A stretch of 64,000 nt of DNA from Rhizobium johnstonii 3841 (GTDB lineage: Bacteria; Pseudomonadota; Alphaproteobacteria; Rhizobiales; Rhizobiaceae). Below, piece after piece: positions 1-64,000 of the stretch. The notes under the pieces are model-generated. The model saw only the letters and a program-made list of their open reading frames with translations, had not been told where the DNA came from and did no database searches. The DNA is taken from NCBI RefSeq assembly GCF_000009265.1, contig NC_008378.1, forward strand, positions 124,001 to 188,000. The letters are read 5' to 3'. The stretch's first letter is position 1; the number at the start of each line of letters is the position of its first letter. The translations under genes and the position numbers were made by a program.

Positions 1-42
1 AAGGGTCATTTCAAATCCATCCAAAGATTTTCAATACAGATA

Positions 43-804
43 TCAGCGCGTCGCGTAGCCGCCGTCGGCCAGGAGATCGGTTCCGGTGACGAAGGATGCA
101 TCCGACGACAACAAAAAGGCCGTGGCGGCGGCTATTTCCTCCGGTTGTCCGATGCGTCCGAGCAAATGCGCAGGCCCCAGCCCGGCATTGGCCGCGTCGA
201 GATCCGGCCACCGTTGCAGCAGCCGCGGCGTGGCGACAGCGCCGGGCGAAAGGCTGTTGACGCGGATGCCATCCGCCGCATGGTCAACCGCCATAGCCTT
301 GGCGAGATGCACGAGACCGGCCTTTGCAGCGCAGTAGGCGACAGCCTTGCCGGTTGCCACATGAGCGAATTGCGATGCGATGAAGACGACGGAACCGCCG
401 CCACCTTCGATCATGGCCGGAAGCGTATGTTTGCTGGCGAGGAAGGCACCGGTCAGTATGACATCGATTTCCAACTGCCATTGCGGCGCGGCAAGGTCGA
501 TAACCGTACCATCCATCGAAGGTGCAGCCGCGTTATGCACAAGACCATCGAGCCGCCCGAAATGTTCCAGGCTAGTCTCCACCGCGCGCTTGACCGAGCC
601 GCTCTCGGTAACCTCGCACCGAATGCCCAACGCCTGCGGGCCAAGCGATTTTGCAAGCGCGTCGGCACCATCGAGCGATTGGTCTGCGCAGATCACGAAG
701 GCTTTCTCGTCGATGCATCGGCGCGCGATCGCCGCGCCGATGCCGCTTGCTGCACCGGTCAGGAAAATCACCTTGCCTTCAAGACGTGACATCGGCGTCG
801 TCAT
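43..804 (-). CDS. SDR-family NAD(P)-dependent oxidoreductase
   Basis: A 253-residue classical short-chain dehydrogenase, expected to be a cytosolic Rossmann-fold enzyme acting on an alcohol or ketone. The cofactor motif TGAASGIG is at residues 16-23, the NAAA motif at 91-94, and the catalytic set is Ser144, Tyr157 and Lys161 (YCAAK). An Asp near residue 41, after the second beta strand, favours NAD(H) over NADP(H). The start codon overlaps the stop of the hydantoinase gene as ATGA, so it is probably translationally coupled as the last gene of the importer-hydantoinase operon. The substrate cannot be read from the sequence; context suggests a product of ureide or cyclic amide breakdown. Confidence 0.9.
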   Translation of the reverse strand: MTTPMSRLEGKVIFLTGAASGIGAAIARRCIDEKAFVICADQSLDGADALAKSLGPQALGIRCEVTESGSVKRAVETSLEHFGRLDGLVHNAAAPSMDGTVIDLAAPQWQLEIDVILTGAFLASKHTLPAMIEGGGGSVVFIASQFAHVATGKAVAYCAAKAGLVHLAKAMAVDHAADGIRVNSLSPGAVATPRLLQRWPDLDAANAGLGPAHLLGRIGQPEEIAAATAFLLSSDASFVTGTDLLADGGYATR

Positions 805-2234
805 GATGCGAGGACCTTAGAAAGTCCCTGCTGCGGCGGAAAAGGCCGCTCTCTGGCGATGAATTGGCCGCGGCCCGGTTCCGCCAGGATTTTTCCGTCC
901 TTCCAGACGATATCGCCGCGCGAGATCGTCATGATGGGCCAGCCCTTGACGACCTGCCCCTCGTAGGGCGTGTAGTCGGTGGCGTGGTGCAGCAGGGAAT
1001 TAGTGATCGTCACGCTGCGATCCGGATCCCAGATCGCAATATCGGCGTCTGCCCCGACGGCAATCTGCCCCTTGCGCGGAGCAAGCCCGAAAAGGCGTGC
1101 CGGCGCGCCGGACGTGAGGTCCGCGAATTTCTGCAGCGAGATCAAGCCACCATTCACGCCTGCCGAAAACAAAAGGGCAAGTCGCGTCTCGATGCCGGGA
1201 ATGCCATTGGGAATTCGGTGGAACGGCGTCCCCGGCCCGCCCGCAATCTTGTCGGCATAGTGCCAGGGCGAATGATCCGAAGAAAAGACCTCCAGCGTTC
1301 CGTCCAGGATGCCGGCCCAGATTGCTGGCTGGTTCGACTTATCGCGTGGCGGCGGCGTGCAGACGCATTTGGAGCCGGAGAGATCATGGGTGTCGATATC
1401 TTCGGCCGAAAGGAAAAGATATTGGGGGCACGTCTCGGCGTAGATCGGAAGCCCACGCGCCTTGGCGCGGCGGATCTCCTCGACGGCACCGCCCGCAGCG
1501 ACGTGGCTGACGAGGATCGGCGTCTCTATCAGTTCCGAAAGGCTGATCGCCCGGAAGGTCGCTTCACGGTCGCCGATCGCTGAATGCGCCTTTTCATGGT
1601 AGCGCAATTCGGTCTTGCGCGCGGCAATGAATTTTTCGGTCAGCCAGCGAATGCAGGCGTCGTTTTCCGCGTGAACCATGACCATCGCGCCCTGCGCGCG
1701 GGCAAGGTCGAGCACATTCAGCACCTCATAGTCATCGAGCTTCAAACCGTCATAGGTGAGGTAAATCTTGATTGAGGTGCAGCCTTCGGCAATCAGCCGA
1801 GGAATTTCGTCGCGCAACACTTCGGCTGAGGGATCGCCGACGATGAGGTGAAAACCATAGTCGATATGCGCTTTCGAACGGGCGCGCTCGTGATAGTCCT
1901 CGACGATGTCGCGTAGCGACTGGCCACGCATCTGCATGGCGAAAGGCACCACAGTTGTCGTGCCACCGCACATCGCCGACAGCGTGCCGGTATTGAAATC
2001 GTCCGCTGTCGCCTTCCCTTCCCATGGCTGCTGATCCATGTGGCAATGGCTGTCGACGCCGCCGGGCAGCACGATACGCCCCTCGGCCGCGACTTCATGC
2101 TTCCCCTCGGGCAGATCCGGCCCGAGCGCCGCAATCACGCCGTCGCGAACGCCGATATCGATTTGCTTGGTTGCATCCGGCAGCACCACACGGCCCCGAC
2201 GGATCACGAGGTCATAAGGCTCAGCGAGCGTCAT
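801..2234 (-). CDS. hydA: dihydropyrimidinase / D-hydantoinase family amidohydrolase
   Basis: A 477-residue cyclic-amidase of the amidohydrolase superfamily that opens dihydropyrimidine or 5-substituted hydantoin rings to N-carbamoyl amino acids. The full binuclear-metal ligand set is visible: His63 and His65 in the HCH motif, the probable carboxylated Lys156 in TSIKIYL, His188, His244 and Asp320. The chosen ATG at 2234 follows GGAGGA and overlaps the upstream MFS stop as ATGA; a longer in-frame reading to 2258 would lie inside that gene. It shares an operon with a dipeptide-type importer, an MFS carrier and an SDR, so it probably processes an imported cyclic ureide. The exact substrate (uracil-, thymine- or hydantoin-derived) is unknown. 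Confidence 0.92.
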   Translation of the reverse strand: MTLAEPYDLVIRRGRVVLPDATKQIDIGVRDGVIAALGPDLPEGKHEVAAEGRIVLPGGVDSHCHMDQQPWEGKATADDFNTGTLSAMCGGTTTVVPFAMQMRGQSLRDIVEDYHERARSKAHIDYGFHLIVGDPSAEVLRDEIPRLIAEGCTSIKIYLTYDGLKLDDYEVLNVLDLARAQGAMVMVHAENDACIRWLTEKFIAARKTELRYHEKAHSAIGDREATFRAISLSELIETPILVSHVAAGGAVEEIRRAKARGLPIYAETCPQYLFLSAEDIDTHDLSGSKCVCTPPPRDKSNQPAIWAGILDGTLEVFSSDHSPWHYADKIAGGPGTPFHRIPNGIPGIETRLALLFSAGVNGGLISLQKFADLTSGAPARLFGLAPRKGQIAVGADADIAIWDPDRSVTITNSLLHHATDYTPYEGQVVKGWPIMTISRGDIVWKDGKILAEPGRGQFIARERPFPPQQGLSKVLAS

Positions 2235-3493
2235 TCGTTTCCTCCCGTAGTGAAGCAAGGCTTGGCGGCGCCGATCGGACGGCGCAGGAGATTGAAGCAG
2301 GCAGTGGCAGCAACCAGGAACGCTCCGCTCCCGAGCAGAAGGAAGAGTGCCTGCGGTGCAAACAGCTCCATCAGCTGGGCGGCGAGCCCAGGTGTCATGA
2401 TGTTGCCGATCGAATAGAGGAGCAGCAGGCTACCCGATGCCGAGACCATATGGCGGCTGTCGAGCTGTGAGTTGGCGTAAGCGATGCCGACCGGGTAAAT
2501 TGTCAGCGCGATCGCGCCGTAGGCGAAAAACAGACCGTAGAGAAGCATCTGCGGGTAGCTTCCGGGCCAGGCAATTGCTGCGCACAGTCCTGTTCCCGCC
2601 AATCCCTGAAGGAGAAGTAGAACGCGCCGGTCCATACGATCAGACAACCATCCGACTGGCGCCTGAGCGAGCATGCCGCCCAGGCTGAAGGCGGTTACCA
2701 GCGTCACGGCGACCGCCGCGTCGAGATGCACCCGCTCAGCATAGATCGGCGTCATCGTATAGACATTCATATTCGTCATGCCCGCTTGAAAGACGCAGAC
2801 GACAGCCACCGGCGCTAGAGCAGCGAGCCGCCAAATGCCATACCGATGCCCGGAGTGGGCGTTACCGGCGTCGACCGTCACCGCCAGCGGCAGCCGCAAG
2901 ACAGGCCAAGGTCCACCAACAAAGCGGGCGTAGATCAGTCCAAGCAGGATCACGCCGAGCGCGATCTGAAAGAGATGGGGAGAGGTCGCTCCGGCCGCTT
3001 CGACAAGCAATTGCGCAAACAGCGTCGCCAGCGACGTCATCAGCATATAGAGCGAGAAATAGGCTCCGCGGTTCTTCTGGTCAGCGTAAAGATTGATCCA
3101 GCTTTCGGAAACGACGAACAGCGTCGCGATGGAAAAGCCGTTTATCAGACGCAGGCAGAACCAGACCGGAGCGACTTCCGTCAGCATGTAGCCGCAGGCG
3201 CCAAAAGCGGCGAGCAATGCCACGGCCAGGAAAGCGCGCTCATGTCCGAAGCGGACGACCATGAAACGGGCTGACAGGCAGCCGGCTAGGAAGCCTATGG
3301 GAAACGCCGTCAGCAACAACTGGACAACGTGGGGATCGATTGCGGGGTCGCTGAGGTGAAGAGAAACCGTGGTCGTCAAAAGTGAATTGCCTGTCGCGAC
3401 GATGCAGATGCTCGCCATGACATGCAGGATTGCACGAAGCCCCGCGGCTTTCCGCCAGAAGTCACCAATCGTCCTATCGGGATCGCGCATCAT
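2231..3493 (-). CDS. MFS transporter
   Basis: A 420-residue integral membrane carrier of the major facilitator superfamily with about twelve hydrophobic segments. Basic loops include RFGHERA near the 2-3 loop and SDRMDRR near the 8-9 loop, which are typical MFS positions. The gene starts inside the stop of the ABC ATPase gene (TAATG) and ends inside the hydantoinase start (ATGA), so it is part of a tightly coupled operon. Its sequence resembles YcaD-like sugar/drug MFS proteins. It may be a second route of uptake or an exporter for products of the hydantoinase step. Direction of transport and substrate are not decidable here. Confidence 0.85.
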   Translation of the reverse strand: MMRDPDRTIGDFWRKAAGLRAILHVMASICIVATGNSLLTTTVSLHLSDPAIDPHVVQLLLTAFPIGFLAGCLSARFMVVRFGHERAFLAVALLAAFGACGYMLTEVAPVWFCLRLINGFSIATLFVVSESWINLYADQKNRGAYFSLYMLMTSLATLFAQLLVEAAGATSPHLFQIALGVILLGLIYARFVGGPWPVLRLPLAVTVDAGNAHSGHRYGIWRLAALAPVAVVCVFQAGMTNMNVYTMTPIYAERVHLDAAVAVTLVTAFSLGGMLAQAPVGWLSDRMDRRVLLLLQGLAGTGLCAAIAWPGSYPQMLLYGLFFAYGAIALTIYPVGIAYANSQLDSRHMVSASGSLLLLYSIGNIMTPGLAAQLMELFAPQALFLLLGSGAFLVAATACFNLLRRPIGAAKPCFTTGGNE

Positions 3494-5547
3494 TATGCCT
3501 TATCGGCGGAAACAAGAACGGATGGCCGAGCCGCGAGATCTGCTTGATCGATGTGGCAGAGAATCTCATGCGTCTCGGACATCTTGCGCAGCGGCGGTGG
3601 AGCGGTGTCGCAGATGCTGCCGAGCTTGCGGTGGCACCGCGTCGAAAAGCGGCAGCCGGCGGGTACGTTGACCGGGCTCGGTGTTTCGCCGGACAGGCGA
3701 ATACGCTCGCGCGGCGCTTCATCCGGATGCGGGCTGCGGATCGCTGACAGAAGTGCTTCGGTATAGGGATGCGCGCCCTCGCCGAAGACTTCCTCGACGG
3801 TTCCCTGCTCCATGATCTTGCCGAGATACATGACCACAACCTTGTCTGCCACGTGGCGAACCAGCGCCAGGTCGTGGCTGATGAACAGCATGGTGGCATG
3901 CTTCTCCCGTTGAATGTCGAGAAGAAGCGTCACGACCGCGGCCTGCACCGAAACGTCGAGCGCCGAGACCGGTTCATCGGCGACAATAAGCGAAGGTTCC
4001 GCCGCAAAGGCGCGTGCGATGGCGATACGCTGCTTCTGACCGCCGGACAGCTGGTTCGGCTTTCGGTCCGCGACGGCCGGAGACAGACGCACCATTTCTA
4101 AGAGCTCGCGGACGCGCTGCTCGATCTCGGCCTTTCCCTTGCGAATGCCGAATTTCTTGATCGAACGACGAATGGAGAAGGCGGCCGAATGCGAAGGGTT
4201 GAGTGTGCTATCGGGATTTTGAAAGATCATCTGAATTTGTTGCAGCAGCGCGCGGGGACGTTCGCCGGCCCGCAGTTCGGCGATGTTTTCGCCAGCCATG
4301 CGGATTTCGCCCGACGTCGCCTTGTCGAGACCCGTCACAATGCGTGCCAGCGTAGATTTTCCGCAGCCGGACTCGCCGACCAGCGCCACGATCTCGGCTG
4401 TTGCCGCTTCAAAACTGACCGCTTCGTTTGCCTTGACGGTCTTCTGGCGGCCGACGGGATAGAGACGGTTCACATCGGACAGCGTTATCGCCGTCGATTT
4501 TGCAATCATCTGTGTCTCGACCGGAGCAACGGTCGCTTCTGCAGCCGAAATTTCCTGCCAGCGGACGCAGCGCACCAAATGCTCTTCCGTCGCCGGCTCC
4601 AGAGCAAGGTCCGGACGGTCGCAGAGGCCGGAGACAAAACTCGAACAGCGCGGCCCGAAAAGACAGCCCTGCGGCCTTTCCTGCGGCAGCGGGATCGAGC
4701 CCGGGATGGCAGCTAGCGTGCGGCTGCGCTTGTCACCGGCAATGTCCGGAATGCAATCGATAAGGCCGCGCGTATACGGATGTTTCGGCCGGCGGAATAC
4801 TTCTGATGTCGTTCCCTCTTCTACCATCTGGCCGGAATACATGATGCCGAGACGATCGCAGCTCTCTGCGATTAGCCCGAGATTGTGCGAGATGAACAGC
4901 AGGCTGGTCGAGTAACGTTGGCGCAATTCGGCGATCAGATCGATGACCGCAGCCTCGACGGTCACATCAAGGCCGGTTGTCGGTTCATCGAGCAGCAACA
5001 GGGACGGTTTGGCAAGCAATGCCATGGCGATGACCACGCGCTGCTGCTGGCCACCAGACAGCTGATGCGGATACCGCTTCATCATGTCGCCGGGGTCAGG
5101 CAGGCGGACGTCGGCTAGCATCGCTTCCGCCATGGCCATGGCGTCTTTCTTGCTGGCGCCTATGTGAAGCAGGGGGACTTCGGCAAGCTGCGCACCAATC
5201 GTCTTCACCGGATTGAGCGCACTCATCGGATCCTGGTAGACCATTGCGATCTGCCGCCCGCGGACGGAACGCAACTCCTTGGGGGAGGCATCGACCAGTT
5301 GCTTGCCGTTGAAGCGGATGCTGCCGCCGGCAACAATACCGGTCGCGCCGAGATAGCCCATGATCGCCATGGCCGTGGTGCTCTTGCCGCAGCCCGATTC
5401 ACCCACGAGACCGTAGCTTTCGCCGGGCATGACCTTGAACGAGAGATCGGGGATCGCAACCACCGTTTCGCTCTTGCCGCGAAACTCGATGCGCAGGTTT
5501 TCGATGTCGAGAACGGGTTCACGATCGATCGATGGCGTGATGGACAT
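3493..5547 (-). CDS. Dipeptide/oligopeptide-type ABC transporter ATP-binding protein, two fused ATPase domains
   Basis: A 684-residue cytoplasmic protein fusing the DppD-like and DppF-like ATPases. In domain 1 the Walker A motif is at about 49-57, the LSGGQ signature at 163-167, Walker B/DEPT at about 183-190 and switch His221, followed by a Cys-rich oligopeptide-transporter C-terminal module. Domain 2 has Walker A at 391-399, a second LSGGQ, ADEP and SHDL. Both domains keep all catalytic residues, unlike the fused ATPase at 36060-37883. The ATG at 5547 is preferred because AAGGAG lies five bases upstream; an ATG at 5583 overlapping the permease stop is the alternative. It powers the permeases at 5580-7472. 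Confidence 0.93.
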   Translation of the reverse strand: MSITPSIDREPVLDIENLRIEFRGKSETVVAIPDLSFKVMPGESYGLVGESGCGKSTTAMAIMGYLGATGIVAGGSIRFNGKQLVDASPKELRSVRGRQIAMVYQDPMSALNPVKTIGAQLAEVPLLHIGASKKDAMAMAEAMLADVRLPDPGDMMKRYPHQLSGGQQQRVVIAMALLAKPSLLLLDEPTTGLDVTVEAAVIDLIAELRQRYSTSLLFISHNLGLIAESCDRLGIMYSGQMVEEGTTSEVFRRPKHPYTRGLIDCIPDIAGDKRSRTLAAIPGSIPLPQERPQGCLFGPRCSSFVSGLCDRPDLALEPATEEHLVRCVRWQEISAAEATVAPVETQMIAKSTAITLSDVNRLYPVGRQKTVKANEAVSFEAATAEIVALVGESGCGKSTLARIVTGLDKATSGEIRMAGENIAELRAGERPRALLQQIQMIFQNPDSTLNPSHSAAFSIRRSIKKFGIRKGKAEIEQRVRELLEMVRLSPAVADRKPNQLSGGQKQRIAIARAFAAEPSLIVADEPVSALDVSVQAAVVTLLLDIQREKHATMLFISHDLALVRHVADKVVVMYLGKIMEQGTVEEVFGEGAHPYTEALLSAIRSPHPDEAPRERIRLSGETPSPVNVPAGCRFSTRCHRKLGSICDTAPPPLRKMSETHEILCHIDQADLAARPSVLVSADKA

Positions 5548-5579
5548 GGCCGCTCCTTGAAGGTTGGACGCGATGATGT

Positions 5580-6455
5580 TCATGGCTTCCATGCCTCCCG
5601 CATACCATCGGCCAGCAGGTTGAAGCCGAGAACCAGACTGACGAGCGCGAATGAGGGGATCAGCGACATGTGCGGCCACACATTCAGAACAGTCACGCTC
5701 TCCTTGACCATGCCACCCCAGTCCGGGTTCGGTGGCGGCAGACCGAGGCCGAGGAAACCGAGGATGCCAATGGTGATGATCGTGTAGCCGATCCGCAGAC
5801 AGGCATCGACGATCAGCAGGCTGCGGCAGTTGGGCAGCAGTTCGACGATCATGATGTAGAGCGTGCTTTCCGCACGCAGCTTTGCCGCCGCGACATATTC
5901 CTGCTGCTTCAGACCCAGCACCAGGCCGCGCGTTATGCGGCCGATACCCGGCGCCGAGGCGATCATCGTCGCAATGACGATGTTCAGAACCGACGGTCCG
6001 ATATTGGCGATCAGGATCACGTAAATAACGAGAACCGGAAAGGCCAGGATGATATCCGAGACGCGGCTGATCAGCACATCGATCCAGCCGCCATAATAGC
6101 CGGAAATCATCCCCATGGTGATGCCAACGATCATGGCAACCGCCACTGAAAGCGGCGCAACGGAAAGCACGGTGCGCGCGCCAAAGATCAACCGCGACAG
6201 CATATCACGTCCGAGAATATCGGTTCCCAGCCAATGGGCAGCTGACGGATAGGGATCGCTCATCGCCAGGACATCGGAATCTGTTGGCGATGGCAGCGGC
6301 AGGATCGGCGCGAGAAGCGCCGCAAGTACCCAGAAGAGAACCAGGCAAAGCCCGACGACGGCCGTGCGCGAATGAAAGATGCGCATCCAGTTGGGCCTTG
6401 CAGCACGCTTTGGCGGTGCGGCGACTGCTCCGATGATGTTGTCTTGAACAGCCAT
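5580..6455 (-). CDS. Dipeptide-type ABC transporter permease (DppC-like)
   Basis: A 291-residue inner-membrane permease with about six transmembrane segments and the cytoplasmic coupling-loop signature of binding-protein-dependent permeases (region around RITRGLVLGLKQQEYV). The N-terminal cytoplasmic tail is followed by a first TM at about 31-51, as in DppC/OppC. It starts three bases after the stop of the DppB-like partner, with GAGG upstream, and is followed by the fused ATPase. With its partner it should form the channel for the substrate delivered by the binding protein at 7542-9221. Peptide specificity is not implied: this family also carries glycosides, ureides and other amides. Confidence 0.92.
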   Translation of the reverse strand: MAVQDNIIGAVAAPPKRAARPNWMRIFHSRTAVVGLCLVLFWVLAALLAPILPLPSPTDSDVLAMSDPYPSAAHWLGTDILGRDMLSRLIFGARTVLSVAPLSVAVAMIVGITMGMISGYYGGWIDVLISRVSDIILAFPVLVIYVILIANIGPSVLNIVIATMIASAPGIGRITRGLVLGLKQQEYVAAAKLRAESTLYIMIVELLPNCRSLLIVDACLRIGYTIITIGILGFLGLGLPPPNPDWGGMVKESVTVLNVWPHMSLIPSFALVSLVLGFNLLADGMREAWKP

Positions 6456-6458
6456 GAT

Positions 6459-7472
6459 TTACCTCACCCGGATGCGTGGATCGAGCAGCATGTAGCCAAG
6501 GTCGCCAAGCAGCTGCGTAACAACGGCAATAGCGACGGTGATCAGCGTGGCGGCTTCGAGCGTTGCGATGTCGCCGAACAAACTTGCATCGAGGATCAGG
6601 CGGCCGAAGCCCGGATAAGCAAAGACGAGCTCCGTGACGACGACGCCGCTGATCAGGAAGTTTATTTGCAACAGGAGCACCGTGAAGGGCGCGATCATCG
6701 CATTGCGGAGTGCGTGCCCTAGGACCATGCGGCGCGTGCTCATGCCCTTGAGGATTGCGGTGCGGATATAAGGTCGCTCCATGACGCCGATCATCGAGAC
6801 GCGGATCATTCGGGCAACATAGCCGAAGTCATAGATGACCAGCACGGCAACCGGCAGGACAAACTGGTAGGGCACCGCCCAGCCGCCATCGCTGTTGAGA
6901 GGGCTGGTACCTGGCAGGATCGGCCAGAGGATCACGAAAAGCGTCACCAGGAAAACCCCTGACGCGAACTCCGGAATAGACGTGAAGGTGATACAGATGA
7001 CCGATAGCGTCCGGTCCAGTACCCCACCCTCTTTCAACCCCGACAGGATGCCGAAAATGATCGACAGCGGGACGATCAGCAGGAACGCCAGTCCGGCGAG
7101 GATCGAGGTATTGCCGAGGCGATCCCATATGACATCGTTGACGGGCAGCTTGTTCAGGGTCGAATAGCCGAAGTTGCCGAAATACTGCGCGCCACGCGGA
7201 TCCTTGAAGTTCAACCCGGTGGTCGGATCCTGAAGGGGATCGGGAATTGCGCCGACTAGCACACCGAGCCAGCGACCGTAGCGCACGAGCAGCGGATCAT
7301 TGGCCTTCAATTTCTCCGACAGCAGGTCGACCTGCTGCTGGGTGGCGAAAGGACCGAGCGACTTGCGGGCCACGCTGCCGGGAGTGAACTCACAGACGGC
7401 GAAGACGAGAAACGAGGCGCAAAGCATCGTCACGAACATCATCGCCAAGCGTTTCAGGAGAAATGTCGCCAT
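6459..7472 (-). CDS. Dipeptide-type ABC transporter permease (DppB-like)
   Basis: A 337-residue inner-membrane permease with an N-terminal TM at about residues 7-27, a long periplasmic loop, and then five further TMs, which is the DppB/OppB layout. The coupling helix region (ARMIRVSMIGVMERPYIRTA) is clear. A strong hairpin at 7500-7531 separates it from the upstream binding-protein gene, probably lowering its expression relative to that gene. The ribosome binding site is weak by eye. It pairs with the DppC-like product encoded immediately downstream. Confidence 0.92.
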   Translation of the reverse strand: MATFLLKRLAMMFVTMLCASFLVFAVCEFTPGSVARKSLGPFATQQQVDLLSEKLKANDPLLVRYGRWLGVLVGAIPDPLQDPTTGLNFKDPRGAQYFGNFGYSTLNKLPVNDVIWDRLGNTSILAGLAFLLIVPLSIIFGILSGLKEGGVLDRTLSVICITFTSIPEFASGVFLVTLFVILWPILPGTSPLNSDGGWAVPYQFVLPVAVLVIYDFGYVARMIRVSMIGVMERPYIRTAILKGMSTRRMVLGHALRNAMIAPFTVLLLQINFLISGVVVTELVFAYPGFGRLILDASLFGDIATLEAATLITVAIAVVTQLLGDLGYMLLDPRIRVR

Positions 7473-7499
7473 AGCCGGAGGAATCCGCTGACTGGGCCT

Positions 7500-7531
7500 A
7501 GCACCCGACCGCGCGAACGCGGCCAGGCGCC
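7500..7531 (-). promoter_or_regulatory. Intercistronic stem-loop between binding-protein and permease genes
   Basis: On the minus strand two 14-base arms (plus positions 7518-7531 and 7500-7513) pair around a four-base TTCG loop, with about four G-U wobbles. No T tract follows, so it looks like an mRNA-stabilising or 3' processing hairpin, not a terminator. Such structures commonly protect transcripts of abundant binding proteins; that role here is inference. Confidence 0.55.
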
Positions 7532-7541
7532 AGCCGGGAGG

Positions 7542-9221
7542 TTACGCCGAGATCGCGTACTGATGCGCGAAGATGTATTGCGAAGGATGGAGCTCAAAGC
7601 CCTTGACCTTCTTGTCCATGACGGTCGAGAAAACACGCCAGAAGGGCTGAACGATCGGCCCGTCGTCCTGCATGATCGCCTCGATTTTCGCCATCACCTT
7701 GCTGCGTTCCTTTGGATCAAGGATACCCTCGGCCTCGGTCAGCAGCTTGTCGAAATCCGCGTTGGAATAGTTGGACTCGTTCCAGGCGGCATTCGAACGA
7801 TAGGCAAGCGACAGTGTCATGATTGCCAGCGGCCGGTGGCCCCACGCGGTCAGGCTGAAGGGAGCAGTCGTCCAGACTTCCCAATATTGGGCGCTGGGCA
7901 GGGACTTGATGTTGATCTTGACACCGATGTCCTTGAACTGTTCGGCGAGGACCTGCGCCGTGTTCAGTTCCCAGATCGGATCGGGACGCGTGACCATGTC
8001 GAATTCGAAACCATCCGGATAGCCGGCATCGGCCAGAAGCTTCTTCGCTTTCTCGATGTCGCGGGGGTATTTCGGCAACGCCGCATATTCCGGATGCGAG
8101 GGCGCGACGTGATGATCTTCGGCAGGAATGCCGGCACCGAGAAGTGCCGTCTGAATGACCTTATCGCGGTCGATCGCATAACGCATCGCCTGGCGCACGC
8201 GTTTGTCCTTGAACTGGTCGATATCGGGATGCATGCGGGCGACGACCGTCTGGGTCGTCTCGACCTGATAAACGGCGACATGCGGGAAATTTTTCATCGC
8301 ATTGATCTGAACGGCATCGGCTTCCGACAGGCCATCGACCTGCTTGGAGGCCATTGCCGCGATACCTGCACCTGGATTGTCGCCGAGGTCGACATATTCG
8401 AACGTGTCGAGATAGGGGCCAGTGCCCCAATAGTCGGTGCGCGCTTTGTACTTGGCACCTTTGCCGACGACATACTCGGTGATAACGAAGGGACCCGTGC
8501 CGTTCGCATCCGCACCGAAGGCGCCATTTTCTTCCGGATCGATGATGAACATCGGGTAGTGATAGAGATGCTCGGGCACGGCAATTTGCGGCGAGGAGCA
8601 GTTGAGGCGGACAGTGTGATCGTCGACCTTCTCGATGGCGTTGTCGGCCCAGAGCTTGCTCGACTTCTTGGGATTGCCCTTCTCGTCCTTTTCGCCGGTT
8701 TCGTATTCCTGCATGAGGTAGCCGGTGAAGAGCCCGAGCATCGACGAGCCGATGGCTGGATCGCAGACGCGCTTCAGGTTCCAGATCACATCGTCAGCCG
8801 TCAGCGGCCTGCCCTTGCGCCACTTGACGTCCTTGCGCACGTGTAGGGTCCACGTCTTCAGGTCGTCGCTGACTTCCCATTTTTCCAGCAGGTAGGGATG
8901 AGTGATGTTGTTGCGGTCCGTGAGGGTGAGATACTCGCAGACCTGGCGGATCACGTTCGACTTTTCGGCGAAATCCGCCAGATGCGGATCCTTGATTTCC
9001 ATGCAACGCATGCCGATGCGCAGGTTTCCGCCCTTGGGCATATCGTCGGCCCGGGCGCCGTCGCCCGGCATTGGAACGCCGGCCAGAGAATATGCGGCTG
9101 CGGCCGAAACACCAAGAAGCGTCGCTTTACGCAGAAATTCTCGGCGGCCGATCGAGCCGCTCGACATCTGTTCGACCAGAGTCGGGATATAGGAATGCTG
9201 AGACTTGTCCACGGTAGTCAT
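7542..9221 (-). CDS. ABC transporter substrate-binding protein, family 5 (peptide/ureide type), Tat-exported
   Basis: A 559-residue periplasmic binding protein of solute-binding family 5. The N-terminus has a twin-arginine signal, RREFLRK at about residues 27-33, followed by a hydrophobic stretch and a cut site near Ala-Arg-Ala, so it is expected to be folded before export. The start at 9221 keeps the leader segment HSYIPTLVEQ that is typical of rhizobial relatives of this protein. It is the first gene of the importer operon that continues through permeases, ATPase, MFS, hydantoinase and SDR. The catabolic genes suggest the ligand is a cyclic ureide or amide, not a peptide, but ligand residues cannot be assigned from sequence alone. 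Confidence 0.92.
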   Translation of the reverse strand: MTTVDKSQHSYIPTLVEQMSSGSIGRREFLRKATLLGVSAAAAYSLAGVPMPGDGARADDMPKGGNLRIGMRCMEIKDPHLADFAEKSNVIRQVCEYLTLTDRNNITHPYLLEKWEVSDDLKTWTLHVRKDVKWRKGRPLTADDVIWNLKRVCDPAIGSSMLGLFTGYLMQEYETGEKDEKGNPKKSSKLWADNAIEKVDDHTVRLNCSSPQIAVPEHLYHYPMFIIDPEENGAFGADANGTGPFVITEYVVGKGAKYKARTDYWGTGPYLDTFEYVDLGDNPGAGIAAMASKQVDGLSEADAVQINAMKNFPHVAVYQVETTQTVVARMHPDIDQFKDKRVRQAMRYAIDRDKVIQTALLGAGIPAEDHHVAPSHPEYAALPKYPRDIEKAKKLLADAGYPDGFEFDMVTRPDPIWELNTAQVLAEQFKDIGVKINIKSLPSAQYWEVWTTAPFSLTAWGHRPLAIMTLSLAYRSNAAWNESNYSNADFDKLLTEAEGILDPKERSKVMAKIEAIMQDDGPIVQPFWRVFSTVMDKKVKGFELHPSQYIFAHQYAISA

Positions 9222-9406
9222 CTCCTAGTTTAGCGCTTTAACTGTTCCGAATTTTTGTTGGTCGGACCGGCCGGCAAGACACTCGCCCCAGGCTCGGTCG
9301 CAGCGGACTTTTGTCCGTCACCCATCCGTCTTCGTTCAATTTAAAACGGGATGGACCTCTGTGACATGCGGTGATCCGACATCTTCTCTGCGCGGATCGA
9401 CATTGT

Positions 9407-10417
9407 TCATGACACCGGCACCTCTCGTCGTCTCTCTGCCTTTCGTGTCGCGGCAGGGCTCTCGCGAAACCGCGTGCGGTATGAGCGGCCGAAATGCGAA
9501 GCCGACTGATAACCGCAGATTTCGGCGATCTCACCGATCGCCAATTCCGTGTAGACTAGCAGTTCTTTCGCGCGAGTCATGCGAAGCTCTATGTAGAAAT
9601 GGGTGGGACTCTTGCCGAAATTGGCGTGAAACAGCCGCTCGAGCTGCCGAAGCGAAAGCGCCACGCTACTGGCGAGATCGGAAATTTCGACCGGATCGCC
9701 GAGGCTGGCTTCCATCCGACGAACCACAAAGGCAAGCTTGGCATTCCGGATGCCGAAACGATCTTCGGGCGACATCCTCTGAACGTCGTCCTGGCGCCGT
9801 ATGCGCGCGTGGTTGAACTGGTCCGAAATGAGTGCTGCCAACTCCCGACCCTCCACGGCCGAGATGAGGTAAAGCATCATGTCCAATGTGACCGTTCCGC
9901 CCGACGAGGTCAGAAAACGTCCGTCGATCGCGAAAATGTCGTCGGTGGCGAGACAGTTCGGAAACTCGCTGCGAAAGCTTGCAAGCGACTCCCAATGAAC
10001 GGCACATCGTCGCCCTTCCAACAATCGAGCCTTTGCCAGGAAGAAGACGGCAGTGCTGACTGCTCCAAGCACGCACCCCTCCGAATGGATGCGCCTCAAC
10101 CATGCAAAGACATTGGCATCATAGGCGTCCGCATAATTGATGCCTGCGCAGAGGATGACGATATCGCAGCGTGGCGCCCTGCCGATTGCCGCATCTGCAT
10201 CGAAGCCCAGTCCACTGCTGGACTTCACATGGCCGCCATCCGCCGACAGGATGAGCCACTCAAAGGCCTTTCGCTTGGCCAGACGATTGCCCTGCCGCAA
10301 CGAGTCGAGCGCCGCCGCAAAGGTCATCAGAGGGAAGTCCGGCACCAGGAAAAAGCCGATCCGGATCGGTCGATGCCCCTGTGCCAATTGCTTGAGCGTA
10401 TAGGTCTGATCCGTCAT
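9407..10417 (-). CDS. GlxA-type transcriptional regulator (DJ-1/PfpI-like domain plus AraC helix-turn-helix)
   Basis: A 336-residue regulator: a DJ-1/PfpI-like ligand-sensing domain fills the N-terminal two thirds and an AraC/XylS DNA-binding domain the last 100 residues (SVALSLRQLERLF, then a second helix-turn-helix around IAEICGYQSASHFGRSYRTRF). At the nucleophile elbow, where enzymes of the fold carry Cys, this protein reads GAVSTAVFFLA, so it is a sensor and not an enzyme. The ATG at 10417 has GGAG eight bases upstream; 10435 is an alternative, and longer readings run into unlikely Cys/Arg-rich sequence. It lies just upstream of, and in the same direction as, the importer-hydantoinase operon, which it probably controls. 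Confidence 0.88.
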   Translation of the reverse strand: MTDQTYTLKQLAQGHRPIRIGFFLVPDFPLMTFAAALDSLRQGNRLAKRKAFEWLILSADGGHVKSSSGLGFDADAAIGRAPRCDIVILCAGINYADAYDANVFAWLRRIHSEGCVLGAVSTAVFFLAKARLLEGRRCAVHWESLASFRSEFPNCLATDDIFAIDGRFLTSSGGTVTLDMMLYLISAVEGRELAALISDQFNHARIRRQDDVQRMSPEDRFGIRNAKLAFVVRRMEASLGDPVEISDLASSVALSLRQLERLFHANFGKSPTHFYIELRMTRAKELLVYTELAIGEIAEICGYQSASHFGRSYRTRFRESPAATRKAERRREVPVS

Positions 10418-10846
10418 GGGGCGAACTCCAAACATCCCGTTTGCCCTGCTTTTGCCGGTCCGCAGCAGCGGCGGACTCAGGCAGGCAACGAAACACAAAC
10501 ACCGACGACTAAGCGTCACCGCATGGTCAGCCGGATGTCGCAAAAGCCGCTTTGTTCCTCGCCAGCGATGAAGCAACGCACATACTGGACACATTATGCT
10601 GGTCGATGGGGGGTGGATGGCTGTGTGACACATCCCATCACGATTTGCTACAACGGTATTGAGCCCGACTATAATGCAGGCGCCTGCGTAGATTCAAAGC
10701 TCATGGCGAGATGAACCGGCGCCACTTCTTTTGATCAGCGGACATTCGAGCGCGAGCGCAGGTTACTGTTTTGGACGCTAATCAGCCCCGAAGCTGCGTT
10801 TTAGGCGGCGCCTTAAGAACCGACGGCACCTAAAATCACCTGATGT
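10418..10846. other. Non-coding interval between the GlxA-type regulator and vapC
   Basis: No convincing gene is present. It should hold the promoter of the regulator (minus strand). A TATAAT hexamer at 10670-10675 on the plus strand has only a poor -35 match 19 bases upstream and no gene downstream. An imperfect inverted repeat with arms TTTTAGG (10799-10805) and CCTAAAA (10829-10835) lies just past the vapC stop but has no T tract on either strand, so it is not called a terminator. Confidence 0.5.
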
Positions 10847-11260
10847 TTATGGGAGCCAGGGGTTAATCACTTTCAACCCAACGGCCTCAAAAGGGCCTGT
10901 GTCGCGAGTTGCGACGGCAAGGCCGTTCGCTACGGCGGTGGCTGCGATATGTCCCCTTGCTGATCCTTTCCCGGATACTCGAGCGCGCGCCATCAGTTCC
11001 GAGTAAAATTGGCTGGCGGCAAGATCGAAAGGCAGGATGCGTTCGGCAAAATGCGGAAGCACTTCTTCCTCCAGGCGATCGCGAAGGATAGTTTGCCGTT
11101 TGCCTGCGGGCATGGCAGCGATCGCAAAACGTAGTTCAGCAATTGTTATTGCGGAAACGAAGAGAGTTTCGATGGCTTGGGCGTCCAACCAAGCGACCAC
11201 TGCTCCGTCAGGAATCGGTTTCCACGGCTCCGATATCACGTTGGTGTCCAACAGGATCAT
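10847..11260 (-). CDS. vapC: VapC/FitB-type PIN-domain toxin with one catalytic acid replaced
   Basis: A 137-residue PIN-domain protein, a family of Mg-dependent ribonuclease toxins. It opens with ILLDTNVISE and closes with VINPWLP, both typical of the FitB branch. Acidic residues Asp5, Glu42 and Asp120 (ATRDTGPF) are present, but the third conserved acid, expected in an ADxxIAATA context, reads ARGHIAATA with Arg102. The codon is AGG in the sequence. Loss of this Asp should impair metal binding, so the toxin may be inactive or attenuated. The start overlaps the antitoxin stop as ATGA, the standard coupled arrangement. Confidence 0.88.
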   Translation of the reverse strand: MILLDTNVISEPWKPIPDGAVVAWLDAQAIETLFVSAITIAELRFAIAAMPAGKRQTILRDRLEEEVLPHFAERILPFDLAASQFYSELMARARVSGKGSARGHIAATAVANGLAVATRDTGPFEAVGLKVINPWLP

Positions 11261-11520
11261 TCGAAAGTCATGGGTTCAGCAGGCGCCTTATTGCGATTTT
11301 GCTGCAAGGCTTCAACGTCGCTGTTGGAGAGCTCAGCGTCACGACCGATGGCCGCAAGTAAGGAGCCGAGCTTCACGCGTTCAGATGGACGCACGGCGGC
11401 CTCGATAATGTCACGGATTTCGGCCTCTGTGCTTCGGCCATGATGAGCTGCGCGCACCCGTAGGGCGCGATGTGTTTCGTCAGAAAGATTGCGAATGGTG
11501 ACCGCCGGCATTGATGTCAA
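11257..11520 (-). CDS. vapB: VapB/FitA-type ribbon-helix-helix antitoxin
   Basis: An 87-residue antitoxin with an N-terminal ribbon-helix-helix DNA-binding domain (VTIRNLSDETHRALRVRAA, then GRSTEAEIRDII) and a C-terminal tail that would wrap the toxin. It should neutralise VapC and autorepress the pair. The coordinate given uses a TTG start at 11520, placed four bases after GGAGG; an ATG at 11511 (84 residues) matches the usual family N-terminus but sits 13 bases from the same Shine-Dalgarno. The gene ends inside the vapC start. Confidence 0.88.
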   Translation of the reverse strand: MTSMPAVTIRNLSDETHRALRVRAAHHGRSTEAEIRDIIEAAVRPSERVKLGSLLAAIGRDAELSNSDVEALQQNRNKAPAEPMTFE

Positions 11521-11551
11521 TTTTCCTCCACCTCACCAGTGCGACATCAAT
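11510..11551 (-). promoter_or_regulatory. Candidate VapBC autoregulatory operator (inverted repeat)
   Basis: Perfect 9-bp inverted repeat, ATTGATGTC at 11510-11518 and GACATCAAT at 11543-11551, 24 bases apart, flanking the vapB ribosome binding site and start. FitAB-type complexes bind paired half-sites upstream of their antitoxin gene, so the position fits. The pairing is seen; the binding role is inferred. Confidence 0.45.
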
Positions 11552-11736
11552 CGGCGGGTTGGCCGGTTACACTTGCCAGGCGCTCAACCGACGCTGGGCA
11601 GAGTAGAGGGCCGGCACCGACGATTGATCTTCCGTTGGTGCAATGGCATCAGGGTTGGATGTTCCTCTTGAAACCGACTGCAGACCGCCCTGCCGTCCAC
11701 TGTTTTCATTTTCGCTTCCCCGCATACGCCTTGCGT

Positions 11737-12705
11737 TCAGTTCAGCGGCATCGCCACCGGCCGCATCGGTGCACCGGTGGCTCCGCGCAACTTGATGCAT
11801 GCGCCAAAAAAGGCGAATTCGTAGAGCTTGTCGCCAGCCAACTCTTCAAGATAGGCCATCTCGAGGATCGGGACGCCCGCTTCCGCCAGCAGATAGGTAT
11901 GGACGGGGAAGAAGTTGAGCTCGTGCGCCGACGGCGTCTGCTCCAGCGTCAGGTTGTCGGCGCCGATCATGACCGCGCCGTGCTTGGCGATATATTCCGC
12001 GCCTTCGCGGTTGAGGCCAGGCGTATTCTTGGTGAAGGCGATGTCCGGCCATCGCAGCATCTGGCCGGTGCGCAGCAGCACCACGTCGCCGGGCAGGATC
12101 TTCAGCCCCTGCTTCTTCAGGCAGTCCTCGATGTCGGCCTTGCCGATCGGGTGGCTCGGCGGCAGCGTGTCGACGCCGTGCATCGCCGCGATATCGAGGA
12201 GAATGCCGCGCGCGAAAATCGGCGGATATTTTTCCGGGCCGCAAATATCCCAGGCGCGGCTGCCGAGGTGATCCCGCGCCGTGAAACCATTGAAGATCTC
12301 GCCATTGTAGCCAAAGTGGTTGAACGTATCGATATGCGTGCCGCAATGGGTGTACATCGAGATACTGTCGCCGGAATAGGCGACGAGTTCGTTCTGTTGG
12401 CGCGTCACGCCCATGGTGTTGGCGACGATCTCGCCCTGCGGCGTGTGGGTCATCCAGATCTGGTAGGGCTGGTCGCCGGCGCCGAACCAGCCTGGCATGC
12501 CGACGAAATGGTCGACCGAGAGGTCGAAGACCTTCGAGGCATCGGTGCGGCCGATGATCGCCGAACGCGACTTGGCGTCGATCAGGTTCAGCATGCCGAT
12601 CTCGTCGTCGCTGCCATAGGGGCTCTTCGTCACCTTATGGAATTCGGCATTGTAAGCGATGATCTTGCTCTTGGTCGCTTCGTCGACATAACACGCCATG
12701 CACAT
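11737..12705 (-). CDS. Cyclase-family (kynurenine formamidase-like) metal-dependent hydrolase
   Basis: A 322-residue member of the cyclase family, which includes kynurenine formamidase and isatin hydrolase and uses divalent metal to hydrolyse amide or lactam bonds. The metal motif HCGTHIDTFNH is at residues 120-130, giving His120, His124, Asp126 and His130. The start is firm: AAGGAG lies seven bases before the ATG. The N-terminus carries a CMAC motif of unknown purpose. It is the last gene of the 13-gene cluster, after an amidase and a CobW metallochaperone, and may catalyse one ring-opening or deamidation step on the imported compound. Confidence 0.85.
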   Translation of the reverse strand: MCMACYVDEATKSKIIAYNAEFHKVTKSPYGSDDEIGMLNLIDAKSRSAIIGRTDASKVFDLSVDHFVGMPGWFGAGDQPYQIWMTHTPQGEIVANTMGVTRQQNELVAYSGDSISMYTHCGTHIDTFNHFGYNGEIFNGFTARDHLGSRAWDICGPEKYPPIFARGILLDIAAMHGVDTLPPSHPIGKADIEDCLKKQGLKILPGDVVLLRTGQMLRWPDIAFTKNTPGLNREGAEYIAKHGAVMIGADNLTLEQTPSAHELNFFPVHTYLLAEAGVPILEMAYLEELAGDKLYEFAFFGACIKLRGATGAPMRPVAMPLN

Positions 12706-12750
12706 TGCAACTCTCCTTGTTCATGTTCGCAGCCACCGGAGCGACTGCCT

Positions 12751-14124
12751 TCAAATTGTCTCGCCGCGAATGACCGGTTCGGCGACGAGCGCCACCGACA
12801 GCAGCCGCTCGTCGCCGCGCGCCAGCCCCGACAGCAGGAAGCCGACCGGCATGCCGGCGTCGCCTGCCCCGCAAGGGATCGACACCCCGCACCAGTCCAG
12901 AAAATTGCCGAGCAGCGTGTTGCGCAGTGTCTTGCCGTTGGTCGCCACGAAAAGCTGGTCATCGGTCTTCAGCGGCTCGAGCAACGGTGCCACATGCGCG
13001 ACCGTCGGGAAGGCGATCAGGCGGTCGCCGACCAGCCGGTCCACCGCTTCGATCAGCCGCTTGCGGGCAGAGAGTATGTCGAGGTAGTGCGGAAGGGTGA
13101 TCTCCTCACCGAAGCGGGTGCGCGAGACCACACGCGGGTCGATCAGTCCGGCATCAGGCCCGGTGATCCGCGCCTTGTGCAGCCAGTAGGCCTCCGCCGT
13201 CACCAGGGCTCCGTGGCTTGCCATCAACTGCAGAATTTCCGCGAAGGCCGGGATCTCCAGCCGCGTGAACATGACGCCGGCGGCGGACAAACGCTCAACC
13301 GCCGCTTCGAAGGCCGCAACGACACCCGGCTCGGCATCGTCGAAGACGACGTTGGTGGGGATGACGACCTCCAGCCCGGCGAGCGGACGGCGACTGGCCG
13401 TCGGCGCCATGGCTCCGCGCATCGCGGCGTCTATCCAGATGGCATCCTGCACCGAACGGCAGAGCGGCCCGAGCGAATCGAGGCTGCCGGAAAGGGGGAA
13501 CACGCCTGTCATCGGGTATCGTCCGCGCGTCGCCTTGTAGCCGACGATGCCGTTCAGCGCCGCCGGGATCCGCACTGAACCACCTGTGTCGGAGCCGATC
13601 GAGACCGGCACGAGAGCTGATGCCACCGCCACGCCCGAACCGGAGGACGAGCCGCCCGGAATGCGGGCGACATCGGTGCTGCGAGGGTTTTTCGGCGTGC
13701 CGAAATGCGGATTGATGCCAAGGCCGGAAAAGGCGAACTCGCTCATATTGACCCGGCCCGTCGCCACCATACCCGCCGAAGCCAGCGCGGAGACGACGGC
13801 GGCGTCGACTGCGGCCGGTGCCTGATCACGTAGAAGCAGCCTGGACCCCGCCGCCGTGACGCTGCCGGCAACATCGAAGAGATCCTTCCAGGCAACCGGA
13901 ATGCCTTCGAGCAAGCCAAGCGAACGACCGTCATTCAGCCGCTTCGACGAGGCATGCGCTTCCGCCATTGCCCGCTCCCGCGTCAACGAGATGAAGACCG
14001 CCTTGTCGTCATGGCTCTCGATCGCGTCCAAGACCTGCTCTGCCACCGTGACAGGATCGACACTGCCGCCCTGGATGAGGGTGGAGAGCTGGGCGATCGA
14101 GAGGGAGCCGTAAGAAAGGGTCAT
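12751..14124 (-). CDS. Amidase (amidase signature family)
   Basis: A 457-residue amidase-signature enzyme that hydrolyses a C-N amide bond to acid plus ammonia or amine. The Ser-cis-Ser-Lys triad is visible: Lys80 in GIPVAWKD, the cis-Ser in the GGSSSGS stretch at 157-163, and the nucleophile Ser183 in GSDTGGSVRIPA. The ATG at 14124 is chosen because upstream in-frame sequence overlaps the preceding gene and is Arg/Ser/Pro-rich; its Shine-Dalgarno is weak. It follows the signal-less binding-protein-like gene by 19 bases and is 45 bases ahead of the cyclase gene. Confidence 0.9.
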   Translation of the reverse strand: MTLSYGSLSIAQLSTLIQGGSVDPVTVAEQVLDAIESHDDKAVFISLTRERAMAEAHASSKRLNDGRSLGLLEGIPVAWKDLFDVAGSVTAAGSRLLLRDQAPAAVDAAVVSALASAGMVATGRVNMSEFAFSGLGINPHFGTPKNPRSTDVARIPGGSSSGSGVAVASALVPVSIGSDTGGSVRIPAALNGIVGYKATRGRYPMTGVFPLSGSLDSLGPLCRSVQDAIWIDAAMRGAMAPTASRRPLAGLEVVIPTNVVFDDAEPGVVAAFEAAVERLSAAGVMFTRLEIPAFAEILQLMASHGALVTAEAYWLHKARITGPDAGLIDPRVVSRTRFGEEITLPHYLDILSARKRLIEAVDRLVGDRLIAFPTVAHVAPLLEPLKTDDQLFVATNGKTLRNTLLGNFLDWCGVSIPCGAGDAGMPVGFLLSGLARGDERLLSVALVAEPVIRGETI

Positions 14125-14143
14125 TCTGTCGTTCCAGTTCTGC

Positions 14144-15352
14144 TCACGCCGCCACGAACTGCATCCAGCGGCGCACCAAATAATTGTGTTCGTCCATGGT
14201 CGTGTTCCAGACGGCGATCGAGTTGGCGCGCTGCCAGTAGGAGCCGCCGCTGCGCACCGCACCCGTCTTGACGCGGAGGAGGCCGTCGGGGCCTGGCAGG
14301 TCGGTCGCGGCCGGCAGGCCCTCGTACCAATAGTCCCATTCGGCCGGCGTCATGTGCGGCCGCGAGCGTGTCGGCGTCGACATGTAATAACCCTGCCGGG
14401 CCACCACCGCGCCGGGCCAGCCGGAGATCCACCAGTTGAGATAATCGTAGGCCGCGTCGAGCAGCCGGCCGGAGAGCCGTTTCGACAGGCAGAGCCCGCC
14501 ATGCCAGGCGCGGTAACCCTCGGCGGGATTGGCGAGTTCGACGGGAAAGCCGCGCAGGTTCAGCTTGCTGATCCCTAGCGACCACATCGACTGGATCTGC
14601 GTGTCGCTCTTCGTCATCAGGTTCGCCGCGTCCTCGGCCGAACGCCAGAAGCCGCGGAAAAAGCCGGCCTTCTTGCGCTCTTCCAAAATGCACAGCAACC
14701 GATCGATTTCCTCAACGCTCATGTTGCCGAGATTGTTAAAGGTCATCAGCCCGGCCGACTGCGCCGCAAGTGCGGCGTCGAAGATGCCGATCGCCGGCTC
14801 GTTGACGAGGGCTGCGCGCCCGTGCCACCGCGGGTCGAGCAATGCCGCCCAGGAGGTCATCTGGTTGGAATTGGCCGCATCGGTGCGGTAGGCGAAGCTG
14901 TCGAAATTATGCGTCGTCGGCAGCATCGAGATGCGTTGCGAGGGCGTTTCGGCAAGCGCCAGGTTCGGCTGCACGAATAGCTTGGTCACCGGCGCATCGC
15001 CCTGCCCGATCCGCGCATTCGGTCCAATGCGCCCCGTTTTCGTCAGATCGGTGATCTCGTCCCAAAGCGTGATCCGCTCGATGTCGATCGGCTGCACAGC
15101 GCGCCAGTACCAGACGATATCGAGGTTGTGGAAGCACTGGTCGTAGATGTCGTAGGTCATCGGCTCCAGCGCCGCCTTGTGCTGGGCGGTCATGAAGTCC
15201 TGATTGTCGAATTCGATATCCATGCCGAGATCGCGCTCGGCACCGAGCCGAAGTTCTTCGAGAAGCGAAATCGCCGTGCCGAGGATGCGCAGCTTGATCC
15301 GGCCCTCTGTATGCAGGGCGGGCGTCGGAAAGCTCTTCGGCATTTTTCTCAT
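14144..15352 (-). CDS. PotD-like extracellular-solute-binding-fold protein without a signal peptide
   Basis: A 402-residue protein of the spermidine/putrescine-binding fold, clearly related to the exported protein at 18879-20114 (shared endings such as the WYEGLP and GYYMSTPT regions compared with WYEGKP and GYYSPTTN). The N-terminus MRKMPKSFPTPALHTEGRI has no hydrophobic core, lipobox or twin-arginine signal. The start is fixed by an ATGA overlap with the CobW stop, so a missed leader is unlikely. It therefore appears to be cytoplasmic. It could be a sensor, a ligand-storage protein or a decayed binding protein. Confidence 0.85.
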   Translation of the reverse strand: MRKMPKSFPTPALHTEGRIKLRILGTAISLLEELRLGAERDLGMDIEFDNQDFMTAQHKAALEPMTYDIYDQCFHNLDIVWYWRAVQPIDIERITLWDEITDLTKTGRIGPNARIGQGDAPVTKLFVQPNLALAETPSQRISMLPTTHNFDSFAYRTDAANSNQMTSWAALLDPRWHGRAALVNEPAIGIFDAALAAQSAGLMTFNNLGNMSVEEIDRLLCILEERKKAGFFRGFWRSAEDAANLMTKSDTQIQSMWSLGISKLNLRGFPVELANPAEGYRAWHGGLCLSKRLSGRLLDAAYDYLNWWISGWPGAVVARQGYYMSTPTRSRPHMTPAEWDYWYEGLPAATDLPGPDGLLRVKTGAVRSGGSYWQRANSIAVWNTTMDEHNYLVRRWMQFVAA

Positions 15353-16389
15353 GGCTGCAACTCCTCGACCCGCTTCGGCGCGACTTTTGCCACGCCGAGC
15401 CCATTGAAGGCGTCAAACGATCGCTTGATCACTTCGGGCGCGATGCCGTCGACGATGAAGACGATGCGGGAGCACCGGTCCCCGCCGGGCCACGATTGCA
15501 TATGGACGGGCGTATGGACCAGATGCTGCACGCCGTGGATCGCCACGGGAAAGTCTTCGCCCTCGATGTTGAGAATACCCTTGACCCGAAGGATACGGTC
15601 GCCGTGCCGATTGAGCAGCATGGTCAGCCAGATCCCGAAGGCTGTCCAGTCGACCGTGCCTTCGCTCACCAGCACGAAGGACCGGATACCACCGGAATGT
15701 TCGCTGGCAAGAACCGGCCCCGGGTCGTCGCAATAGAAGCCGCCCGGCGACTGCATCGCCTCGGCGCGGCCGGTTGTCATGTCCTCCATCAGACTGACGA
15801 CGTCGTCCGAGCCCAGGACAATCGGCGCATCCGGATTGATCTGCCGGATCATCGCCGTTACCCGCGCAACCTGGCCGGCCTCGGCGATGTCGGCCTTGGT
15901 CAGCACCAGAAGGTCGGCCACCGCCACCTGCCGCATCGGTTCGCGATAGGCGGCAAGCTGCCTCCCCGCATTGACGGTATCGACGGTGGCAATCACGCCC
16001 GAGGACCGGAAATGATGCCGCAGAACCGGATCGGCCTTCAACGTGGAAAGAACGGGGAAAGGATCGGCAAGTCCGGTGCTCTCGATGACAATCCTGTCGA
16101 AGGGCGGGACGATGCCGCGTTCGCGCTTCGAATGCAGGTCGCGGATCGCATCGGCCAGTTCGCCCCGCACCGTGCAGCAAAGGCAACCGGATTGTAAAAG
16201 CACCATGTTTTCGTCGATGCGCTCGAGCAGGTGATGGTCGAGCCCGGCCTCGCCGAATTCGTTGATCAGCACCGCGGCGTTCGAGAGCGCCGGATCGGTC
16301 AGCAGCCGGCGCAGCAGCGTCGTCTTGCCGGATCCGAGAAAGCCGGTCAGCAACGTGACGGGCGTGAAGGCCGGAAATGCATCAGCCAT
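15349..16389 (-). CDS. CobW-family GTPase (metallochaperone)
   Basis: A 346-residue G3E-family GTPase of the CobW/COG0523 type, which delivers metal (often zinc) to client enzymes. The Walker A motif GFLGSGKTT is at about 16-24, the metal-binding GCLCC motif at 68-72, then ESTGLADP and the TKAD guanine-recognition motif, with a CobW C-terminal domain. The ATG at 16389 overlaps the end of the small CxxC protein gene by eight bases; an upstream extension to 16689 is a frame artefact over that gene. Within this cluster it may metallate the deacetylase-fold hydrolase or the cyclase-family enzyme. Confidence 0.9.
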   Translation of the reverse strand: MADAFPAFTPVTLLTGFLGSGKTTLLRRLLTDPALSNAAVLINEFGEAGLDHHLLERIDENMVLLQSGCLCCTVRGELADAIRDLHSKRERGIVPPFDRIVIESTGLADPFPVLSTLKADPVLRHHFRSSGVIATVDTVNAGRQLAAYREPMRQVAVADLLVLTKADIAEAGQVARVTAMIRQINPDAPIVLGSDDVVSLMEDMTTGRAEAMQSPGGFYCDDPGPVLASEHSGGIRSFVLVSEGTVDWTAFGIWLTMLLNRHGDRILRVKGILNIEGEDFPVAIHGVQHLVHTPVHMQSWPGGDRCSRIVFIVDGIAPEVIKRSFDAFNGLGVAKVAPKRVEELQP

Positions 16390-16714
16390 GGCGGTTCGCC
16401 TCCAGTCGGTCGAGAAGCGGCTCGGCGAGCGGATCGAGCGGCCGGCCCGCAAGCCGCTCGGCCGCCGGCCAAAGATGTCCGAGATCTTCGATGATCTCGG
16501 TCTTTCCGGTCCGGGTCGACAGCAGGAAGGAGGATCCCTGCCAGTCGGAGATACCGAGCCCGAAGGCGTCGAGAATGCGGTTGGCGATCGCAACACGGCG
16601 GGCACGCTCGCGCCGGCGGTCGATCCGCTCGGCGGAGCGGGTATAGACCCCGGGCCGCGCGACCGCATCGGCCCAGTGCTCGTTACCACCTAGAATGCCG
16701 CAGAGCGAACACAT
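16382..16714 (-). CDS. Small CxxC protein encoded with CobW GTPase
   Basis: A 110-residue protein of unknown function. It opens with MCSLCGILGG, giving a CxxC at residues 2-5 that could bind metal, followed by an HW motif, a basic stretch of about 30 residues (ERIDRRRERARR) and a C-terminal half without obvious motifs. It overlaps the start of the CobW gene by eight bases and lies 12 bases after the deacetylase-fold gene. The tight packing supports a real gene and a partner role with CobW, possibly as an adaptor or metal donor; that role is inference. Confidence 0.7.
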   Translation of the reverse strand: MCSLCGILGGNEHWADAVARPGVYTRSAERIDRRRERARRVAIANRILDAFGLGISDWQGSSFLLSTRTGKTEIIEDLGHLWPAAERLAGRPLDPLAEPLLDRLEANRHG

Positions 16715-16726
16715 CGCCTTTGCCTC

Positions 16727-17608
16727 TTACTTCTTGCGCGGGAAGCGTTTGGCAAAGTCGTCGGCGATCTCGTTCATCGTCACGAACTTGACGCCGGGAT
16801 GTTTGATCATGTGGGCGTAGAGGCGCTCCAACATCATCAGTACCTGCGGCCGGCCGGCGACATCAGGGTGGATGGTGATCGGGAAGACGGCGTAGTCCAT
16901 CTCGCGATAGACCCAGTCGAACTGGTCGCGCCACATCTGCTCGATGTCGTGCGGGTTGACGAAGCCGTGGCTGTTGGGGGCTTTCTTGATGAACATCATC
17001 GGCGGCAGGTCGTCGAGATACCACGATGCCGGGATCTCGATCAGATCGGTCTCGTGACCGCGCTTCAGAGGCACCATCCAGTCCGACGGCTTCTTCGAAT
17101 AGTCGATCTTAGTCCAGCTGTCGCCGACGCGGACATAGTACGGCGTGAAGTCGTTATGCATGAGCGAATGGTCGTACTTGATGCCACGCTCGAGCAGGAG
17201 TTCGTTGGTGACGTTGGAGAATTCCCACCAGGGCGCCACATAGCCGGTCGGCCGCTTGCCGGAGAGCTTGGCGACGAGCTCGATGCACTTGTCGAGCACC
17301 TCGGTCTCCTGCTCGCGCGTCATTGCGATCGGGTTTTCATGCGTGTAGCCATGGATGCCGATCTCGTGGCCGGCAGCGGCGACGGCCTGCATCTGCTCCG
17401 GGAACGTCTCGATGGAGTGGCCGGGGATGAACCAGGTGGTCTTGATGCCGAAGCGCTCGAACAGCTTCAACAGCCGTGGGCTGCCGACTTCGCCGGAAAA
17501 CAGGCCCCGCGAGATGTCGTCCGGCGAATCTTCGCCGCCATACGAGCCGAGCCAGCCGGCAACGGCGTCCACGTCGATGCCGAAGCTGCAGAAGATTTCT
17601 TTTGCCAT
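16727..17608 (-). CDS. Polysaccharide-deacetylase-fold hydrolase (PgdA / cyclic imidase / PuuE-like)
   Basis: A 293-residue NodB-homology protein. The metal triad is Asp14 with His86 and His90 (HGYTH), and no signal peptide is present, so it is cytoplasmic. In this fold the cytoplasmic members close in sequence type include Helicobacter PgdA-like proteins, cyclic imide hydrolases and PuuE allantoinases, which hydrolyse cyclic amides instead of sugars. AAGGAG precedes the ATG by eight bases. Sitting beside an amidase, a cyclase-family hydrolase and a metallochaperone, a cyclic imide or ureide substrate is more likely than peptidoglycan. Confidence 0.85.
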
Positions 17609-17661
17609 TGCGGGGTCTCCTTGTGATGTTCTCGTTGGTCCGGCTTTGATCGACCGGCTGT

Positions 17662-18780
17662 TCAGTGGGCGGGAATGACGGTGGCGTTTTCGGGCTTGAA
17701 GGCGAGCGCGACCGGCGCATCGACTGGAAACGCGCCGGGCGGATACTTGTCGACATGGGCTTCGAGCGCCAGCATACGTCCGTCCGGCAGGGCGACCGAA
17801 AGATGCGAGATATGCCCGACGACGTCGAAGCGGTGGATCCTGGCGTCGATGATATTGCCGCTGGAGGCCTCAGCGATCGCGTCACGGCCGCCCTTGTCGA
17901 GCGCATGCACCTCGACTGCTTCGGCAGGGATCACGACGCTCACCGCATCTCCGTCTGCGACCGCGCCATTGGCATCGCCGGCGAGAAGGCCGAGTGGCGT
18001 GTCGACCATGACATGTCCCTTTTCGTGGCCCTTGACCGCACCCTTGAAGATCGTGTTGCGGCCGATGAACTGCGCGACGAAAGGCGTATTCGGCCGCGTA
18101 TAGAGCTGATGCGGCGGGCTGATCTGTTCGATCCGACCCTGGTTCATCACAACGATCCGATCGGAAAGCGCCAGCGCCTCGGACTGGGCGTGGGTCACGA
18201 AAACGAACGTCACGCCGAGCTCGCGTTGCAGCAGTTTCAATTCGCTCTGGATCGTCTTGCGCAGGTTGGCGTCCAGGGCGCCGAGCGGTTCGTCGAGCAG
18301 CAGAATATCAGGCTCGACCACGAGGCCGCGCGCAAGTGCGATGCGCTGTCGCTGGCCGCCGGAAAGCTTGTCGCAGCGCTTGTCGGCGACGTCCTCGAGA
18401 CCGAGCTTTTCGAGAATGCGATCGACCTTTGCATTGCGCTGGGCCTTTTCCATGCGCTTCACGTCGAGGCCGTAACCGATATTGTTGCGCACCGTCATGT
18501 GCGGGAAGAGCGCATAATTCTGGAAGATCATCGAGGTCGGCCGCTGCGCCGGGCCGATATCGTTGATCCGCTCGCCTCTGACCATCAGATTGCCGGAGGA
18601 GATGCTTTCGAAGCCGGCGATCATCCGCAGCGTCGTCGTCTTGCCGCAGCCGGACGGGCCGAGGAACGCGATGAACTCGCCCTTGTCGACGGTGAGGTTG
18701 AAATCGATCACGGCCGGCGTTCCGTTATCGTAGACCTTGCCGATCTGGTAGAGCTCGAGGTCATGTATCATGTCGGTCAT
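17662..18780 (-). CDS. PotA-type ABC transporter ATP-binding protein (second ATPase of the cluster)
   Basis: A 372-residue ATPase of the spermidine/putrescine and iron class. It has Walker [11 protein letters not shown]-loop [23 protein letters not shown] and an intact switch His in [10 protein letters not shown], then a C-terminal TOBE-like regulatory domain of about 130 residues. The cluster also encodes another PotA-like ATPase (23527-24615) that lacks the switch His, and only two permeases, so the two ATPases probably form a heterodimer. It lies downstream of the exported binding protein, separated by a hairpin. Confidence 0.92.
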
Positions 18781-18828
18781 TCCGGGTTGCTGGTTAAAGG
18801 ACAGGCGACCGGAGCCGCCTGCCAGGTG

Positions 18829-18865
18829 GCGCCCTCACCGCATCTCACGTGGGATGCCCGGGCGC
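18829..18865 (-). promoter_or_regulatory. Two-tier stem-loop between binding-protein and ATPase genes
   Basis: Outer arms GCGCCC (18829-18834) and GGGCGC (18860-18865) and inner arms GCATC (18840-18844) and GATGC (18853-18857) pair perfectly with a small internal loop. No T tract follows on the minus strand. It sits between the binding-protein stop and the next ATPase gene, where a hairpin could stabilise the upstream message. Confidence 0.45.
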
Positions 18866-18878
18866 TGGGGGTAACGCA

Positions 18879-20114
18879 TCAGGCGCTGAGGAATTCGTCC
18901 CACTTCTGGATGAGGTGGTCGTATTCGTCCGGCCACTGGTGCCAGTAGGCGACGTTTGCGGCGCGGGTCTCGAGCGAACCGCCGTCGCGCAGATCGCCCT
19001 CCTTGATGCCGCGCTCAGCCGCACCGACCCACGGCTTGCCTTCGTACCAGAAGGCATATTTCTCCGGCGCCATCTTCTCCTTGATGTTGGTGGTCGGCGA
19101 ATAATAGCCCTGCTCGGACACCGTGATGCCTGGTTCGCCCGACAGCCAGTAATCTGCATAGGCGACGACGGCTTCCTTGTTCGGCGTGCCCTTCAGCATG
19201 GTGTTGCCGATCGACCAGGCGCGATAGCCTTCCTTCGGGATGGCGTATTTGCAGGGCTTTCCCTGTGCCTTGACGGCCATGACCGCCGGCTGCCAGGCGT
19301 CGCAGACGACGATTTCGCCGGATGCCAGGAAGTTGACGAGTTCGCCGAAATCGCCCCAGAGAGCGCGGAACTGGCCTTCCTTCTTCTTCGAGATCAGGAA
19401 CTTCGCGGCTTCGTCGATTTGCGCGGCGGTCGGATTGCCGGGGTTCTTGACGTTGGAGAGGCCAAGCGTGTTCATCGCCATGACCGCCTGGCCGAAGGCT
19501 GTCAGCGGGTCGGTGTTGAGGCCGGACTTGCCCTTGTACTTGCTGTCGAAGATCGCCGTCCAGCTGTTGGCTTCCTCGTCGGAGAGCACCTCCGGATTAT
19601 AACCGACCGAATCGAAGTTGAAGACCGAAGGTACCATCCAGAGCGCCGTCTGCGTCTCGTCCGTCCAGATCTGACCGACGATCTGCGCCTTGGGGTCGAA
19701 CTTCGGATCAGGCTTGGTGAAGATCTCGCGGATGTTCGACCAGCTCTTCAGGCCCGCGGTCTCGATCGGGTCGGCATTGTCGGTCATGACGACGGAGGGA
19801 AGGCGCTCGCCGATCGTTTCCCAGACGTCATAGTCCTTCGAACCGGAGAGGATCCGTGTCTGCGCGTCCGGGAAGGTTGCCGCGGTGCCGGAGGTCGTGC
19901 CGACGCCGCTTGCCGCCTTGAAGTCGGCCAGGATGCGTTCCTGCACGGTCACCGAAAGGCCGATCGTGCGCAGCTGCTCGCCGGCGAGGCTGGCGGCCTG
20001 CGCATAGGCCGCCCGCGAAGAGAGGAAGTGCGTACCGCCGCCGATGGCAAGCGCCATCGCGCCTGCGGATCGCTTCAGCAGTGAACGTCGATTCATGTCC
20101 ATCGAAATTGTCAT
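18879..20114 (-). CDS. PotD-type ABC transporter substrate-binding protein, Tat-exported
   Basis: A 411-residue periplasmic binding protein of the spermidine/putrescine family. A twin-arginine signal (NRRSLLK at about residues 8-14) precedes a hydrophobic segment and an AYAQA-type cleavage site near residue 38. GGAG lies seven bases before the ATG. It should deliver ligand to the permeases at 21742-23488. The nearby catabolic enzymes point to a nitrogen-containing small molecule. A second binding-fold protein without a signal is encoded at 14144-15352. Confidence 0.92.
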   Translation of the reverse strand: MTISMDMNRRSLLKRSAGAMALAIGGGTHFLSSRAAYAQAASLAGEQLRTIGLSVTVQERILADFKAASGVGTTSGTAATFPDAQTRILSGSKDYDVWETIGERLPSVVMTDNADPIETAGLKSWSNIREIFTKPDPKFDPKAQIVGQIWTDETQTALWMVPSVFNFDSVGYNPEVLSDEEANSWTAIFDSKYKGKSGLNTDPLTAFGQAVMAMNTLGLSNVKNPGNPTAAQIDEAAKFLISKKKEGQFRALWGDFGELVNFLASGEIVVCDAWQPAVMAVKAQGKPCKYAIPKEGYRAWSIGNTMLKGTPNKEAVVAYADYWLSGEPGITVSEQGYYSPTTNIKEKMAPEKYAFWYEGKPWVGAAERGIKEGDLRDGGSLETRAANVAYWHQWPDEYDHLIQKWDEFLSA

Positions 20115-20217
20115 TGTCGTTCTCCGGTTTTTTGTTCCCCGGGATGGCCTTCATGACCACCCATCGTTCTCGTCCAGCCTCGGCGTCAGGACGGGATCGG
20201 TCCTGACGCGCCCGCCG

Positions 20218-20991
20218 TCAGTATCGGCCCACGAGGAGCCCTCCATCCACGACCAGTGTCTGGCCGGTCATGTATCTTGCGCTGTTTGACGCCAGGAAGA
20301 CGATCACGTCGGCAATGTCCTCCGGTTCGCCGAGCCGCCCCATCGGGATGAAGGCGCTTGCCGCTTCCGCGCCCTTCGGTCCGAGCGAGTTCTCTTCCGA
20401 TAGAAGCTGTGCGGTGCGGATGTAGCCGGGCGCCATGCCGTTGACGCGGATGCCGTCGCGGGCGAGTTCGACAGCCAGACCGCGCACGAGGCCGACGACA
20501 CCGGCCTTGGCTGCGGAATAATGCACGTGCTCGTCCCAGCCGTAGGCGACACCCATGATCGAGGAGAGCGCCACCACCGCGCCGGATTTGCGTGCCCTCA
20601 TCCCCGGTACGGCGGCACGGACCACGCGGAAGATGCCCTTGAGATCGATGTCGAAGGTCAGCTCCCACCGGTCGTCGTCGAGCACATCGAGCGGTGCCTT
20701 GTGGGCGATGCCGGCATTGGCGATAATCACGTCGAGACGGCCGTAACGTTTCTCCACGTCGGCGACCAGGGCATCGACGGCCGACGTCGAGCGGACGTCG
20801 AGTTCGATGAATTCGGCCGAACCGCCCGCATCCTCGATCTCCGCCACGGCGGCGCGCCCCTCGACCTTCAGGACATCCGTGACGATCACGTGGTCGCCGA
20901 GCGCAGCGAATGCCTTGGCAGTCGCCTTGCCGATACCGATGCCGGCGCCGGTGATCAGTACGATGCGGGGTGTCGAAGAGATCGTGGTCAT
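20218..20991 (-). CDS. SDR-family oxidoreductase
   Basis: A 257-residue short-chain dehydrogenase with TGAGIGIG near residues 13-20, NAGIA, Ser in the VALSS stretch and catalytic YSAAK. An Asp (VTDVL) after the second beta strand favours NAD(H). The ATG at 20991 follows AGGAAAACAGA, and longer in-frame sequence to 21210 would overlap the neighbouring SDR gene. It is one of two adjacent SDR genes in the 13-gene cluster, 13 bases after the first. They may oxidise successive alcohol groups of the imported compound or its products. Confidence 0.9.
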   Translation of the reverse strand: MTTISSTPRIVLITGAGIGIGKATAKAFAALGDHVIVTDVLKVEGRAAVAEIEDAGGSAEFIELDVRSTSAVDALVADVEKRYGRLDVIIANAGIAHKAPLDVLDDDRWELTFDIDLKGIFRVVRAAVPGMRARKSGAVVALSSIMGVAYGWDEHVHYSAAKAGVVGLVRGLAVELARDGIRVNGMAPGYIRTAQLLSEENSLGPKGAEAASAFIPMGRLGEPEDIADVIVFLASNSARYMTGQTLVVDGGLLVGRY

Positions 20992-21004
20992 TCTGTTTTC
21001 CTGA

Positions 21005-21742
21005 CTAGAGCATGACGTCGCCGGAGTTCGGGCCAAGCGTCTGGCCGACGAACAGGCTGGCGGCGGGCGATGCGAGAAACGAAACGGTGGCGGCAACCTC
21101 TTCCGGCTCGCCGAAACGGCCGAGCGGCAGCTCGGCGGCCTTGCGGACGCGCCATTCCTGCGAGAGTTCGCGCACCAGTGGCGTGTTGATCGGCCCGGGA
21201 GCGACGGCATTGACGCGCACGCCGCGGTTCGAGACCTCGCGGGCTAGCGATTTCGTCATGCCGATGATCGCCGCCTTGGCGCCGGCATAATGGACGAGTT
21301 CGATGCCGCCGATCTGGCCGAGCTGTGAGGCGACGTTGATGATGACGCCATCGCCGGCGGCGAGCATCGATGGCAAAGCCAGCTTGGTCATCAGAAAGGT
21401 GCCGCGCACATGGATCGCGAACATCCGGTCGAAGTCCGCGACCTCGAGGTTCTCGAACAGTGCCTGGTGGACGATGCCGGCACAGTTGACGAGCAACCGG
21501 GGATGGCCGAAGGCCGAAACTGCGACATCGTAGACGTTCGCCGTATCCGTCTCGGAAGAGACGTCGCCGGCAACCGCAACGGCCTTCCCGCCGGCAACCG
21601 CGATCTCGTCGGCTACCGCCTGTGCACGGTCGAGATGGAGATCATTGACGAGCACGGCATAGCCGTCCTGCGACAGCCGGGCTGCGATCGCGCGGCCGAT
21701 GCCGGATCCTGCACCCGTGACGATGGCTGAAGGTATCGGCAT
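21005..21742 (-). CDS. SDR-family oxidoreductase
   Basis: A 245-residue short-chain dehydrogenase with TGAGSGIG close to the N-terminus, NCAGI, Ser in INVAS and catalytic YAGAK. The ATG at 21742 shares its A with the permease stop (TGATG) and follows GGAGGAGG; a GTG one codon earlier (21745) is an equally readable start. It is a paralogue of the SDR encoded just downstream (20218-20991). Position between transporter permeases and the binding protein gene ties it to metabolism of the transported ligand. Confidence 0.9.
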   Translation of the reverse strand: MPIPSAIVTGAGSGIGRAIAARLSQDGYAVLVNDLHLDRAQAVADEIAVAGGKAVAVAGDVSSETDTANVYDVAVSAFGHPRLLVNCAGIVHQALFENLEVADFDRMFAIHVRGTFLMTKLALPSMLAAGDGVIINVASQLGQIGGIELVHYAGAKAAIIGMTKSLAREVSNRGVRVNAVAPGPINTPLVRELSQEWRVRKAAELPLGRFGEPEEVAATVSFLASPAASLFVGQTLGPNSGDVML

Positions 21743-22587
21743 CACGCCTCCTCCTGGATCGCGACTCGCTTGGCGCGGCGTATGGAAAGCATCATCAGGA
21801 CGGCGTAGACGCCGAGCAGCGCGAAGGAGAAGATCGTCGTCAGCACCCCAAAGGCGAAGACGTTTGGATGCACCTCCACCGAGAAGGTGCCGTAAATGGC
21901 GAGCGGCAGCGTCAGGTCGCGGCCGGACGCAAACAGCGTGCGCGAGAATTCGTCATAGGACAGCGTGAAGGCAAAGAGCATGGCCGAGAGCACGCCCGGA
22001 AAGATCAGCGGGAACGTCACCTTGCGGAAGGTGCGCGCCGGCGACACGCCGAGCGACCACGACGCCTCCTCGACGCTCTGGTCGAAGCGGTTGAGGATCG
22101 CCAGCATGACGAGAAAGGCGAAGGGGTAAGTGTAGACCACGTGCAGCACGAAGGCCGTTCCCCACCAGTGCCGGTCGACGCCGAGCGCATTGGCGACGAG
22201 CGCCATGCCAAGGCCGACGAGAACGCCGGGGACCATCATGCCGAGAACGATCAGGTAGAAGACGACGCCCGAGCCAGGGAACCGGCGACGGAAGGCCTGC
22301 GCCGAGGTGACGCCGAGCACGGTGGAAACGATCATCGTCATCACCGAGAGCACCAGCGAGCGGACCAGGGCTTCGTTGATCGGCAGCGGCGCGATGCGCG
22401 ACGGCGGCGTCAGGCCGAAGAGATGCTTGTACCAGTAGGTCGACCATTCGATGATCGGGAACTGCGGTCCGCCTTCCGGCCCTGTCTGGAAAGACAGAAT
22501 GGCGAGCACCACCATCGGTGCGTAAAGGAAGATCAGGAAGAGCGCGGTGTAGACGCCGAGTGAAAGCTTGATGCCGCCTGCCTGCAT
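21742..22587 (-). CDS. PotC-like ABC transporter permease
   Basis: A 281-residue inner-membrane permease with about six TMs, beginning with a hydrophobic segment at about 12-32 and carrying the coupling motif EEASWSLGVSPARTFRKVTFPL. The ATG at 22587 follows AAGGAGC and lies one base past the stop of the PotB-like partner; a longer reading to 22638 would overlap that gene. It forms the channel with the product of 22589-23488. Confidence 0.92.
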   Translation of the reverse strand: MQAGGIKLSLGVYTALFLIFLYAPMVVLAILSFQTGPEGGPQFPIIEWSTYWYKHLFGLTPPSRIAPLPINEALVRSLVLSVMTMIVSTVLGVTSAQAFRRRFPGSGVVFYLIVLGMMVPGVLVGLGMALVANALGVDRHWWGTAFVLHVVYTYPFAFLVMLAILNRFDQSVEEASWSLGVSPARTFRKVTFPLIFPGVLSAMLFAFTLSYDEFSRTLFASGRDLTLPLAIYGTFSVEVHPNVFAFGVLTTIFSFALLGVYAVLMMLSIRRAKRVAIQEEA

Positions 22588-22588
22588 G

Positions 22589-23488
22589 TCAGAGCTCCTT
22601 CCTGAGATCGACGACGCGCAGGAGTGCTGCGACCACAATGCCCATGAGCACGGTGAGCACGACGCCGACGACGGCGGCGAAGGCCCATTTCAGCGATCCG
22701 ACCTGGGTGACGATGATATTGCCGAGGAGGTTCACCTTGCGGCCGGAAAGGGCCGCGGCCGTCGCGAACTCACCAAGCACCATGACGGAGACGAAGATCG
22801 CGCCGACCACCACGCCCGGCATGGTGAGCGGCAGGATGATGGTGCGGAAGATGCGCCAGAAGCCCGCACCGAGATCCTGCGCCGCTTCGATGACGCTCTG
22901 GTCGATGCGGCCCATCATGAAGGCGATCGGCCCGACCATGAAGACGCAATAGATCTGCGTCATGCCGATGATGACCGAGAGTTCGGAGAACAGCAGCACC
23001 TCGATCGGCTGGTTGATGATGCCGAGACCCTGCAGGATGAGATTGATCGCCCCCTCCTTGCCCAACATCGGCCGCCAGGCGAGCACGCGGATCAGGAAAG
23101 AGGTCCAGAAAGGGATGACGCAGAGGACGAGAAGCGCCGTCTGGATTGTCTTGTTCTTGACGAAGAGGCCGACATAGAGGGCCGCCGGATAGCCGACGAC
23201 CAGCGTCGAGACAAGCACGATCAACCAGATCCTGACCGTCGTCCAAAGAGCGCTGAGATAGGTGTCCGTGGTGAAGAAGGTGATCCAGCTCTTGATGGTA
23301 AGATCAGGCGTGATCTTGAAGGTCGTCTGCGTCCAGAAGGACACGTAGATCATCATCAGGATGGGTGTTACCAGAAAAAGCAGCATCCAGATAACGCCCG
23401 GGGCCAACAGCCAGAGCGTCTTGCCGGATGCCTTCCTGACCGGTTCCACGGTGGTCTCGGTCTCGGCTGTTGTGGCACTTATCGACAT
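22589..23488 (-). CDS. PotB-like ABC transporter permease
   Basis: A 299-residue inner-membrane permease. A short N-terminal tail is followed by a TM at about 26-46, a periplasmic loop and about five further TMs, with the coupling motif IEAAQDLGAGFWRIFRTIILPL. The ATG at 23488 has GGGAG upstream. It is the second gene of the cluster and pairs with the PotC-like permease encoded next. Confidence 0.92.
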   Translation of the reverse strand: MSISATTAETETTVEPVRKASGKTLWLLAPGVIWMLLFLVTPILMMIYVSFWTQTTFKITPDLTIKSWITFFTTDTYLSALWTTVRIWLIVLVSTLVVGYPAALYVGLFVKNKTIQTALLVLCVIPFWTSFLIRVLAWRPMLGKEGAINLILQGLGIINQPIEVLLFSELSVIIGMTQIYCVFMVGPIAFMMGRIDQSVIEAAQDLGAGFWRIFRTIILPLTMPGVVVGAIFVSVMVLGEFATAAALSGRKVNLLGNIIVTQVGSLKWAFAAVVGVVLTVLMGIVVAALLRVVDLRKEL

Positions 23489-23526
23489 CAGTCAGTCTCC
23501 CGTCCCGCGGCTGCGCGGTAAGAGTG

Positions 23527-24615
23527 TCAGGCGTAAACGAGGGCATCCCGGCGCTTCCAGACGAGTGCGTAGCGCGACTGGGGCGCACAGGCAGGCGGCA
23601 TGCTCTGGCTCAGATGAGATTCCACTTCGAAGACGCGGCCGTCATCGAGCGAGAAGAAGGAGTTGATCGCGGCGCCCGAATATTCGTCGGCGACGAAGGT
23701 CGCCTCGAGCTTCACCTCGTCATCGGCAACAGGCGCTTCGGCCGGGCGGATCGCAACACGGTCGTAGCGGATCGCGTAGCCGGTGCGGTCGTCGCGGAAC
23801 TGCATTTGGTCGCCGAGCGGGAAAGCACCATAGGGGCCGAGGAAGCTCTCCCCGGCGAGCCGGCCTTCGAAAAGATTGTAGCAGTTGAGAAAGCCCGCCA
23901 CCGCCAGCGACTTCGGCCGGTTGTAGATCGTATCGGCGTCTGCCGCCTGCGCGATCCGGCCGCTGTCGAGCACCAGCACCATGTCGCCCATGGCAAGCGC
24001 CTCGCTCTCGCTGCCGGTCACGTGCAGGAAGGTGACGCCGCAGCGCTCGCGGATCAGCCTGAGCTCGCTGCGCATGCGGGCACGAAGATTGGCGTCGAGT
24101 GCGCCAAGCGGCTCGTCGAGCAGAACCAGCGACGGTTCGGTCACCAGCGTGCGGGCCAGCGCCACGCGCTGCCGCTGACCGCCGGAGATCTGCGCGACGC
24201 CGCGATCCTCGAGGCCAGATAGGCCGACAAGCGCAATCATGTCCTTGACCCTAGCCTGCACGATAGCAGGATCGGTCACCGGATTTTCGACGCGGTTTTC
24301 CAGCCCGAAGGCAATGTTCCTGGAGACTGAAAGATGCGGAAAGAGGGCAAAATTCTGGAAGACGAAGCCGATGTCGCGCCGGTGCGGCGGCACCGTCTCG
24401 ATACGCTGGCCTTTGAAAACAACGGTGCCGAGATCCGGCTGCTCGAAACCGGCGATGACGCGCAGCAGCGTCGTCTTTCCCGATCCGCTCGGCCCCAGAA
24501 GCGAAACATAGCTGTCGTTCGGCAGCGACAGGTCGATGCCGTCGAGCGCGTTCAGCGTACCGTAGGCCTTGGTGACACCTGCGAGCTTGAGAACCGAAGA
24601 CAAGAGCCTCTCCAT
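23527..24615 (-). CDS. PotA-type ABC transporter ATP-binding protein lacking the switch histidine
   Basis: A 362-residue ATPase with Walker A GPSGSGKTT (41-49), Q-loop Gln87, ISGGQRQR (143-150) and Walker B with the catalytic Glu at about 168 ([10 protein letters not shown]). At the switch-histidine position, where relatives read THDQ, this protein reads TGSE, so Gly201 replaces His; the codon is GGC. The C-terminal regulatory domain is present. It leads the 13-gene cluster. Combined with the complete ATPase at 17662-18780, one of the two ATP sites of a heterodimer would be catalytically weak. Confidence 0.9.
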   Translation of the reverse strand: MERLLSSVLKLAGVTKAYGTLNALDGIDLSLPNDSYVSLLGPSGSGKTTLLRVIAGFEQPDLGTVVFKGQRIETVPPHRRDIGFVFQNFALFPHLSVSRNIAFGLENRVENPVTDPAIVQARVKDMIALVGLSGLEDRGVAQISGGQRQRVALARTLVTEPSLVLLDEPLGALDANLRARMRSELRLIRERCGVTFLHVTGSESEALAMGDMVLVLDSGRIAQAADADTIYNRPKSLAVAGFLNCYNLFEGRLAGESFLGPYGAFPLGDQMQFRDDRTGYAIRYDRVAIRPAEAPVADDEVKLEATFVADEYSGAAINSFFSLDDGRVFEVESHLSQSMPPACAPQSRYALVWKRRDALVYA

Positions 24616-25174
24616 CTTGCGTCAGCACGCTTGCCGCCGCATCCCTGCGACATGGCAGCCGGAACCGTTCGCGCGCAGTCAGGCACGCGGCGGAAATCGA
24701 TCGGCAGTCTGACGTTTTTTGTCGTTCACCCCAGGAGTGCTTCTAGCGGCATTCCTATGCTGAATTGATGACATAAATGGTTTTTGTATTCAATAGGCTT
24801 TTTTGGAAACCGTCGAGATTTTGTGCATGGCAACGCGAAGTCATAAAATGATCGCATCGATAGATGGCAAAACTCGAAAAGGAGAGATGAAAGCTCCGGC
24901 TCACTATGCGCATTTTTTCGGCGAATACTCGGCAAAACTCGCATATTTCTGCATCAAATGCGCTTTCCATGCGCAGCTCTCCGCACCGCCAGACCCTTTC
25001 GACGGGGAAACGGCCCAGCGGGACAAAAAAGTGCAACCCGCTCCCCTTCTCGCAGAAAATGCAATTTCGGTATGCAAAAGACATTTATTTTGACATAGTC
25101 CGAAACTGCGAAATACACTAAAGAGAATTTCGATTTTGTTGCCATCCGTGGTTGGATGGAGGATGCCCCGCCCA
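24616..25174. other. Divergent control region of the 13-gene cluster
   Basis: This 559-base stretch between the divergently transcribed ATPase and regulator genes is clearly more AT-rich than its surroundings. No gene in it has a persuasive protein. It holds a plus-strand promoter (25090-25119), and it contains a repeated GGCAAAACTCG motif (near 24863 and 24929) and the inverted arms GCGCATTT (near 24908) and AAATGCGC (near 24956), which could be operator half-sites for the regulator. Confidence 0.5.
25090..25119 (+). promoter_or_regulatory. Candidate promoter of the tandem winged-helix regulator
   Basis: TTGACA at 25090-25095, 18-base spacer, TACACT at 25114-25119. The -35 is a perfect match and the -10 matches four of six positions of the sigma-70 consensus. 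Transcription would begin about 50 bases before the regulator start. Confidence 0.45.
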
Positions 25175-26182
25175 ATGATACGCAATCTCCCAGCACAGAC
25201 GGCCCAGCGTCGGTACGAGATTGCCGAGCATATCCTGCGCGACAACATCGTCGGTGGGCAGCTGCCGCTGGGTCTGGTCCTGCTGGAGGGGCCGATCGCC
25301 GATATTCTCCAAACGTCGCGCGCGCCGGTGCAGCGCGCCCTGCTTCGTCTGGAGGCCGATGGCCTCGTCCACCGCTTCCAGGGACGTGGCTTTCTTGTCG
25401 GCCCTCAGGATGCAGGTCTGACGCCGAACCGCACAGATATCAAGTCCTTTGGCCTCGTCATCGCCCAGCATGCCGACGAGGCGTTGCAGAGCCGTTCGTC
25501 CTGGGCGCGCATCTACAACACGGTCGAGCGCGACGTGGCCGGCTGTGTCGTCTTTGGCCAGTACCGCATCATCGAGATCGAACTCGCCAATCATTTCAAG
25601 GTCAGCCGCACGGTGGTGCGCGACGTCCTCAGCCGGTTGCAGGAACGCGGCCTCGTCCGGAAGAACCAGAGTTCCCACTGGATCGCTGGCCCGTTGACGG
25701 CCCAGACGATCAAGGATCACTTCACGCTTCGACGCATGCTGGAGCCCGCGGCGCTCAAGGCCGGCGCTGCCGCCGTCGATCGCGAACGCCTGACCGAACT
25801 CTTCACACGCTTGGCCGGTCTTGAAGCTTCGCAGCCGGTCGACCACCTCGAAAAGCTCGAGGAACTCCAGGAGCAGATGATCGACATCTGCGTGCTGACG
25901 ACGGCAAACGAGAAGACGCGGGAACTGATCCGCAACAACCTTTTGCCCGTCAACGCCGCCGAACGGCTGCTGCGTCATCTCGGCCTGCCCGATGATCCGA
26001 CCGCGATTACCGAGATGCGGCTGATCGTCGAGCTTTTGATGCGCGGCGCCGTCGATGCGGCTGCCGCCATGCTGGAGACCCATCTCGATGCCTCGATGAA
26101 GCGCATGATCGCCCAGATGAAGATCGTCGCCATCATTCCCGGCCCGAGCGTGACCGCCGATTACCTGACGCACGTCGAGTGA
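25175..26182 (+). CDS. GntR-family regulator with two winged-helix domains and an FCD-like domain
   Basis: A 335-residue regulator. Residues about 11-76 form a GntR winged helix (IADILQTSRAPVQRALLRLEADGLVHRFQGRGF), and residues about 112-172 a second one (LANHFKVSRTVVRDVLSRLQERGLVRKN). A helical FCD-like ligand domain follows (180-320). Ordinary GntR/FadR proteins have a single winged helix and about 220-250 residues. The start is uncertain: ATG at 25175 has GGAGG 12 bases upstream, ATG at 25163 lies directly on it, and a TTG at 25136 is in frame. It is divergent from the 13-gene cluster, which it probably regulates. Confidence 0.85.
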   Translation: MIRNLPAQTAQRRYEIAEHILRDNIVGGQLPLGLVLLEGPIADILQTSRAPVQRALLRLEADGLVHRFQGRGFLVGPQDAGLTPNRTDIKSFGLVIAQHADEALQSRSSWARIYNTVERDVAGCVVFGQYRIIEIELANHFKVSRTVVRDVLSRLQERGLVRKNQSSHWIAGPLTAQTIKDHFTLRRMLEPAALKAGAAAVDRERLTELFTRLAGLEASQPVDHLEKLEELQEQMIDICVLTTANEKTRELIRNNLLPVNAAERLLRHLGLPDDPTAITEMRLIVELLMRGAVDAAAAMLETHLDASMKRMIAQMKIVAIIPGPSVTADYLTHVE

Positions 26183-26204
26183 TCGACAGGCCATCCTCGT
26201 CACC

Positions 26205-27176
26205 TCACGACAGGCTCTGGCGGAGGCGGTCGAGCAGCGCTGCGCGATCGGCCCTCGCCTTCAGCGCCTCATCCATCGTCACCTCGACGAACCGCGCCGG
26301 TGTATGCGGCTGTAACTGGCCGATGAGGTCCATGTCCGCCGAGATTACCGTGCCGACCATGAAATAGCCGCCGCCGGAGACAGCGTCGCGATGAAGGATG
26401 ATCGGCTCCGTTCCGCCCGGCACCTGAATCGAGCCGTAGGGGTAGCAGCTGTCGACGATGTTCGACGGATCGGAACCGGCGCCGAAGGGCTGCTTGCGGT
26501 CCAGGAAGTCGAGCTTGCGCCCGCCGCGGAAGCGGTAGCCCATGCGGTCGGCCTCAGGCGCCACCTTCCACTCGTCGGCGAAGAAGCTCGCCTTGGCGGC
26601 ATCCGTCAGCCGGTCCCAGTAGAGCCCCGGCAGCACGCGCAGCTCTGCCGGCGTTCCGGGTCTGCGCCGCAGCTCTTCGGCGACGCTTTTTCCTTCCTCG
26701 GCAAGGCCGGCCTTTCCGACCGGCAGTGCGTCGCCGGCTGCCAGCGCCCTGCCCTTGTAGCCGCCGAGCGCGCCGATCGGATAGGTGGAGCGGCTGCCGA
26801 GCGCTTCCGGCACGTCGATGCCGCCCGCGACCGCGATCAGGATGCGCGCGCCGGATTTCAGGAAGTCGAAGCTCAACACCTGGCCGGCCTTGACCTTGAA
26901 AGCCGTCCAGCCGGGCTGCCCCACGCCGTCGACCTTGGCCGGCATGTCGGCACCGGTGACGGCCACCAGGGCATCCTCGGCGAATTCGAGCTTCGGTCCC
27001 ATGAAGACCGCCTCGAGACCCGCCGCCCCTTCGTCGTTGCCGACGAGCAGATTGGCGGCACGCATGGCGTAGCGGTCCATGGCGCCGCCGATCGGGATGC
27101 CGAGGTGGAAATAGCCCGGACGGCCGAGATCCTGGACGCTGGTCGATAGTCCCGGGTGCAGCACCTTAATGGCCAT
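26205..27176 (-). CDS. pxpC: 5-oxoprolinase/urea carboxyltransferase subunit C (KipA/AHS2 family)
   Basis: A 323-residue protein of the biotin-dependent carboxyltransferase family (KipA, PxpC, AHS2). The characteristic opening VLHPGLSTSVQDLGRPGYFHLG and the following GGAMDRYAMRAANLLVGN are intact. It should act with the KipI-like partner encoded upstream, whose gene it overlaps by 11 bases. In urea carboxylases the same two domains are fused with biotin carboxylase and BCCP, both encoded in this operon as separate genes. The start at 27176 is chosen because upstream in-frame sequence is Ser/Arg-rich noise over pxpB. Confidence 0.9.
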   Translation of the reverse strand: MAIKVLHPGLSTSVQDLGRPGYFHLGIPIGGAMDRYAMRAANLLVGNDEGAAGLEAVFMGPKLEFAEDALVAVTGADMPAKVDGVGQPGWTAFKVKAGQVLSFDFLKSGARILIAVAGGIDVPEALGSRSTYPIGALGGYKGRALAAGDALPVGKAGLAEEGKSVAEELRRRPGTPAELRVLPGLYWDRLTDAAKASFFADEWKVAPEADRMGYRFRGGRKLDFLDRKQPFGAGSDPSNIVDSCYPYGSIQVPGGTEPIILHRDAVSGGGYFMVGTVISADMDLIGQLQPHTPARFVEVTMDEALKARADRAALLDRLRQSLS

Positions 27177-28041
27177 GGAGAACGCCCTCCAGCGCGGCGT
27201 TGTAACCGTGGATATCCTTGCTGAATTCGCGAAGATCGAACCGGACCTCGCGGATCGGCGGGCTGAAGAGCTTCTTGTCGACCTCTTCGACTGCCGTGTC
27301 GTAACCGTCGCGATCGACCGGCTTGAACTTGACGATATCACCAGGACGGAAGAACACCATGAAATCGCGCAGGTAACTCGTTTGCTGCGTCGGGTCGAAG
27401 ATCGGCATCGGCGTGACGCCGAACATCTGGTAGCCGCCGGCGCCGCGCACCGAATAGATGCAGCCGAAGCAGCCGCCATGGCCGACCGTCAGTTTGGGCG
27501 TGTCGGTGCGTGGCCTCAGATATTTCGGCACTTCGATCTGCCGCTGCCGCTCGACCATCTGGTACATGAACGGAAGCCCCGCCACGAAACCGACCATCGA
27601 CACGAACCAGGGCGAACCCGCATGGGCGGCGACGAAATCCTCGACACCGCCGTAGCCGTTGATCCGGGCAGCATAATCGAGATCCGTTCCGCCGGGTTCC
27701 TGGTGCCGTTCGCGAAAGCGCATCAGCGTCTCGTATGTCCATGGATCATTATAGAAGACCGGAATCTCGATGATGCGGGTCTTCAGGACCGGCTCGGATT
27801 TTTCCGCCACGCCCTCGATCGCCTGCACCTCCCGCAGGATGTCGTCCGGCTTGATGAGATCGGGATTGAACTTTACCTGGAACGAGGCATTGGCCGGGCA
27901 GATCTCGGTGACGCCCCTGATCCGGCTTTCGCGGACCGCTGTCGCCATGGACAAGCTCTTGAAGAAGGCTTCCAGCGACATCTCGCTGCTGCATTCGACG
28001 AAGAGGTGTTCATCACCTCCGAAGGTATATCGCGCAGGCAT
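27166..28041 (-). CDS. pxpB: 5-oxoprolinase/allophanate-type carboxyltransferase subunit B (KipI/AHS1 family)
   Basis: A 291-residue KipI/PxpB/AHS1 protein. The C-terminal cyclophilin-like domain has the expected glycine-rich stretch (VGHGGCFGCIYSVRGAGGYQMFGVTPMPIF). It is longer than the usual 220-240-residue PxpB, with an extended C-terminal segment after that motif. The ATG at 28041 shares its A with the TGA of the biotin carboxylase gene. With PxpC it forms the carboxyltransferase or ATP-dependent lactamase core. Confidence 0.88.
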   Translation of the reverse strand: MPARYTFGGDEHLFVECSSEMSLEAFFKSLSMATAVRESRIRGVTEICPANASFQVKFNPDLIKPDDILREVQAIEGVAEKSEPVLKTRIIEIPVFYNDPWTYETLMRFRERHQEPGGTDLDYAARINGYGGVEDFVAAHAGSPWFVSMVGFVAGLPFMYQMVERQRQIEVPKYLRPRTDTPKLTVGHGGCFGCIYSVRGAGGYQMFGVTPMPIFDPTQQTSYLRDFMVFFRPGDIVKFKPVDRDGYDTAVEEVDKKLFSPPIREVRFDLREFSKDIHGYNAALEGVLHGH

Positions 28042-29426
28042 CAGGCAACCTCCTGGGTCCGGCCGGCCAGAGCGGGAAAATCGTGCTCCAGCCATTGTTC
28101 GAGAAAGCGGGTATGGAAAGCGCCCTTGGCGACGCTTGCATCGCGGGCGAGCGCCAGATGCAGCGCCACCGTCGTCGGCACGCCTTCGATCGCGAGAGCC
28201 GTCAGCGACGCGGCAAGCTTTTCGAGGCAGGCCTTGCGTGTTTCGGCGTGCACGATCAGCTTGCCGAGCAGGGAATCATAAAAGGGCGGGATCGTGTAGC
28301 CCTCGTAGAGCATCGTGTCGAACCGGATGCCCTCGCCTTCCGGGACCGACAGCGACGCGATCGTACCTGGCGATGGCTGGAAGGCTTTGAACGGATCCTC
28401 GGCATTGATGCGACACTCGATCGCATGGCCGCTGGCCACGATGTCGCGCTGAGCGACCGAAAGAGCCGCACCGCCGGCGACCTTGAACATCTCCTGCACC
28501 AGGTCGAACCCGGTGATCATCTCGGTAACAGGATGCTCGACCTGGATGCGGGTGTTGACTTCGATGAAGTAGAAGTCGCCCGTTTCGTCGTCATAGAGAT
28601 ATTCGACCGTGCCGGCGCCGCGATAGCCGACCTCGCGCGCAAGCGCCACGGCGCTGACGCAGAGGCGTTCGCGCATGTCGGCAGGCAGCATGAAGGCGGG
28701 CGCCTCCTCCCACACCTTCTGGCGCCGCCGCTGCAAGGAGCATTCGCGTTCGAAGAAATGCACGAAATTCTGTCCGTCGCCGAAGATCTGCACCTCGACG
28801 TGCCGGGCGCGGGCGATGACCTTTTCCAGATAAAGTCCGCCGTCGCCGAATGCGGCCAGTGCCTCGGCCGAAGCCAGCGGAAACTGCTGTTCGAGCTCGG
28901 CGATGCTGTCGACGATCCGGATGCCGCGTCCGCCGCCGCCAGCCGCCGCCTTGATCATCACAGGAAAACCGATCTCGCCTGCGAGCAACCGCGCCTCTTC
29001 GAGCCCGGCCACACGCCCGTCGCTGCCGGGCACCGTCGGCACGCCCGCGCGTTTTGCCACCTGCCGCGCCGCCACCTTGTCGCCGAGCGTGCGGATCGCA
29101 TCGCCGGAAGGACCGATGAAAATCATGCCGGCGTCGCGCACCGCATCGGCGAAATCGCCGTTTTCGGACAGAAAGCCGTAGCCCGGATGCACGGCATCGA
29201 CACCGGCCGCCTTGGCGGCGGCGATCACCGCCTCGATGTCGAGATAGGATTTCTTCGGCGCCGGCGGGCCGATGTTCACCGCCTCGTCGGCGAGCCGCAC
29301 CGCCAGCATGTCGGCATCTGCTGCGCTGTGCACCTGCACGGTCCGGATACCGAGCGCCTTCGCCGCCTTGATGACGCGAACGGCGATTTCCCCGCGATTG
29401 GCGACGAGCACCGAGCGGATCGTCAT
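28041..29426 (-). CDS. accC: Biotin carboxylase subunit (AccC-like)
   Basis: A 461-residue biotin carboxylase that uses ATP and bicarbonate to carboxylate biotin on a carrier. It has the N-terminal VLVANRGEIAVRVIKAAK, an ATP-grasp glycine-rich loop (KAAAGGGGRGIRI), the EVNTRIQVEHPVTEM active-site segment, and a C-terminal biotin carboxylase domain. The gene overlaps both neighbours (ATGA with BCCP, TGATG with pxpB). The location inside a pxp operon argues that its partner is the PxpBC carboxyltransferase and not acetyl-CoA carboxylase; accC is the family symbol only. Confidence 0.92.
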   Translation of the reverse strand: MTIRSVLVANRGEIAVRVIKAAKALGIRTVQVHSAADADMLAVRLADEAVNIGPPAPKKSYLDIEAVIAAAKAAGVDAVHPGYGFLSENGDFADAVRDAGMIFIGPSGDAIRTLGDKVAARQVAKRAGVPTVPGSDGRVAGLEEARLLAGEIGFPVMIKAAAGGGGRGIRIVDSIAELEQQFPLASAEALAAFGDGGLYLEKVIARARHVEVQIFGDGQNFVHFFERECSLQRRRQKVWEEAPAFMLPADMRERLCVSAVALAREVGYRGAGTVEYLYDDETGDFYFIEVNTRIQVEHPVTEMITGFDLVQEMFKVAGGAALSVAQRDIVASGHAIECRINAEDPFKAFQPSPGTIASLSVPEGEGIRFDTMLYEGYTIPPFYDSLLGKLIVHAETRKACLEKLAASLTALAIEGVPTTVALHLALARDASVAKGAFHTRFLEQWLEHDFPALAGRTQEVA

Positions 29427-29665
29427 GCCTCGACCTCCGCGATGACCTGCCCTGCCATGACAGGCTCCTCATTGTCGACGAGGAAGGTGATCGCCTTGCC
29501 GGAAACACCAGCCGGAACTTCCTGGAATGTCTTCATCACCTCGATCACGCCGATCGTTTCGGCCTCGGTGACATCGTCGCCGTCTGCCTTGAAGGGCGGC
29601 GCATCCGGCGCCGAAGCCCGGTAGAAGGTGCCCGGCAGGGGCGAACGGATTTCAATCTTGCTCAT
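29423..29665 (-). CDS. accB: Short biotin carboxyl carrier protein
   Basis: An 80-residue single biotinyl domain. The biotinylation motif reads VIEVMKTFQEV, with the Lys at the expected EVMK position in place of the commoner EAMK. It lacks the Pro/Ala-rich N-terminal half of standard AccB (about 150 residues), like the stand-alone carriers found with split urea or oxoproline carboxylases. The ATG at 29665 has GGAG seven bases upstream. It overlaps the biotin carboxylase start and lies 18 bases after pxpA. Confidence 0.88.
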   Translation of the reverse strand: MSKIEIRSPLPGTFYRASAPDAPPFKADGDDVTEAETIGVIEVMKTFQEVPAGVSGKAITFLVDNEEPVMAGQVIAEVEA

Positions 29666-29683
29666 GGTCGGTCTCCGCAAAGT

Positions 29684-30460
29684 CTAATGTCCAAGGATCT
29701 GCGACACGGGCACGATCCGGATTCCGGCACCGATCAGAAGCTCGCGCATGCTGAGAACGATGTCGAGCGCGCCGAGCGTATCGGAATGAAAGCAGATGGA
29801 TTCAAATTCGATGTCGATATCGTTGCCCGTGACCGTGCGGACCTTGCCCTCCTGGCAGGCGCGCAGCACTTTCTGCGCCAGCACCATCGGGTCTGGGCGG
29901 CCGGCATCGCGGGTAAAGACGATCGAACCGCTGTCGTCGTAGTCGCGGTCAGCGTAGAACTCGCGCACGACAGGCTGTCCGGCATCGAGTGCCGCCTTGT
30001 GCGTCGCCGAGCCGCCCATGCAGAAGACAAAGGCGTTGGGCGAGACGATGCGCATATACTGGACAAAGAGCTGAGCGAAGTCCGGATTGACCGCCATCTC
30101 CATGTAGAGCGCGCCATGCGGCTTCACATGCTGCACCGGCACGCTGTAGCGGCGGGCGAACTCGCGCAGCGCGCCCACCTGATAGATGATGTCGTTGACC
30201 AGCTCCTTGCTGCTGCCGACAATCTTGCGACGGCCGAAGCCCTGAAGGTCATTGTAGCCAGGATGCGCGCCGATCCCGACCCCATGAGCCGCGGCTAGCG
30301 CCACGGTCTCGTCGATCAGGTTCGGGTCGCCGGCATGGAAGCCGGTGGCGATATTGGCCGAGCTGATGTGCGAGATCAGCAGCGAATCCTGCGTATCGCC
30401 GATCCGCCAGCGACCGAAGGCCTCTCCCATATCGCAGTTGATGTCGACGATATCTTTCAA
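29684..30460 (-). CDS. pxpA: 5-oxoprolinase subunit A (LamB/YcsF family)
   Basis: A 258-residue PxpA protein, the subunit that completes ATP-dependent opening of 5-oxoproline to glutamate. It has the family opening DINCDMGEAFGRW, the IATGFHAGDP motif, a conserved HPGYND segment and HVKPHGALY. The start appears to be TTG at 30460, eight bases after a GGGAAG sequence; no in-frame ATG upstream fits better. It is the first gene of the pxpA-BCCP-AccC-pxpB-pxpC operon and is divergent from a LysR gene. Confidence 0.9.
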   Translation of the reverse strand: MKDIVDINCDMGEAFGRWRIGDTQDSLLISHISSANIATGFHAGDPNLIDETVALAAAHGVGIGAHPGYNDLQGFGRRKIVGSSKELVNDIIYQVGALREFARRYSVPVQHVKPHGALYMEMAVNPDFAQLFVQYMRIVSPNAFVFCMGGSATHKAALDAGQPVVREFYADRDYDDSGSIVFTRDAGRPDPMVLAQKVLRACQEGKVRTVTGNDIDIEFESICFHSDTLGALDIVLSMRELLIGAGIRIVPVSQILGH

Positions 30461-30678
30461 ACTGTCTTCCCGCCGTTGTCATCCGACGAAAACGCTACGC
30501 GACGAAACAGGATTTGAAAAATTCATTTTTTGCGGCATCATTATCGAGAAAAGAGATACCTGCGCTTAAATCACGGGCGAAGCTTAATATGTTTCTTTCC
30601 AACGGCTTGGCTCGATTCCGCCTCAAATTCGTAGAGCACTCGCATAAGTTAAAAGCAGTCGATCGGATTTATTCAAGC

Positions 30679-30695
30679 CGAATTCAGATAATTCG
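30679..30695 (+). promoter_or_regulatory. Candidate operator dyad upstream of the LysR gene
   Basis: CGAATT (30679-30684) and AATTCG (30690-30695) form a perfect 6-bp dyad with a 5-base spacer, ending 16 bases before the LysR start in the AT-rich divergent region facing pxpA. It does not match the classic T-N11-A LysR box at its centre, so assignment to this regulator is tentative. Confidence 0.3.
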
Positions 30696-30711
30696 ATGGG
30701 AAAAACAGATC

Positions 30712-31620
30712 ATGAGCCTCAGTTTCCGGCAGCTCCGCTATTTCGTCGCAACCGCCGAGCAAGGACAGATCTCCTATGCAGCGGCACAGCTCTCGATCTC
30801 GCAGTCGGCAGTGACGACCGCCATCAAGGAACTGGAAAAATCGATCGGCGTTGCTCTTTTCACGCGCATGCCGCAGGGCATGGAACTGACCGCCGCCGGC
30901 CGGCAGTTTCTTTCCTACGCCTACGAGATCCTCGCCAAGGTCGATGAGGCAACGCATCTGAACTATGTCAGCAGCGACATCGAGGGCGATCTGACTGTTG
31001 CGGCGACCTACACCGTCATCGGCTACTTCCTGCCGCTCCACATAGAGCGCATGCGGCGACTCTATCCTAAGCTGCGCATCCAGCTTTACGAGGTAAACCG
31101 CGAGTCGATCGAGGAAGGCCTGCTGGTCAACCGGTACGACATTTCGGTACTTCTCACCTCGAATATCCTGAATACCGCGCTCACCACCGAGACGCTTTTG
31201 CGTTCCATCCGCAGGCTCTGGGTGGCGGCGCAGCATCCGCTACTGAAGCATGTGGGCGTCGGCCTGCAGGAAATCGCCGAGGAGCCCTACATCATGCTGA
31301 CGGTGGACGAGGCGGCGTATTCGTCGCTGAAGTACTGGAGCACGACACCCTATCAACCCCGCGTGATGCTGCGCACCTCGTCGATCGAGGCAGTACGCTC
31401 CATGGTCGCTAACAACCTCGGCGTCGCGATCCTGTCGGATATGGTACACCGCCCCTGGTCGCTGGAAGGCCGGCGGATCGAGACAATCAACATCAAGGAT
31501 CCGGTGCCACCGATGGATGTCGGCCTCGCTTGGCGCGCCAACACCGACTTCACTCCAGCCATGCATGCCTTTCGCCGATATTTTCAGCAGGCGTTCGGCC
31601 TGCCGGGCACCAATGCATGA
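30712..31620 (+). CDS. LysR-family transcriptional regulator
   Basis: A 302-residue LysR regulator with an N-terminal helix-turn-helix (residues about 4-62: LRYFVATAEQGQISYAAAQL, SQSAVTTAIKELE) and a periplasmic-binding-like effector domain. The ATG at 30712 begins the canonical SLSFRQLRYF; GGGAAAA lies about ten bases upstream. It is divergent from the pxp/biotin carboxylase operon and is its most likely activator. Effector domain residues do not reveal the ligand. Confidence 0.9.
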   Translation: MSLSFRQLRYFVATAEQGQISYAAAQLSISQSAVTTAIKELEKSIGVALFTRMPQGMELTAAGRQFLSYAYEILAKVDEATHLNYVSSDIEGDLTVAATYTVIGYFLPLHIERMRRLYPKLRIQLYEVNRESIEEGLLVNRYDISVLLTSNILNTALTTETLLRSIRRLWVAAQHPLLKHVGVGLQEIAEEPYIMLTVDEAAYSSLKYWSTTPYQPRVMLRTSSIEAVRSMVANNLGVAILSDMVHRPWSLEGRRIETINIKDPVPPMDVGLAWRANTDFTPAMHAFRRYFQQAFGLPGTNA

Positions 31621-31970
31621 ATTCGTCTTCGAGCCTCGGCAGGTCAGGAATGGCTGCCGGTACGCGATGGTCCTCCGGACCACCAAAGCGTCCGAGATTT
31701 GTGGCAACGACGACTTGCAGGCTGACTGTCGGTAACCGAGACTGCTCGGTATCCCGTTTGGGTTCGTCGACCGCTTTCACTGACGGCTATAGGAGTCCGT
31801 GGTGATGTAGCTGCCAGCTGAGATCCCTCCGCACGACGTGATGCAGTGATTGACGAGCCACACTAGAAGGGGGCGGCAGAGTGGTATGCTCATGCGATTA
31901 TCGCGCACCTAAGAAATGCGCTCGGAATACGAGTCAGGCTTTCCGCCGATCATCTGAAAAGTCCACCGGA
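31621..31970. other. Convergent intergenic interval without a recognised gene
   Basis: This 350-base gap lies between the LysR gene and the convergent kinase operon. No reading frame in it resembles a known family or has a good ribosome binding site. A small perfect stem, TGGTCC and GGACCA around TCC (near 31668), has no T tract. No clear terminator is seen for either side. Confidence 0.5.
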
Positions 31971-32909
31971 TCAAACGGCCTTGAGATACTCGACCCAGCG
32001 CGGATCCTGCATGGCCGCGCGAGCGCGCATGTGTTTCCAGGCGCCATATTTGTAGAAATCAAAATCGAGCGCAGAGACGACATTCTGGACCATGGCCCAA
32101 GTCGACCATTTCACATCGGCAAGCGCCCGGTGCACGGCAAGACGAGCCTTCATTCGCGGATCGAAACGGCCGAAATATTCCTCTATCACTTCCGCCTCCA
32201 CGGCATCGGAGAAGAACATCTCGCCGCACCAGATGCCGATATCGTAGCAACGGTCGTTATTAGAGGCATATTCGTAGTCGATCAGCATCAGCGACTTGTC
32301 CTCGGCGACCATGAAATTGCCCGCCATGGGATCGTTGAAACAGGCAACGAGATCGATGCCGGAGGCCTCGAGAGCCGCGCGTGCCAGCCGATATTGCTTG
32401 TAAAGCCAGGCAAAATCGATCGGGAAGGCACCGTTCAGTTCGCGCACTTGCTCGATGTGTTCGTCGATCATGTCGAAGATCGTCTTGGTCAGCGGCAGTC
32501 TGCCTGAATCGTTGAAGGTGCGGTAGAGCCCGACGACGGCTTTGCGCACCGTCGGATCCTGGAAATCGCGGTTGGTGCAGGCGCGGTGGCCTTCGATGTA
32601 ATCGGCAATCTCGACACCCCTGTCAGCGAGATACTCGTAGATCCTCGGGCCGATGCCGAGGTCCTGCGCCCGACGGCTGGCATCCAGCGCCGCGTTACGG
32701 TCGATGAACATCTCGGTGCCGCGGCCAGGAACCTTGACGAAGAAGCGGCCCTGTTCGCCTGCGACCCTGACCCGCCAGTTCGAATTGCTGATACCGCCGT
32801 GCACCGGACCGTAGTGGAGTTCGCGTCCCGACCACGGCTCAATCTCACGCAGCAGGGATTCGATCTCCGCTTCCGCCTCGTTTGCCGCTTCTCCCAATCG
32901 TTTTTCCAT
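31971..32909 (-). CDS. Choline/ethanolamine kinase-like (LicA/APH-fold) phosphotransferase
   Basis: A 312-residue small-molecule kinase of the aminoglycoside phosphotransferase/choline kinase fold. The catalytic Brenner loop reads CFNDPMAGNFM, with the Asp and Asn in the HNDxxxxN-type spacing of choline kinases, and the metal-binding loop is LIDYEYASNNDRCYDIG, close to LicA-type enzymes. The ATG at 32909 follows GAGATCAAGCC and lies 11 bases after the stop of a second kinase gene. It is the last gene of the importer/M20 hydrolase operon and probably phosphorylates an amino alcohol or a similar hydroxylated amine. Confidence 0.85.
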   Translation of the reverse strand: MEKRLGEAANEAEAEIESLLREIEPWSGRELHYGPVHGGISNSNWRVRVAGEQGRFFVKVPGRGTEMFIDRNAALDASRRAQDLGIGPRIYEYLADRGVEIADYIEGHRACTNRDFQDPTVRKAVVGLYRTFNDSGRLPLTKTIFDMIDEHIEQVRELNGAFPIDFAWLYKQYRLARAALEASGIDLVACFNDPMAGNFMVAEDKSLMLIDYEYASNNDRCYDIGIWCGEMFFSDAVEAEVIEEYFGRFDPRMKARLAVHRALADVKWSTWAMVQNVVSALDFDFYKYGAWKHMRARAAMQDPRWVEYLKAV

Positions 32910-32920
32910 GGCTTGATCTC

Positions 32921-33889
32921 TTAGAGTGTGCGGAGCATGAATTCGAAACGCGGATTGTGAAGCGCCATCCGGCAGCGCAACAGGCGCCATTGCGCATATT
33001 TCAGAAATTCGATACCGCCGCGCGGCGAAACCCTGTCCATCAGCATGCCCCACATGCCCCAGAAGAGATCGTCGGCAATGGCATAAAGCCGGCAGCGGTT
33101 GAGCGATGTCTGGCGAAATTGTCCCTCGAAGATTTCGAGCGCCGGCTGCATTTCGCTGTCGAACTGGAAGGCCTCGTTGAGCAGGATGCCGATATCGTAG
33201 AACGGATCGACATTGCGGGCCTCGTCGAAATCGACCAGTTGCACTCTACCATCCGGCGCGATCATGATGTTGGAGGCAAGGCCGTCGGCATGGGCTGGTT
33301 TTTCATCGAAGCCGGTGGCGATGATCGCCGCTTCGATATCGCCGACGCATTCGCGCATCCACCATCCGTCTGCGGCGACCTCTACGACGGCTGCATCGAC
33401 AAGCGCTTTCTCGACGACGCGGATACGGTCGAACACCGTCCACGTTTCGCCAAGCGGCGTGCCGCCGTGCAGGGTGCTCTTGGCGGCGATGACGCTTTCC
33501 AGAACATTGCGCTTGCGCAGGTCGTCCATTCTGGCGGTATGCCAGGCTTCCGGCAGGCGGTCGAAAACGACCGCCGACATTTCCGGGCTGTGCCACAGGG
33601 GCGCCGGCGTCAGGCCCAGGGTTGAAGCCTGACGCGCGGCGCTAACGGACCTGTCCAGATCGATGAAATCCGACTGGTCCGTATGGAGAATTTTCAGGAA
33701 ATAGGTGGCGGGCGCATCTCCCCTGGCAACGAACCAGTTCTGGCTGTCCACGGCGCGGTGCGTCGGCGAGGCGACGCCCGCAATGCCCAGCGCATAACGC
33801 ATATCGGCGTTTGCCCAGCCCGGAACGGCCCGGATGGCGGCTTCCGCCGCCTTCTCATCCACCGTGGATGCTTGCCCGAGTGCCTTCAT
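32921..33889 (-). CDS. Aminoglycoside-phosphotransferase-fold kinase
   Basis: A 322-residue kinase of the same superfamily as its downstream neighbour but only distantly similar to it. The catalytic loop is AHADGLASNIM and the metal loop LVDFDEARNVDPFYDIG, so both essential Asp residues and the Asn are present. It starts 12 bases after the M20 hydrolase stop. Two different kinases of this fold in one operon suggest either a heteromeric enzyme or successive phosphorylation of related substrates; neither can be settled from sequence. Confidence 0.82.
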   Translation of the reverse strand: MKALGQASTVDEKAAEAAIRAVPGWANADMRYALGIAGVASPTHRAVDSQNWFVARGDAPATYFLKILHTDQSDFIDLDRSVSAARQASTLGLTPAPLWHSPEMSAVVFDRLPEAWHTARMDDLRKRNVLESVIAAKSTLHGGTPLGETWTVFDRIRVVEKALVDAAVVEVAADGWWMRECVGDIEAAIIATGFDEKPAHADGLASNIMIAPDGRVQLVDFDEARNVDPFYDIGILLNEAFQFDSEMQPALEIFEGQFRQTSLNRCRLYAIADDLFWGMWGMLMDRVSPRGGIEFLKYAQWRLLRCRMALHNPRFEFMLRTL

Positions 33890-33901
33890 GCTCCCACTCC
33901 T

Positions 33902-35188
33902 TCAGTCCGTGGTTTTCAGGATGTTGCCGTTGAGGCAGAATTTCCACAGCATGGCGCTGAGGATTTCCGTGCCCAGCAACCGGTCTTCCGGCGTGGTGAA
34001 TTCCGTCGGATGGTGGATGACGCCGCCGACACTCGGCACGGCGATGACGACAGCCGGGGAAACGGCCGTCATGCTGACCGCGTCATGTCCGCCGATCGTG
34101 TCGAGCAACAAGGTTTCGAGGCCGAAGCCGGCAGCCGTATCCTGGGCCAGGGCGACCAGCCCTTCATCCATGTTCCCGGCGCGGCGGCGGTCGATCGAGC
34201 GGACATCGAAGCCGACATCCGCTTTTTTGGCGCAGATCTCGATCTTTTCCTTGAGCTGGGCTTCAACCCGGGCAAGCACATCGGGCTTGGCGGAGCGCAG
34301 TTCGATGAACATCACCGCCTCGCCGGGCACGACATTGGGGGAATTCGGATAGACCTCGAGACGGCCGCAGGACGTGTGCAGGTCGATCCCGGCCTGATCG
34401 GCAAAGCCCTTCAATTCGGCGATCAGGTAAGCCGCGGCGAGAAGCGCGTCATGGCGCTCGGCCATCGGCGTCGGCCCGGTGTGCGCCTGGCGGCCGATGA
34501 AGGCGAGCCGGTATTTGACGTTGCCCCAGAAACGGTTGAAGGCGGCAAAGCGCATGCCTTTCTTTTCCAGCTCAGCGGAACCCTCGATATGCAGCTCGAT
34601 CAGCGCATCGGGAATAACGGGGCCGAACGTGCCCGCATAACCGATGTCATCAAGAGCCTGATTGACGGAAATGCCGTCGCCATCCTTGCGGGCGAGCGCG
34701 AAATCGAGTGTCAGTTCGCCGGCATTGACGCCGCTGCCGAGAAGGCTCGGCTGGAAGCGGGCGCCCTCCTCGTTGGTCCAGTTGACGATGCAGAAATTGA
34801 CTTTCGGCGTGACCCCAGCCGCGGCAACCTGCTTGCGTATGGCGTCGATCGCCGCGCAGGCGGCAATCACGCCATAGGCGCCATCGAAACGGCCGCCGTT
34901 CGGCTGGCTGTCCAGGTGCGACCCGCTCATGACCAGAGGCGCATCCGGCCCTGCCCAGTCGAGAAAACCGTACATGTTGCCCATCGGGTCGATCTCCAGG
35001 CGCAGGCCCGAATTCTTCAGCCAGTTCGCCAGCCAATCGCGTGCCGCCTTGTCTTCCTGTGACAAGGTCAGCCGCGTCATCGCACCACCCGGCCCGCCGC
35101 CAAAGACGGAGACTTCCTCCATCATCCGGTGCAGGGCTTCGGCATCGACCTCAGGCAGGGATGCAGGTTCACTGCGGGTTTCAAGCAT
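33902..35188 (-). CDS. M20-family Zn-dependent hydrolase (N-carbamoyl amino acid hydrolase / AllC-like, divergent)
   Basis: A 428-residue metallo-amidohydrolase related to N-carbamoyl-L-amino acid hydrolase, ureidopropionase and allantoate amidohydrolase. Metal-site residues are visible: His91 in SGSHLD, Asp102 in GRFDG, Glu140-Glu141 in NEEGARF and His200 in ELHIE, with a late His in IHHPTEFT. Two usually conserved segments differ: HIEQGP is HIEGSAELEKKG, and the late SHxPxE region is IHHPTE. This divergence, and the paired kinases, suggest a substrate other than a plain N-carbamoyl amino acid. The start overlaps the DeoR gene by eight bases. Confidence 0.85.
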   Translation of the reverse strand: MLETRSEPASLPEVDAEALHRMMEEVSVFGGGPGGAMTRLTLSQEDKAARDWLANWLKNSGLRLEIDPMGNMYGFLDWAGPDAPLVMSGSHLDSQPNGGRFDGAYGVIAACAAIDAIRKQVAAAGVTPKVNFCIVNWTNEEGARFQPSLLGSGVNAGELTLDFALARKDGDGISVNQALDDIGYAGTFGPVIPDALIELHIEGSAELEKKGMRFAAFNRFWGNVKYRLAFIGRQAHTGPTPMAERHDALLAAAYLIAELKGFADQAGIDLHTSCGRLEVYPNSPNVVPGEAVMFIELRSAKPDVLARVEAQLKEKIEICAKKADVGFDVRSIDRRRAGNMDEGLVALAQDTAAGFGLETLLLDTIGGHDAVSMTAVSPAVVIAVPSVGGVIHHPTEFTTPEDRLLGTEILSAMLWKFCLNGNILKTTD

Positions 35189-35945
35189 AAATCACCTTCA
35201 CTTGCGCCTCCTCAAGCTTTTCAAGAAAATCTGCCCGCGGAGGCGCATCAGTGATGAGCAGATCAACGTCACGAAAATTATAGGTGCAGAAATTACCCTG
35301 GCGGCCGAACTTGCTGCTGTCGGCGAGCATCACGACCTGCTTGGCATGGCGGCGCAACGCCCGGCGCACCAGCGCCTCGTCCTCGCCGAGGTCCATGAAA
35401 CCGAGGTTGATATCGACCGTCACCGCGCTGACGAAGGCGATATCGAAGAGATGTTCGCGGATCACGTTGAGCGTATCGGTGCCGAGAAACGCCCGGTAGC
35501 TCGGCCGTAGAACGCCGCCGACCGCGACCACGTTATTGGATTCCACCCCCGACAAGGTCTGGATGATATCCAGCGAGTTGGTGTAGATATTGATCAGCGG
35601 CCGATCGACAAGATAGCGCGACAGCGCCAGCATCGTCGTGCCGCTGTCGAGGAAGATCTTGGAATGGTCGCGCAGCTCCCTGGCGGCGAGGGTTGCGATT
35701 TTTGCCTTTTCACGGGCATTGACGCGCATACGTTGCGAGATCGGCTGGTCGGCATCCCGACGCGGCGTCACGCCGCCGCCATAGATGCAGCGCAGGTGCC
35801 CTTCCATCTCCAGCTGCTTCAGGTCGCGGCGCACGGTTTCCGGGCTGACGGAAAACTCCGCTGCCAGTTCCTTGACCGTGACCCGGCCATGCTTGGCCAG
35901 TTCTTCGAGAATGTGTTGCAGACGTGCCTGGGGATGGTCGGTCAT
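35181..35945 (-). CDS. DeoR/GlpR-family transcriptional regulator
   Basis: A 254-residue DeoR-type repressor with an N-terminal winged helix (RLQHILEELAKHGRVTVKELAAEFSVSPETVRRDLKQLE) and a C-terminal sugar-isomerase-like sensor domain (LDSGTTMLALSRYL; VGGVLRPSY). Members usually respond to a phosphorylated metabolite, which fits the two kinases encoded just downstream. The ATG at 35945 is chosen since upstream in-frame sequence lacks family character. It lies inside the operon between the ATPase and hydrolase genes, so it probably autoregulates the whole unit. Confidence 0.9.
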   Translation of the reverse strand: MTDHPQARLQHILEELAKHGRVTVKELAAEFSVSPETVRRDLKQLEMEGHLRCIYGGGVTPRRDADQPISQRMRVNAREKAKIATLAARELRDHSKIFLDSGTTMLALSRYLVDRPLINIYTNSLDIIQTLSGVESNNVVAVGGVLRPSYRAFLGTDTLNVIREHLFDIAFVSAVTVDINLGFMDLGEDEALVRRALRRHAKQVVMLADSSKFGRQGNFCTYNFRDVDLLITDAPPRADFLEKLEEAQVKVIYA

Positions 35946-36059
35946 GAGGGCTTTCCCGGTCACAAGCCCATGGGCAAGTCTGTCGAGCAGGCGTGTCCCG
36001 CCGCAGTTGCTGTTTCTTTCATCCTCTGATCCCCCCGGGTTTCGATGCAATTTGCGGTT

Positions 36060-37883
36060 TCAAGCTGCGGCATGGGAAAGCGTGTTTTCCACCAAAAAGC
36101 AAGCAGCCAGATCCTTGTTGCCGCGGGCGGTCAGGACCGGGCTTTGCTTGTGACAGCGGCCGAATGCGTTCGGGCAGCGGCTGGCGAAACTGCAGCCGGG
36201 CGGCAGGTCGATCGGGCTTGGCGGCTCTCCTTCCAGCAGGCACTCTTCCGGCTTGTAGCGGCGCTCCTCCAGCGTCGGCACGGCGCTGAGCAAGGCCTTG
36301 GTGTAGGGATGGCCTGGATCGAAGAACAGCCGGCTGTTGTCGGCGATCTCGACGACTTCGCCGAGATACATGACGGCAACGCGATTGCAGACGCGCCGTA
36401 CCATGGCCAGGTCGTGGGAAATGTAGACATAGGTCAGGCCGTGTTGGGCCTGCAACTGCTCGAACAGCTTCAGCAATTTGAACTGCTCGGTCTGGTCGAG
36501 CGACGACAGCGTCTCGTCCATGATCAGCACCTTCGGCTCCAGCACCATGGCGCGGGCGACGTTGACGCGCTGGCGCTGGCCGGCACTCAAACCCAGCGGA
36601 AGCTCATCGTAGAGCGTACCGGGCAGGCCGACCTCACGCATCACGGAGAGTACGCGGTCACGCAACTCCGCGCCCCTGGCGATGCCGTGCGTCTTCAGCG
36701 GCTCCTCGATGATGGCGCCGATGGCGGTGCGTGGCGGCAGCGAATTGAAGGGGTCCTGCAGCACCAGCTGAAAATCGCGCCGGAACTTCAAAAGTCCCTT
36801 GCCGGAAAGCCTGGTGATATCCTGCCCGTCGCAGAGGACCTGGCCGCTATCGGGCCGTTCCAGCCGGCTGAGCAGGCGCATGAGAGTGGACTTGCCGCAG
36901 CCGGATTCGCCGACGATGCCGAAGTTCTCGCCCGGAAAGACGTCGAAGGTGACGTTGCGCACGGCGCGCACGGTGCTGTAGCTGGCAAAGGTGCCGCGCT
37001 TGCGCACCCGGTAGGAACGGGTGGCATCACGAATGCTGATGATCGGCTTGCGGGTCTCGGCCGGCAGATCGATGGCGACCGCTTCGCTCGTCCAGATCTT
37101 CGGGATCTGGCTGATCAGTTCGCGGGTATAGGGATGCTCCGGCGTGTCGACGAGCGCCTTCGTTGCCTGCCGCTCCACGACCCTGCCTTCGGCCAGAACC
37201 AGGATCTGATCGGCAGCGTCACTCACCAGCGGCAACGACGAGGATATAAAGACGATCGCCGTGTCGAAACGCGTCGTCAACTCCCGCATCAGACGTAGCA
37301 CCTGGGCGGCGACCGTAACATCAAGCGGCTGGGTGACGTTGTCGGCGACAAGGAAAGCCGGATTGCTGACCAGCGCATCGACGATCAGGGCGCGCTGCAT
37401 CATGCCGCCGCTGAATTGCGATGGATATTCGTGATAGCGCATCTGCGGCGAAGGGATGCGCACCGCGCCAAGCAGATCGATGACCCGCTTCCTGGCTTCC
37501 TCATGCGCAATCTCCGGTGCGACCGCGCGCAATTTCTCGACGATCTGCTGGCCGACCGGCAGGGTCGGATCGAGGGCCCCGGCCGGATTGGCGCCGACAT
37601 AGGCGATCTCGCGGCGCAGCATGCGCAGCTTTTGTGCCGGCAAATCGAGGATGTTTTGGGATTTGTAGACCACCGATCCGGACGTAACCTTCAGTGGCGG
37701 ATCGATCCAGTTGACGAGCGCACGCGAGAGCACGGTCTTGCCGGCGCCGCTCGCCCCGATGATGCCGAGAATTTCGCGCGGGGCCAGATCGAAGCCGATG
37801 TCGGAAATGATCGGGCGCATGCCGCCGCCCGTTTCCAGGCCGACGCTCAGATCGCGAACCTTCAGAAGCGGTGTGCCGGTCAC
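36060..37883 (-). CDS. Fused dipeptide-type ABC ATPase with a degenerate N-terminal nucleotide-binding domain
   Basis: A 607-residue protein with two ATPase domains. Domain 1 keeps Walker A (GASGAGKT, 43-50) and a signature (FSGGMMQR), but the Q-loop Gln is Ala98, the catalytic Glu is Asn182 (VADNVT) and the switch His is Ser215 (FISSSL). Domain 2 has Walker A GESGCGKST, Q-loop FQLVLQDP, IMDETLSSLD and YISHDL intact, yet its signature is LSAGQ. The start is GTG at 37883, six bases after GGAGG, overlapping the permease stop as GTGA. The pattern is that of asymmetric transporters with one hydrolytic site. Confidence 0.92.
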   Translation of the reverse strand: MTGTPLLKVRDLSVGLETGGGMRPIISDIGFDLAPREILGIIGASGAGKTVLSRALVNWIDPPLKVTSGSVVYKSQNILDLPAQKLRMLRREIAYVGANPAGALDPTLPVGQQIVEKLRAVAPEIAHEEARKRVIDLLGAVRIPSPQMRYHEYPSQFSGGMMQRALIVDALVSNPAFLVADNVTQPLDVTVAAQVLRLMRELTTRFDTAIVFISSSLPLVSDAADQILVLAEGRVVERQATKALVDTPEHPYTRELISQIPKIWTSEAVAIDLPAETRKPIISIRDATRSYRVRKRGTFASYSTVRAVRNVTFDVFPGENFGIVGESGCGKSTLMRLLSRLERPDSGQVLCDGQDITRLSGKGLLKFRRDFQLVLQDPFNSLPPRTAIGAIIEEPLKTHGIARGAELRDRVLSVMREVGLPGTLYDELPLGLSAGQRQRVNVARAMVLEPKVLIMDETLSSLDQTEQFKLLKLFEQLQAQHGLTYVYISHDLAMVRRVCNRVAVMYLGEVVEIADNSRLFFDPGHPYTKALLSAVPTLEERRYKPEECLLEGEPPSPIDLPPGCSFASRCPNAFGRCHKQSPVLTARGNKDLAACFLVENTLSHAAA

Positions 37884-38803
37884 GATTTGCCTCCATAGAT
37901 ACGATTGCGAGCCCGTTCGAGCGACGCGCCCATCAGGTTGATGCTGGTCAGGCACAGACACAGGAACACGCCCGGCATGGTGGCGATCCACCAGGCGTTG
38001 AGCAGGTATTTGCGGCCGTCGGCGATGATGTTGCCGAAAGTCGGCGTCGGCGGCTGAACGCCCAGCCCGATGAAGCCGAGGATGGATTCGAAGATCATCA
38101 TCCGGGCGACATCGAGCACCGACACGAAGATGATCGGCGGCAGCACCAAGGGCGCCAGCAGGCGCACCATGATGCGGAAATCCGATGCGCCGTAGATTTC
38201 GGCGGCGCGCACATATTCCCGCTTGCGCTCGGTCATCACGACGCTGCGGGTGACGCGGGCATAGACTGGCCAGCTCGAAAGGCCGAGGACGAGGATGATC
38301 GCGGGGATCGTCGGGCGCGAGACTCCGAGCACGGTGATGGCCAGAATAATCATCGGGATCGACAGCTGGGCATCGGTCAGGCGCATGATCACCATGTCGA
38401 CGCGGCCGCCATAGTAGCCGGCGATCGTGCCGAGCGAACAGCCGATGATCAGCATGACGAGAACGGTGGAAAGCCCGATCAGCAACGAGTAACGCAGACC
38501 GACAAGGCTGCGCACCAACATGTCGCGTCCGATCTGGTCGGTGCCGAGCGGCGCCGTCCAGCTCCATTTTTCGCCCATGAACGGCGGCGCATGCAAGCGT
38601 GTGGCGACACTCATCTTCGTGGGGTCGATACCGCTCAATTCCGGATAAAGCAGGGCCGCCAGAACCAGCACGATGAAAATGGCAGCGCCGAAACGAAATT
38701 CGTTGGAGGCAAGGGCAATCCGCCAGATACGCCGCGCCACCGAAGCGCCGCGTTGCGTTGCCGGAACCGGGACTGCCGGGATGTCTGTCTCTGTCACGCT
38801 CAT
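37880..38803 (-). CDS. Dipeptide-type ABC transporter permease (DppC-like)
   Basis: A 307-residue inner-membrane permease with an N-terminal cytoplasmic tail, a first TM at about 38-58, about five more TMs and the coupling region around ARVTRSVVMTERKREYVRAAEIYGAS. The ATG at 38803 shares its A with the TGA of the DppB-like gene; a TTG one codon earlier is also in frame. The gene ends inside the start of the fused ATPase. Confidence 0.92.
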   Translation of the reverse strand: MSVTETDIPAVPVPATQRGASVARRIWRIALASNEFRFGAAIFIVLVLAALLYPELSGIDPTKMSVATRLHAPPFMGEKWSWTAPLGTDQIGRDMLVRSLVGLRYSLLIGLSTVLVMLIIGCSLGTIAGYYGGRVDMVIMRLTDAQLSIPMIILAITVLGVSRPTIPAIILVLGLSSWPVYARVTRSVVMTERKREYVRAAEIYGASDFRIMVRLLAPLVLPPIIFVSVLDVARMMIFESILGFIGLGVQPPTPTFGNIIADGRKYLLNAWWIATMPGVFLCLCLTSINLMGASLERARNRIYGGKS

Positions 38804-39783
38804 CAATATTCCAACCTTGGATCGATCATGGTGGCAATCAGGTCGACTGCGATGTTGATGAAGACGAAGATCGCGCTGGTGACGATGGCGATCCCTTGGA
38901 TGAGCGGGAAGTCACGCTGCAGCACGGCGTTGATGGTCAAAAGGCCGAGGCCCGGATAGTCGAAGATGAATTCGACGACGAGGACGCCACCCAGCAGGCC
39001 GCTGATCTGGATGCCGATCAGATTGAGCAGCGGAACGGACGCATTGCGTAGCGCATGGGCAACGATGATGCGGCTGCGACTAAGGCCGCGGACATTGCCG
39101 ACTGCGATGAAGGGCTCCATCATCACGGTAGCCACGGATCCGGTCAGCGTCCGGATCAGCACCGGCGCCAGTTCGACGGCCAGAACGATCGCCGGGAGGA
39201 TGGTATAGGCAAAGCCGGAATAGCCGATCGCAGGCAGCCAGCCGAGCTTGACCGACAAAAGCATGGCAAGGACGATGCCGAGCCAGAAGTTCGGCAACGA
39301 TATGAAGATCGAGGAAATGTAGAAGGCCACGCGATCCGGCCATCGTCCAGGCGCCAGTCCGCCGGGAATGCCGACCAGGAACGAGAAGACCAGGGCGAAG
39401 AATATTGCCAGTCCGCCGAGTTGCAGCGTCATCGGCAGGGTGTCGGCGATCAGGGTCAGCACTTCGGCCCGTTCGCCGCGAGTGGAATCGCCGAAGCTGG
39501 AGCCGCCTGTAGAAGCGCCGCTCGCAGGCCGTACGAAGGATTGTCCGAGATCGCCCCTGACGACGCCGCTCATATAGCGGCCGAACTGCACGAGGATGGG
39601 ATCACGCAGGCCCATGTCCTTGGCGATCTGCTCGATCAGCGCTTCTGGCGCCATGCCGCCGGCCATCAGCCGGACCGGATCGCCGGGAACCACACGCAGC
39701 AGCGTGAAGATCAGCAGCGTCACCAGAAAAACGATCAATGCGCCTTGCGCCAGCCGTCGAACCAGAAAACTGAGAATGAACAT
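38803..39783 (-). CDS. Dipeptide-type ABC transporter permease (DppB-like)
   Basis: A 326-residue inner-membrane permease with the DppB layout: TM near the N-terminus (residues about 8-28), a long periplasmic loop containing the unusual Gly/Ser-rich stretch ASGASTGGSSFGDST, then five TMs. AGGA lies six bases before the ATG at 39783. A strong GC-rich hairpin at 39870-39898 separates it from the binding-protein gene. Confidence 0.92.
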   Translation of the reverse strand: MFILSFLVRRLAQGALIVFLVTLLIFTLLRVVPGDPVRLMAGGMAPEALIEQIAKDMGLRDPILVQFGRYMSGVVRGDLGQSFVRPASGASTGGSSFGDSTRGERAEVLTLIADTLPMTLQLGGLAIFFALVFSFLVGIPGGLAPGRWPDRVAFYISSIFISLPNFWLGIVLAMLLSVKLGWLPAIGYSGFAYTILPAIVLAVELAPVLIRTLTGSVATVMMEPFIAVGNVRGLSRSRIIVAHALRNASVPLLNLIGIQISGLLGGVLVVEFIFDYPGLGLLTINAVLQRDFPLIQGIAIVTSAIFVFINIAVDLIATMIDPRLEY

Positions 39784-39869
39784 GTCATATCCTGGCAGCA
39801 ATCGGAGCGAACCGTCCTGAGCGGTGACGGTCGCGGTCGTTTGTTGACATCATGAGCGAAACGAAAACC

Positions 39870-39898
39870 TCCGCGGCGCCGGCCTCCAGCGCCGCGGA
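39870..39898 (-). terminator. GC-rich hairpin, possible partial terminator after the binding-protein gene
   Basis: Perfect 10-bp stem: TCCGCGGCGC at 39870-39879 and GCGCCGCGGA at 39889-39898 with a nine-base loop. On the minus strand it is followed within two bases by a short TTTT run, so it could both terminate some transcripts and protect the upstream binding-protein message. Downstream permease genes still need read-through. Confidence 0.55.
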
Positions 39899-39913
39899 AA
39901 ACGCAAGCTAGCA

Positions 39914-41497
39914 TCAGCTGAATGCGGCCTTCGAGGCGTCCATGGATCCGTCAGGATATATGAAGAGACCGGCCAGCGACTTGTCCATCGCGTGGATCAT
40001 CACCGAAGTGAACAGTGACAGGGCCGGCACCTTTTCGGCAAGCATGGGCATGGTTTCGGTCTGCAGGATTTTCTTGCGCTCATCGAGCGACGGGGCACTG
40101 CGCTCCTTGTCGAGTGTCGCGTCGAGTTCCTTGTCGACGATGCCGGTAATGCGCTTCGAGGTCGAATGGAAATGCGTGCGCAGCACGAGGTCGGGCTCGG
40201 GCGAACCGGTGGACCAGCCGCAATCGACCATATGGCCGGGGCCGCCGCCCGGACGGTCGTAGAGGCGTTCGTTCCAGGCGGCGATTTCCAGAACGGAGAG
40301 CGACACCTGAAAACCCTGTTCCTGCAGCATGGCGGTGATGACCTCGCCGTATTCCTTGGTCTTCGGGTAGAAGCCGACGGAGGTGATGTATTCCAGCGGC
40401 GGCAGGCCCTCGCCCTTCGGGAAGCCGGCCTCGGCCAGCAGCGCCTGGCATTTTTCCGGGCTGTATTCTGGATAATTCGGCAGGTCGATATAGCCGAACT
40501 TCACCGGCGACACGTAATTGGACGAAGCATGACCGGCCGAGCCCAGAATTTCGACGATCATCGAGCGGTCGATCGCGTGGCAGGCCGCCTTGCGGATCAG
40601 CGGGTTGTCGAACGGCGCCTTCGAGCAGCGGAACCAGAGATACTTGTTCTCGACCGAAACGACGCTGCTGATGGCGATCTTGTCGTTGCCCTGGAGCGAA
40701 GTCACCTGTTCCGGTTCCAGACGCTCGACGATCGAGGCCTGGCCGTTGAGCAGGGACAACATGCGCGTCGTGCTGTCGCCGACGAAATTGAAGCTGATGC
40801 CAGGAATCTTCGGTGTACCGAGGAAATAATCAGGATAGGCTTCGAGGATCGTGGCATTGCCTTCCTGCTTGACGAACTTGAACGGGCCGGTGCCGTTCAG
40901 GCGCTGCGTCAGCGGGCCGGTCGGGCCGCCGGCGACATCGGTCGCCGACATGATCGGCAGGTATGAGGCGAGGAAGATGAACAGATGGGCCGGATATCCG
41001 CCCTTAGAGGTATCGACGATGACCGTGTAGTCGTCAGGGGTGGTGATAACAAGCGTCTCGGTCGGGCCGGGATAGAATTGGGCCGGGCGGTCCGGCCCGG
41101 AGCCGTATTCGAAGGTCGCCTTGACGTCTTCGGCCTTGAAGGGTTTGCCGTCGTGGAATTTGACGCCTTCGCGCAGCTTGATCTCGAGCTTGTTCGGATC
41201 GAGAAGCTTGATGCTGGTGGCCAGTTCATAGACCACTTCATCGGGCTTTTCGACAGTCATCGGCGTCCGCGTCAGGAAGCCCATGACGAAGCCTTCGATA
41301 TTCTTCTGCGACAGCGTCGTGTGGCCGGTCGGGTCCCAGTTGCCCGTAATATTTTCCGCCGACAGGAACACCACCGTCTTGCCCGATTGGGCAAAGGCCG
41401 AGGAGAACAGAAAATCCGGGTTGATCTGCAGGAGACCGGCACCCGTGCCAGCTGCACCAAGCCCGGCGAGGAAATTGCGTCTGCTGATGTCATTCAT
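39914..41497 (-). CDS. ABC transporter substrate-binding protein, family 5, Tat-exported
   Basis: A 527-residue periplasmic binding protein of solute-binding family 5. The N-terminus MNDISRRNFLAGLG is a twin-arginine signal followed by a hydrophobic stretch and an AFAQS-type cleavage site near residue 37. GGGAAG lies about six bases before the ATG. It is the first gene of an eight-gene operon: binding protein, two permeases, fused ATPase, DeoR, M20 hydrolase and two kinases. Ligand identity is unknown; downstream enzymes suggest an amide-linked hydroxylated or amino-alcohol compound. Confidence 0.92.
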   Translation of the reverse strand: MNDISRRNFLAGLGAAGTGAGLLQINPDFLFSSAFAQSGKTVVFLSAENITGNWDPTGHTTLSQKNIEGFVMGFLTRTPMTVEKPDEVVYELATSIKLLDPNKLEIKLREGVKFHDGKPFKAEDVKATFEYGSGPDRPAQFYPGPTETLVITTPDDYTVIVDTSKGGYPAHLFIFLASYLPIMSATDVAGGPTGPLTQRLNGTGPFKFVKQEGNATILEAYPDYFLGTPKIPGISFNFVGDSTTRMLSLLNGQASIVERLEPEQVTSLQGNDKIAISSVVSVENKYLWFRCSKAPFDNPLIRKAACHAIDRSMIVEILGSAGHASSNYVSPVKFGYIDLPNYPEYSPEKCQALLAEAGFPKGEGLPPLEYITSVGFYPKTKEYGEVITAMLQEQGFQVSLSVLEIAAWNERLYDRPGGGPGHMVDCGWSTGSPEPDLVLRTHFHSTSKRITGIVDKELDATLDKERSAPSLDERKKILQTETMPMLAEKVPALSLFTSVMIHAMDKSLAGLFIYPDGSMDASKAAFS

Positions 41498-41543
41498 AAG
41501 CTGCTTCCCTTTTTGTGGTTTTATGTGGCTTTCTTATTATTCC

Positions 41544-41572
41544 ACGATATCGGGCATTTTTTCCTTTTTCAA
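41544..41572 (-). promoter_or_regulatory. Candidate promoter of the importer/hydrolase/kinase operon
   Basis: Read on the minus strand: TTGAAA (plus 41567-41572), 17-base spacer, TATCGT (plus 41544-41549). Matches are five and four of six. It would give a leader of about 40 bases before the binding-protein ATG at 41497. Confidence 0.4.
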
Positions 41573-42130
41573 TGGGCTCTCGTAATTTAGAAAAGCCGCA
41601 ATGCCATGTTCCCGTCGCAAGCCGGCTCCGACGATTTGTATTCTGTTGATTATAAGTGCAATTTCGGAAAACTCTTTCGGTGCGGCGCTAGCTGAGATCA
41701 CAAGAATGGCGAATTTTTCAGCATTTATCTATTGTGCAGGCAGAATAAGCGGGTCAGATATTTTTATAAATATCACAAAATCACATTTTGACGCCTAAAA
41801 AATACACAGGGAAGGCAACGCGCAAACCTCGCCATCTCCACTGACAATAGCTGCTCCTTTTGCGCCCATTCCCACACGGCCCCCGCCAAGGTGCGTGGGA
41901 GGACGGAGGCGCAGCATGCCGAACTCCTTTCGGTCATCGGCGTTGCCGCCCAAACCAATCATCTGGTGACGACAATGCAGATCCCCGTCGATCCGGAACA
42001 TCCAATCCGCGCTGTTTGCGTTAGGCTGCTGGGGTTTATATGCGACCCGCCGGACTCCCACGTAAGGCAAACCACCACCGGGGTGTCTCAGTCGTGCGAT
42101 AAGAACGCCTATGGTGTTGAGCTGAATACG

Positions 42131-42149
42131 AAAAGCCCCGAAGCGGGGC
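42131..42149 (-). terminator. Intrinsic terminator downstream of the DUF4105 gene
   Basis: Stem GCCCCG (42135-42140) and CGGGGC (42144-42149) with a three-base loop, followed on the minus strand by TTTT (plus 42131-42134). It lies about 75 bases past the DUF4105 stop in the correct orientation. The T run is short, so efficiency is uncertain. Confidence 0.55.
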
Positions 42150-42224
42150 GTATGGTAGTCAAAATCTCCGGAGGCATTGTGGCGCCTGCCTAGCCGTTTT
42201 GCTTGCTCAATGCTTCGGCATACG

Positions 42225-43235
42225 TCACAACGCGCCCAACGGCGACGGGACGCCGACGCGAATGGCCTGCGAGAAATTCGGCGAAACACCGTCGTCGTGC
42301 GCTCTTGCAGCGATGTGTGCGGCAGACCGCAGTTGCGACAAGGGAACGGAGATGTCCAGCGCGCCACGGTCATAGGCGTATTCCGGCAGGTATCCGTTGA
42401 CGACGAGGCGCCAGTCCGTCGGCACGGCGTCGCCTGCGACGCGCATCATCTTGACGATCGTCGTCGTGCAGTTGGTCGTCAGCGAATTGTAGAAGGCGGG
42501 CGTGGCCGCGAGCTTGTTTGCGTCGGAGACATACTCGCGCAGAAGAAGTCTCGCAGCCGCCGGCGTCGCCCTCAGGCGATAGATCTGGACGTCCTCACCG
42601 CGAAAATTGGAGCGGAGACCGATCACATCTCTTTCATCTGCGGCGAGGATGACCAGAGGACTGTTTTTGAAAAGATCCGCCAGCGGTGAGAACGAACCTC
42701 CGGAAAGGCGACGCACCTCGATAGACCACGCCAGATAGCGGCCGTCGTCGAAGCCGAAGCTCATGATGACATGCGCGATGGTCGGACCTGACCAGTACGA
42801 CATGAACATGTCGACGCTCTTCAGCTTGTTCAGGTCGTAACTGCGTGTCGTCCATCGTTCCGTGAAGTCGGTGGCACTGCGCCACTCGAAATCGCGGACA
42901 TTTGTCAGCGTCAACAGATCACCGTCGAATTCGCCGGTGACCTGACGAGCAACGTCCGGAGCCCACGCTCCATTTGCCGGCGGCTCGATCGTGCTCCACC
43001 AGACGAGAACAAGGACGAACGCGGCCGCAAACGCGAGGACCGCACGAAAGCGCCTCCTGCCGAAGAGCGCCACGATGACCCAGGCGCCAAGAAGCCCGAA
43101 CAAGATGGCGCTGGCTTGCCTGCCGACCTCGGGCAATGGCAAGCGGTACCAAAGCGCGAGCGACGACCAGGCCGATGCGAAGGCGACAAGCAACACAAGC
43201 ACTGCAATGACGATCGCACGGACCGGTCGAACCAT
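42225..43235 (-). CDS. DUF4105 (Lnb N-terminal periplasmic domain-like) membrane protein
   Basis: A 336-residue protein with three N-terminal hydrophobic segments (about residues 6-30, 40-59 and 62-82), then a periplasmic DUF4105 domain. The domain shows the NCTTTI motif near residue 252, whose Cys is the likely active-site residue, and an upstream His in IAHVIMSFGF, matching the cysteine-protease-like layout of this family. The family is conserved but poorly characterised; it may act on cell-envelope lipoproteins or peptides. It has its own terminator and is not obviously linked to the catabolic modules. Confidence 0.82.
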   Translation of the reverse strand: MVRPVRAIVIAVLVLLVAFASAWSSLALWYRLPLPEVGRQASAILFGLLGAWVIVALFGRRRFRAVLAFAAAFVLVLVWWSTIEPPANGAWAPDVARQVTGEFDGDLLTLTNVRDFEWRSATDFTERWTTRSYDLNKLKSVDMFMSYWSGPTIAHVIMSFGFDDGRYLAWSIEVRRLSGGSFSPLADLFKNSPLVILAADERDVIGLRSNFRGEDVQIYRLRATPAAARLLLREYVSDANKLAATPAFYNSLTTNCTTTIVKMMRVAGDAVPTDWRLVVNGYLPEYAYDRGALDISVPLSQLRSAAHIAARAHDDGVSPNFSQAIRVGVPSPLGAL

Positions 43236-43490
43236 TTTGCATTTCCAAACGAGTTTGAAGCGTCCGTCCTGTCGTGGACCCTATCGGTTTCCGGACTGGA
43301 AGCCCAGAATCTATCCGAAGCGACGGGTCTCCGGATCCTCCATCTTGGTATGGCTTGCATTCCGCTGGCGTGACCGACGTTGCCAACAGGCGTGACAAGG
43401 CCAAGTTAATCCCAACCGGCACGCTGCTTTTCCTTGATTTTCTCCGGAAGAAAAGGAAGGTCATCATAATGAGGACGGGCCTGGCAGGCG

Positions 43491-44672
43491 TCACGCGACC
43501 CTGAGGGACGGGGATGCGCGGCGGTCGAGGGCGCCGCTCCAGATGGTCAGGAGCAGGGCGACGGCGACCAGGATTGCGCCAATCCAAGGGGTCGAAGCGA
43601 GACCCAGCGGCGATTCGACGACCAGGCCACCAAGCCATGCGCCGATGGCGATGCCGAGATTGAAGGCCGCGATGTTGAGCGCGGAGGCGACATCGACAGC
43701 GCCGGGACGGTGTTCCTTGGCCAGTTGCACGACATAGAGCTGCAGGCCCGGAACATTGGCGAAGGACAGGAAGCCGAGCGCCGCCAGCGTGATCAGGGTC
43801 AGTACCGGCGAGACGGCGGTGAAGGAAAACACCAGCAGTACGATTGCCTGAGCCAGGAAGAGGCCGACCAGCGCCTTGACCGGATTACGGTTGGCAATCT
43901 TGCCGCCGCCGATGTTGCCGGCCGCGATGGCGATGCCATAGAGCACGAGGATCAGGCTGACACTGGATTGGGAGAAGCCGGTAACGTCCTGAAGGATCGG
44001 CGCAAGAAAGGTAAAGGCGACGAAGGTGCCACCATAACCGAGCGCGGTCATGGCGAAGACGATGAGCAGGCGGCCAGAACCGAGCACGCGGACCTGATCG
44101 AGAATGCTTGCCGGCGGGGCCTTCTTCAGCGTGTTCGGTAAAAGGGCGGCGATAGCGACAAAGGCGATGACACCGAGAGCGGCAACGGCCCAGAACGTTG
44201 CACGCCAACCGTAGATCTGGCCGATATATGTGCCAATCGGAACGCCGGTGACGATGGCGACGGTCAGGCCCATGAACATCATGGCGATAGCCGAGGCGCG
44301 GCGGTTTTCCGGCACGAGGTCGGCGGCGATCGTTGCGCCGACCGAAAAGAAGACGCCGTGAGCGAAGGCGGCAATTACGCGGGCAACGAGCAGCATCTCA
44401 TAGCTGGGCGACAGCGCCGCAATGGTGTTGCCTATTACGAACAGGGTCATCAGGCCAAGCAGCAGCGGCTTTCGTTCGATCTTGCCGGTCAAGGCGGTGA
44501 GTATGGGCGCGCCGAAGGTGACGCCGAGCGCGTAGACGCTGACGATCAAACCGGCGAGCGACAAGGTAATGTGCAGATCAGTCGCAACCGTCGGCAAAAG
44601 CCCGACAATCACGAACTCGGTGGTGCCGATCGCGTAGGCCGCGATCGTCAAGGCAAAAATGGCTAAGGGCAT
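43491..44672 (-). CDS. MFS transporter (arabinose/sugar efflux-like)
   Basis: A 393-residue twelve-TM major facilitator of the AraJ/PbuE/YdhP-type efflux group. The opening MPLAIFALTIAAYAIGTTEFVIVGLLP and the 2-3 loop region with GKIERKPLL are characteristic. AAAGGAA lies eight bases before the ATG at 44672; a longer in-frame reading lacks family character. It is divergent from a LysR gene, a common arrangement in which the regulator controls the exporter in response to a toxic or metabolic compound. Confidence 0.9.
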   Translation of the reverse strand: MPLAIFALTIAAYAIGTTEFVIVGLLPTVATDLHITLSLAGLIVSVYALGVTFGAPILTALTGKIERKPLLLGLMTLFVIGNTIAALSPSYEMLLVARVIAAFAHGVFFSVGATIAADLVPENRRASAIAMMFMGLTVAIVTGVPIGTYIGQIYGWRATFWAVAALGVIAFVAIAALLPNTLKKAPPASILDQVRVLGSGRLLIVFAMTALGYGGTFVAFTFLAPILQDVTGFSQSSVSLILVLYGIAIAAGNIGGGKIANRNPVKALVGLFLAQAIVLLVFSFTAVSPVLTLITLAALGFLSFANVPGLQLYVVQLAKEHRPGAVDVASALNIAAFNLGIAIGAWLGGLVVESPLGLASTPWIGAILVAVALLLTIWSGALDRRASPSLRVA

Positions 44673-44738
44673 GACAAGTTCCTTTCCGCCCCACGGTTCG
44701 AGTGAGGGTGCTGAGACAGCGGAGCTGCCGGTTGAACG

Positions 44739-44754
44739 ATTGCTGTGTTGCAAT
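44739..44754. promoter_or_regulatory. Candidate LysR-type operator between MFS and LysR genes
   Basis: ATTGC (44739-44743) and GCAAT (44750-44754) form a perfect dyad with a six-base spacer and satisfy the LysR-box rule T-N11-A (T at 44740, A at 44752). It lies in the divergent region, about 65 bases from the MFS start and 77 from the LysR start. Confidence 0.5.
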
Positions 44755-44830
44755 ATGGGTGGAGAGAACTTGAATGATAATCGGGAGTATTGGATAAGTA
44801 CCTGTGAATTACTTTCATAGGCGAAAGACA

Positions 44831-45754
44831 ATGGATAACCGAACAGGGGAAATGGAAGTCTTTGTAATGGCAGCCGAATTGCAGAGCTTTTCCGCCGCTG
44901 GACGGCGGCTCAAAATGTCTCCGTCTGCCGTCAGCAAACTCGTGACGCGCATCGAAGATCGTCTCGGGACACGCCTGCTGGTGCGCTCGACGCGGACAAT
45001 GACATTAACACCGGAGGGTGAAGTATATCTCTCTCGAGCGCGGCGTATCCTGACCGATATAACAGAGACAGAACAGATTGTGGCTGGCGGAGGCAAAATG
45101 ATCCCGCGCGGACTGCTTCGCGTTAATGCGTCCGTGGGCTTTGGAGAAAGACACCTCCTTGCACTCATACCTGCTTTTCTCGAACTCTATCCTGAAGTTC
45201 AGCTCGACATTTCGCTGACGGACGGCATCATTGGTCTGATTGAGGAACGCACAGATATAGCAATTCGATCTGGAGCAATGGATGACTCGTCCCTAAAGGC
45301 GCGCAAGCTTCTCGAAAGCCGACGGGTCATTGTTGCGTCCCCCGCCTATCTAGACGCAAAGGGCATACCGAAAACTCCACAGGACCTCGCCAACCACAAC
45401 TGTTTCAGCTTCAATTTCCGGCGTTCCCTGAACGAATGGCCATTCCGGAACCCTGGGACGTCGGAGGTCTATCGCCTTCCCGTAACGGGTAATACCGCGG
45501 TCAACAGCGGCATGGTCATGCGCCGACTTTGCCTTTCCGGCAGTGGATTGGGCAGGGTGGGCCAATTCCATGTTCAGCCGGATATCGACGCAGGGAAGCT
45601 GATCCCGTTGCTAGAGGAATACAATCCTCACGACATGGAACAGATTCATGCAGTGTTTGCTGGACATGAGCATCTTGCCGCTCGCATTCGCGCGTTCATC
45701 GACTTCCTGGCGGAGCACCTCAGTGACGAAGGAAAATCGGAGCCGCTGCCGTGA
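44831..45754 (+). CDS. LysR-family transcriptional regulator
   Basis: A 307-residue LysR regulator. The helix-turn-helix is at about 4-63 (MEVFVMAAELQSFSAAGRRLKMSPSAVSKLVTRIEDRLG), followed by a substrate-binding effector domain of the CrgA-like kind. The ATG at 44831 has AGGCGAAAG upstream; a GTG at 44804 is in frame but has no better signal. It faces the MFS exporter gene across a 158-base region holding a LysR-box dyad. Confidence 0.9.
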   Translation: MDNRTGEMEVFVMAAELQSFSAAGRRLKMSPSAVSKLVTRIEDRLGTRLLVRSTRTMTLTPEGEVYLSRARRILTDITETEQIVAGGGKMIPRGLLRVNASVGFGERHLLALIPAFLELYPEVQLDISLTDGIIGLIEERTDIAIRSGAMDDSSLKARKLLESRRVIVASPAYLDAKGIPKTPQDLANHNCFSFNFRRSLNEWPFRNPGTSEVYRLPVTGNTAVNSGMVMRRLCLSGSGLGRVGQFHVQPDIDAGKLIPLLEEYNPHDMEQIHAVFAGHEHLAARIRAFIDFLAEHLSDEGKSEPLP

Positions 45755-45880
45755 AACCACCATCGAGCGGTTTTCTGACGGCTCGGAAACATCAGCCGGT
45801 AGCACTGAGGTAACGATGACGATCGCATCCGAAAGAGATGATGCGTGACTGGCTACTTCAAAAACGCTTCAGATGCCCGA

Positions 45881-46663
45881 TCAGAACCGATGAATGCGTA
45901 AGCCAAGTATCTTCTCACAAACGACCACCACGATGAGTGTCAAAATAATCGAGCAAGTCGAGACCGCTGCCGCCTCGGGCGTAAAATTGGTGCGCAGGTA
46001 ATCGAACAACTGGATCGGCAGCGTCGATGTGCCGACATTCTTCAGCATGAAGGAAATGGTGAAGACGTCAAATGAGACGATGAAGGCGAACAGGCAGCCG
46101 CCGATGACACCGGGCTTGATCAGTGGCAGCATGATCCGCCGGAAACGGGTGAAACGGCCGGCCCCGAGACTTTGCGCCGCCAAGCTCCAGGACGGATCAT
46201 AGCTTTCCATCGACGCCGAGACGTTGATGAATACGAAGGGCAGCGTGATCAGCACGTGGCCGAGGAGCAGACCAACGATCGTCTGCGTGCCGATACCGAT
46301 CGAATAGACGAAAAACAGCAGCGAGATCGCAGTCAGGACTTCCGGCAACAGCAACGGCGCCAGCATGGCGATCCGCACCGTGTCCTTGAACTTACCAGCA
46401 TACTGCACATAGAACATCGCCGCCATCGTTCCTATGATGCCGGAGATTATCGTGGTCAGCGTCGCGATCCACAAGGAAGTGCGGATTGCCCGCATGAACA
46501 CTTCGTTGTTGAAGAACACCAGATACCAGCGAAATGACAACCCCTGCGGCGGGAAGGTGAGGAAGGCGCCGGCATTGAACGACGCCCCGACGACGACCAA
46601 GATCGGCGCCAGGAGAAAGGCGTAGATGACCAGGCAGTACACCGTGAGGAAGGGTTTCGACAT
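45881..46663 (-). CDS. PotC-like ABC transporter permease
   Basis: A 260-residue inner-membrane permease with about six TMs, first at residues 6-26, and the coupling motif SLAAQSLGAGRFTRFRRIMLPL. The ATG at 46663 lies five bases after the stop of the PotB-like gene. It is the last gene of the oxygenase/PotD/A/B/C operon. Confidence 0.92.
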   Translation of the reverse strand: MSKPFLTVYCLVIYAFLLAPILVVVGASFNAGAFLTFPPQGLSFRWYLVFFNNEVFMRAIRTSLWIATLTTIISGIIGTMAAMFYVQYAGKFKDTVRIAMLAPLLLPEVLTAISLLFFVYSIGIGTQTIVGLLLGHVLITLPFVFINVSASMESYDPSWSLAAQSLGAGRFTRFRRIMLPLIKPGVIGGCLFAFIVSFDVFTISFMLKNVGTSTLPIQLFDYLRTNFTPEAAAVSTCSIILTLIVVVVCEKILGLRIHRF

Positions 46664-46668
46664 GTCTT

Positions 46669-47526
46669 TTATGCCTTCCATTTCATGACGGTCAGCCGCC
46701 CGAAGATGACCACCACGATCGCGCCTGTGACCGACAACATCAGCGCCAGCGCGGAACCGAACGGCCATTGGAACGTGTCGATCAGGGCATCGACCACCGT
46801 CACCGCCATGGTTTTGACCCGAAGGCCGCCGATCAGCGAAGGCGTCACATAGGCACTTAGCGACAGCACGAACACCAGGATGCAGCCGGCCTGAATGCCG
46901 GGCAGCGACAACGGCAGTGTGATGCGCCGGAAGGCCTTGAACTTGGAGGCACCGAGCGAACGAGCGGCCGATTCCAGCGAGGGATCGATGCCCTGGATCG
47001 CGCTCATTATCGGCAGGATCATGAAGGGCAGGAATACATGCACCAGCGCAATGACGATGCCGAGGGCATTGTACATCAGCGGCAGCGGCCCATCGATCAC
47101 GCCCCAGCCAGCCAGCGCCCGGTTGATCAGGCCGTTATTGCCGAGCAGGATCGTCCAGCCGTAGCTGCGAATCACGATGCCGACCAGAAGTGGTGAGAGC
47201 ACCAGTCCGTAGCCGAGGGAGCGGATCGCAGATGTACCCCGCGCCAGCTGCCAGGCCACCGGATAGCCTAGAATCAGACAGGCAAACGTGGTGACGAAGC
47301 CGATCCACAGCGTGTTGACCATCTGGCTGATGTAGAAGATGTCCGAGAAGAACTTGCTGTAATTGCCGGTGGTAAAGCCCGGCGCATAGGGCGTGCCCTG
47401 CCCAGGCACGCGAAAGCTCATCACGATGATATTGAGATACGGCAGCACGAGAAAGAAGCCGAGCAGGATCGCGGCGGGCGCGATCAACAGCAGCGGCCCG
47501 AACCGTTTTTTGGCGCCTGCGTTCAT
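46669..47526 (-). CDS. PotB-like ABC transporter permease
   Basis: A 285-residue inner-membrane permease with a first TM at about 12-32, about five more TMs and the coupling motif ESAARSLGASKFKAFRRITLPL. Its ATG overlaps the ATPase stop as ATGA. It forms the channel with the PotC-like partner encoded next. Confidence 0.92.
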   Translation of the reverse strand: MNAGAKKRFGPLLLIAPAAILLGFFLVLPYLNIIVMSFRVPGQGTPYAPGFTTGNYSKFFSDIFYISQMVNTLWIGFVTTFACLILGYPVAWQLARGTSAIRSLGYGLVLSPLLVGIVIRSYGWTILLGNNGLINRALAGWGVIDGPLPLMYNALGIVIALVHVFLPFMILPIMSAIQGIDPSLESAARSLGASKFKAFRRITLPLSLPGIQAGCILVFVLSLSAYVTPSLIGGLRVKTMAVTVVDALIDTFQWPFGSALALMLSVTGAIVVVIFGRLTVMKWKA

Positions 47527-48578
47527 GCCGCGGATCCAAGCGGCCAGAAGCGGTCTGAAGGTGCACGCAACAGCACCTCCTCGCCATCGGCGAATCGTAT
47601 CCGCGGAAACGTCTGGACGTTGACGACCGCGCCGTCCGCCAACTGCAGCCGGTAATCGACGAGGCTACCGGAATAATAGCTGGACAGAACTTTGGCGGGC
47701 ACGCCGGCCCCCTTGGAGGATATCGGCAGCAGTTCGACCGCTTCCGGGCGCAGCGCCAAAACAAGTTCGGTATCGTCGGCATAGTCGTCGGCAACTTCGA
47801 CCTCACCGAACACGGTGGAGACCACAGTGCGGCCAGCGGCCTTGCCGACCTTGCCGTGGACGATATTCACCTGACCGACGAATTCCGCCACTTCCAGATT
47901 TGCCGGACGCTCGTAGATGTCGGAGGGCGTCCCAATCTGAGCGATACGGCCGCTGAACATCACCACCACCCGGTCGGACATGGTCATGGCTTCTGCCTGG
48001 TCATGGGTGACGTAGACGGTCGTAATTCCGACGCGGCGCTGCAGGTCGCGGATGAATATCCGCATCTCCTCGCGCAGCTTGGCATCGAGATTGGCGAGCG
48101 GTTCGTCGAGCAGCAGGATTTTAGGTTCGATGACGAGCGCACGCGCCAGCGCCACGCGCTGCTGCTGGCCGCCGGAAAGCTGGCGCGGATAACGGTCTGC
48201 ATAGCCGGCAAGCTGCACCATATCCAGAACCTCGGATATGCGGGTGCGGATCTCGCCCTTCGGTATCCTGCGCATTTCCAGCCCGAAGGCGAGGTTCTTT
48301 TCCACCGTCATATGCGGGAAAAGCGCATAGTTCTGAAACACCATGCCGATATCGCGTTTCTCGACGGGCATATGCACGACATCGCGCCCGTCGAAGCGGA
48401 TCGCCCCATGGGTCGCGTCCTCGAACCCGGCGATCATCTTCAATGTCGTCGTCTTGCCGCATCCGGACGGGCCGAGCAGCGAGATGAACTCACCCTCGGC
48501 AATTTTGATGGAAATGCCGTTGACTGCGAGACCCTGCCCGTAGTCCTTGGTCAGCTTTTCAATGCTAACCTCTGTCAT
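47523..48578 (-). CDS. PotA-type ABC transporter ATP-binding protein
   Basis: A 351-residue ATPase of the spermidine/putrescine class with all motifs intact: [10 protein letters not shown]-loop FQN, LSGGQQQR, LLLDEPLANLD and VTHDQAEA with the switch His, then a TOBE domain. It contrasts with the degenerate ATPase of the 13-gene cluster. It follows the binding-protein gene across an intrinsic terminator, so its expression depends on read-through or a hidden promoter. Confidence 0.93.
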   Translation of the reverse strand: MTEVSIEKLTKDYGQGLAVNGISIKIAEGEFISLLGPSGCGKTTTLKMIAGFEDATHGAIRFDGRDVVHMPVEKRDIGMVFQNYALFPHMTVEKNLAFGLEMRRIPKGEIRTRISEVLDMVQLAGYADRYPRQLSGGQQQRVALARALVIEPKILLLDEPLANLDAKLREEMRIFIRDLQRRVGITTVYVTHDQAEAMTMSDRVVVMFSGRIAQIGTPSDIYERPANLEVAEFVGQVNIVHGKVGKAAGRTVVSTVFGEVEVADDYADDTELVLALRPEAVELLPISSKGAGVPAKVLSSYYSGSLVDYRLQLADGAVVNVQTFPRIRFADGEEVLLRAPSDRFWPLGSAA

Positions 48579-48628
48579 GAATTGTCACTTTCCAATTGCC
48601 TGGAGCCAACGGTCCAAAGATCCTCCGC

Positions 48629-48673
48629 AAAAAAAACCGATCATGGCTCCGCCACAGGGGTGGGCCATGATCG
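48629..48673 (-). terminator. Intrinsic terminator inside the transporter operon
   Basis: Perfect 10-bp stem, CGATCATGGC (48638-48647) with GCCATGATCG (48664-48673), and a further inner CCAC/GTGG pairing in the loop. On the minus strand it is followed after one base by eight consecutive T (plus 48629-48636). It lies between the binding-protein stop and the ATPase start, so it should make the binding protein much more abundant than the rest of the transporter. Confidence 0.85.
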
Positions 48674-48685
48674 CATCGGGGGAAA

Positions 48686-49723
48686 TCACTTTATGGTCTT
48701 CGCCCAGCGTTCGGCGAGCTCGCCTTGCTTTTCGTTGACGAAGTTCCAGTCCCAGGTGAGGATCTTGTCCATGTCGGCGCCGGAGACCGGCACGCTGGCT
48801 TTGAGATCAGCCGGCACCATGACCTTGGAATTGGTCGGCGAGATGAAGAACTGTCTCATCATCATCGTCTGCACGTCGGGCGACAGCAGGAAGTTGGCAT
48901 ACTGGTAGGCCAGTTCCTTCTCCGGGCCATTGGCAAGGATGTTGATGGTTTGGTCGAACATGAACATCCCTTCTTCCGGGACGATGCAATCGACCGGCAG
49001 TCCCTGAGCCTTCAGGCGGGCAATTTCGCCGAAATCGAACGGTGCGACGACGATTTCGCCTGACGCGAGACCGGTGGAAAGGTTGAAGTCCACCTGGATG
49101 ACCGAGCCAAGCTTTTCGAGCGCGGCAAAGCCGGCGTCGACATCATACTGGTCCTTGCCAAAAATCCTCGAAAACAGCAGCAACTCCATCTTGCCGGCGC
49201 TGTTGGCAAAATTGTAGAGGCCGATCTTGCCTTTGAATTCCGGGTTGGTCCAAAGATCCTTCCAACTTTTTGGCGGTGTCTTCACCAGGTCCGTGCGGTA
49301 GCCGATGCCGATCGGGGAAACGGCGCCGATCGCGCCCCAGCCGTCGGTCTTCTTGGCCAGCGGATAAAGGTCGGCATAGTTCGACAGCTTCGTCAGGTCG
49401 AGCTTCTCGAAGAAACCTTCCTTGCGCAGCCCCGAGGCGAAGACCTCGTTGGTCATCACGATCGAATAGGGCGGCTTGGCAACGCCGGCGGCCCGCAGAT
49501 TCGCCCCGAACACGCGGCCGTTTCCAACGTCCAGCGTCACGGCTGCCCCGCTCTGCTTGGTGAATTCCGGCGCCACTGTCGAGCGCCAGTACTGTTCCCA
49601 TACCCCGCCCAGCGTCGGCACGATCAGCGTCTTAGATTGTGCACGGGCCGGAAGTCCCATGAGACCGGCGGCAGCGAATGCTCCCATTCCGGCAAGCGTC
49701 TGCCGCCTTGTCAAATCCATCAT
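48686..49723 (-). CDS. PotD-type ABC transporter substrate-binding protein, Tat-exported
   Basis: A 345-residue periplasmic binding protein of the spermidine/putrescine type. The N-terminus MMDLTRRQTLAGMG is a twin-arginine signal with a hydrophobic run and a cleavage site near ARAQS at about residue 30. The ATG at 49723 follows GGGGAACTGGAAA. It is encoded between a 2-oxoglutarate-type oxygenase and the ATPase. The divergent pseudouridine genes make a nucleoside or modified base an attractive ligand, but polyamines cannot be excluded. Confidence 0.9.
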   Translation of the reverse strand: MMDLTRRQTLAGMGAFAAAGLMGLPARAQSKTLIVPTLGGVWEQYWRSTVAPEFTKQSGAAVTLDVGNGRVFGANLRAAGVAKPPYSIVMTNEVFASGLRKEGFFEKLDLTKLSNYADLYPLAKKTDGWGAIGAVSPIGIGYRTDLVKTPPKSWKDLWTNPEFKGKIGLYNFANSAGKMELLLFSRIFGKDQYDVDAGFAALEKLGSVIQVDFNLSTGLASGEIVVAPFDFGEIARLKAQGLPVDCIVPEEGMFMFDQTINILANGPEKELAYQYANFLLSPDVQTMMMRQFFISPTNSKVMVPADLKASVPVSGADMDKILTWDWNFVNEKQGELAERWAKTIK

Positions 49724-49810
49724 TTTCCAGTTCCCCTTAGTTGCGATCCTTGATCGTTGTGCCGGCGGTTTTCCGCTTCTGCGCACGAGTCAGTCGACTT
49801 CAGTCACTCA

Positions 49811-50785
49811 TCAGCCTTTCGAGAAAGCCTGTTTCGTCTTCAGGTCGATATATTCACCGTAGGTAATCGGCTCGTATTTCGCGCCGCCCTTTAAGAAAGG
49901 CGGCAGGCACTCGATCACCGTGTCCTTCGACGGGTTGAGGAAGAACGGGATCGACTGGCGGCGCGCCGTGCCCTTGAAGCCGCTCGGCGGATTGGCGACC
50001 CGATGCGGGGTCGAGACCCACTCGTCGTTGCTCCAGCGCATAAACGCATCGGCGATGTTGATGACATAGGCACCCTCGATCGATGGCGCGTCAAGCCAGT
50101 CGCCATTGCGGTTGCGCACTTGCAACCCGCCTGCCGACGCTTCCGAGCGCAAGATGGTCATGAAGCCGTAATCGGTGTGGACGCCGGCGCGCATCTGGCC
50201 CGGCAGCGGTGCTTCGTCCTGTTCGGGATAGTTGATGACGCGCAGTGCCGAGAGGTGGTTCTCGAAGGACGGCTCGAAATAATCCTGGTCAAGCCCGATC
50301 GCCTGGCAGAAGATCCGGCGCATGTGCTTGGCCAGGATTTCCATTTCCTTGAAATAGTCGCGGAAGGCCCGCTCGATCCCTTCCGGCCTGTTGGGCCACG
50401 TATCGCCCGGCAGGTTCTGACCGAAGTTCAGGCTTTCCTTGTAGTCGCCGGGCGTCTTGATGCCGAGCGTCGCGGCCAATGCTTCCTCGGCGAGGGGCGA
50501 GAAGGCGACGCCGCCCATCACGCCCGTGCCGCGCCCTTGCGTCGTCTTCCAGTCTTGCGGGTAATCGAAAAAGGCGCGGGCGAGTTGATAGAGCCGCGAG
50601 GTGACGTCCAGCGAAACACCATGGCCGGTGACAAGGAAGAAGCCGGTGTCGCGACAGGCGGCCTCGATCGCCTTCACCACATCGGCGCTGCCCACCTCAT
50701 TACGGATGAAAGGCCCCACATCGATGACGGGAATGCCGGCCCCGACACCGTTGGACGACGCGGTATTGGCGTTCGATACGGACAT
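49811..50785 (-). CDS. Isopenicillin-N-synthase-like 2-oxoglutarate/Fe(II) oxygenase
   Basis: A 324-residue non-haem iron oxygenase. The iron facial triad is His203, Asp205 (HTD) and His261 (TPHRV), and the 2-oxoglutarate-binding Arg276-x-Ser278 pair is present; the N-terminal IPNS-family domain has TGFFLVTGHGV. GGAGG lies seven bases before the ATG. Members hydroxylate small molecules, including pyrimidine bases, purines, amino acids and hormones. It is the first gene of the transporter operon and divergent from psuK-psuG, so a base or nucleoside hydroxylase is a reasonable guess. Confidence 0.88.
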   Translation of the reverse strand: MSVSNANTASSNGVGAGIPVIDVGPFIRNEVGSADVVKAIEAACRDTGFFLVTGHGVSLDVTSRLYQLARAFFDYPQDWKTTQGRGTGVMGGVAFSPLAEEALAATLGIKTPGDYKESLNFGQNLPGDTWPNRPEGIERAFRDYFKEMEILAKHMRRIFCQAIGLDQDYFEPSFENHLSALRVINYPEQDEAPLPGQMRAGVHTDYGFMTILRSEASAGGLQVRNRNGDWLDAPSIEGAYVINIADAFMRWSNDEWVSTPHRVANPPSGFKGTARRQSIPFFLNPSKDTVIECLPPFLKGGAKYEPITYGEYIDLKTKQAFSKG

Positions 50786-50811
50786 AAGCCTACCTCCAAA
50801 CTCGACTGACA

Positions 50812-50837
50812 AACAGATGTTGACAAAAACATCTGTT
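50812..50837. promoter_or_regulatory. Perfect operator-like dyad in the divergent psuK/oxygenase promoter
   Basis: AACAGATGTT (50812-50821) and AACATCTGTT (50828-50837) are exact inverted repeats with a six-base spacer. The dyad overlaps a TTGACA -35 hexamer (50820-50825) on the plus strand, although the -10 region (around CATAT at 50845) is weak. The only clear DNA-binding domain encoded next door is the N-terminal helix-turn-helix of PsuK. The repeat is certain; the function is inferred. Confidence 0.6.
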
Positions 50838-50886
50838 GTTGTCCATATCAAAAATAACGAAACTTCAACCCAGTGAACTAGACAAG

Positions 50887-51999
50887 ATGGATGACCTTGC
50901 CCCCCAGGAAGCGGCCGTCCTGGCAATCATTAAGGACAACCCTTTCGCAGGGCAGCAGGAAATCGCGTCGATGCTCGGCCTGGCCCGCTCGACCGTGGCT
51001 GCCCACATCGTCCAGCTGATGCAGAAGGGCTATATTCTCGGCCGCGGTTATGTGATGCCGGCCAGGACGCGGGCCGTTTGCATCGGTGGCGCCGTGCTCG
51101 ACCACAAGTACCGCGCCAAGGAAGCACTTGTGTTCGAAACCTCCAACCCGGTGGATGGCATTCGCAGTCTCGGCGGCGTTGCCCGCAACGTTGCGGAAAA
51201 CCTTGCACTGCTGGGTACCTCGACGAGCTTCGTCTCGATCGTCGGCGATGACGAAGGCGGAAGGGCGATCCTGAAGCATATGCGCGACCGCGGCATCGAT
51301 GTGAGCCAGGTCGTCACCACCTCGGAACGCCCGACAGCCGAATATGCTGCGATCCTCGATCCACAGGGCGAACTTGTTCTCGGCATTGCCGACATGGGCA
51401 TTTTCGACCTGCTTCTGCCGAACCATATCGAGCGGATCTGGCCGCATCTGGCCGCCGCCAGCTGGGTGTTTTCCGACTGTAACCCGCCCGCCGAAATGCT
51501 GGCAGCCCTGATCGCCAAGCGCCAGGGCGGCGCCCGCTTCAAGCTAGCGATCGACGCGGTCTCGACCCCCAAGGCTGCTCGCCTGCCGAAAAATCTGACC
51601 GGCATTGACCTCCTGTTCATGAATATCGACGAGGCGAATTCGATCCTGAAGCGCCAGGGCCACGAAACGATCGAGGATGCCCGCGAAGCCGCGCTTGCGC
51701 TGCAGGCAGCCGGCGCACGGGAAGCGATCGTCACCATGGCTGCACGCGGCATCGCAGTTGCCGGGATCGAAGGCGCCAAGACGTTTCCGGCGGTCACTGC
51801 CCGGCCGATCGACATTACCGGCGCGGGCGATGCCATGATTGCTGGTACGCTTCACAGCATTCTGAACGGCGAAAACACCTATGCCGCGGCCCGCACCGGC
51901 GCGCTGCTCGCCACGCTGACGACGGAAAGCACCGCCAGCGTCCACACCGAATTGTCCGAACGCTTCCTCGAAGCGAACATGCACCGGCTTGTCGGCTAA
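50887..51999 (+). CDS. psuK: Pseudouridine kinase with N-terminal helix-turn-helix
   Basis: A 370-residue PfkB-family kinase that phosphorylates pseudouridine at the 5' position. Residues about 5-55 form a helix-turn-helix (QQEIASMLGLARSTVAAHIVQLM), then the PfkB domain with GGVARNVAENLALLG and the catalytic ITGAGDAMIAG motif. A fused helix-turn-helix is known in this family, so it may also regulate its own operon. The ATG at 50887 has no clear Shine-Dalgarno. psuG follows after 30 bases. Confidence 0.88.
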   Translation: MDDLAPQEAAVLAIIKDNPFAGQQEIASMLGLARSTVAAHIVQLMQKGYILGRGYVMPARTRAVCIGGAVLDHKYRAKEALVFETSNPVDGIRSLGGVARNVAENLALLGTSTSFVSIVGDDEGGRAILKHMRDRGIDVSQVVTTSERPTAEYAAILDPQGELVLGIADMGIFDLLLPNHIERIWPHLAAASWVFSDCNPPAEMLAALIAKRQGGARFKLAIDAVSTPKAARLPKNLTGIDLLFMNIDEANSILKRQGHETIEDAREAALALQAAGAREAIVTMAARGIAVAGIEGAKTFPAVTARPIDITGAGDAMIAGTLHSILNGENTYAAARTGALLATLTTESTASVHTELSERFLEANMHRLVG

Positions 52000-52029
52000 C
52001 CTCGCCGGCTGAATCAAGGAATTGTCACA

Positions 52030-52959
52030 ATGACCCTCATGAAGCCCCGACTGAGCCGCGAAATGGCCGAAGCCATTGCAGCCGGCAGCCCGGTCGTAGC
52101 GCTTGAATCCACCATCATCACCCATGGCATGCCTTATCCGGCCAACCTCGAAACGGCCCTGGGCGTGGAAACGGTGATCCGTGAAAACGGCGCCATTCCG
52201 GCCACGATCGCTGTCGTCAAGGGCGAACTGCGCGTTGGCCTTGAGCACGATGAGCTGGAAGAGCTGGCGCAGTCAAAGGGCATCGTGAAGGCCTCTGGCC
52301 GCGACCTGGCCGTCGCCATGATACGCGGTCAGTCGGCCGGCACGACGGTTTCGGCCACCATGCTGATGGCAGACCTCGCCGGCATCGACGTCTTTGCGAC
52401 CGGCGGTGTCGGCGGCGTGCATCGCGGCGCCGAGCAGACCTTCGACATCTCCGCCGACCTGACGGAATTGGGCAGAACGAAAACCGCTGTCGTCTGCGCC
52501 GGCGTAAAATCGATCCTCGACATCGCCAAGACGCTCGAATATCTCGAAACTCAGCGAGTGCCGGTGATCGCCTACGGCACCGAGGATTTCCCGGCTTTCT
52601 TCACGCGCAGGAGCGGCTTCAAGGCCGACCATCGGCTCGACACGCCGGAAGAGATCGCCAAGGCGATGTGGTTGCACCATCAACTCGGCACGGGCACCGG
52701 CCTTTTGATCGCCAACCCGATCCCGGAAGCGTCAGCGCTGGCGCCAGACTTCATCGACGGCACGATTGCCGATGCGGTGCGCGATGCCGACGAGCGTGGC
52801 ATCGACCGCAAGGAACTGACACCTTTCCTGCTCGCCCGCATCAACGAATTGACGAAGGGCGAAAGCCTCAAGGCCAATATTGAACTGGTGAAGAACAATG
52901 CCCGCCTCGCCGCCAGGATAGCGGTCGCCTATGCGCCGCTGAAGAAGGCCCGCAACTGA
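52030..52959 (+). CDS. psuG: Pseudouridine-5'-phosphate glycosidase
   Basis: A 309-residue PsuG that cleaves the C-glycosidic bond of pseudouridine 5'-phosphate to uracil and ribose 5-phosphate. The family opening VALESTIITHGMPYP with catalytic-region Glu, and FATGGVGGVHRGAE, are intact. AGGA lies nine bases before the ATG. Together with PsuK it gives a complete pseudouridine breakdown route; the enoyl-CoA hydratase gene follows after 21 bases. Confidence 0.95.
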   Translation: MTLMKPRLSREMAEAIAAGSPVVALESTIITHGMPYPANLETALGVETVIRENGAIPATIAVVKGELRVGLEHDELEELAQSKGIVKASGRDLAVAMIRGQSAGTTVSATMLMADLAGIDVFATGGVGGVHRGAEQTFDISADLTELGRTKTAVVCAGVKSILDIAKTLEYLETQRVPVIAYGTEDFPAFFTRRSGFKADHRLDTPEEIAKAMWLHHQLGTGTGLLIANPIPEASALAPDFIDGTIADAVRDADERGIDRKELTPFLLARINELTKGESLKANIELVKNNARLAARIAVAYAPLKKARN

Positions 52960-52980
52960 CTATCAAACAGGGGAACTGCC

Positions 52981-53790
52981 ATGAGCTACGAGACGATCCT
53001 TTACGAGAAGGATGCCAGCGACAAGTTCGCGACGATCACCATCAATCGCCCAGACAAGATGAATGCGATGAACAAGGTGGTGATCCGCGAGATCGATGCG
53101 GCCGTGGCTGCAGCCGTTGCAGATCCCGATATCAACGCGCTGGTCATCACCGGCGCCGGCCGCGCCTTCTCCTCCGGTTACGATCTGCAGGGCGGCGATT
53201 TCGACGTCGATATCGATTTTTGGCGCGAGGACATGTCGGAGAATGCCGAAGCGCTGCTTAACATCTGGCGCGCCCCGATTCCGGTCATCGCCTCGGTCAA
53301 CGGCTATGCCCTGGCTGGCGCGCTGGAACTGATGATGTGCTGCGATCTGGCGATTGCCGCCGACAATGCCAAGTTCGGCGAACCGGAAGTGCGCCACAAT
53401 TCCGGTCCTCCGGCGCTGATGATGCCTTGGTTGCTTGCCACTCGCGACGTCCGCTGGCTGATGTTCACCGGCGACATGGTGGATGCGCAAGAGGCGCTGC
53501 GCATGCATCTGATCAATAAGATCGTGCCCGCCGATCAGCTCAAGGAAAAAACCGAGAACCTGGCCCGTAAGCTGGCCCGTATGCCGCTGCCTGCGCTGAG
53601 ATACACCAAGGCCTCGATCAATAACCAGCAGATGGTTGCCGGCCTGATGCCGTCCTTCCAGTACAATATCGAGGCGATCGCAGCCCTACACGTGACCAAG
53701 GCGGGTCGTGACTGGATGGCCAACCTCGCAAAGATGTCGCTGAAGGAATATCTCGCTTTCCGCGACAATCCGTTCAAGGGCCTCGACTGA
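52981..53790 (+). CDS. Enoyl-CoA hydratase/isomerase family protein
   Basis: A 269-residue crotonase-fold enzyme with the oxyanion-hole segments RAFSSGYDLQG and ALAGALELMMCCDLAIA and a Glu in the latter at the usual catalytic position. The second usual acidic segment reads FGEPEVRHNSG. GGGG precedes the ATG. It lies between psuG and an NDP-forming acyl-CoA synthetase, so it probably processes an acyl-CoA derived from the substrate of this operon; it need not be a fatty acid enzyme. Confidence 0.88.
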   Translation: MSYETILYEKDASDKFATITINRPDKMNAMNKVVIREIDAAVAAAVADPDINALVITGAGRAFSSGYDLQGGDFDVDIDFWREDMSENAEALLNIWRAPIPVIASVNGYALAGALELMMCCDLAIAADNAKFGEPEVRHNSGPPALMMPWLLATRDVRWLMFTGDMVDAQEALRMHLINKIVPADQLKEKTENLARKLARMPLPALRYTKASINNQQMVAGLMPSFQYNIEAIAALHVTKAGRDWMANLAKMSLKEYLAFRDNPFKGLD

Positions 53791-53800
53791 GGTCCTGGCC

Positions 53801-55906
53801 ATGCCCGCAAACACGATCGATGCCATGCGGGCTTTGATGGCGCCGCGCTCCGTCGCGGTCGTCGGTGCCACCGAGCGCGCCGACGCCTCGTCAAGCTACG
53901 TGATGAAGAACCTGATGCGCTTCGGGTATCAGGGAAAGATCATCCCTGTGCATCCTAAGGCGGAGGCAGTCTTCGGTTATCGCGCTGCCCCTTCCCTGCG
54001 CGCACTCGACGCCGCCCCGGACGTTGCCGTGATCGGCATCGCCGCCGACAAGGTGATCGCAGCGCTGGAAGAGGCAGGCAGCACCGGCGTCAAGGCCGCC
54101 GTCGTTTTGGCCTCCGGTTTTGCCGAATTGGACGAAGCCGGCCGCGAACGCCAGCGACAACTGGTCGAGATCGCCGGGCGCTACGGCATGGCCATCTGTG
54201 GCCCCAATTGCCTTGGTCTTTTCAATCTCACATCAGGCGCGGCCCTTTATTCCTCCAGTCTTTCGGCCAATCTCCAGAAGGGCCGTTTTGCGATCCTCTC
54301 CCATTCTGGCGCCAGCGCCATCGCGCTCGGCAATACCGCCCGCTTCGGCCTCAGCCACATCGTCTCCTCCGGCAATAGCGCTGCAACCGACATTCCCGCC
54401 TATCTCGAATTTCTGGCAAGCGACGAAGACACCGGCACGGTCGGTATCGTCATCGAAGCCATTCGCGCGCCGGAGGAACTGGCAGCGGCCATGGAAAAAA
54501 TGCACGCGGCCAACAAACCAGTCATTGCGCTGCGTGCTGGCCGCTCCAGCCGCGGCGCCCAGGCGACGGCTGCCCACACCGGCTCACTCGCTGGCAGCAA
54601 CGATGCCTACCGCGCTTTCTTCCGCCGCACCGGCATCATAGAAGTGCCGGACATGGACGGCTTCATGGAAACGGCAACGCTATGCCTGACGTTGAAGACA
54701 CGCCCGGTAAAACCCGGTGTCGCGATCGTCGGCGTGTCCGGCGGTGGTGTCGCGCATGTCTCCGACGTTGCCGATGAAGCCGGCCTTTCGATGCCGGACC
54801 TGCGGCCCGAGACGGTCGCGAAGATGAAGACGCTGCTGCCGTCCTTCGCCACGCCGCAGAACCCGCTCGATACGACCGGCATCGTTTTTGCCGACGGCCA
54901 AATCTACCGCGACGTGCTGACCGCCGTGTCCGAAGATCCATCGATCGGGCTGATCGTCGCCTCGCAGGATGCGCCGGTCGGACTAGACGACTTCTGCGCC
55001 TGCGAATATCTCGGCATCGCCCAGGCGGTGTCGGATTATGCCGAAGCGGGCAAGGCACCGATCGTGTTCATGAGCAACCTCTCCTCCGGCCACCATCCGG
55101 CCGTCGAAGGGAAGCTGTCGAACGTGCCTGTCCTGCGCGGCACGAAAAGCGCCTTGACCGCTATCAAAAGTCTGATCGATCAGAACCGGCTTGTATCATG
55201 GCCCGGAGCTGCAGCCTCCGACAGAAAATCCTTGCCTGCGGGTGCTTTGACCGAACGCCAAGCCAAAAACCTGCTGGCTGCGGAGGGACTGCCTGTTCCG
55301 CAACAATACCTCGTCACCAGCGCCGATAAAGCCGCCAGCGCGGCCGCAAAACTCAGCTTCCCGGTGGTGATGAAGATCGAGTCGCCGGATATCCAGCATA
55401 AGACCGAGGCCGGCGGCGTAAAACTCGGCGTCGCCTCGGAACCGGAGGTTCGGCAAGCCTTCGACGCGATCATGGCAAGCGCCCGGGCCTACGCCCCGGA
55501 TGCGGATCTGCGTGGCGTATCGGTGCAGGAAATGGTGACTGGCGGCGTGGAAGCGCTGGTCGGGCTTGTTCGCCACGAGCCCTTCGGTTTCGGCCTTGTC
55601 GTCGGCATCGGTGGCGTGCTGGTGGAACTGGTCAATGATAGTGCCTTCGACCTTCTGCCTATCGATCTCGCCCGCGCCGACGCTATGATCGGCAAAACCA
55701 AGCTCGCCTCACTGCTGGAGGGCTATCGCGGCTCACCAAGGGCCGATCGCCAGGCGCTGGCAAAATTGCTGGTCAAGCTTTCGGATTTCGCCGCCCGTTA
55801 TGGCGACGATATCGAGGCTGTCGACCTCAATCCGGTCGCCGTTCTGCCGGATGGCGAGGGCGTGCGCATTCTCGACGCGCTGATCATCGCGCGCGCGAAG
55901 ACGTGA
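53801..55906 (+). CDS. Acyl-CoA synthetase (NDP-forming)
   Basis: A 701-residue single-chain NDP-forming acyl-CoA synthetase. The N-terminal CoA-binding domain (SVAVVGATERADASS) and succinyl-CoA-ligase-like domains carry the phosphorylatable His in AAHTGSLAGS near residue 256, and the C-terminal ATP-grasp part has PVVMKIESPDIQHKTEAGGVKLG. It activates a carboxylic acid to its CoA thioester. It starts 10 bases after the enoyl-CoA hydratase stop, and its last 23 bases overlap the convergent nucleoside hydrolase gene. Confidence 0.92.
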   Translation: MPANTIDAMRALMAPRSVAVVGATERADASSSYVMKNLMRFGYQGKIIPVHPKAEAVFGYRAAPSLRALDAAPDVAVIGIAADKVIAALEEAGSTGVKAAVVLASGFAELDEAGRERQRQLVEIAGRYGMAICGPNCLGLFNLTSGAALYSSSLSANLQKGRFAILSHSGASAIALGNTARFGLSHIVSSGNSAATDIPAYLEFLASDEDTGTVGIVIEAIRAPEELAAAMEKMHAANKPVIALRAGRSSRGAQATAAHTGSLAGSNDAYRAFFRRTGIIEVPDMDGFMETATLCLTLKTRPVKPGVAIVGVSGGGVAHVSDVADEAGLSMPDLRPETVAKMKTLLPSFATPQNPLDTTGIVFADGQIYRDVLTAVSEDPSIGLIVASQDAPVGLDDFCACEYLGIAQAVSDYAEAGKAPIVFMSNLSSGHHPAVEGKLSNVPVLRGTKSALTAIKSLIDQNRLVSWPGAAASDRKSLPAGALTERQAKNLLAAEGLPVPQQYLVTSADKAASAAAKLSFPVVMKIESPDIQHKTEAGGVKLGVASEPEVRQAFDAIMASARAYAPDADLRGVSVQEMVTGGVEALVGLVRHEPFGFGLVVGIGGVLVELVNDSAFDLLPIDLARADAMIGKTKLASLLEGYRGSPRADRQALAKLLVKLSDFAARYGDDIEAVDLNPVAVLPDGEGVRILDALIIARAKT

Positions 55907-56882
55907 CGAGCAGACCCGGCGCAGCTTCGGCTGCCGTATCCGCGCGACCGAGCCAGGAGAGCCGTTCCGTCAGCAGCGCATAAAAGCCGTCGGCGTCGAC
56001 GTCGCGCATGAACAGCGCATTTTTCGGCCGCCCCGAGACATCCCACCAGTCGGCGACGGTCATGCCCTTGGTGAGCTCGGACTCCGTCTCGATCTCCACA
56101 TTGCAGAAACGACCGGAATAAAGTTCCGGCTTCAGGAGATAGGCAATCACGTTGGGATCGTGCAGCGGCCCACCATCGCTTCCATATTTAGCGACGTCGA
56201 AGCGTTCGAAATAATGAAGCCATCCGACCACGGCATCGCTGAGCGGAGTTCCAAGCGCCTGGATTGCAGCGACACGTACCCGTGTCGTCAGCGTCTTGTG
56301 CGTGACGTCGAGCGGCATCATCACGATCGGCACGCCCGATCCGAAGACGACAGCTGCAGCCGGCGGATCGACGTAGATATTGAATTCGGCGGCGGGCGTA
56401 ATGTTGCCGCCCTCGAACAGTCCGCCGCCCATCAGCACGAGCTGTTTGATCCGGCCGGCGATCTCCGGCGCCCGGGTCAGCGCCTTGCCGAGATTGGTAA
56501 GTGGCCCAAGCGTGCAGACGGTGACTGCGCCGGCCGGTTCGCTCTGCAGGGTGTCGATGATGAAATCGACGCCGTGCTGTTCCTGCATCGGCATGCTCGG
56601 TTCAGGAAGATCCGCGCCATCCATGCCGGTCGCGCCATGCACGTGCTCGGCGGTCACTAGCGGTCCGGTCATCGGCCGATCGCAGCCGGCAAACACCTTG
56701 ATGTCTGGACGGCCGGCGAGTTCGCAGATCTTGCGGATATTTTTGGACGTCAGCAATAGCGGCACATTGCCGGCAGCGCCAACGATGCCGAGAACTTCGA
56801 TTTCCGGGCTCGCCAGAGCCAGGAGTATGGCCAGCGCATCGTCTTGCCCCGGATCCGTATCGATGATGATTTTTTGTGCCAT
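55884..56882 (-). CDS. Nucleoside hydrolase (inosine-uridine preferring type)
   Basis: A 332-residue nucleoside N-ribohydrolase. The calcium/ribose-binding motif IDTDPGQDDALA opens the protein, followed by VLMGGG, the EFNIYVDP segment and a late LHDPNVIAYLL motif. It cleaves nucleosides to base and ribose in the cytosol. The ATG at 56882 is chosen; a longer reading would overlap the ferredoxin oxidoreductase gene. It converges on the acyl-CoA synthetase gene with a 23-base overlap. Its presence beside psuKG supports a nucleoside theme. Confidence 0.92.
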   Translation of the reverse strand: MAQKIIIDTDPGQDDALAILLALASPEIEVLGIVGAAGNVPLLLTSKNIRKICELAGRPDIKVFAGCDRPMTGPLVTAEHVHGATGMDGADLPEPSMPMQEQHGVDFIIDTLQSEPAGAVTVCTLGPLTNLGKALTRAPEIAGRIKQLVLMGGGLFEGGNITPAAEFNIYVDPPAAAVVFGSGVPIVMMPLDVTHKTLTTRVRVAAIQALGTPLSDAVVGWLHYFERFDVAKYGSDGGPLHDPNVIAYLLKPELYSGRFCNVEIETESELTKGMTVADWWDVSGRPKNALFMRDVDADGFYALLTERLSWLGRADTAAEAAPGLLVTSSRAR

Positions 56883-56908
56883 TTGGGGCTCACTCTCGGA
56901 AACAAAAT

Positions 56909-59900
56909 TTAGGCGACATGGGTGAGCGGTTCGCTTGCCCGCCATTTCGCCAGGAGATCGTTCTTGCGCTTTTCGAAGCGCTGGATGGATGCGAGTTTGA
57001 CATGCCCGAAACCGCGGATCATGTCCGGCAGGCCAGCAAGCTCGGTAGCAACCGACGGATTGCCGGCATCGAGCGACTGGCTTAGCTCGATGACGAGCGT
57101 GACATAATCGCCGATCAGCTGGCGCTCCAGCCGACGCTCGGCAGTGCGGCCAAATGGATCGAGCCACGTGCCGCGCAGGAACTTCAGCTTTTCCAGCACT
57201 GCGAAGGCCGGTCGAATCCAGGCGCCGAAGGCGATCTTGGCCGGATGGCCGGTACGCCGGTCGATCTTCGAAATCATCGGCGGCGCCAGATGATGCTTGA
57301 TCTTGAAATCACCTTCGAACTGTTCGGACAGTTTTCTTTCGAAACTGCGGTCGCGGTGCAGTCGGGCGACCTCGTATTCGTCCTTGTAGGCCATCAGCCT
57401 GAAGGCATTTTTGGCAACCGCTTCTGTAAAACCCGTCTGGCCACCCAGCCGGGCCTCGGCGGATGCAGCAACCCCCACCAGATCCGTATACCGCTTTGCA
57501 TAGGCCGCACTCTGGTAATCGGTGAGGAAGGCGACACGCTTGGCGACAATCTCATCCAGCGTTTCGGCCTTGGGTTCGGCCTTGACGAAACGGGCCTCAC
57601 GGGCCACGGCCTCGATATCCACCGCAGCGCGACGGCCCCAGCCGAAGGCGGCGCGGTTCATGGCGATGCCGGTACCGTTGAGTTCGATCGCCTTGTCGAT
57701 GGCGGCAAGGTTGATCGGCACCAGGCCACGCTGCCATGCATGGCCGAGCAAGAACATGTTGGCAGCGACTGCATCGCCCATCAGCGCAGTTGCCAGATCC
57801 GTCGCGGCAACCGTCTCGACGGCGTTGTCCCCAGCCGCGCGGCGCAGCGACTTCAACGTGGCCTCCTGCCGGAAATCGATCGTCGTGTCCTTCACGAAGG
57901 ACGCCGTCGGCGCAAAATGGTCGTCGATCACCGCCCGCGTCTTGTTCTTCGCAAACGAGGTCAGCGAATTCTTCTGGGCGGCCACGACAATGTCGAAGCC
58001 GAGAACGAGATCGCTTTCGCCAGGACCGACCCGCGCCGCGTGGATCTGGGCCGGATTGTTCGCCAGCCGGATATGCGACACCACCGAGCCGTTCTTCTGG
58101 GCAAGTCCTGTCTGGTCAAGCGTGGTCAGGGCCAAGCCATCGAGAAGTGCCGCCTGGGCGAGGATAGCGCTGACCGTTATAACGCCAGTGCCGCCGATAC
58201 CGGCAAGCAGCATGCTGTAGGGCGTCTCGAACGTCGCGGTAAAAACCGGCAGCGGCAGGTCGTCGGTCTTGACCGATTTCGACTTCGCCGCCGGCTTGCG
58301 GATGCTGCCGCCTTCGACGGTTACGAAGCTCGGGCAGAATCCCTTGATGCAGGAAAGGTCGGTGTTGCAGCTCGACTGGTTGATGCGGCGCTTGCGGCCA
58401 AACTCGGTTTCCTGCGGCTCGATCGAGATGCAGTTCGACACGGCGGAACAGTCGCCGCAGCCCTCGCAGACCAGTTCATTGATAAAGGCGCGTTTGTCGG
58501 ATACCGGATAGGCACCGCGCTTGCGGCGACGGCGTTTTTCGGCGGCGCAGACCTGGTCGTAGATCAGCACCGTGATGCCCGGGATATCTCGCAGCTCCCG
58601 CTGCACCGCATCGAGTTCGTCGCGATGATGCACGGAAACCGCGCGTGGAAGGTTGCCCTGCCACACGTCCGGCCGTTCGGCGACCACGACGACACGGGTC
58701 GCGCCCTCCGCCAGCATCTGGGAAACGATGCCTGGGACGGTTACGTCACCGTCATGTTTCTGGCCGCCGGTCATCGCGACTGCATCGTTATAGAGGATCT
58801 TGTAGGTGGCGTTGACCTTGGCCGCAATGGCGGCGCGAATGGCGAGTACACCGGAATGGAAATAGGTGCCGTCGCCCATGTTGACGAAGATATGCTTCTC
58901 GTCTGTGAATGGCGAAAGGCCGATCCAGGAACCGCCCTCGCCGCCCATCTGAGTGAAGGTTGACGTGTTGCGATCCTCGTTGCCGATGATCATCATGTGG
59001 CAGCCGATGCCGGTGGAAGCGCGGCTTCCCTCCGGCAGGCGGGTGGACACGCTGTGCGGACAGCCGGAACAGAAATAGGCCTCGCGCTTCAAGGCCGTCG
59101 CCTCGATCTCCATGGCAAGCGCCATTTCATCGACGAAACGGGCCTTGGCCTGCAAGGCGGCATCGAAATCGCCAAGCCGCGACAAGATTGCCTTTGCCAC
59201 GGAGAGCGTGCCGATCTCGCCGATCGCCTGCAGCAGAGGCGCACCGTTTTCGCCGGCCTTGCCGAACACGCTCGGACGCCGATCAGCGGGCAGGTTGAAC
59301 AGCTGCGCCTTGATCTGGTCTTCGAGGATCGAGCGTTTTTCTTCGACCACGAGCAGTTCGTCGACCCGCGCGGCGAACTCGGCGATCCCCTGCGGCTCGA
59401 GCGGCCAGACCATGCCGACTTTGTAGAGCGCAAGCCCGAGGTCGGCGGCGCGGGCCTGATCGATGCCAAGCAGGGCCAGCGCGCCCAACAGGTCGAGCCA
59501 GGATTTTCCGGTCGAGACGATCCCGAGCTTTGCGCGTCCGGTCGCACCCCAGACCGCGCGATCGAGATGGTTGGCGCGGGCAAAAGCCTGGACAGCCAGC
59601 ATCTTGCGCTCCAGCCGCAGTTCCATCGCATGCGGCCCGTCCGGCCAGCGCAGGGATAGGCCGTCCGGCGCAAACACGTCGTCGGGCATGACGATCAGTG
59701 GTCGGTCCGGATCGAGATCGACGGTTGCCGAACATTCGACGATTTCCGTCTGGCACTTGAAGCCGACCCAGGCCCCGGAGTACCGGCTCATCGCCCAGCC
59801 GATGAGGCCGTAGTCGATATATTCGCCGATCCCCGCCGGCGAGAGCATCGGCACCATGGCCGAAATAAGATTGTGCTCGCTTTGATGCGGAAGCGTCGAG

Positions 59901-60379
59901 GAGACCGCACCATGGTCGTCGCCGACCAATAGCAGCACGCCACCGTTCGCGTTGGTACCGATGGCATTGGCGTGGCGGATGACGTCCATGCTACGGTCGA
60001 CGCCCGGGCCCTTGCCGTACCACATGGCAAACACGCCGTCGTAGCGCAGGCCTTGAAACATGCCGGTCTGCTGCGTGCCCCAGACGGCGGTCGCCGCCAT
60101 GTCCTCATTGAGGCCTGGCTGGAATTTCACATGTGCCGCATCGAGAAACTTCTTGGCGCGCGCCATCTCGCGATCGAAACCGGCAAGCGGCGATCCGCGA
60201 TATCCCGAAACATATCCCGCGGTATTGAGCCCGCGCGCCAGATCCCGTTGACGCTGGATCATCGGCAGGCGCACCAGCGCCTGCGTTCCGGAGACGAGGA
60301 TACGACCCCTTTCGAGGGTGTAACGGTCGTCCAGGCTGATTTTCGGTTCCGGGATATCCGGTTGGGTGTGGATCGACAT
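56909..60379 (-). CDS. Indolepyruvate ferredoxin oxidoreductase, fused alpha/beta/gamma type
   Basis: A 1156-residue thiamine-diphosphate and iron-sulfur enzyme that oxidatively decarboxylates aryl or branched 2-oxo acids to acyl-CoA. The N-terminal pyruvate-ferredoxin-like domain is followed by a TPP region with the GDGTYFHSG motif, Cys clusters CEGCGDCSAVSNC and CNTDLSCIKGFC for iron-sulfur binding at about residues 630-690, and a gamma domain (LLAGIGGTGV). A C-terminal uncharacterised helical domain completes it. It follows the GlcD-type flavoprotein gene with no gap (stop and start adjacent). Confidence 0.92.
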   Translation of the reverse strand: MSIHTQPDIPEPKISLDDRYTLERGRILVSGTQALVRLPMIQRQRDLARGLNTAGYVSGYRGSPLAGFDREMARAKKFLDAAHVKFQPGLNEDMAATAVWGTQQTGMFQGLRYDGVFAMWYGKGPGVDRSMDVIRHANAIGTNANGGVLLLVGDDHGAVSSTLPHQSEHNLISAMVPMLSPAGIGEYIDYGLIGWAMSRYSGAWVGFKCQTEIVECSATVDLDPDRPLIVMPDDVFAPDGLSLRWPDGPHAMELRLERKMLAVQAFARANHLDRAVWGATGRAKLGIVSTGKSWLDLLGALALLGIDQARAADLGLALYKVGMVWPLEPQGIAEFAARVDELLVVEEKRSILEDQIKAQLFNLPADRRPSVFGKAGENGAPLLQAIGEIGTLSVAKAILSRLGDFDAALQAKARFVDEMALAMEIEATALKREAYFCSGCPHSVSTRLPEGSRASTGIGCHMMIIGNEDRNTSTFTQMGGEGGSWIGLSPFTDEKHIFVNMGDGTYFHSGVLAIRAAIAAKVNATYKILYNDAVAMTGGQKHDGDVTVPGIVSQMLAEGATRVVVVAERPDVWQGNLPRAVSVHHRDELDAVQRELRDIPGITVLIYDQVCAAEKRRRRKRGAYPVSDKRAFINELVCEGCGDCSAVSNCISIEPQETEFGRKRRINQSSCNTDLSCIKGFCPSFVTVEGGSIRKPAAKSKSVKTDDLPLPVFTATFETPYSMLLAGIGGTGVITVSAILAQAALLDGLALTTLDQTGLAQKNGSVVSHIRLANNPAQIHAARVGPGESDLVLGFDIVVAAQKNSLTSFAKNKTRAVIDDHFAPTASFVKDTTIDFRQEATLKSLRRAAGDNAVETVAATDLATALMGDAVAANMFLLGHAWQRGLVPINLAAIDKAIELNGTGIAMNRAAFGWGRRAAVDIEAVAREARFVKAEPKAETLDEIVAKRVAFLTDYQSAAYAKRYTDLVGVAASAEARLGGQTGFTEAVAKNAFRLMAYKDEYEVARLHRDRSFERKLSEQFEGDFKIKHHLAPPMISKIDRRTGHPAKIAFGAWIRPAFAVLEKLKFLRGTWLDPFGRTAERRLERQLIGDYVTLVIELSQSLDAGNPSVATELAGLPDMIRGFGHVKLASIQRFEKRKNDLLAKWRASEPLTHVA

Positions 60380-61792
60380 CTATGCCCGCTCCATCTGTGC
60401 AACCGAAACCGGCGCCGCAAAGACTCGCCCGCGATTGAGGATGGCGTTCGGATCAAAAGCGGCTTTCAGCCGGCGCATGGTGGCGATCTCGGCCTCGCTG
60501 CGGGCATAGTTCAGATAGCCCACCTTGTCGGTGCCGATGCCGTGCTCGGCGGATACGCCGCCGCCGACCTGCTCGATCCCGGAAAATACCGCCTTTGCGA
60601 CGTCCTTTTCGCGGCTCGTGACCATGCAATAATGCAGATTTCCATCGCCGAGATGACCGAAGATGAACGACACCGCGCCTGGATCCACCATCGATATCGA
60701 CTGGGCCGTTGCGTCGAGAAACTCCTGCATGCGGCCAAGTGGCACTGAAATATCGTAACCGGCGTTTTGACCACAGGCGGTGAGAAATCCGTTGATGCCG
60801 TCCCGGATCGCCCAGAGTGTCTGAAATTCACGAACGGAATTGGAGAGCACGACGTCGCTCGCCAGCCCGTCCTCGAGCGCAGCAGCCAGCACGGTCTCGA
60901 AACGCTCATTGTCCTGATCCGGCGCCTGCCCCTGGATCTCAACCATGGCATACATGCCGGCACGAGGCGCCACCGGCGGGCGGATGCCCATATGCGCGAC
61001 GGTGCCCTCGTAGACATTCGGGAAAATCACTTCGAAAGCGGAAAGGAGCCCGGCAAGCTCGACCCGCAGTTTCGATAACAGATCCTGCGCGGCGGCCAGC
61101 GACGGAAGCGCCAAGAACGCATTGCGCTCAATCTTCGGCTTGGGATGCAGTTTCAAACAGGCGCGGGTAATGATGCCGAGCGTGCCTTCGCTACCGATGA
61201 ACAGTTGATTGAGGTCGTAGCCGGAATTGTCCTTCGGCAGGCCCTTGAGCGAGGTCAGCACCGTTCCGTCTGCGAGCACGGCTTCGAGACCCATGACCTG
61301 CGCCCGGTACATGCCGTAACGCAGCACGCGAATGCCGCCGGCATTGGTGCCGATATTGCCGCCGACCGTGGCGCTGCCGCGTGCGCCGATATCGACACCG
61401 AAGAACAGGCCCGCATCGCTTGCCCCCTGCTGCACGACCTGCATCGGAGTGCCCGCGCCGGCGATCAGCGTCTGTGCCACCGTGTCGATGGATTCGATGC
61501 TGCTCATCCGCTCCAGCGACAGCGACACTTCGTCGGCGACCGGCCGAGAACCGCCTGAAAGACCTGTACGCCCGCCCTGGACGACAAGCGGCTGGCCAAG
61601 ATCATTGGCGGCAGAAAGAATGGCGGAAACATCTGCGCAATTGCGGGGCCGCAGAACGGCAAGTGGCCGCTGGCCTTGCGCCGCTGCGTCGGCGCAATAG
61701 GCATCGGGGACGGCATCGCCGCTCAAGATTGCGGCTGCATCAAGTCGGTTTTCCAGGCGGGCGAGAAGACGGCTCAACCGGTCAGACGGCAC
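60380..61792 (-). CDS. FAD-binding 2-hydroxyacid dehydrogenase (GlcD/D-LDH/D2HGDH family)
   Basis: A 470-residue VAO-type flavoprotein. It has the FAD-binding segment VVQGGRTGLSGGS, the GTNAGG region, and the C-terminal HLGDGNLHY and EHGIGTDKV motifs that bind metal and the hydroxyacid. It would oxidise a D-2-hydroxyacid to a 2-oxo acid, a possible substrate for the indolepyruvate-type enzyme encoded next. The start is GTG at 61792 with GGAGG six bases upstream. Confidence 0.9.
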   Translation of the reverse strand: MPSDRLSRLLARLENRLDAAAILSGDAVPDAYCADAAAQGQRPLAVLRPRNCADVSAILSAANDLGQPLVVQGGRTGLSGGSRPVADEVSLSLERMSSIESIDTVAQTLIAGAGTPMQVVQQGASDAGLFFGVDIGARGSATVGGNIGTNAGGIRVLRYGMYRAQVMGLEAVLADGTVLTSLKGLPKDNSGYDLNQLFIGSEGTLGIITRACLKLHPKPKIERNAFLALPSLAAAQDLLSKLRVELAGLLSAFEVIFPNVYEGTVAHMGIRPPVAPRAGMYAMVEIQGQAPDQDNERFETVLAAALEDGLASDVVLSNSVREFQTLWAIRDGINGFLTACGQNAGYDISVPLGRMQEFLDATAQSISMVDPGAVSFIFGHLGDGNLHYCMVTSREKDVAKAVFSGIEQVGGGVSAEHGIGTDKVGYLNYARSEAEIATMRRLKAAFDPNAILNRGRVFAAPVSVAQMERA

Positions 61793-61889
61793 GGGCGCCC
61801 TCCCCTGGAAACTCTACGGTCCGGCCGTGCACCCCAGGGTCGGCCAAATGCGATTGCGCCCATTCCTTTACCCCTTAATCCGGGGGGTG

Positions 61890-61917
61890 AGGTTAGTCCC
61901 ATTCCTCTATTTGTCAA
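61890..61917 (-). promoter_or_regulatory. Candidate promoter and operator of the flavoprotein/IOR operon
   Basis: On the minus strand TTGACA (plus 61912-61917), 16-base spacer, TAACCT (plus 61890-61895). The palindrome TTTGTCAAA (61910-61918) overlaps the -35 and could be an operator for the divergent GntR protein. The -10 match is weak (three of six). Confidence 0.35.
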
Positions 61918-61993
61918 ACCTATATTTAAAAAGCAGTAGCCTTTTGAATTCGCCCATGGCATCACTGTTGGCCAGAGATCGGGAAGGGGCGAA

Positions 61994-62749
61994 ATGATCC
62001 TCAAATACGACGAGGTTGTCCGCACGGGCATCGCCAAACAGGTGGCCGACAATATCCGTTCGGCCATCATGGACGGCCGGTTAAAGATCGACGAGCGCCT
62101 TCCAACCGAGGAGGATCTCGCCAAGAGTTTCGGCATTTCCCGCCCGACCGTGCGCGAGGCGCTGAAGCGTCTTGCGGCACAGAATCTCATCCGCTCCAAG
62201 CGCGGCCCGGCTGGCGGCAATTTCGTCAAGCGGCCGGATCCCGAGGGTCTATCGAAGGCCATCACTGGGGCGGCGACGCTTCTAGTCGGCATCGGCGCCT
62301 TCGATATCGAAGAAATCATCACGGCGCGGCTGGAAACCGAAACCGTCTGCTGCCGACTGGCGGCCGCAAACCGCGACGAAAGCCATCTCGCCGCCATGGA
62401 GGCGGAGATCGCAGTCCAGCTCGATCCGACGATCAGCGACGAGGGTTTCTGCGCCTCGGACGTACGTTTTCACCGTGCGCTGGTGGAATCGACCGGCAAC
62501 GGTCCGTTGAAGCTGATGATGTATACCGTGATCGAAGCCTTCATTCCGATCACCAACATGATCGTCTTCCGGGTCCGCGAGCGGCACCACGTCGCATCGC
62601 TGCATCAGGAGATCATCCATGCCGTGCGCGCCCGCGACGATGCGAAGGCAACGGACGCGTTGGCGCGGCTTCTCGCCTATGTGCGCGAAAGCTATGCGGC
62701 CGTCCTGAACGCCCGCGCCGGACGCGATGCCGCGCAGGTTTCGGCTTGA
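61994..62749 (+). CDS. GntR/FadR-family transcriptional regulator
   Basis: A 251-residue FadR-type regulator: winged helix at about 12-78 (IAKQVADNIRSAIMDGRL, LAKSFGISRPTVREALKRLAAQNLI) and an FCD effector domain whose metal-site Asp and His residues (DVRFH) are visible. GGGAAGGGG precedes the ATG. It is divergent from the flavoprotein/IOR operon and 33 bases ahead of the acuI-like gene, so it probably controls both. Confidence 0.92.
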   Translation: MILKYDEVVRTGIAKQVADNIRSAIMDGRLKIDERLPTEEDLAKSFGISRPTVREALKRLAAQNLIRSKRGPAGGNFVKRPDPEGLSKAITGAATLLVGIGAFDIEEIITARLETETVCCRLAAANRDESHLAAMEAEIAVQLDPTISDEGFCASDVRFHRALVESTGNGPLKLMMYTVIEAFIPITNMIVFRVRERHHVASLHQEIIHAVRARDDAKATDALARLLAYVRESYAAVLNARAGRDAAQVSA

Positions 62750-62782
62750 ATCCTTAAGAAATCAAAGACCGGGAGGCACGAA

Positions 62783-63778
62783 ATGACCGAGACCTTCACC
62801 GCAATGGTGATCGACACCGTTGACGGCAAGCCGAAAGGTGCGTTCAGGCAACTCTCGATCGCCGATCTGCCGGACAATGACGTGCTGGTCGAAATCGCCT
62901 ATTCGACGCTCAACTACAAGGACGGCCTCGCGATCTCCGGTAAGGGCCGCATCGCTCGCCGCATGCCGATGGTCGGCGGCATCGATCTCTCCGGCACCGT
63001 GATCGAATCCCGATCGCTGGAATGGAAGCCGGGCGACAAGGTGGTGCTGAACGGCTGGGGCCTTTCGGAGACCGAATGGGGCGCCTATGGCCGTTACCAG
63101 CGCGTCAAGTCGGAGTGGCTGATCCCCCTGCCCGAGGCCTTCTCGTTGCAACAGGCGATGGCGATCGGCACCGCCGGTTACACCGCCGCGCTCTGCGTCG
63201 ATGCCCTTGAAAAATGGGGTTCGATCAAGCCGGGCGAAGGCGAAGTCCTGGTCACCGGTGCGGCCGGCGGCGTCGGTTCGGTGGCTATCGCCCTGCTTGC
63301 CGCGCGCGGCTACAACGTCACGGCGTCCACGGGCCGTCCGGAGACCCATGATTATCTCGCCTTTCTGGGCGCCACCACCTTCATCGACCGCGCGACGCTT
63401 GCCGAAAAGGGTGGCCCGTTACAAAGGGAACGCTGGACCGGCGGTATCGACAGTGTTGGTTCGACGACGCTCGCCAATGCACTGTCCCAGACGGTTCACG
63501 GCTGCGCAATCGCCTGCTGCGGCCTCGCCGGCGGTGCCGATCTTCCGGCCACTGTGCTGCCGCATATCCTGCGTGCCGTAACCTTGATTGGCATCGATTC
63601 CGTGATCGCCACCCGCCAACAGCGGCTTTCCGCATGGGCGCGGCTTGCCCGCGATATGGACAAGGGCAAGCTCGACAGCATGACGACTGTTGAGCCTATG
63701 TCCAAGCTGCCACAACTCGCTGAAGACATTGTCGCGGGCAAAATTCGCGGCCGGGCCGTCATCGATGTGAATGGTTAA
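62783..63778 (+). CDS. acuI: Acrylyl-CoA reductase-like MDR oxidoreductase
   Basis: A 331-residue zinc-independent medium-chain reductase of the AcuI/YhdH group, which reduces acrylyl-CoA to propionyl-CoA with NADPH. The family features STLNYKDGLAI near the N-terminus and the Rossmann motif VTGAAGGVGSVAIALL (residues about 155-170) are intact. GGGAGG lies seven bases before the ATG. It is cotranscribed with the GntR gene and may complete a pathway in which the acyl-CoA enzymes at 52981-55906 also take part; that link is inference. Confidence 0.88.
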   Translation: MTETFTAMVIDTVDGKPKGAFRQLSIADLPDNDVLVEIAYSTLNYKDGLAISGKGRIARRMPMVGGIDLSGTVIESRSLEWKPGDKVVLNGWGLSETEWGAYGRYQRVKSEWLIPLPEAFSLQQAMAIGTAGYTAALCVDALEKWGSIKPGEGEVLVTGAAGGVGSVAIALLAARGYNVTASTGRPETHDYLAFLGATTFIDRATLAEKGGPLQRERWTGGIDSVGSTTLANALSQTVHGCAIACCGLAGGADLPATVLPHILRAVTLIGIDSVIATRQQRLSAWARLARDMDKGKLDSMTTVEPMSKLPQLAEDIVAGKIRGRAVIDVNG

Positions 63779-64000
63779 GCTGAAGAAGATCGCGAAACAA
63801 CGTTAAAGTGGCAGGAACGAGAACTGTCGAAAATCATGCGGTCGTGACCTGAACCCTTCAAACTTTGGCGGTGTGATCAAGACATCACGCTCCATGGTCG
63901 CCAGAAGCGGAAAAATGATTGCTCCAGCGGCAGCACTAGGCCGGCCGCAACCAGCGGGGCGCCGCCTTGCTATGTACCCCACTACATGCAGCCGCAACGC

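Follow-up and report, generated by a model that had tools for sequence, protein, structure and literature searches.

The fused two-domain peptide-type ABC ATPase encoded on the minus strand at 36060..37883 of the window (the whole stretch of 64,000 nucleotides that was analysed) is predicted to drive a Dpp/Opp-class importer in which one composite nucleotide site, site 1, holds ATP without hydrolyzing it and hydrolysis takes place at site 2 only. We put the probability of this reading at roughly 80%. Hydrolysis is predicted only at site 2 because the site of the first nucleotide-binding domain (NBD1) lacks the hydrolytic residues in every aligned member of the family.

The ORF encodes 607 amino acids from a GTG start, which overlaps the upstream permease gene by 4 bases. 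It has no internal stops, and translation and profile search revealed two stretches each of ABC_tran (179.1 bits) and oligo_HPY (76.6 bits). Every motif residue and coordinate was confirmed base by base on the DNA; all lie on the minus strand. NBD1 has an intact Walker A motif, GASGAGKT (residues 43-50, 37734..37757), and an intact signature, FSGGM (residues 157-161, 37401..37415), which completes the working site 2. At the Q-loop position of NBD1 there is Ala98 in place of Gln (37590..37592), the switch position has Ser215 in place of His (37239..37241), and the Walker B/D-loop segment is changed to DNVTQPLD (37320..37343), so that it reads D181-N182 rather than the usual D-E and Asn182 stands for the catalytic Glu. 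NBD2 retains its Walker A motif GESGCGKS (residues 325-332, 36888..36911), the Q-loop Gln376 (36756..36758), the catalytic Glu457 (36513..36515) and the switch His490 (36414..36416), but its signature (residues 432-436, 36576..36590) reads LSAGQ for LSGGQ. In composite site 1 the Walker A/B, Q-loop and switch come from NBD1 and the signature from NBD2, and in site 2 the roles are reversed, as described in PMC7756269; for this reason A98, N182, S215 and LSAGQ all fall in site 1. Site 2 is complete, with K331, Q376, D456-E457 and H490 facing the FSGGM of NBD1. The initial annotation had proposed this arrangement: loss of the three catalytic positions from a domain 1 that keeps its Walker A and SGG signature, an LSAGQ signature in a domain 2 that keeps all three, and changes confined to the complementary halves of one composite site. 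The DNA bears it out. The chance that this is in fact a canonical two-site ATPase, with changes that are errors of alignment or annotation, is negligible; no supporting points were found, and the motifs were read straight from the DNA and aligned in relatives. An annotation or frame error was rejected on the strength of the stop-free ORF and the DNA check of its motifs.

The family alignment combines the window protein with 113 loci that genome searches supplied, 52-99% identical to it. These 114 members represent 103 distinct sequences and 71 clusters at 90% identity, and the counts given here are of entries, not of independent events (rows L022/L104, L103/L129 and L085/L128 are identical pairs, and L005/L034 are apparently one genome). 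In the motif table no member has Gln at position 98, where A is found in 72, G in 28, S in 13 and N in 1, the commonest residue thus accounting for only 63%. Position 182 is N in 110 and S in 4 and is never the catalytic Glu; position 215 is S in 109, A in 4 and N in 1 and is never the switch His. Lys49, Thr/Ser50, Asp181 and Ser158-Gly159-Gly160 of NBD1 are each present in 114/114, as are Lys331, Gln376, Glu457 and His490 of NBD2. In signature 2, Ala replaces the first Gly in 113/114, the exception being LNGAQ in Halopseudomonas; Ser433 is found in 108/114 and Gly435 in 113/114.

A fifth change in site 1, the loss of the NBD1 A-loop aromatic residue, is likely. At residue 16, which by our own assignment is the A-loop position, the family has L in 51, A in 46, V in 12 and I in 2, with 3 gaps (n = 114), while the NBD2 counterpart, Tyr291, is present in 114/114. 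This is a weaker sign than the others, because the aromatic is missing from 4 canonical paralogues too; among the 14 canonical paralogues described below the position is F in nine, A in three and V in one, with one gap.

Two protein database searches supplied a further 240 proteins, 120 from each among the matches listed, out of 1116 and 2052 hits; these partly overlap the 114 loci (shared species). Among these listed matches, position 182 is Asn in 240/240, position 98 is Gln in 0/240, and position 215 is S in 235, A in 4 and N in 1. Signature 2 is LSAGQ in 225/240 of the matches listed and another non-LSGGQ form in the other 15; Glu457 and Gln376 are each found in 240/240 and His490 in 239/240. 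The three losses and a non-LSGGQ signature 2 therefore co-occur in 114/114 loci and in 240/240 of the database matches listed, and orthologues with an intact domain 1, which were sought in both sets, do not occur in either. Q, E and H are also absent from nine extra members (L131-L133 and L155-L160) that lie outside both counts. One of these, from Acidisoma (L159, 6977-8779), shows the losses in other letters: its loop reads DNIIQPLD, its switch residue is Thr and its signature MSAGQ. Where names are given among the database matches listed, they are those of a generic ABC, peptide/nickel, dipeptide, oligopeptide or glutathione ATPase.

Split two-gene versions were looked for with NBD1 alone, and the 120 matches listed (of 645) were kept out of all counts; they proved to be fragments of fused proteins mixed with single-domain canonical ATPases. 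P0297, P0308, P0311, P0342 and P0352 scored as canonical in the alignment, yet their motifs show them to be misaligned C-terminal fragments with LSAGQ or FSAGQ. P0277 and P0284, labelled as Idotea baltica contamination, resemble an NBD1 attached to the end of NBD2, perhaps by an assembly collapse between the two repeats. One single-domain ATPase of peptide type that does not belong to the family, P0355, carries Asn at the catalytic Glu position (DNPTSALD) and Glu at the Q-loop, with the switch His kept.

As a control, we took from the same genome the 13 fused ATPases of peptide type that matched best apart from the protein itself, together with the fused ATPase at 3493-5547 of the window. All 14 are canonical in both domains with respect to Q, E, H, the Walker A Lys and the SGG signature; the ATPase at 3493-5547, which the initial annotation had singled out as intact, does have Q, E, H and SGG in both domains. 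Judged from these alignments, chance is excluded as the cause of the triple loss, because the loss is found in 114/114 loci and 240/240 of the proteins listed against 0/14 of the fused ATPases of the same genome. In a search of the phylum (398 genomes, 9 with a match), family members scored at E 1.4e-220 or better, and the next three rows, 38-41% identical, at about 1e-122 to 1e-121, a sharp break. Two of these three rows, L134 and L135, are canonical. The third, L136, retains Gln and Glu in domain 1, but its switch position is Gln (ISQ) and its signature 2 is GLGASA, a departure from the canonical pattern of another kind than that of the family; it falls on the canonical side of the tree and was counted with that side. 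That tree has 60 rows, and although several long canonical branches are placed unsurely, the 43 degenerate rows all lie on one side of a single branch with 100/100 support (200/200 bootstrap trees). The stem of the degenerate group is long, at 1.72 changes per column.

An alternative is a decaying or non-functional gene, with a domain 1 that has drifted because it is not needed any more. In its favour, conservation is a little lower in NBD1 than in NBD2 (mean 0.707 versus 0.732; core 0.727 versus 0.779), and in two Rhizobium plasmid records (H12, CP140806.1; H47, CP090551.1) the ATPase matches are in two pieces, as if the copy were interrupted. Against this reading, the loss is uniform in the 114 loci and in the 240 proteins among the matches listed, the six-gene set occurs together in 74/80 loci, and domain 1 shows no relaxation: in 12 pairs dN/dS is 0.025-0.261 for NBD1 and 0.054-0.242 for NBD2, values that are rough for the more distant pairs because dS is high there. 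These ratios indicate that NBD1 is under purifying selection. Decay of domain 1 was rejected on the uniform loss and the purifying selection, and we regard it as very improbable; the triple loss with the changed signature 2 is a fixed trait of the family.

Conservation extends to the altered residues. N182, T184, Q185, P186, L187, D188 and Ser215/Ser216 are 96-100% conserved (n = 114), with Gln185 in 114/114, and a near-invariant family motif, D-[N/S]-[V/I]-[T/I]-Q-[P/A]-L-D, appears to replace the old catalytic loop. Positions 185/186 are T followed by A or G in the 14 paralogues as against Q followed mostly by P in the family. Since residues 182-188 are conserved and 185/186 are unlike those of the paralogues, the site appears to have been rebuilt and then held, not lost by drift. 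The conservation of Asn182, Thr184, Gln185 and Ser215/Ser216 also argues that the altered site is itself under selection, which would be expected if site 1 still hydrolyzed ATP by a rewired chemistry in which the work passed to Asn182 together with the newly conserved Gln185 or with Ser215. We consider this improbable: the usual general base is gone, Gln and His are gone with it, and Pdr5, whose Glu is likewise replaced by Asn, counts as degenerate in PMC7756269. A site 1 that holds ATP without splitting it is the reading we prefer, with the qualification that Asn for Glu could leave slow hydrolysis there.

The distribution of the family is patchy. The family search placed members (E no higher than 1e-200) in 30/394 genomes, counting the own one, and in 0/7 of the other genomes of the same genus listed in that search; the class search placed them in 5/385 genomes at E 1e-150, again counting the own one. 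Named carriers include Rhizobium, Mesorhizobium, Bradyrhizobium, Methylorubrum, Paracoccus, Skermanella, Acidisoma, Halopseudomonas and Stutzerimonas. The gene is often plasmid-borne: 77 plasmid records match at E 1e-150, of which 49 are predicted to be conjugative. On the R. johnstonii plasmid pRlX5 an identical gene order is annotated, and its ATPase is 99.8% identical.

All of the genes around the ATPase lie on the same, minus strand. Upstream of it are permeases of the DppC/OppC type (37880..38803; profile search, with the start taken from an annotated relative and checked) and of the DppB/OppB type (38803..39783; profile search and annotated relative), and a substrate-binding protein of the SBP_bac_5 family (39914..41497; Pfam). 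Downstream are a DeoR-family regulator (35181..35945; profile search and annotated relative), a Zn-dependent M20 hydrolase of the allantoate/N-carbamoyl amidohydrolase type (33902..35188; PRK09290.2-1, 690 bits, cut-off 424) and two adjacent APH/choline-kinase-like phosphotransferase genes that close the operon (31971-33889). The first of these is APH-family (32921..33889; Pfam) and the second APH/choline-ethanolamine-kinase-like (31971..32909; Pfam and annotated relative). In 74/80 genome loci the genes for the SBP, both permeases, the ATPase, the M20 protein and two kinase-like proteins are found together on one strand. Of the six loci without the full set, L054, L087 and L103 are cut by contig ends, and L040, L080 and L110 are partial within the stretch covered. 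Taken singly, the SBP and PermB genes are present in 78/80 and PermC in 79/80, and contig ends that truncate two loci account for the absences; 43 loci have a DeoR relative on the same strand and 28 have one on the opposite strand only. Among 18 further loci, mostly divergent (L140 repeats L104), permeases are present in 18/18 and an SBP in 17/18, the single miss being a locus cut by a contig end, and the whole set is present in only 6.

The neighbours of these divergent members differ. L143 has a different M20 protein, a short-chain dehydrogenase and a cupin regulator; L141 has a choline-dehydrogenase-like GMC enzyme and an aldehyde dehydrogenase. In L151 (9186-11802) the next genes after the family member encode a DAO oxidase carrying a BFD-like [2Fe-2S] domain and a Pyr_redox_2 protein; we take this layout to resemble opine or hydroxyproline oxidases. 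Because neighbouring genes vary among members, the asymmetry is a trait of the transporter subfamily and not of one pathway. The operon also occurs on opine-catabolic and Ri plasmids (for example L155, 2936-14436). On pAoF64/95, pRi_26-59, pRi_1724 and Shinella pShin-03 (L155, L156, L158 and L160) an amidase precedes it and a HisN-type phosphatase follows it, and on pAoF64/95 and pRi_26-59 it is adjoined by EutB/EutC and an N-formylglutamate amidohydrolase. Such plasmid neighbours hint that the substrate may be an amide formed with ethanolamine or another amino alcohol of that kind. Matches to GntI were set aside as a substrate clue, being weak (44 and 108 bits, cut-off 357). Searches of the open-access literature for the operon and for plasmid gene names returned nothing usable, and PMC6341043 makes no mention of ethanolamine, dipeptide, transport system or amidase.

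From these data we infer the substrate, the direction of transport and the ATP cost per cycle as follows. The SBP_bac_5 protein would deliver a substrate that is perhaps amide- or carbamoyl-linked with an amino-alcohol part, for processing by the M20 hydrolase and the pair of kinase-like proteins; the recurrence of amide hydrolysis together with amino-alcohol kinases, lyases and dehydrogenases faintly suggests an amide of an amino alcohol. Site 1 would bind ATP without splitting it and serve as a hinge or latch that aids closure of the dimer. The weakened contacts in site 1 (no Q, no H, LSAGQ and probably no A-loop aromatic) would keep it from locking shut, and since NBD1 seems to lack the A-loop aromatic, ATP may bind there weakly or not at all. 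The importer would be reset by hydrolysis at site 2, where the Walker A/B, Q and H of NBD2 would act with the FSGGM of NBD1, at a cost of one ATP per turn.

The ATPase has the domains of the Dpp/Opp class, its operon includes an SBP_bac_5 protein and two BPD permeases beside it, and the four-cysteine C-terminal motif of the class is found in NBD2 (Cys564, 570, 577 and 595; 36099..36194, minus strand) in 114/114 members of the alignment. The two consensus nucleotide sites of the solved Dpp/Opp members are not found, site 1 being without Q, E and H in 114/114, and because of this non-consensus site the ATPase is filed as a variant of the class rather than an ordinary member. It passes PRK11308.1, a dipeptide ATP-binding subfamily model (487.1 against a cut-off of 408), and TIGR02769, the NikE model (353.2 against 332.6), in both cases with the best stretch in NBD2; it is not named NikE because that model is single-domain. 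The NCBIfam equivalog cut-offs for GsiA (416.7/1077), YejF (395.9/834), OppF (436.6/540) and DppF (418.8/660) were missed. NBD1 scores on PRK11022, which we take to be a DppD-type model, and NBD2 on DppF. With respect to degenerate-site proteins, the catalytic Glu is lost in one NBD only, and the switch His and the opposite signature are changed in the same composite site. The exporter fold is not found: by Pfam the ATPase has no membrane domain, and the permeases and SBP are separate, adjoining genes. An AlphaFold model of the two NBDs had a pLDDT of 86.1 and a pTM of 0.83, with residues 100-102, next to the Q-loop, below 50.

In the literature we met, the question of what makes some ABC transporters depend on two hydrolytic sites and others on one is treated mainly for exporters. 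The family described here would be a natural clade of the importer class with a fixed dead site and with canonical fused paralogues in the same cell. Its binding protein should permit tightly coupled assays, making the question of ATP per substrate testable in an importer. The pattern also marks a distinct subfamily behind generic database labels (114 loci and 240 proteins among the matches listed, partly overlapping).

The closest solved relatives are the M. tuberculosis DppD/OppD group, which gave the best sequence match (334 bits) and the best structural matches to the model (DppD 8wdb and OppD 8j5q). DppABCD (8wd9/8wda/8wdb) and OppABCD (8j5q-8j5t) are likewise peptide-class importers with fused NBDs, but their DppD (8wd9) and OppD (8j5q) have Gln, Glu and the switch His in both NBDs and SGG signatures, whereas in the family NBD1 is without Q, E and H and the signature of NBD2 reads LSAGQ; the E-to-Q change in 8wdb belongs to the deposited chain. 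E. coli DppABCDF is similar in that NBD1 is close to the DppD-type model and NBD2 to DppF. Without DppA, E. coli DppBCDF binds ATP analogues on DppF only and not on DppD, despite full motifs in both, and with DppA both sites are filled, according to PMC12136057. The Dpp class may thus be functionally uneven even when canonical. RbsA and NupO are also fused importer ATPases with one degenerate site and form a partial precedent, but they are type II importers in which the second Walker A Lys is lost, according to PMC11466899; here the Walker A Lys of the degenerate domain is invariant (Lys49, 114/114) and the catalytic residues are lost. The initial annotation had called such asymmetry unusual in a dipeptide-type importer. 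This holds within the Dpp/Opp class, for which no description of a degenerate site was found among the papers listed by searches of an open-access library, and gives way for fused importers at large, in view of RbsA and NupO.

These comparisons bear on an alternative in which site 1 no longer binds ATP usefully, NBD1 merely lends its FSGGM to site 2, and a single ATP is bound. NBD1 has neither the Q-loop Gln nor the switch His nor, apparently, the A-loop aromatic; it is DppD-like, and DppD is the subunit left empty in DppBCDF (PMC12136057); and the degenerate site of RbsA and NupO is judged not competent for binding or hydrolysis in PMC11466899. Lys49, Thr/Ser50 and Asp181 are nonetheless invariant and Ser433 and Gly435 nearly so, and because these Walker A/B and signature 2 residues are so constrained, a nucleotide-free site 1 is hard to square with the data. 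We consider this alternative unlikely, though it deserves to be kept in mind, and retain an ATP-holding site 1 as the preferred reading.

The ATP-holding reading resembles what is known of degenerate-site ABC proteins such as TM287/288, TAP and CFTR, most of which keep the Walker A Lys. TM287/288, MsRv1273c/72c, BmrCD, TAP, CFTR and ABCB11 each have one composite site without the catalytic Glu, and degenerate-site proteins often show switch-His or signature changes as well (PMC7756269 and PMC12038006). They are mostly exporters or exporter-fold channels with Asp, Met or Ser for the Glu, whereas the family here belongs to an SBP-linked importer class, with one soluble two-NBD chain and Asn for the Glu. 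Yeast Pdr5 is like it in having Asn for the catalytic Glu, a lost switch His and a changed signature in the same composite site, but differs in having lost the Walker A Lys too and in being a eukaryotic exporter; when its four motifs were made canonical, activity was abolished (PMC7756269). With about even confidence, we propose that a single-origin importer clade has converged on the one-engine design of exporters, CFTR and TAP: ATP would stay parked in site 1 as a hinge for several cycles, only site 2 would burn ATP, which would halve the ATP price of import, and the rebuilt loop would communicate with the working site. According to PMC7544095, ABCB1 with only its Glu changed traps ATP and ceases to pump, and transport returns on three further changes to that site, which weaken its contact with ATP. 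That Q, E, H and the LSGGQ glycine are lost together in the family fits an unlocked site of this kind, by analogy with ABCB1.
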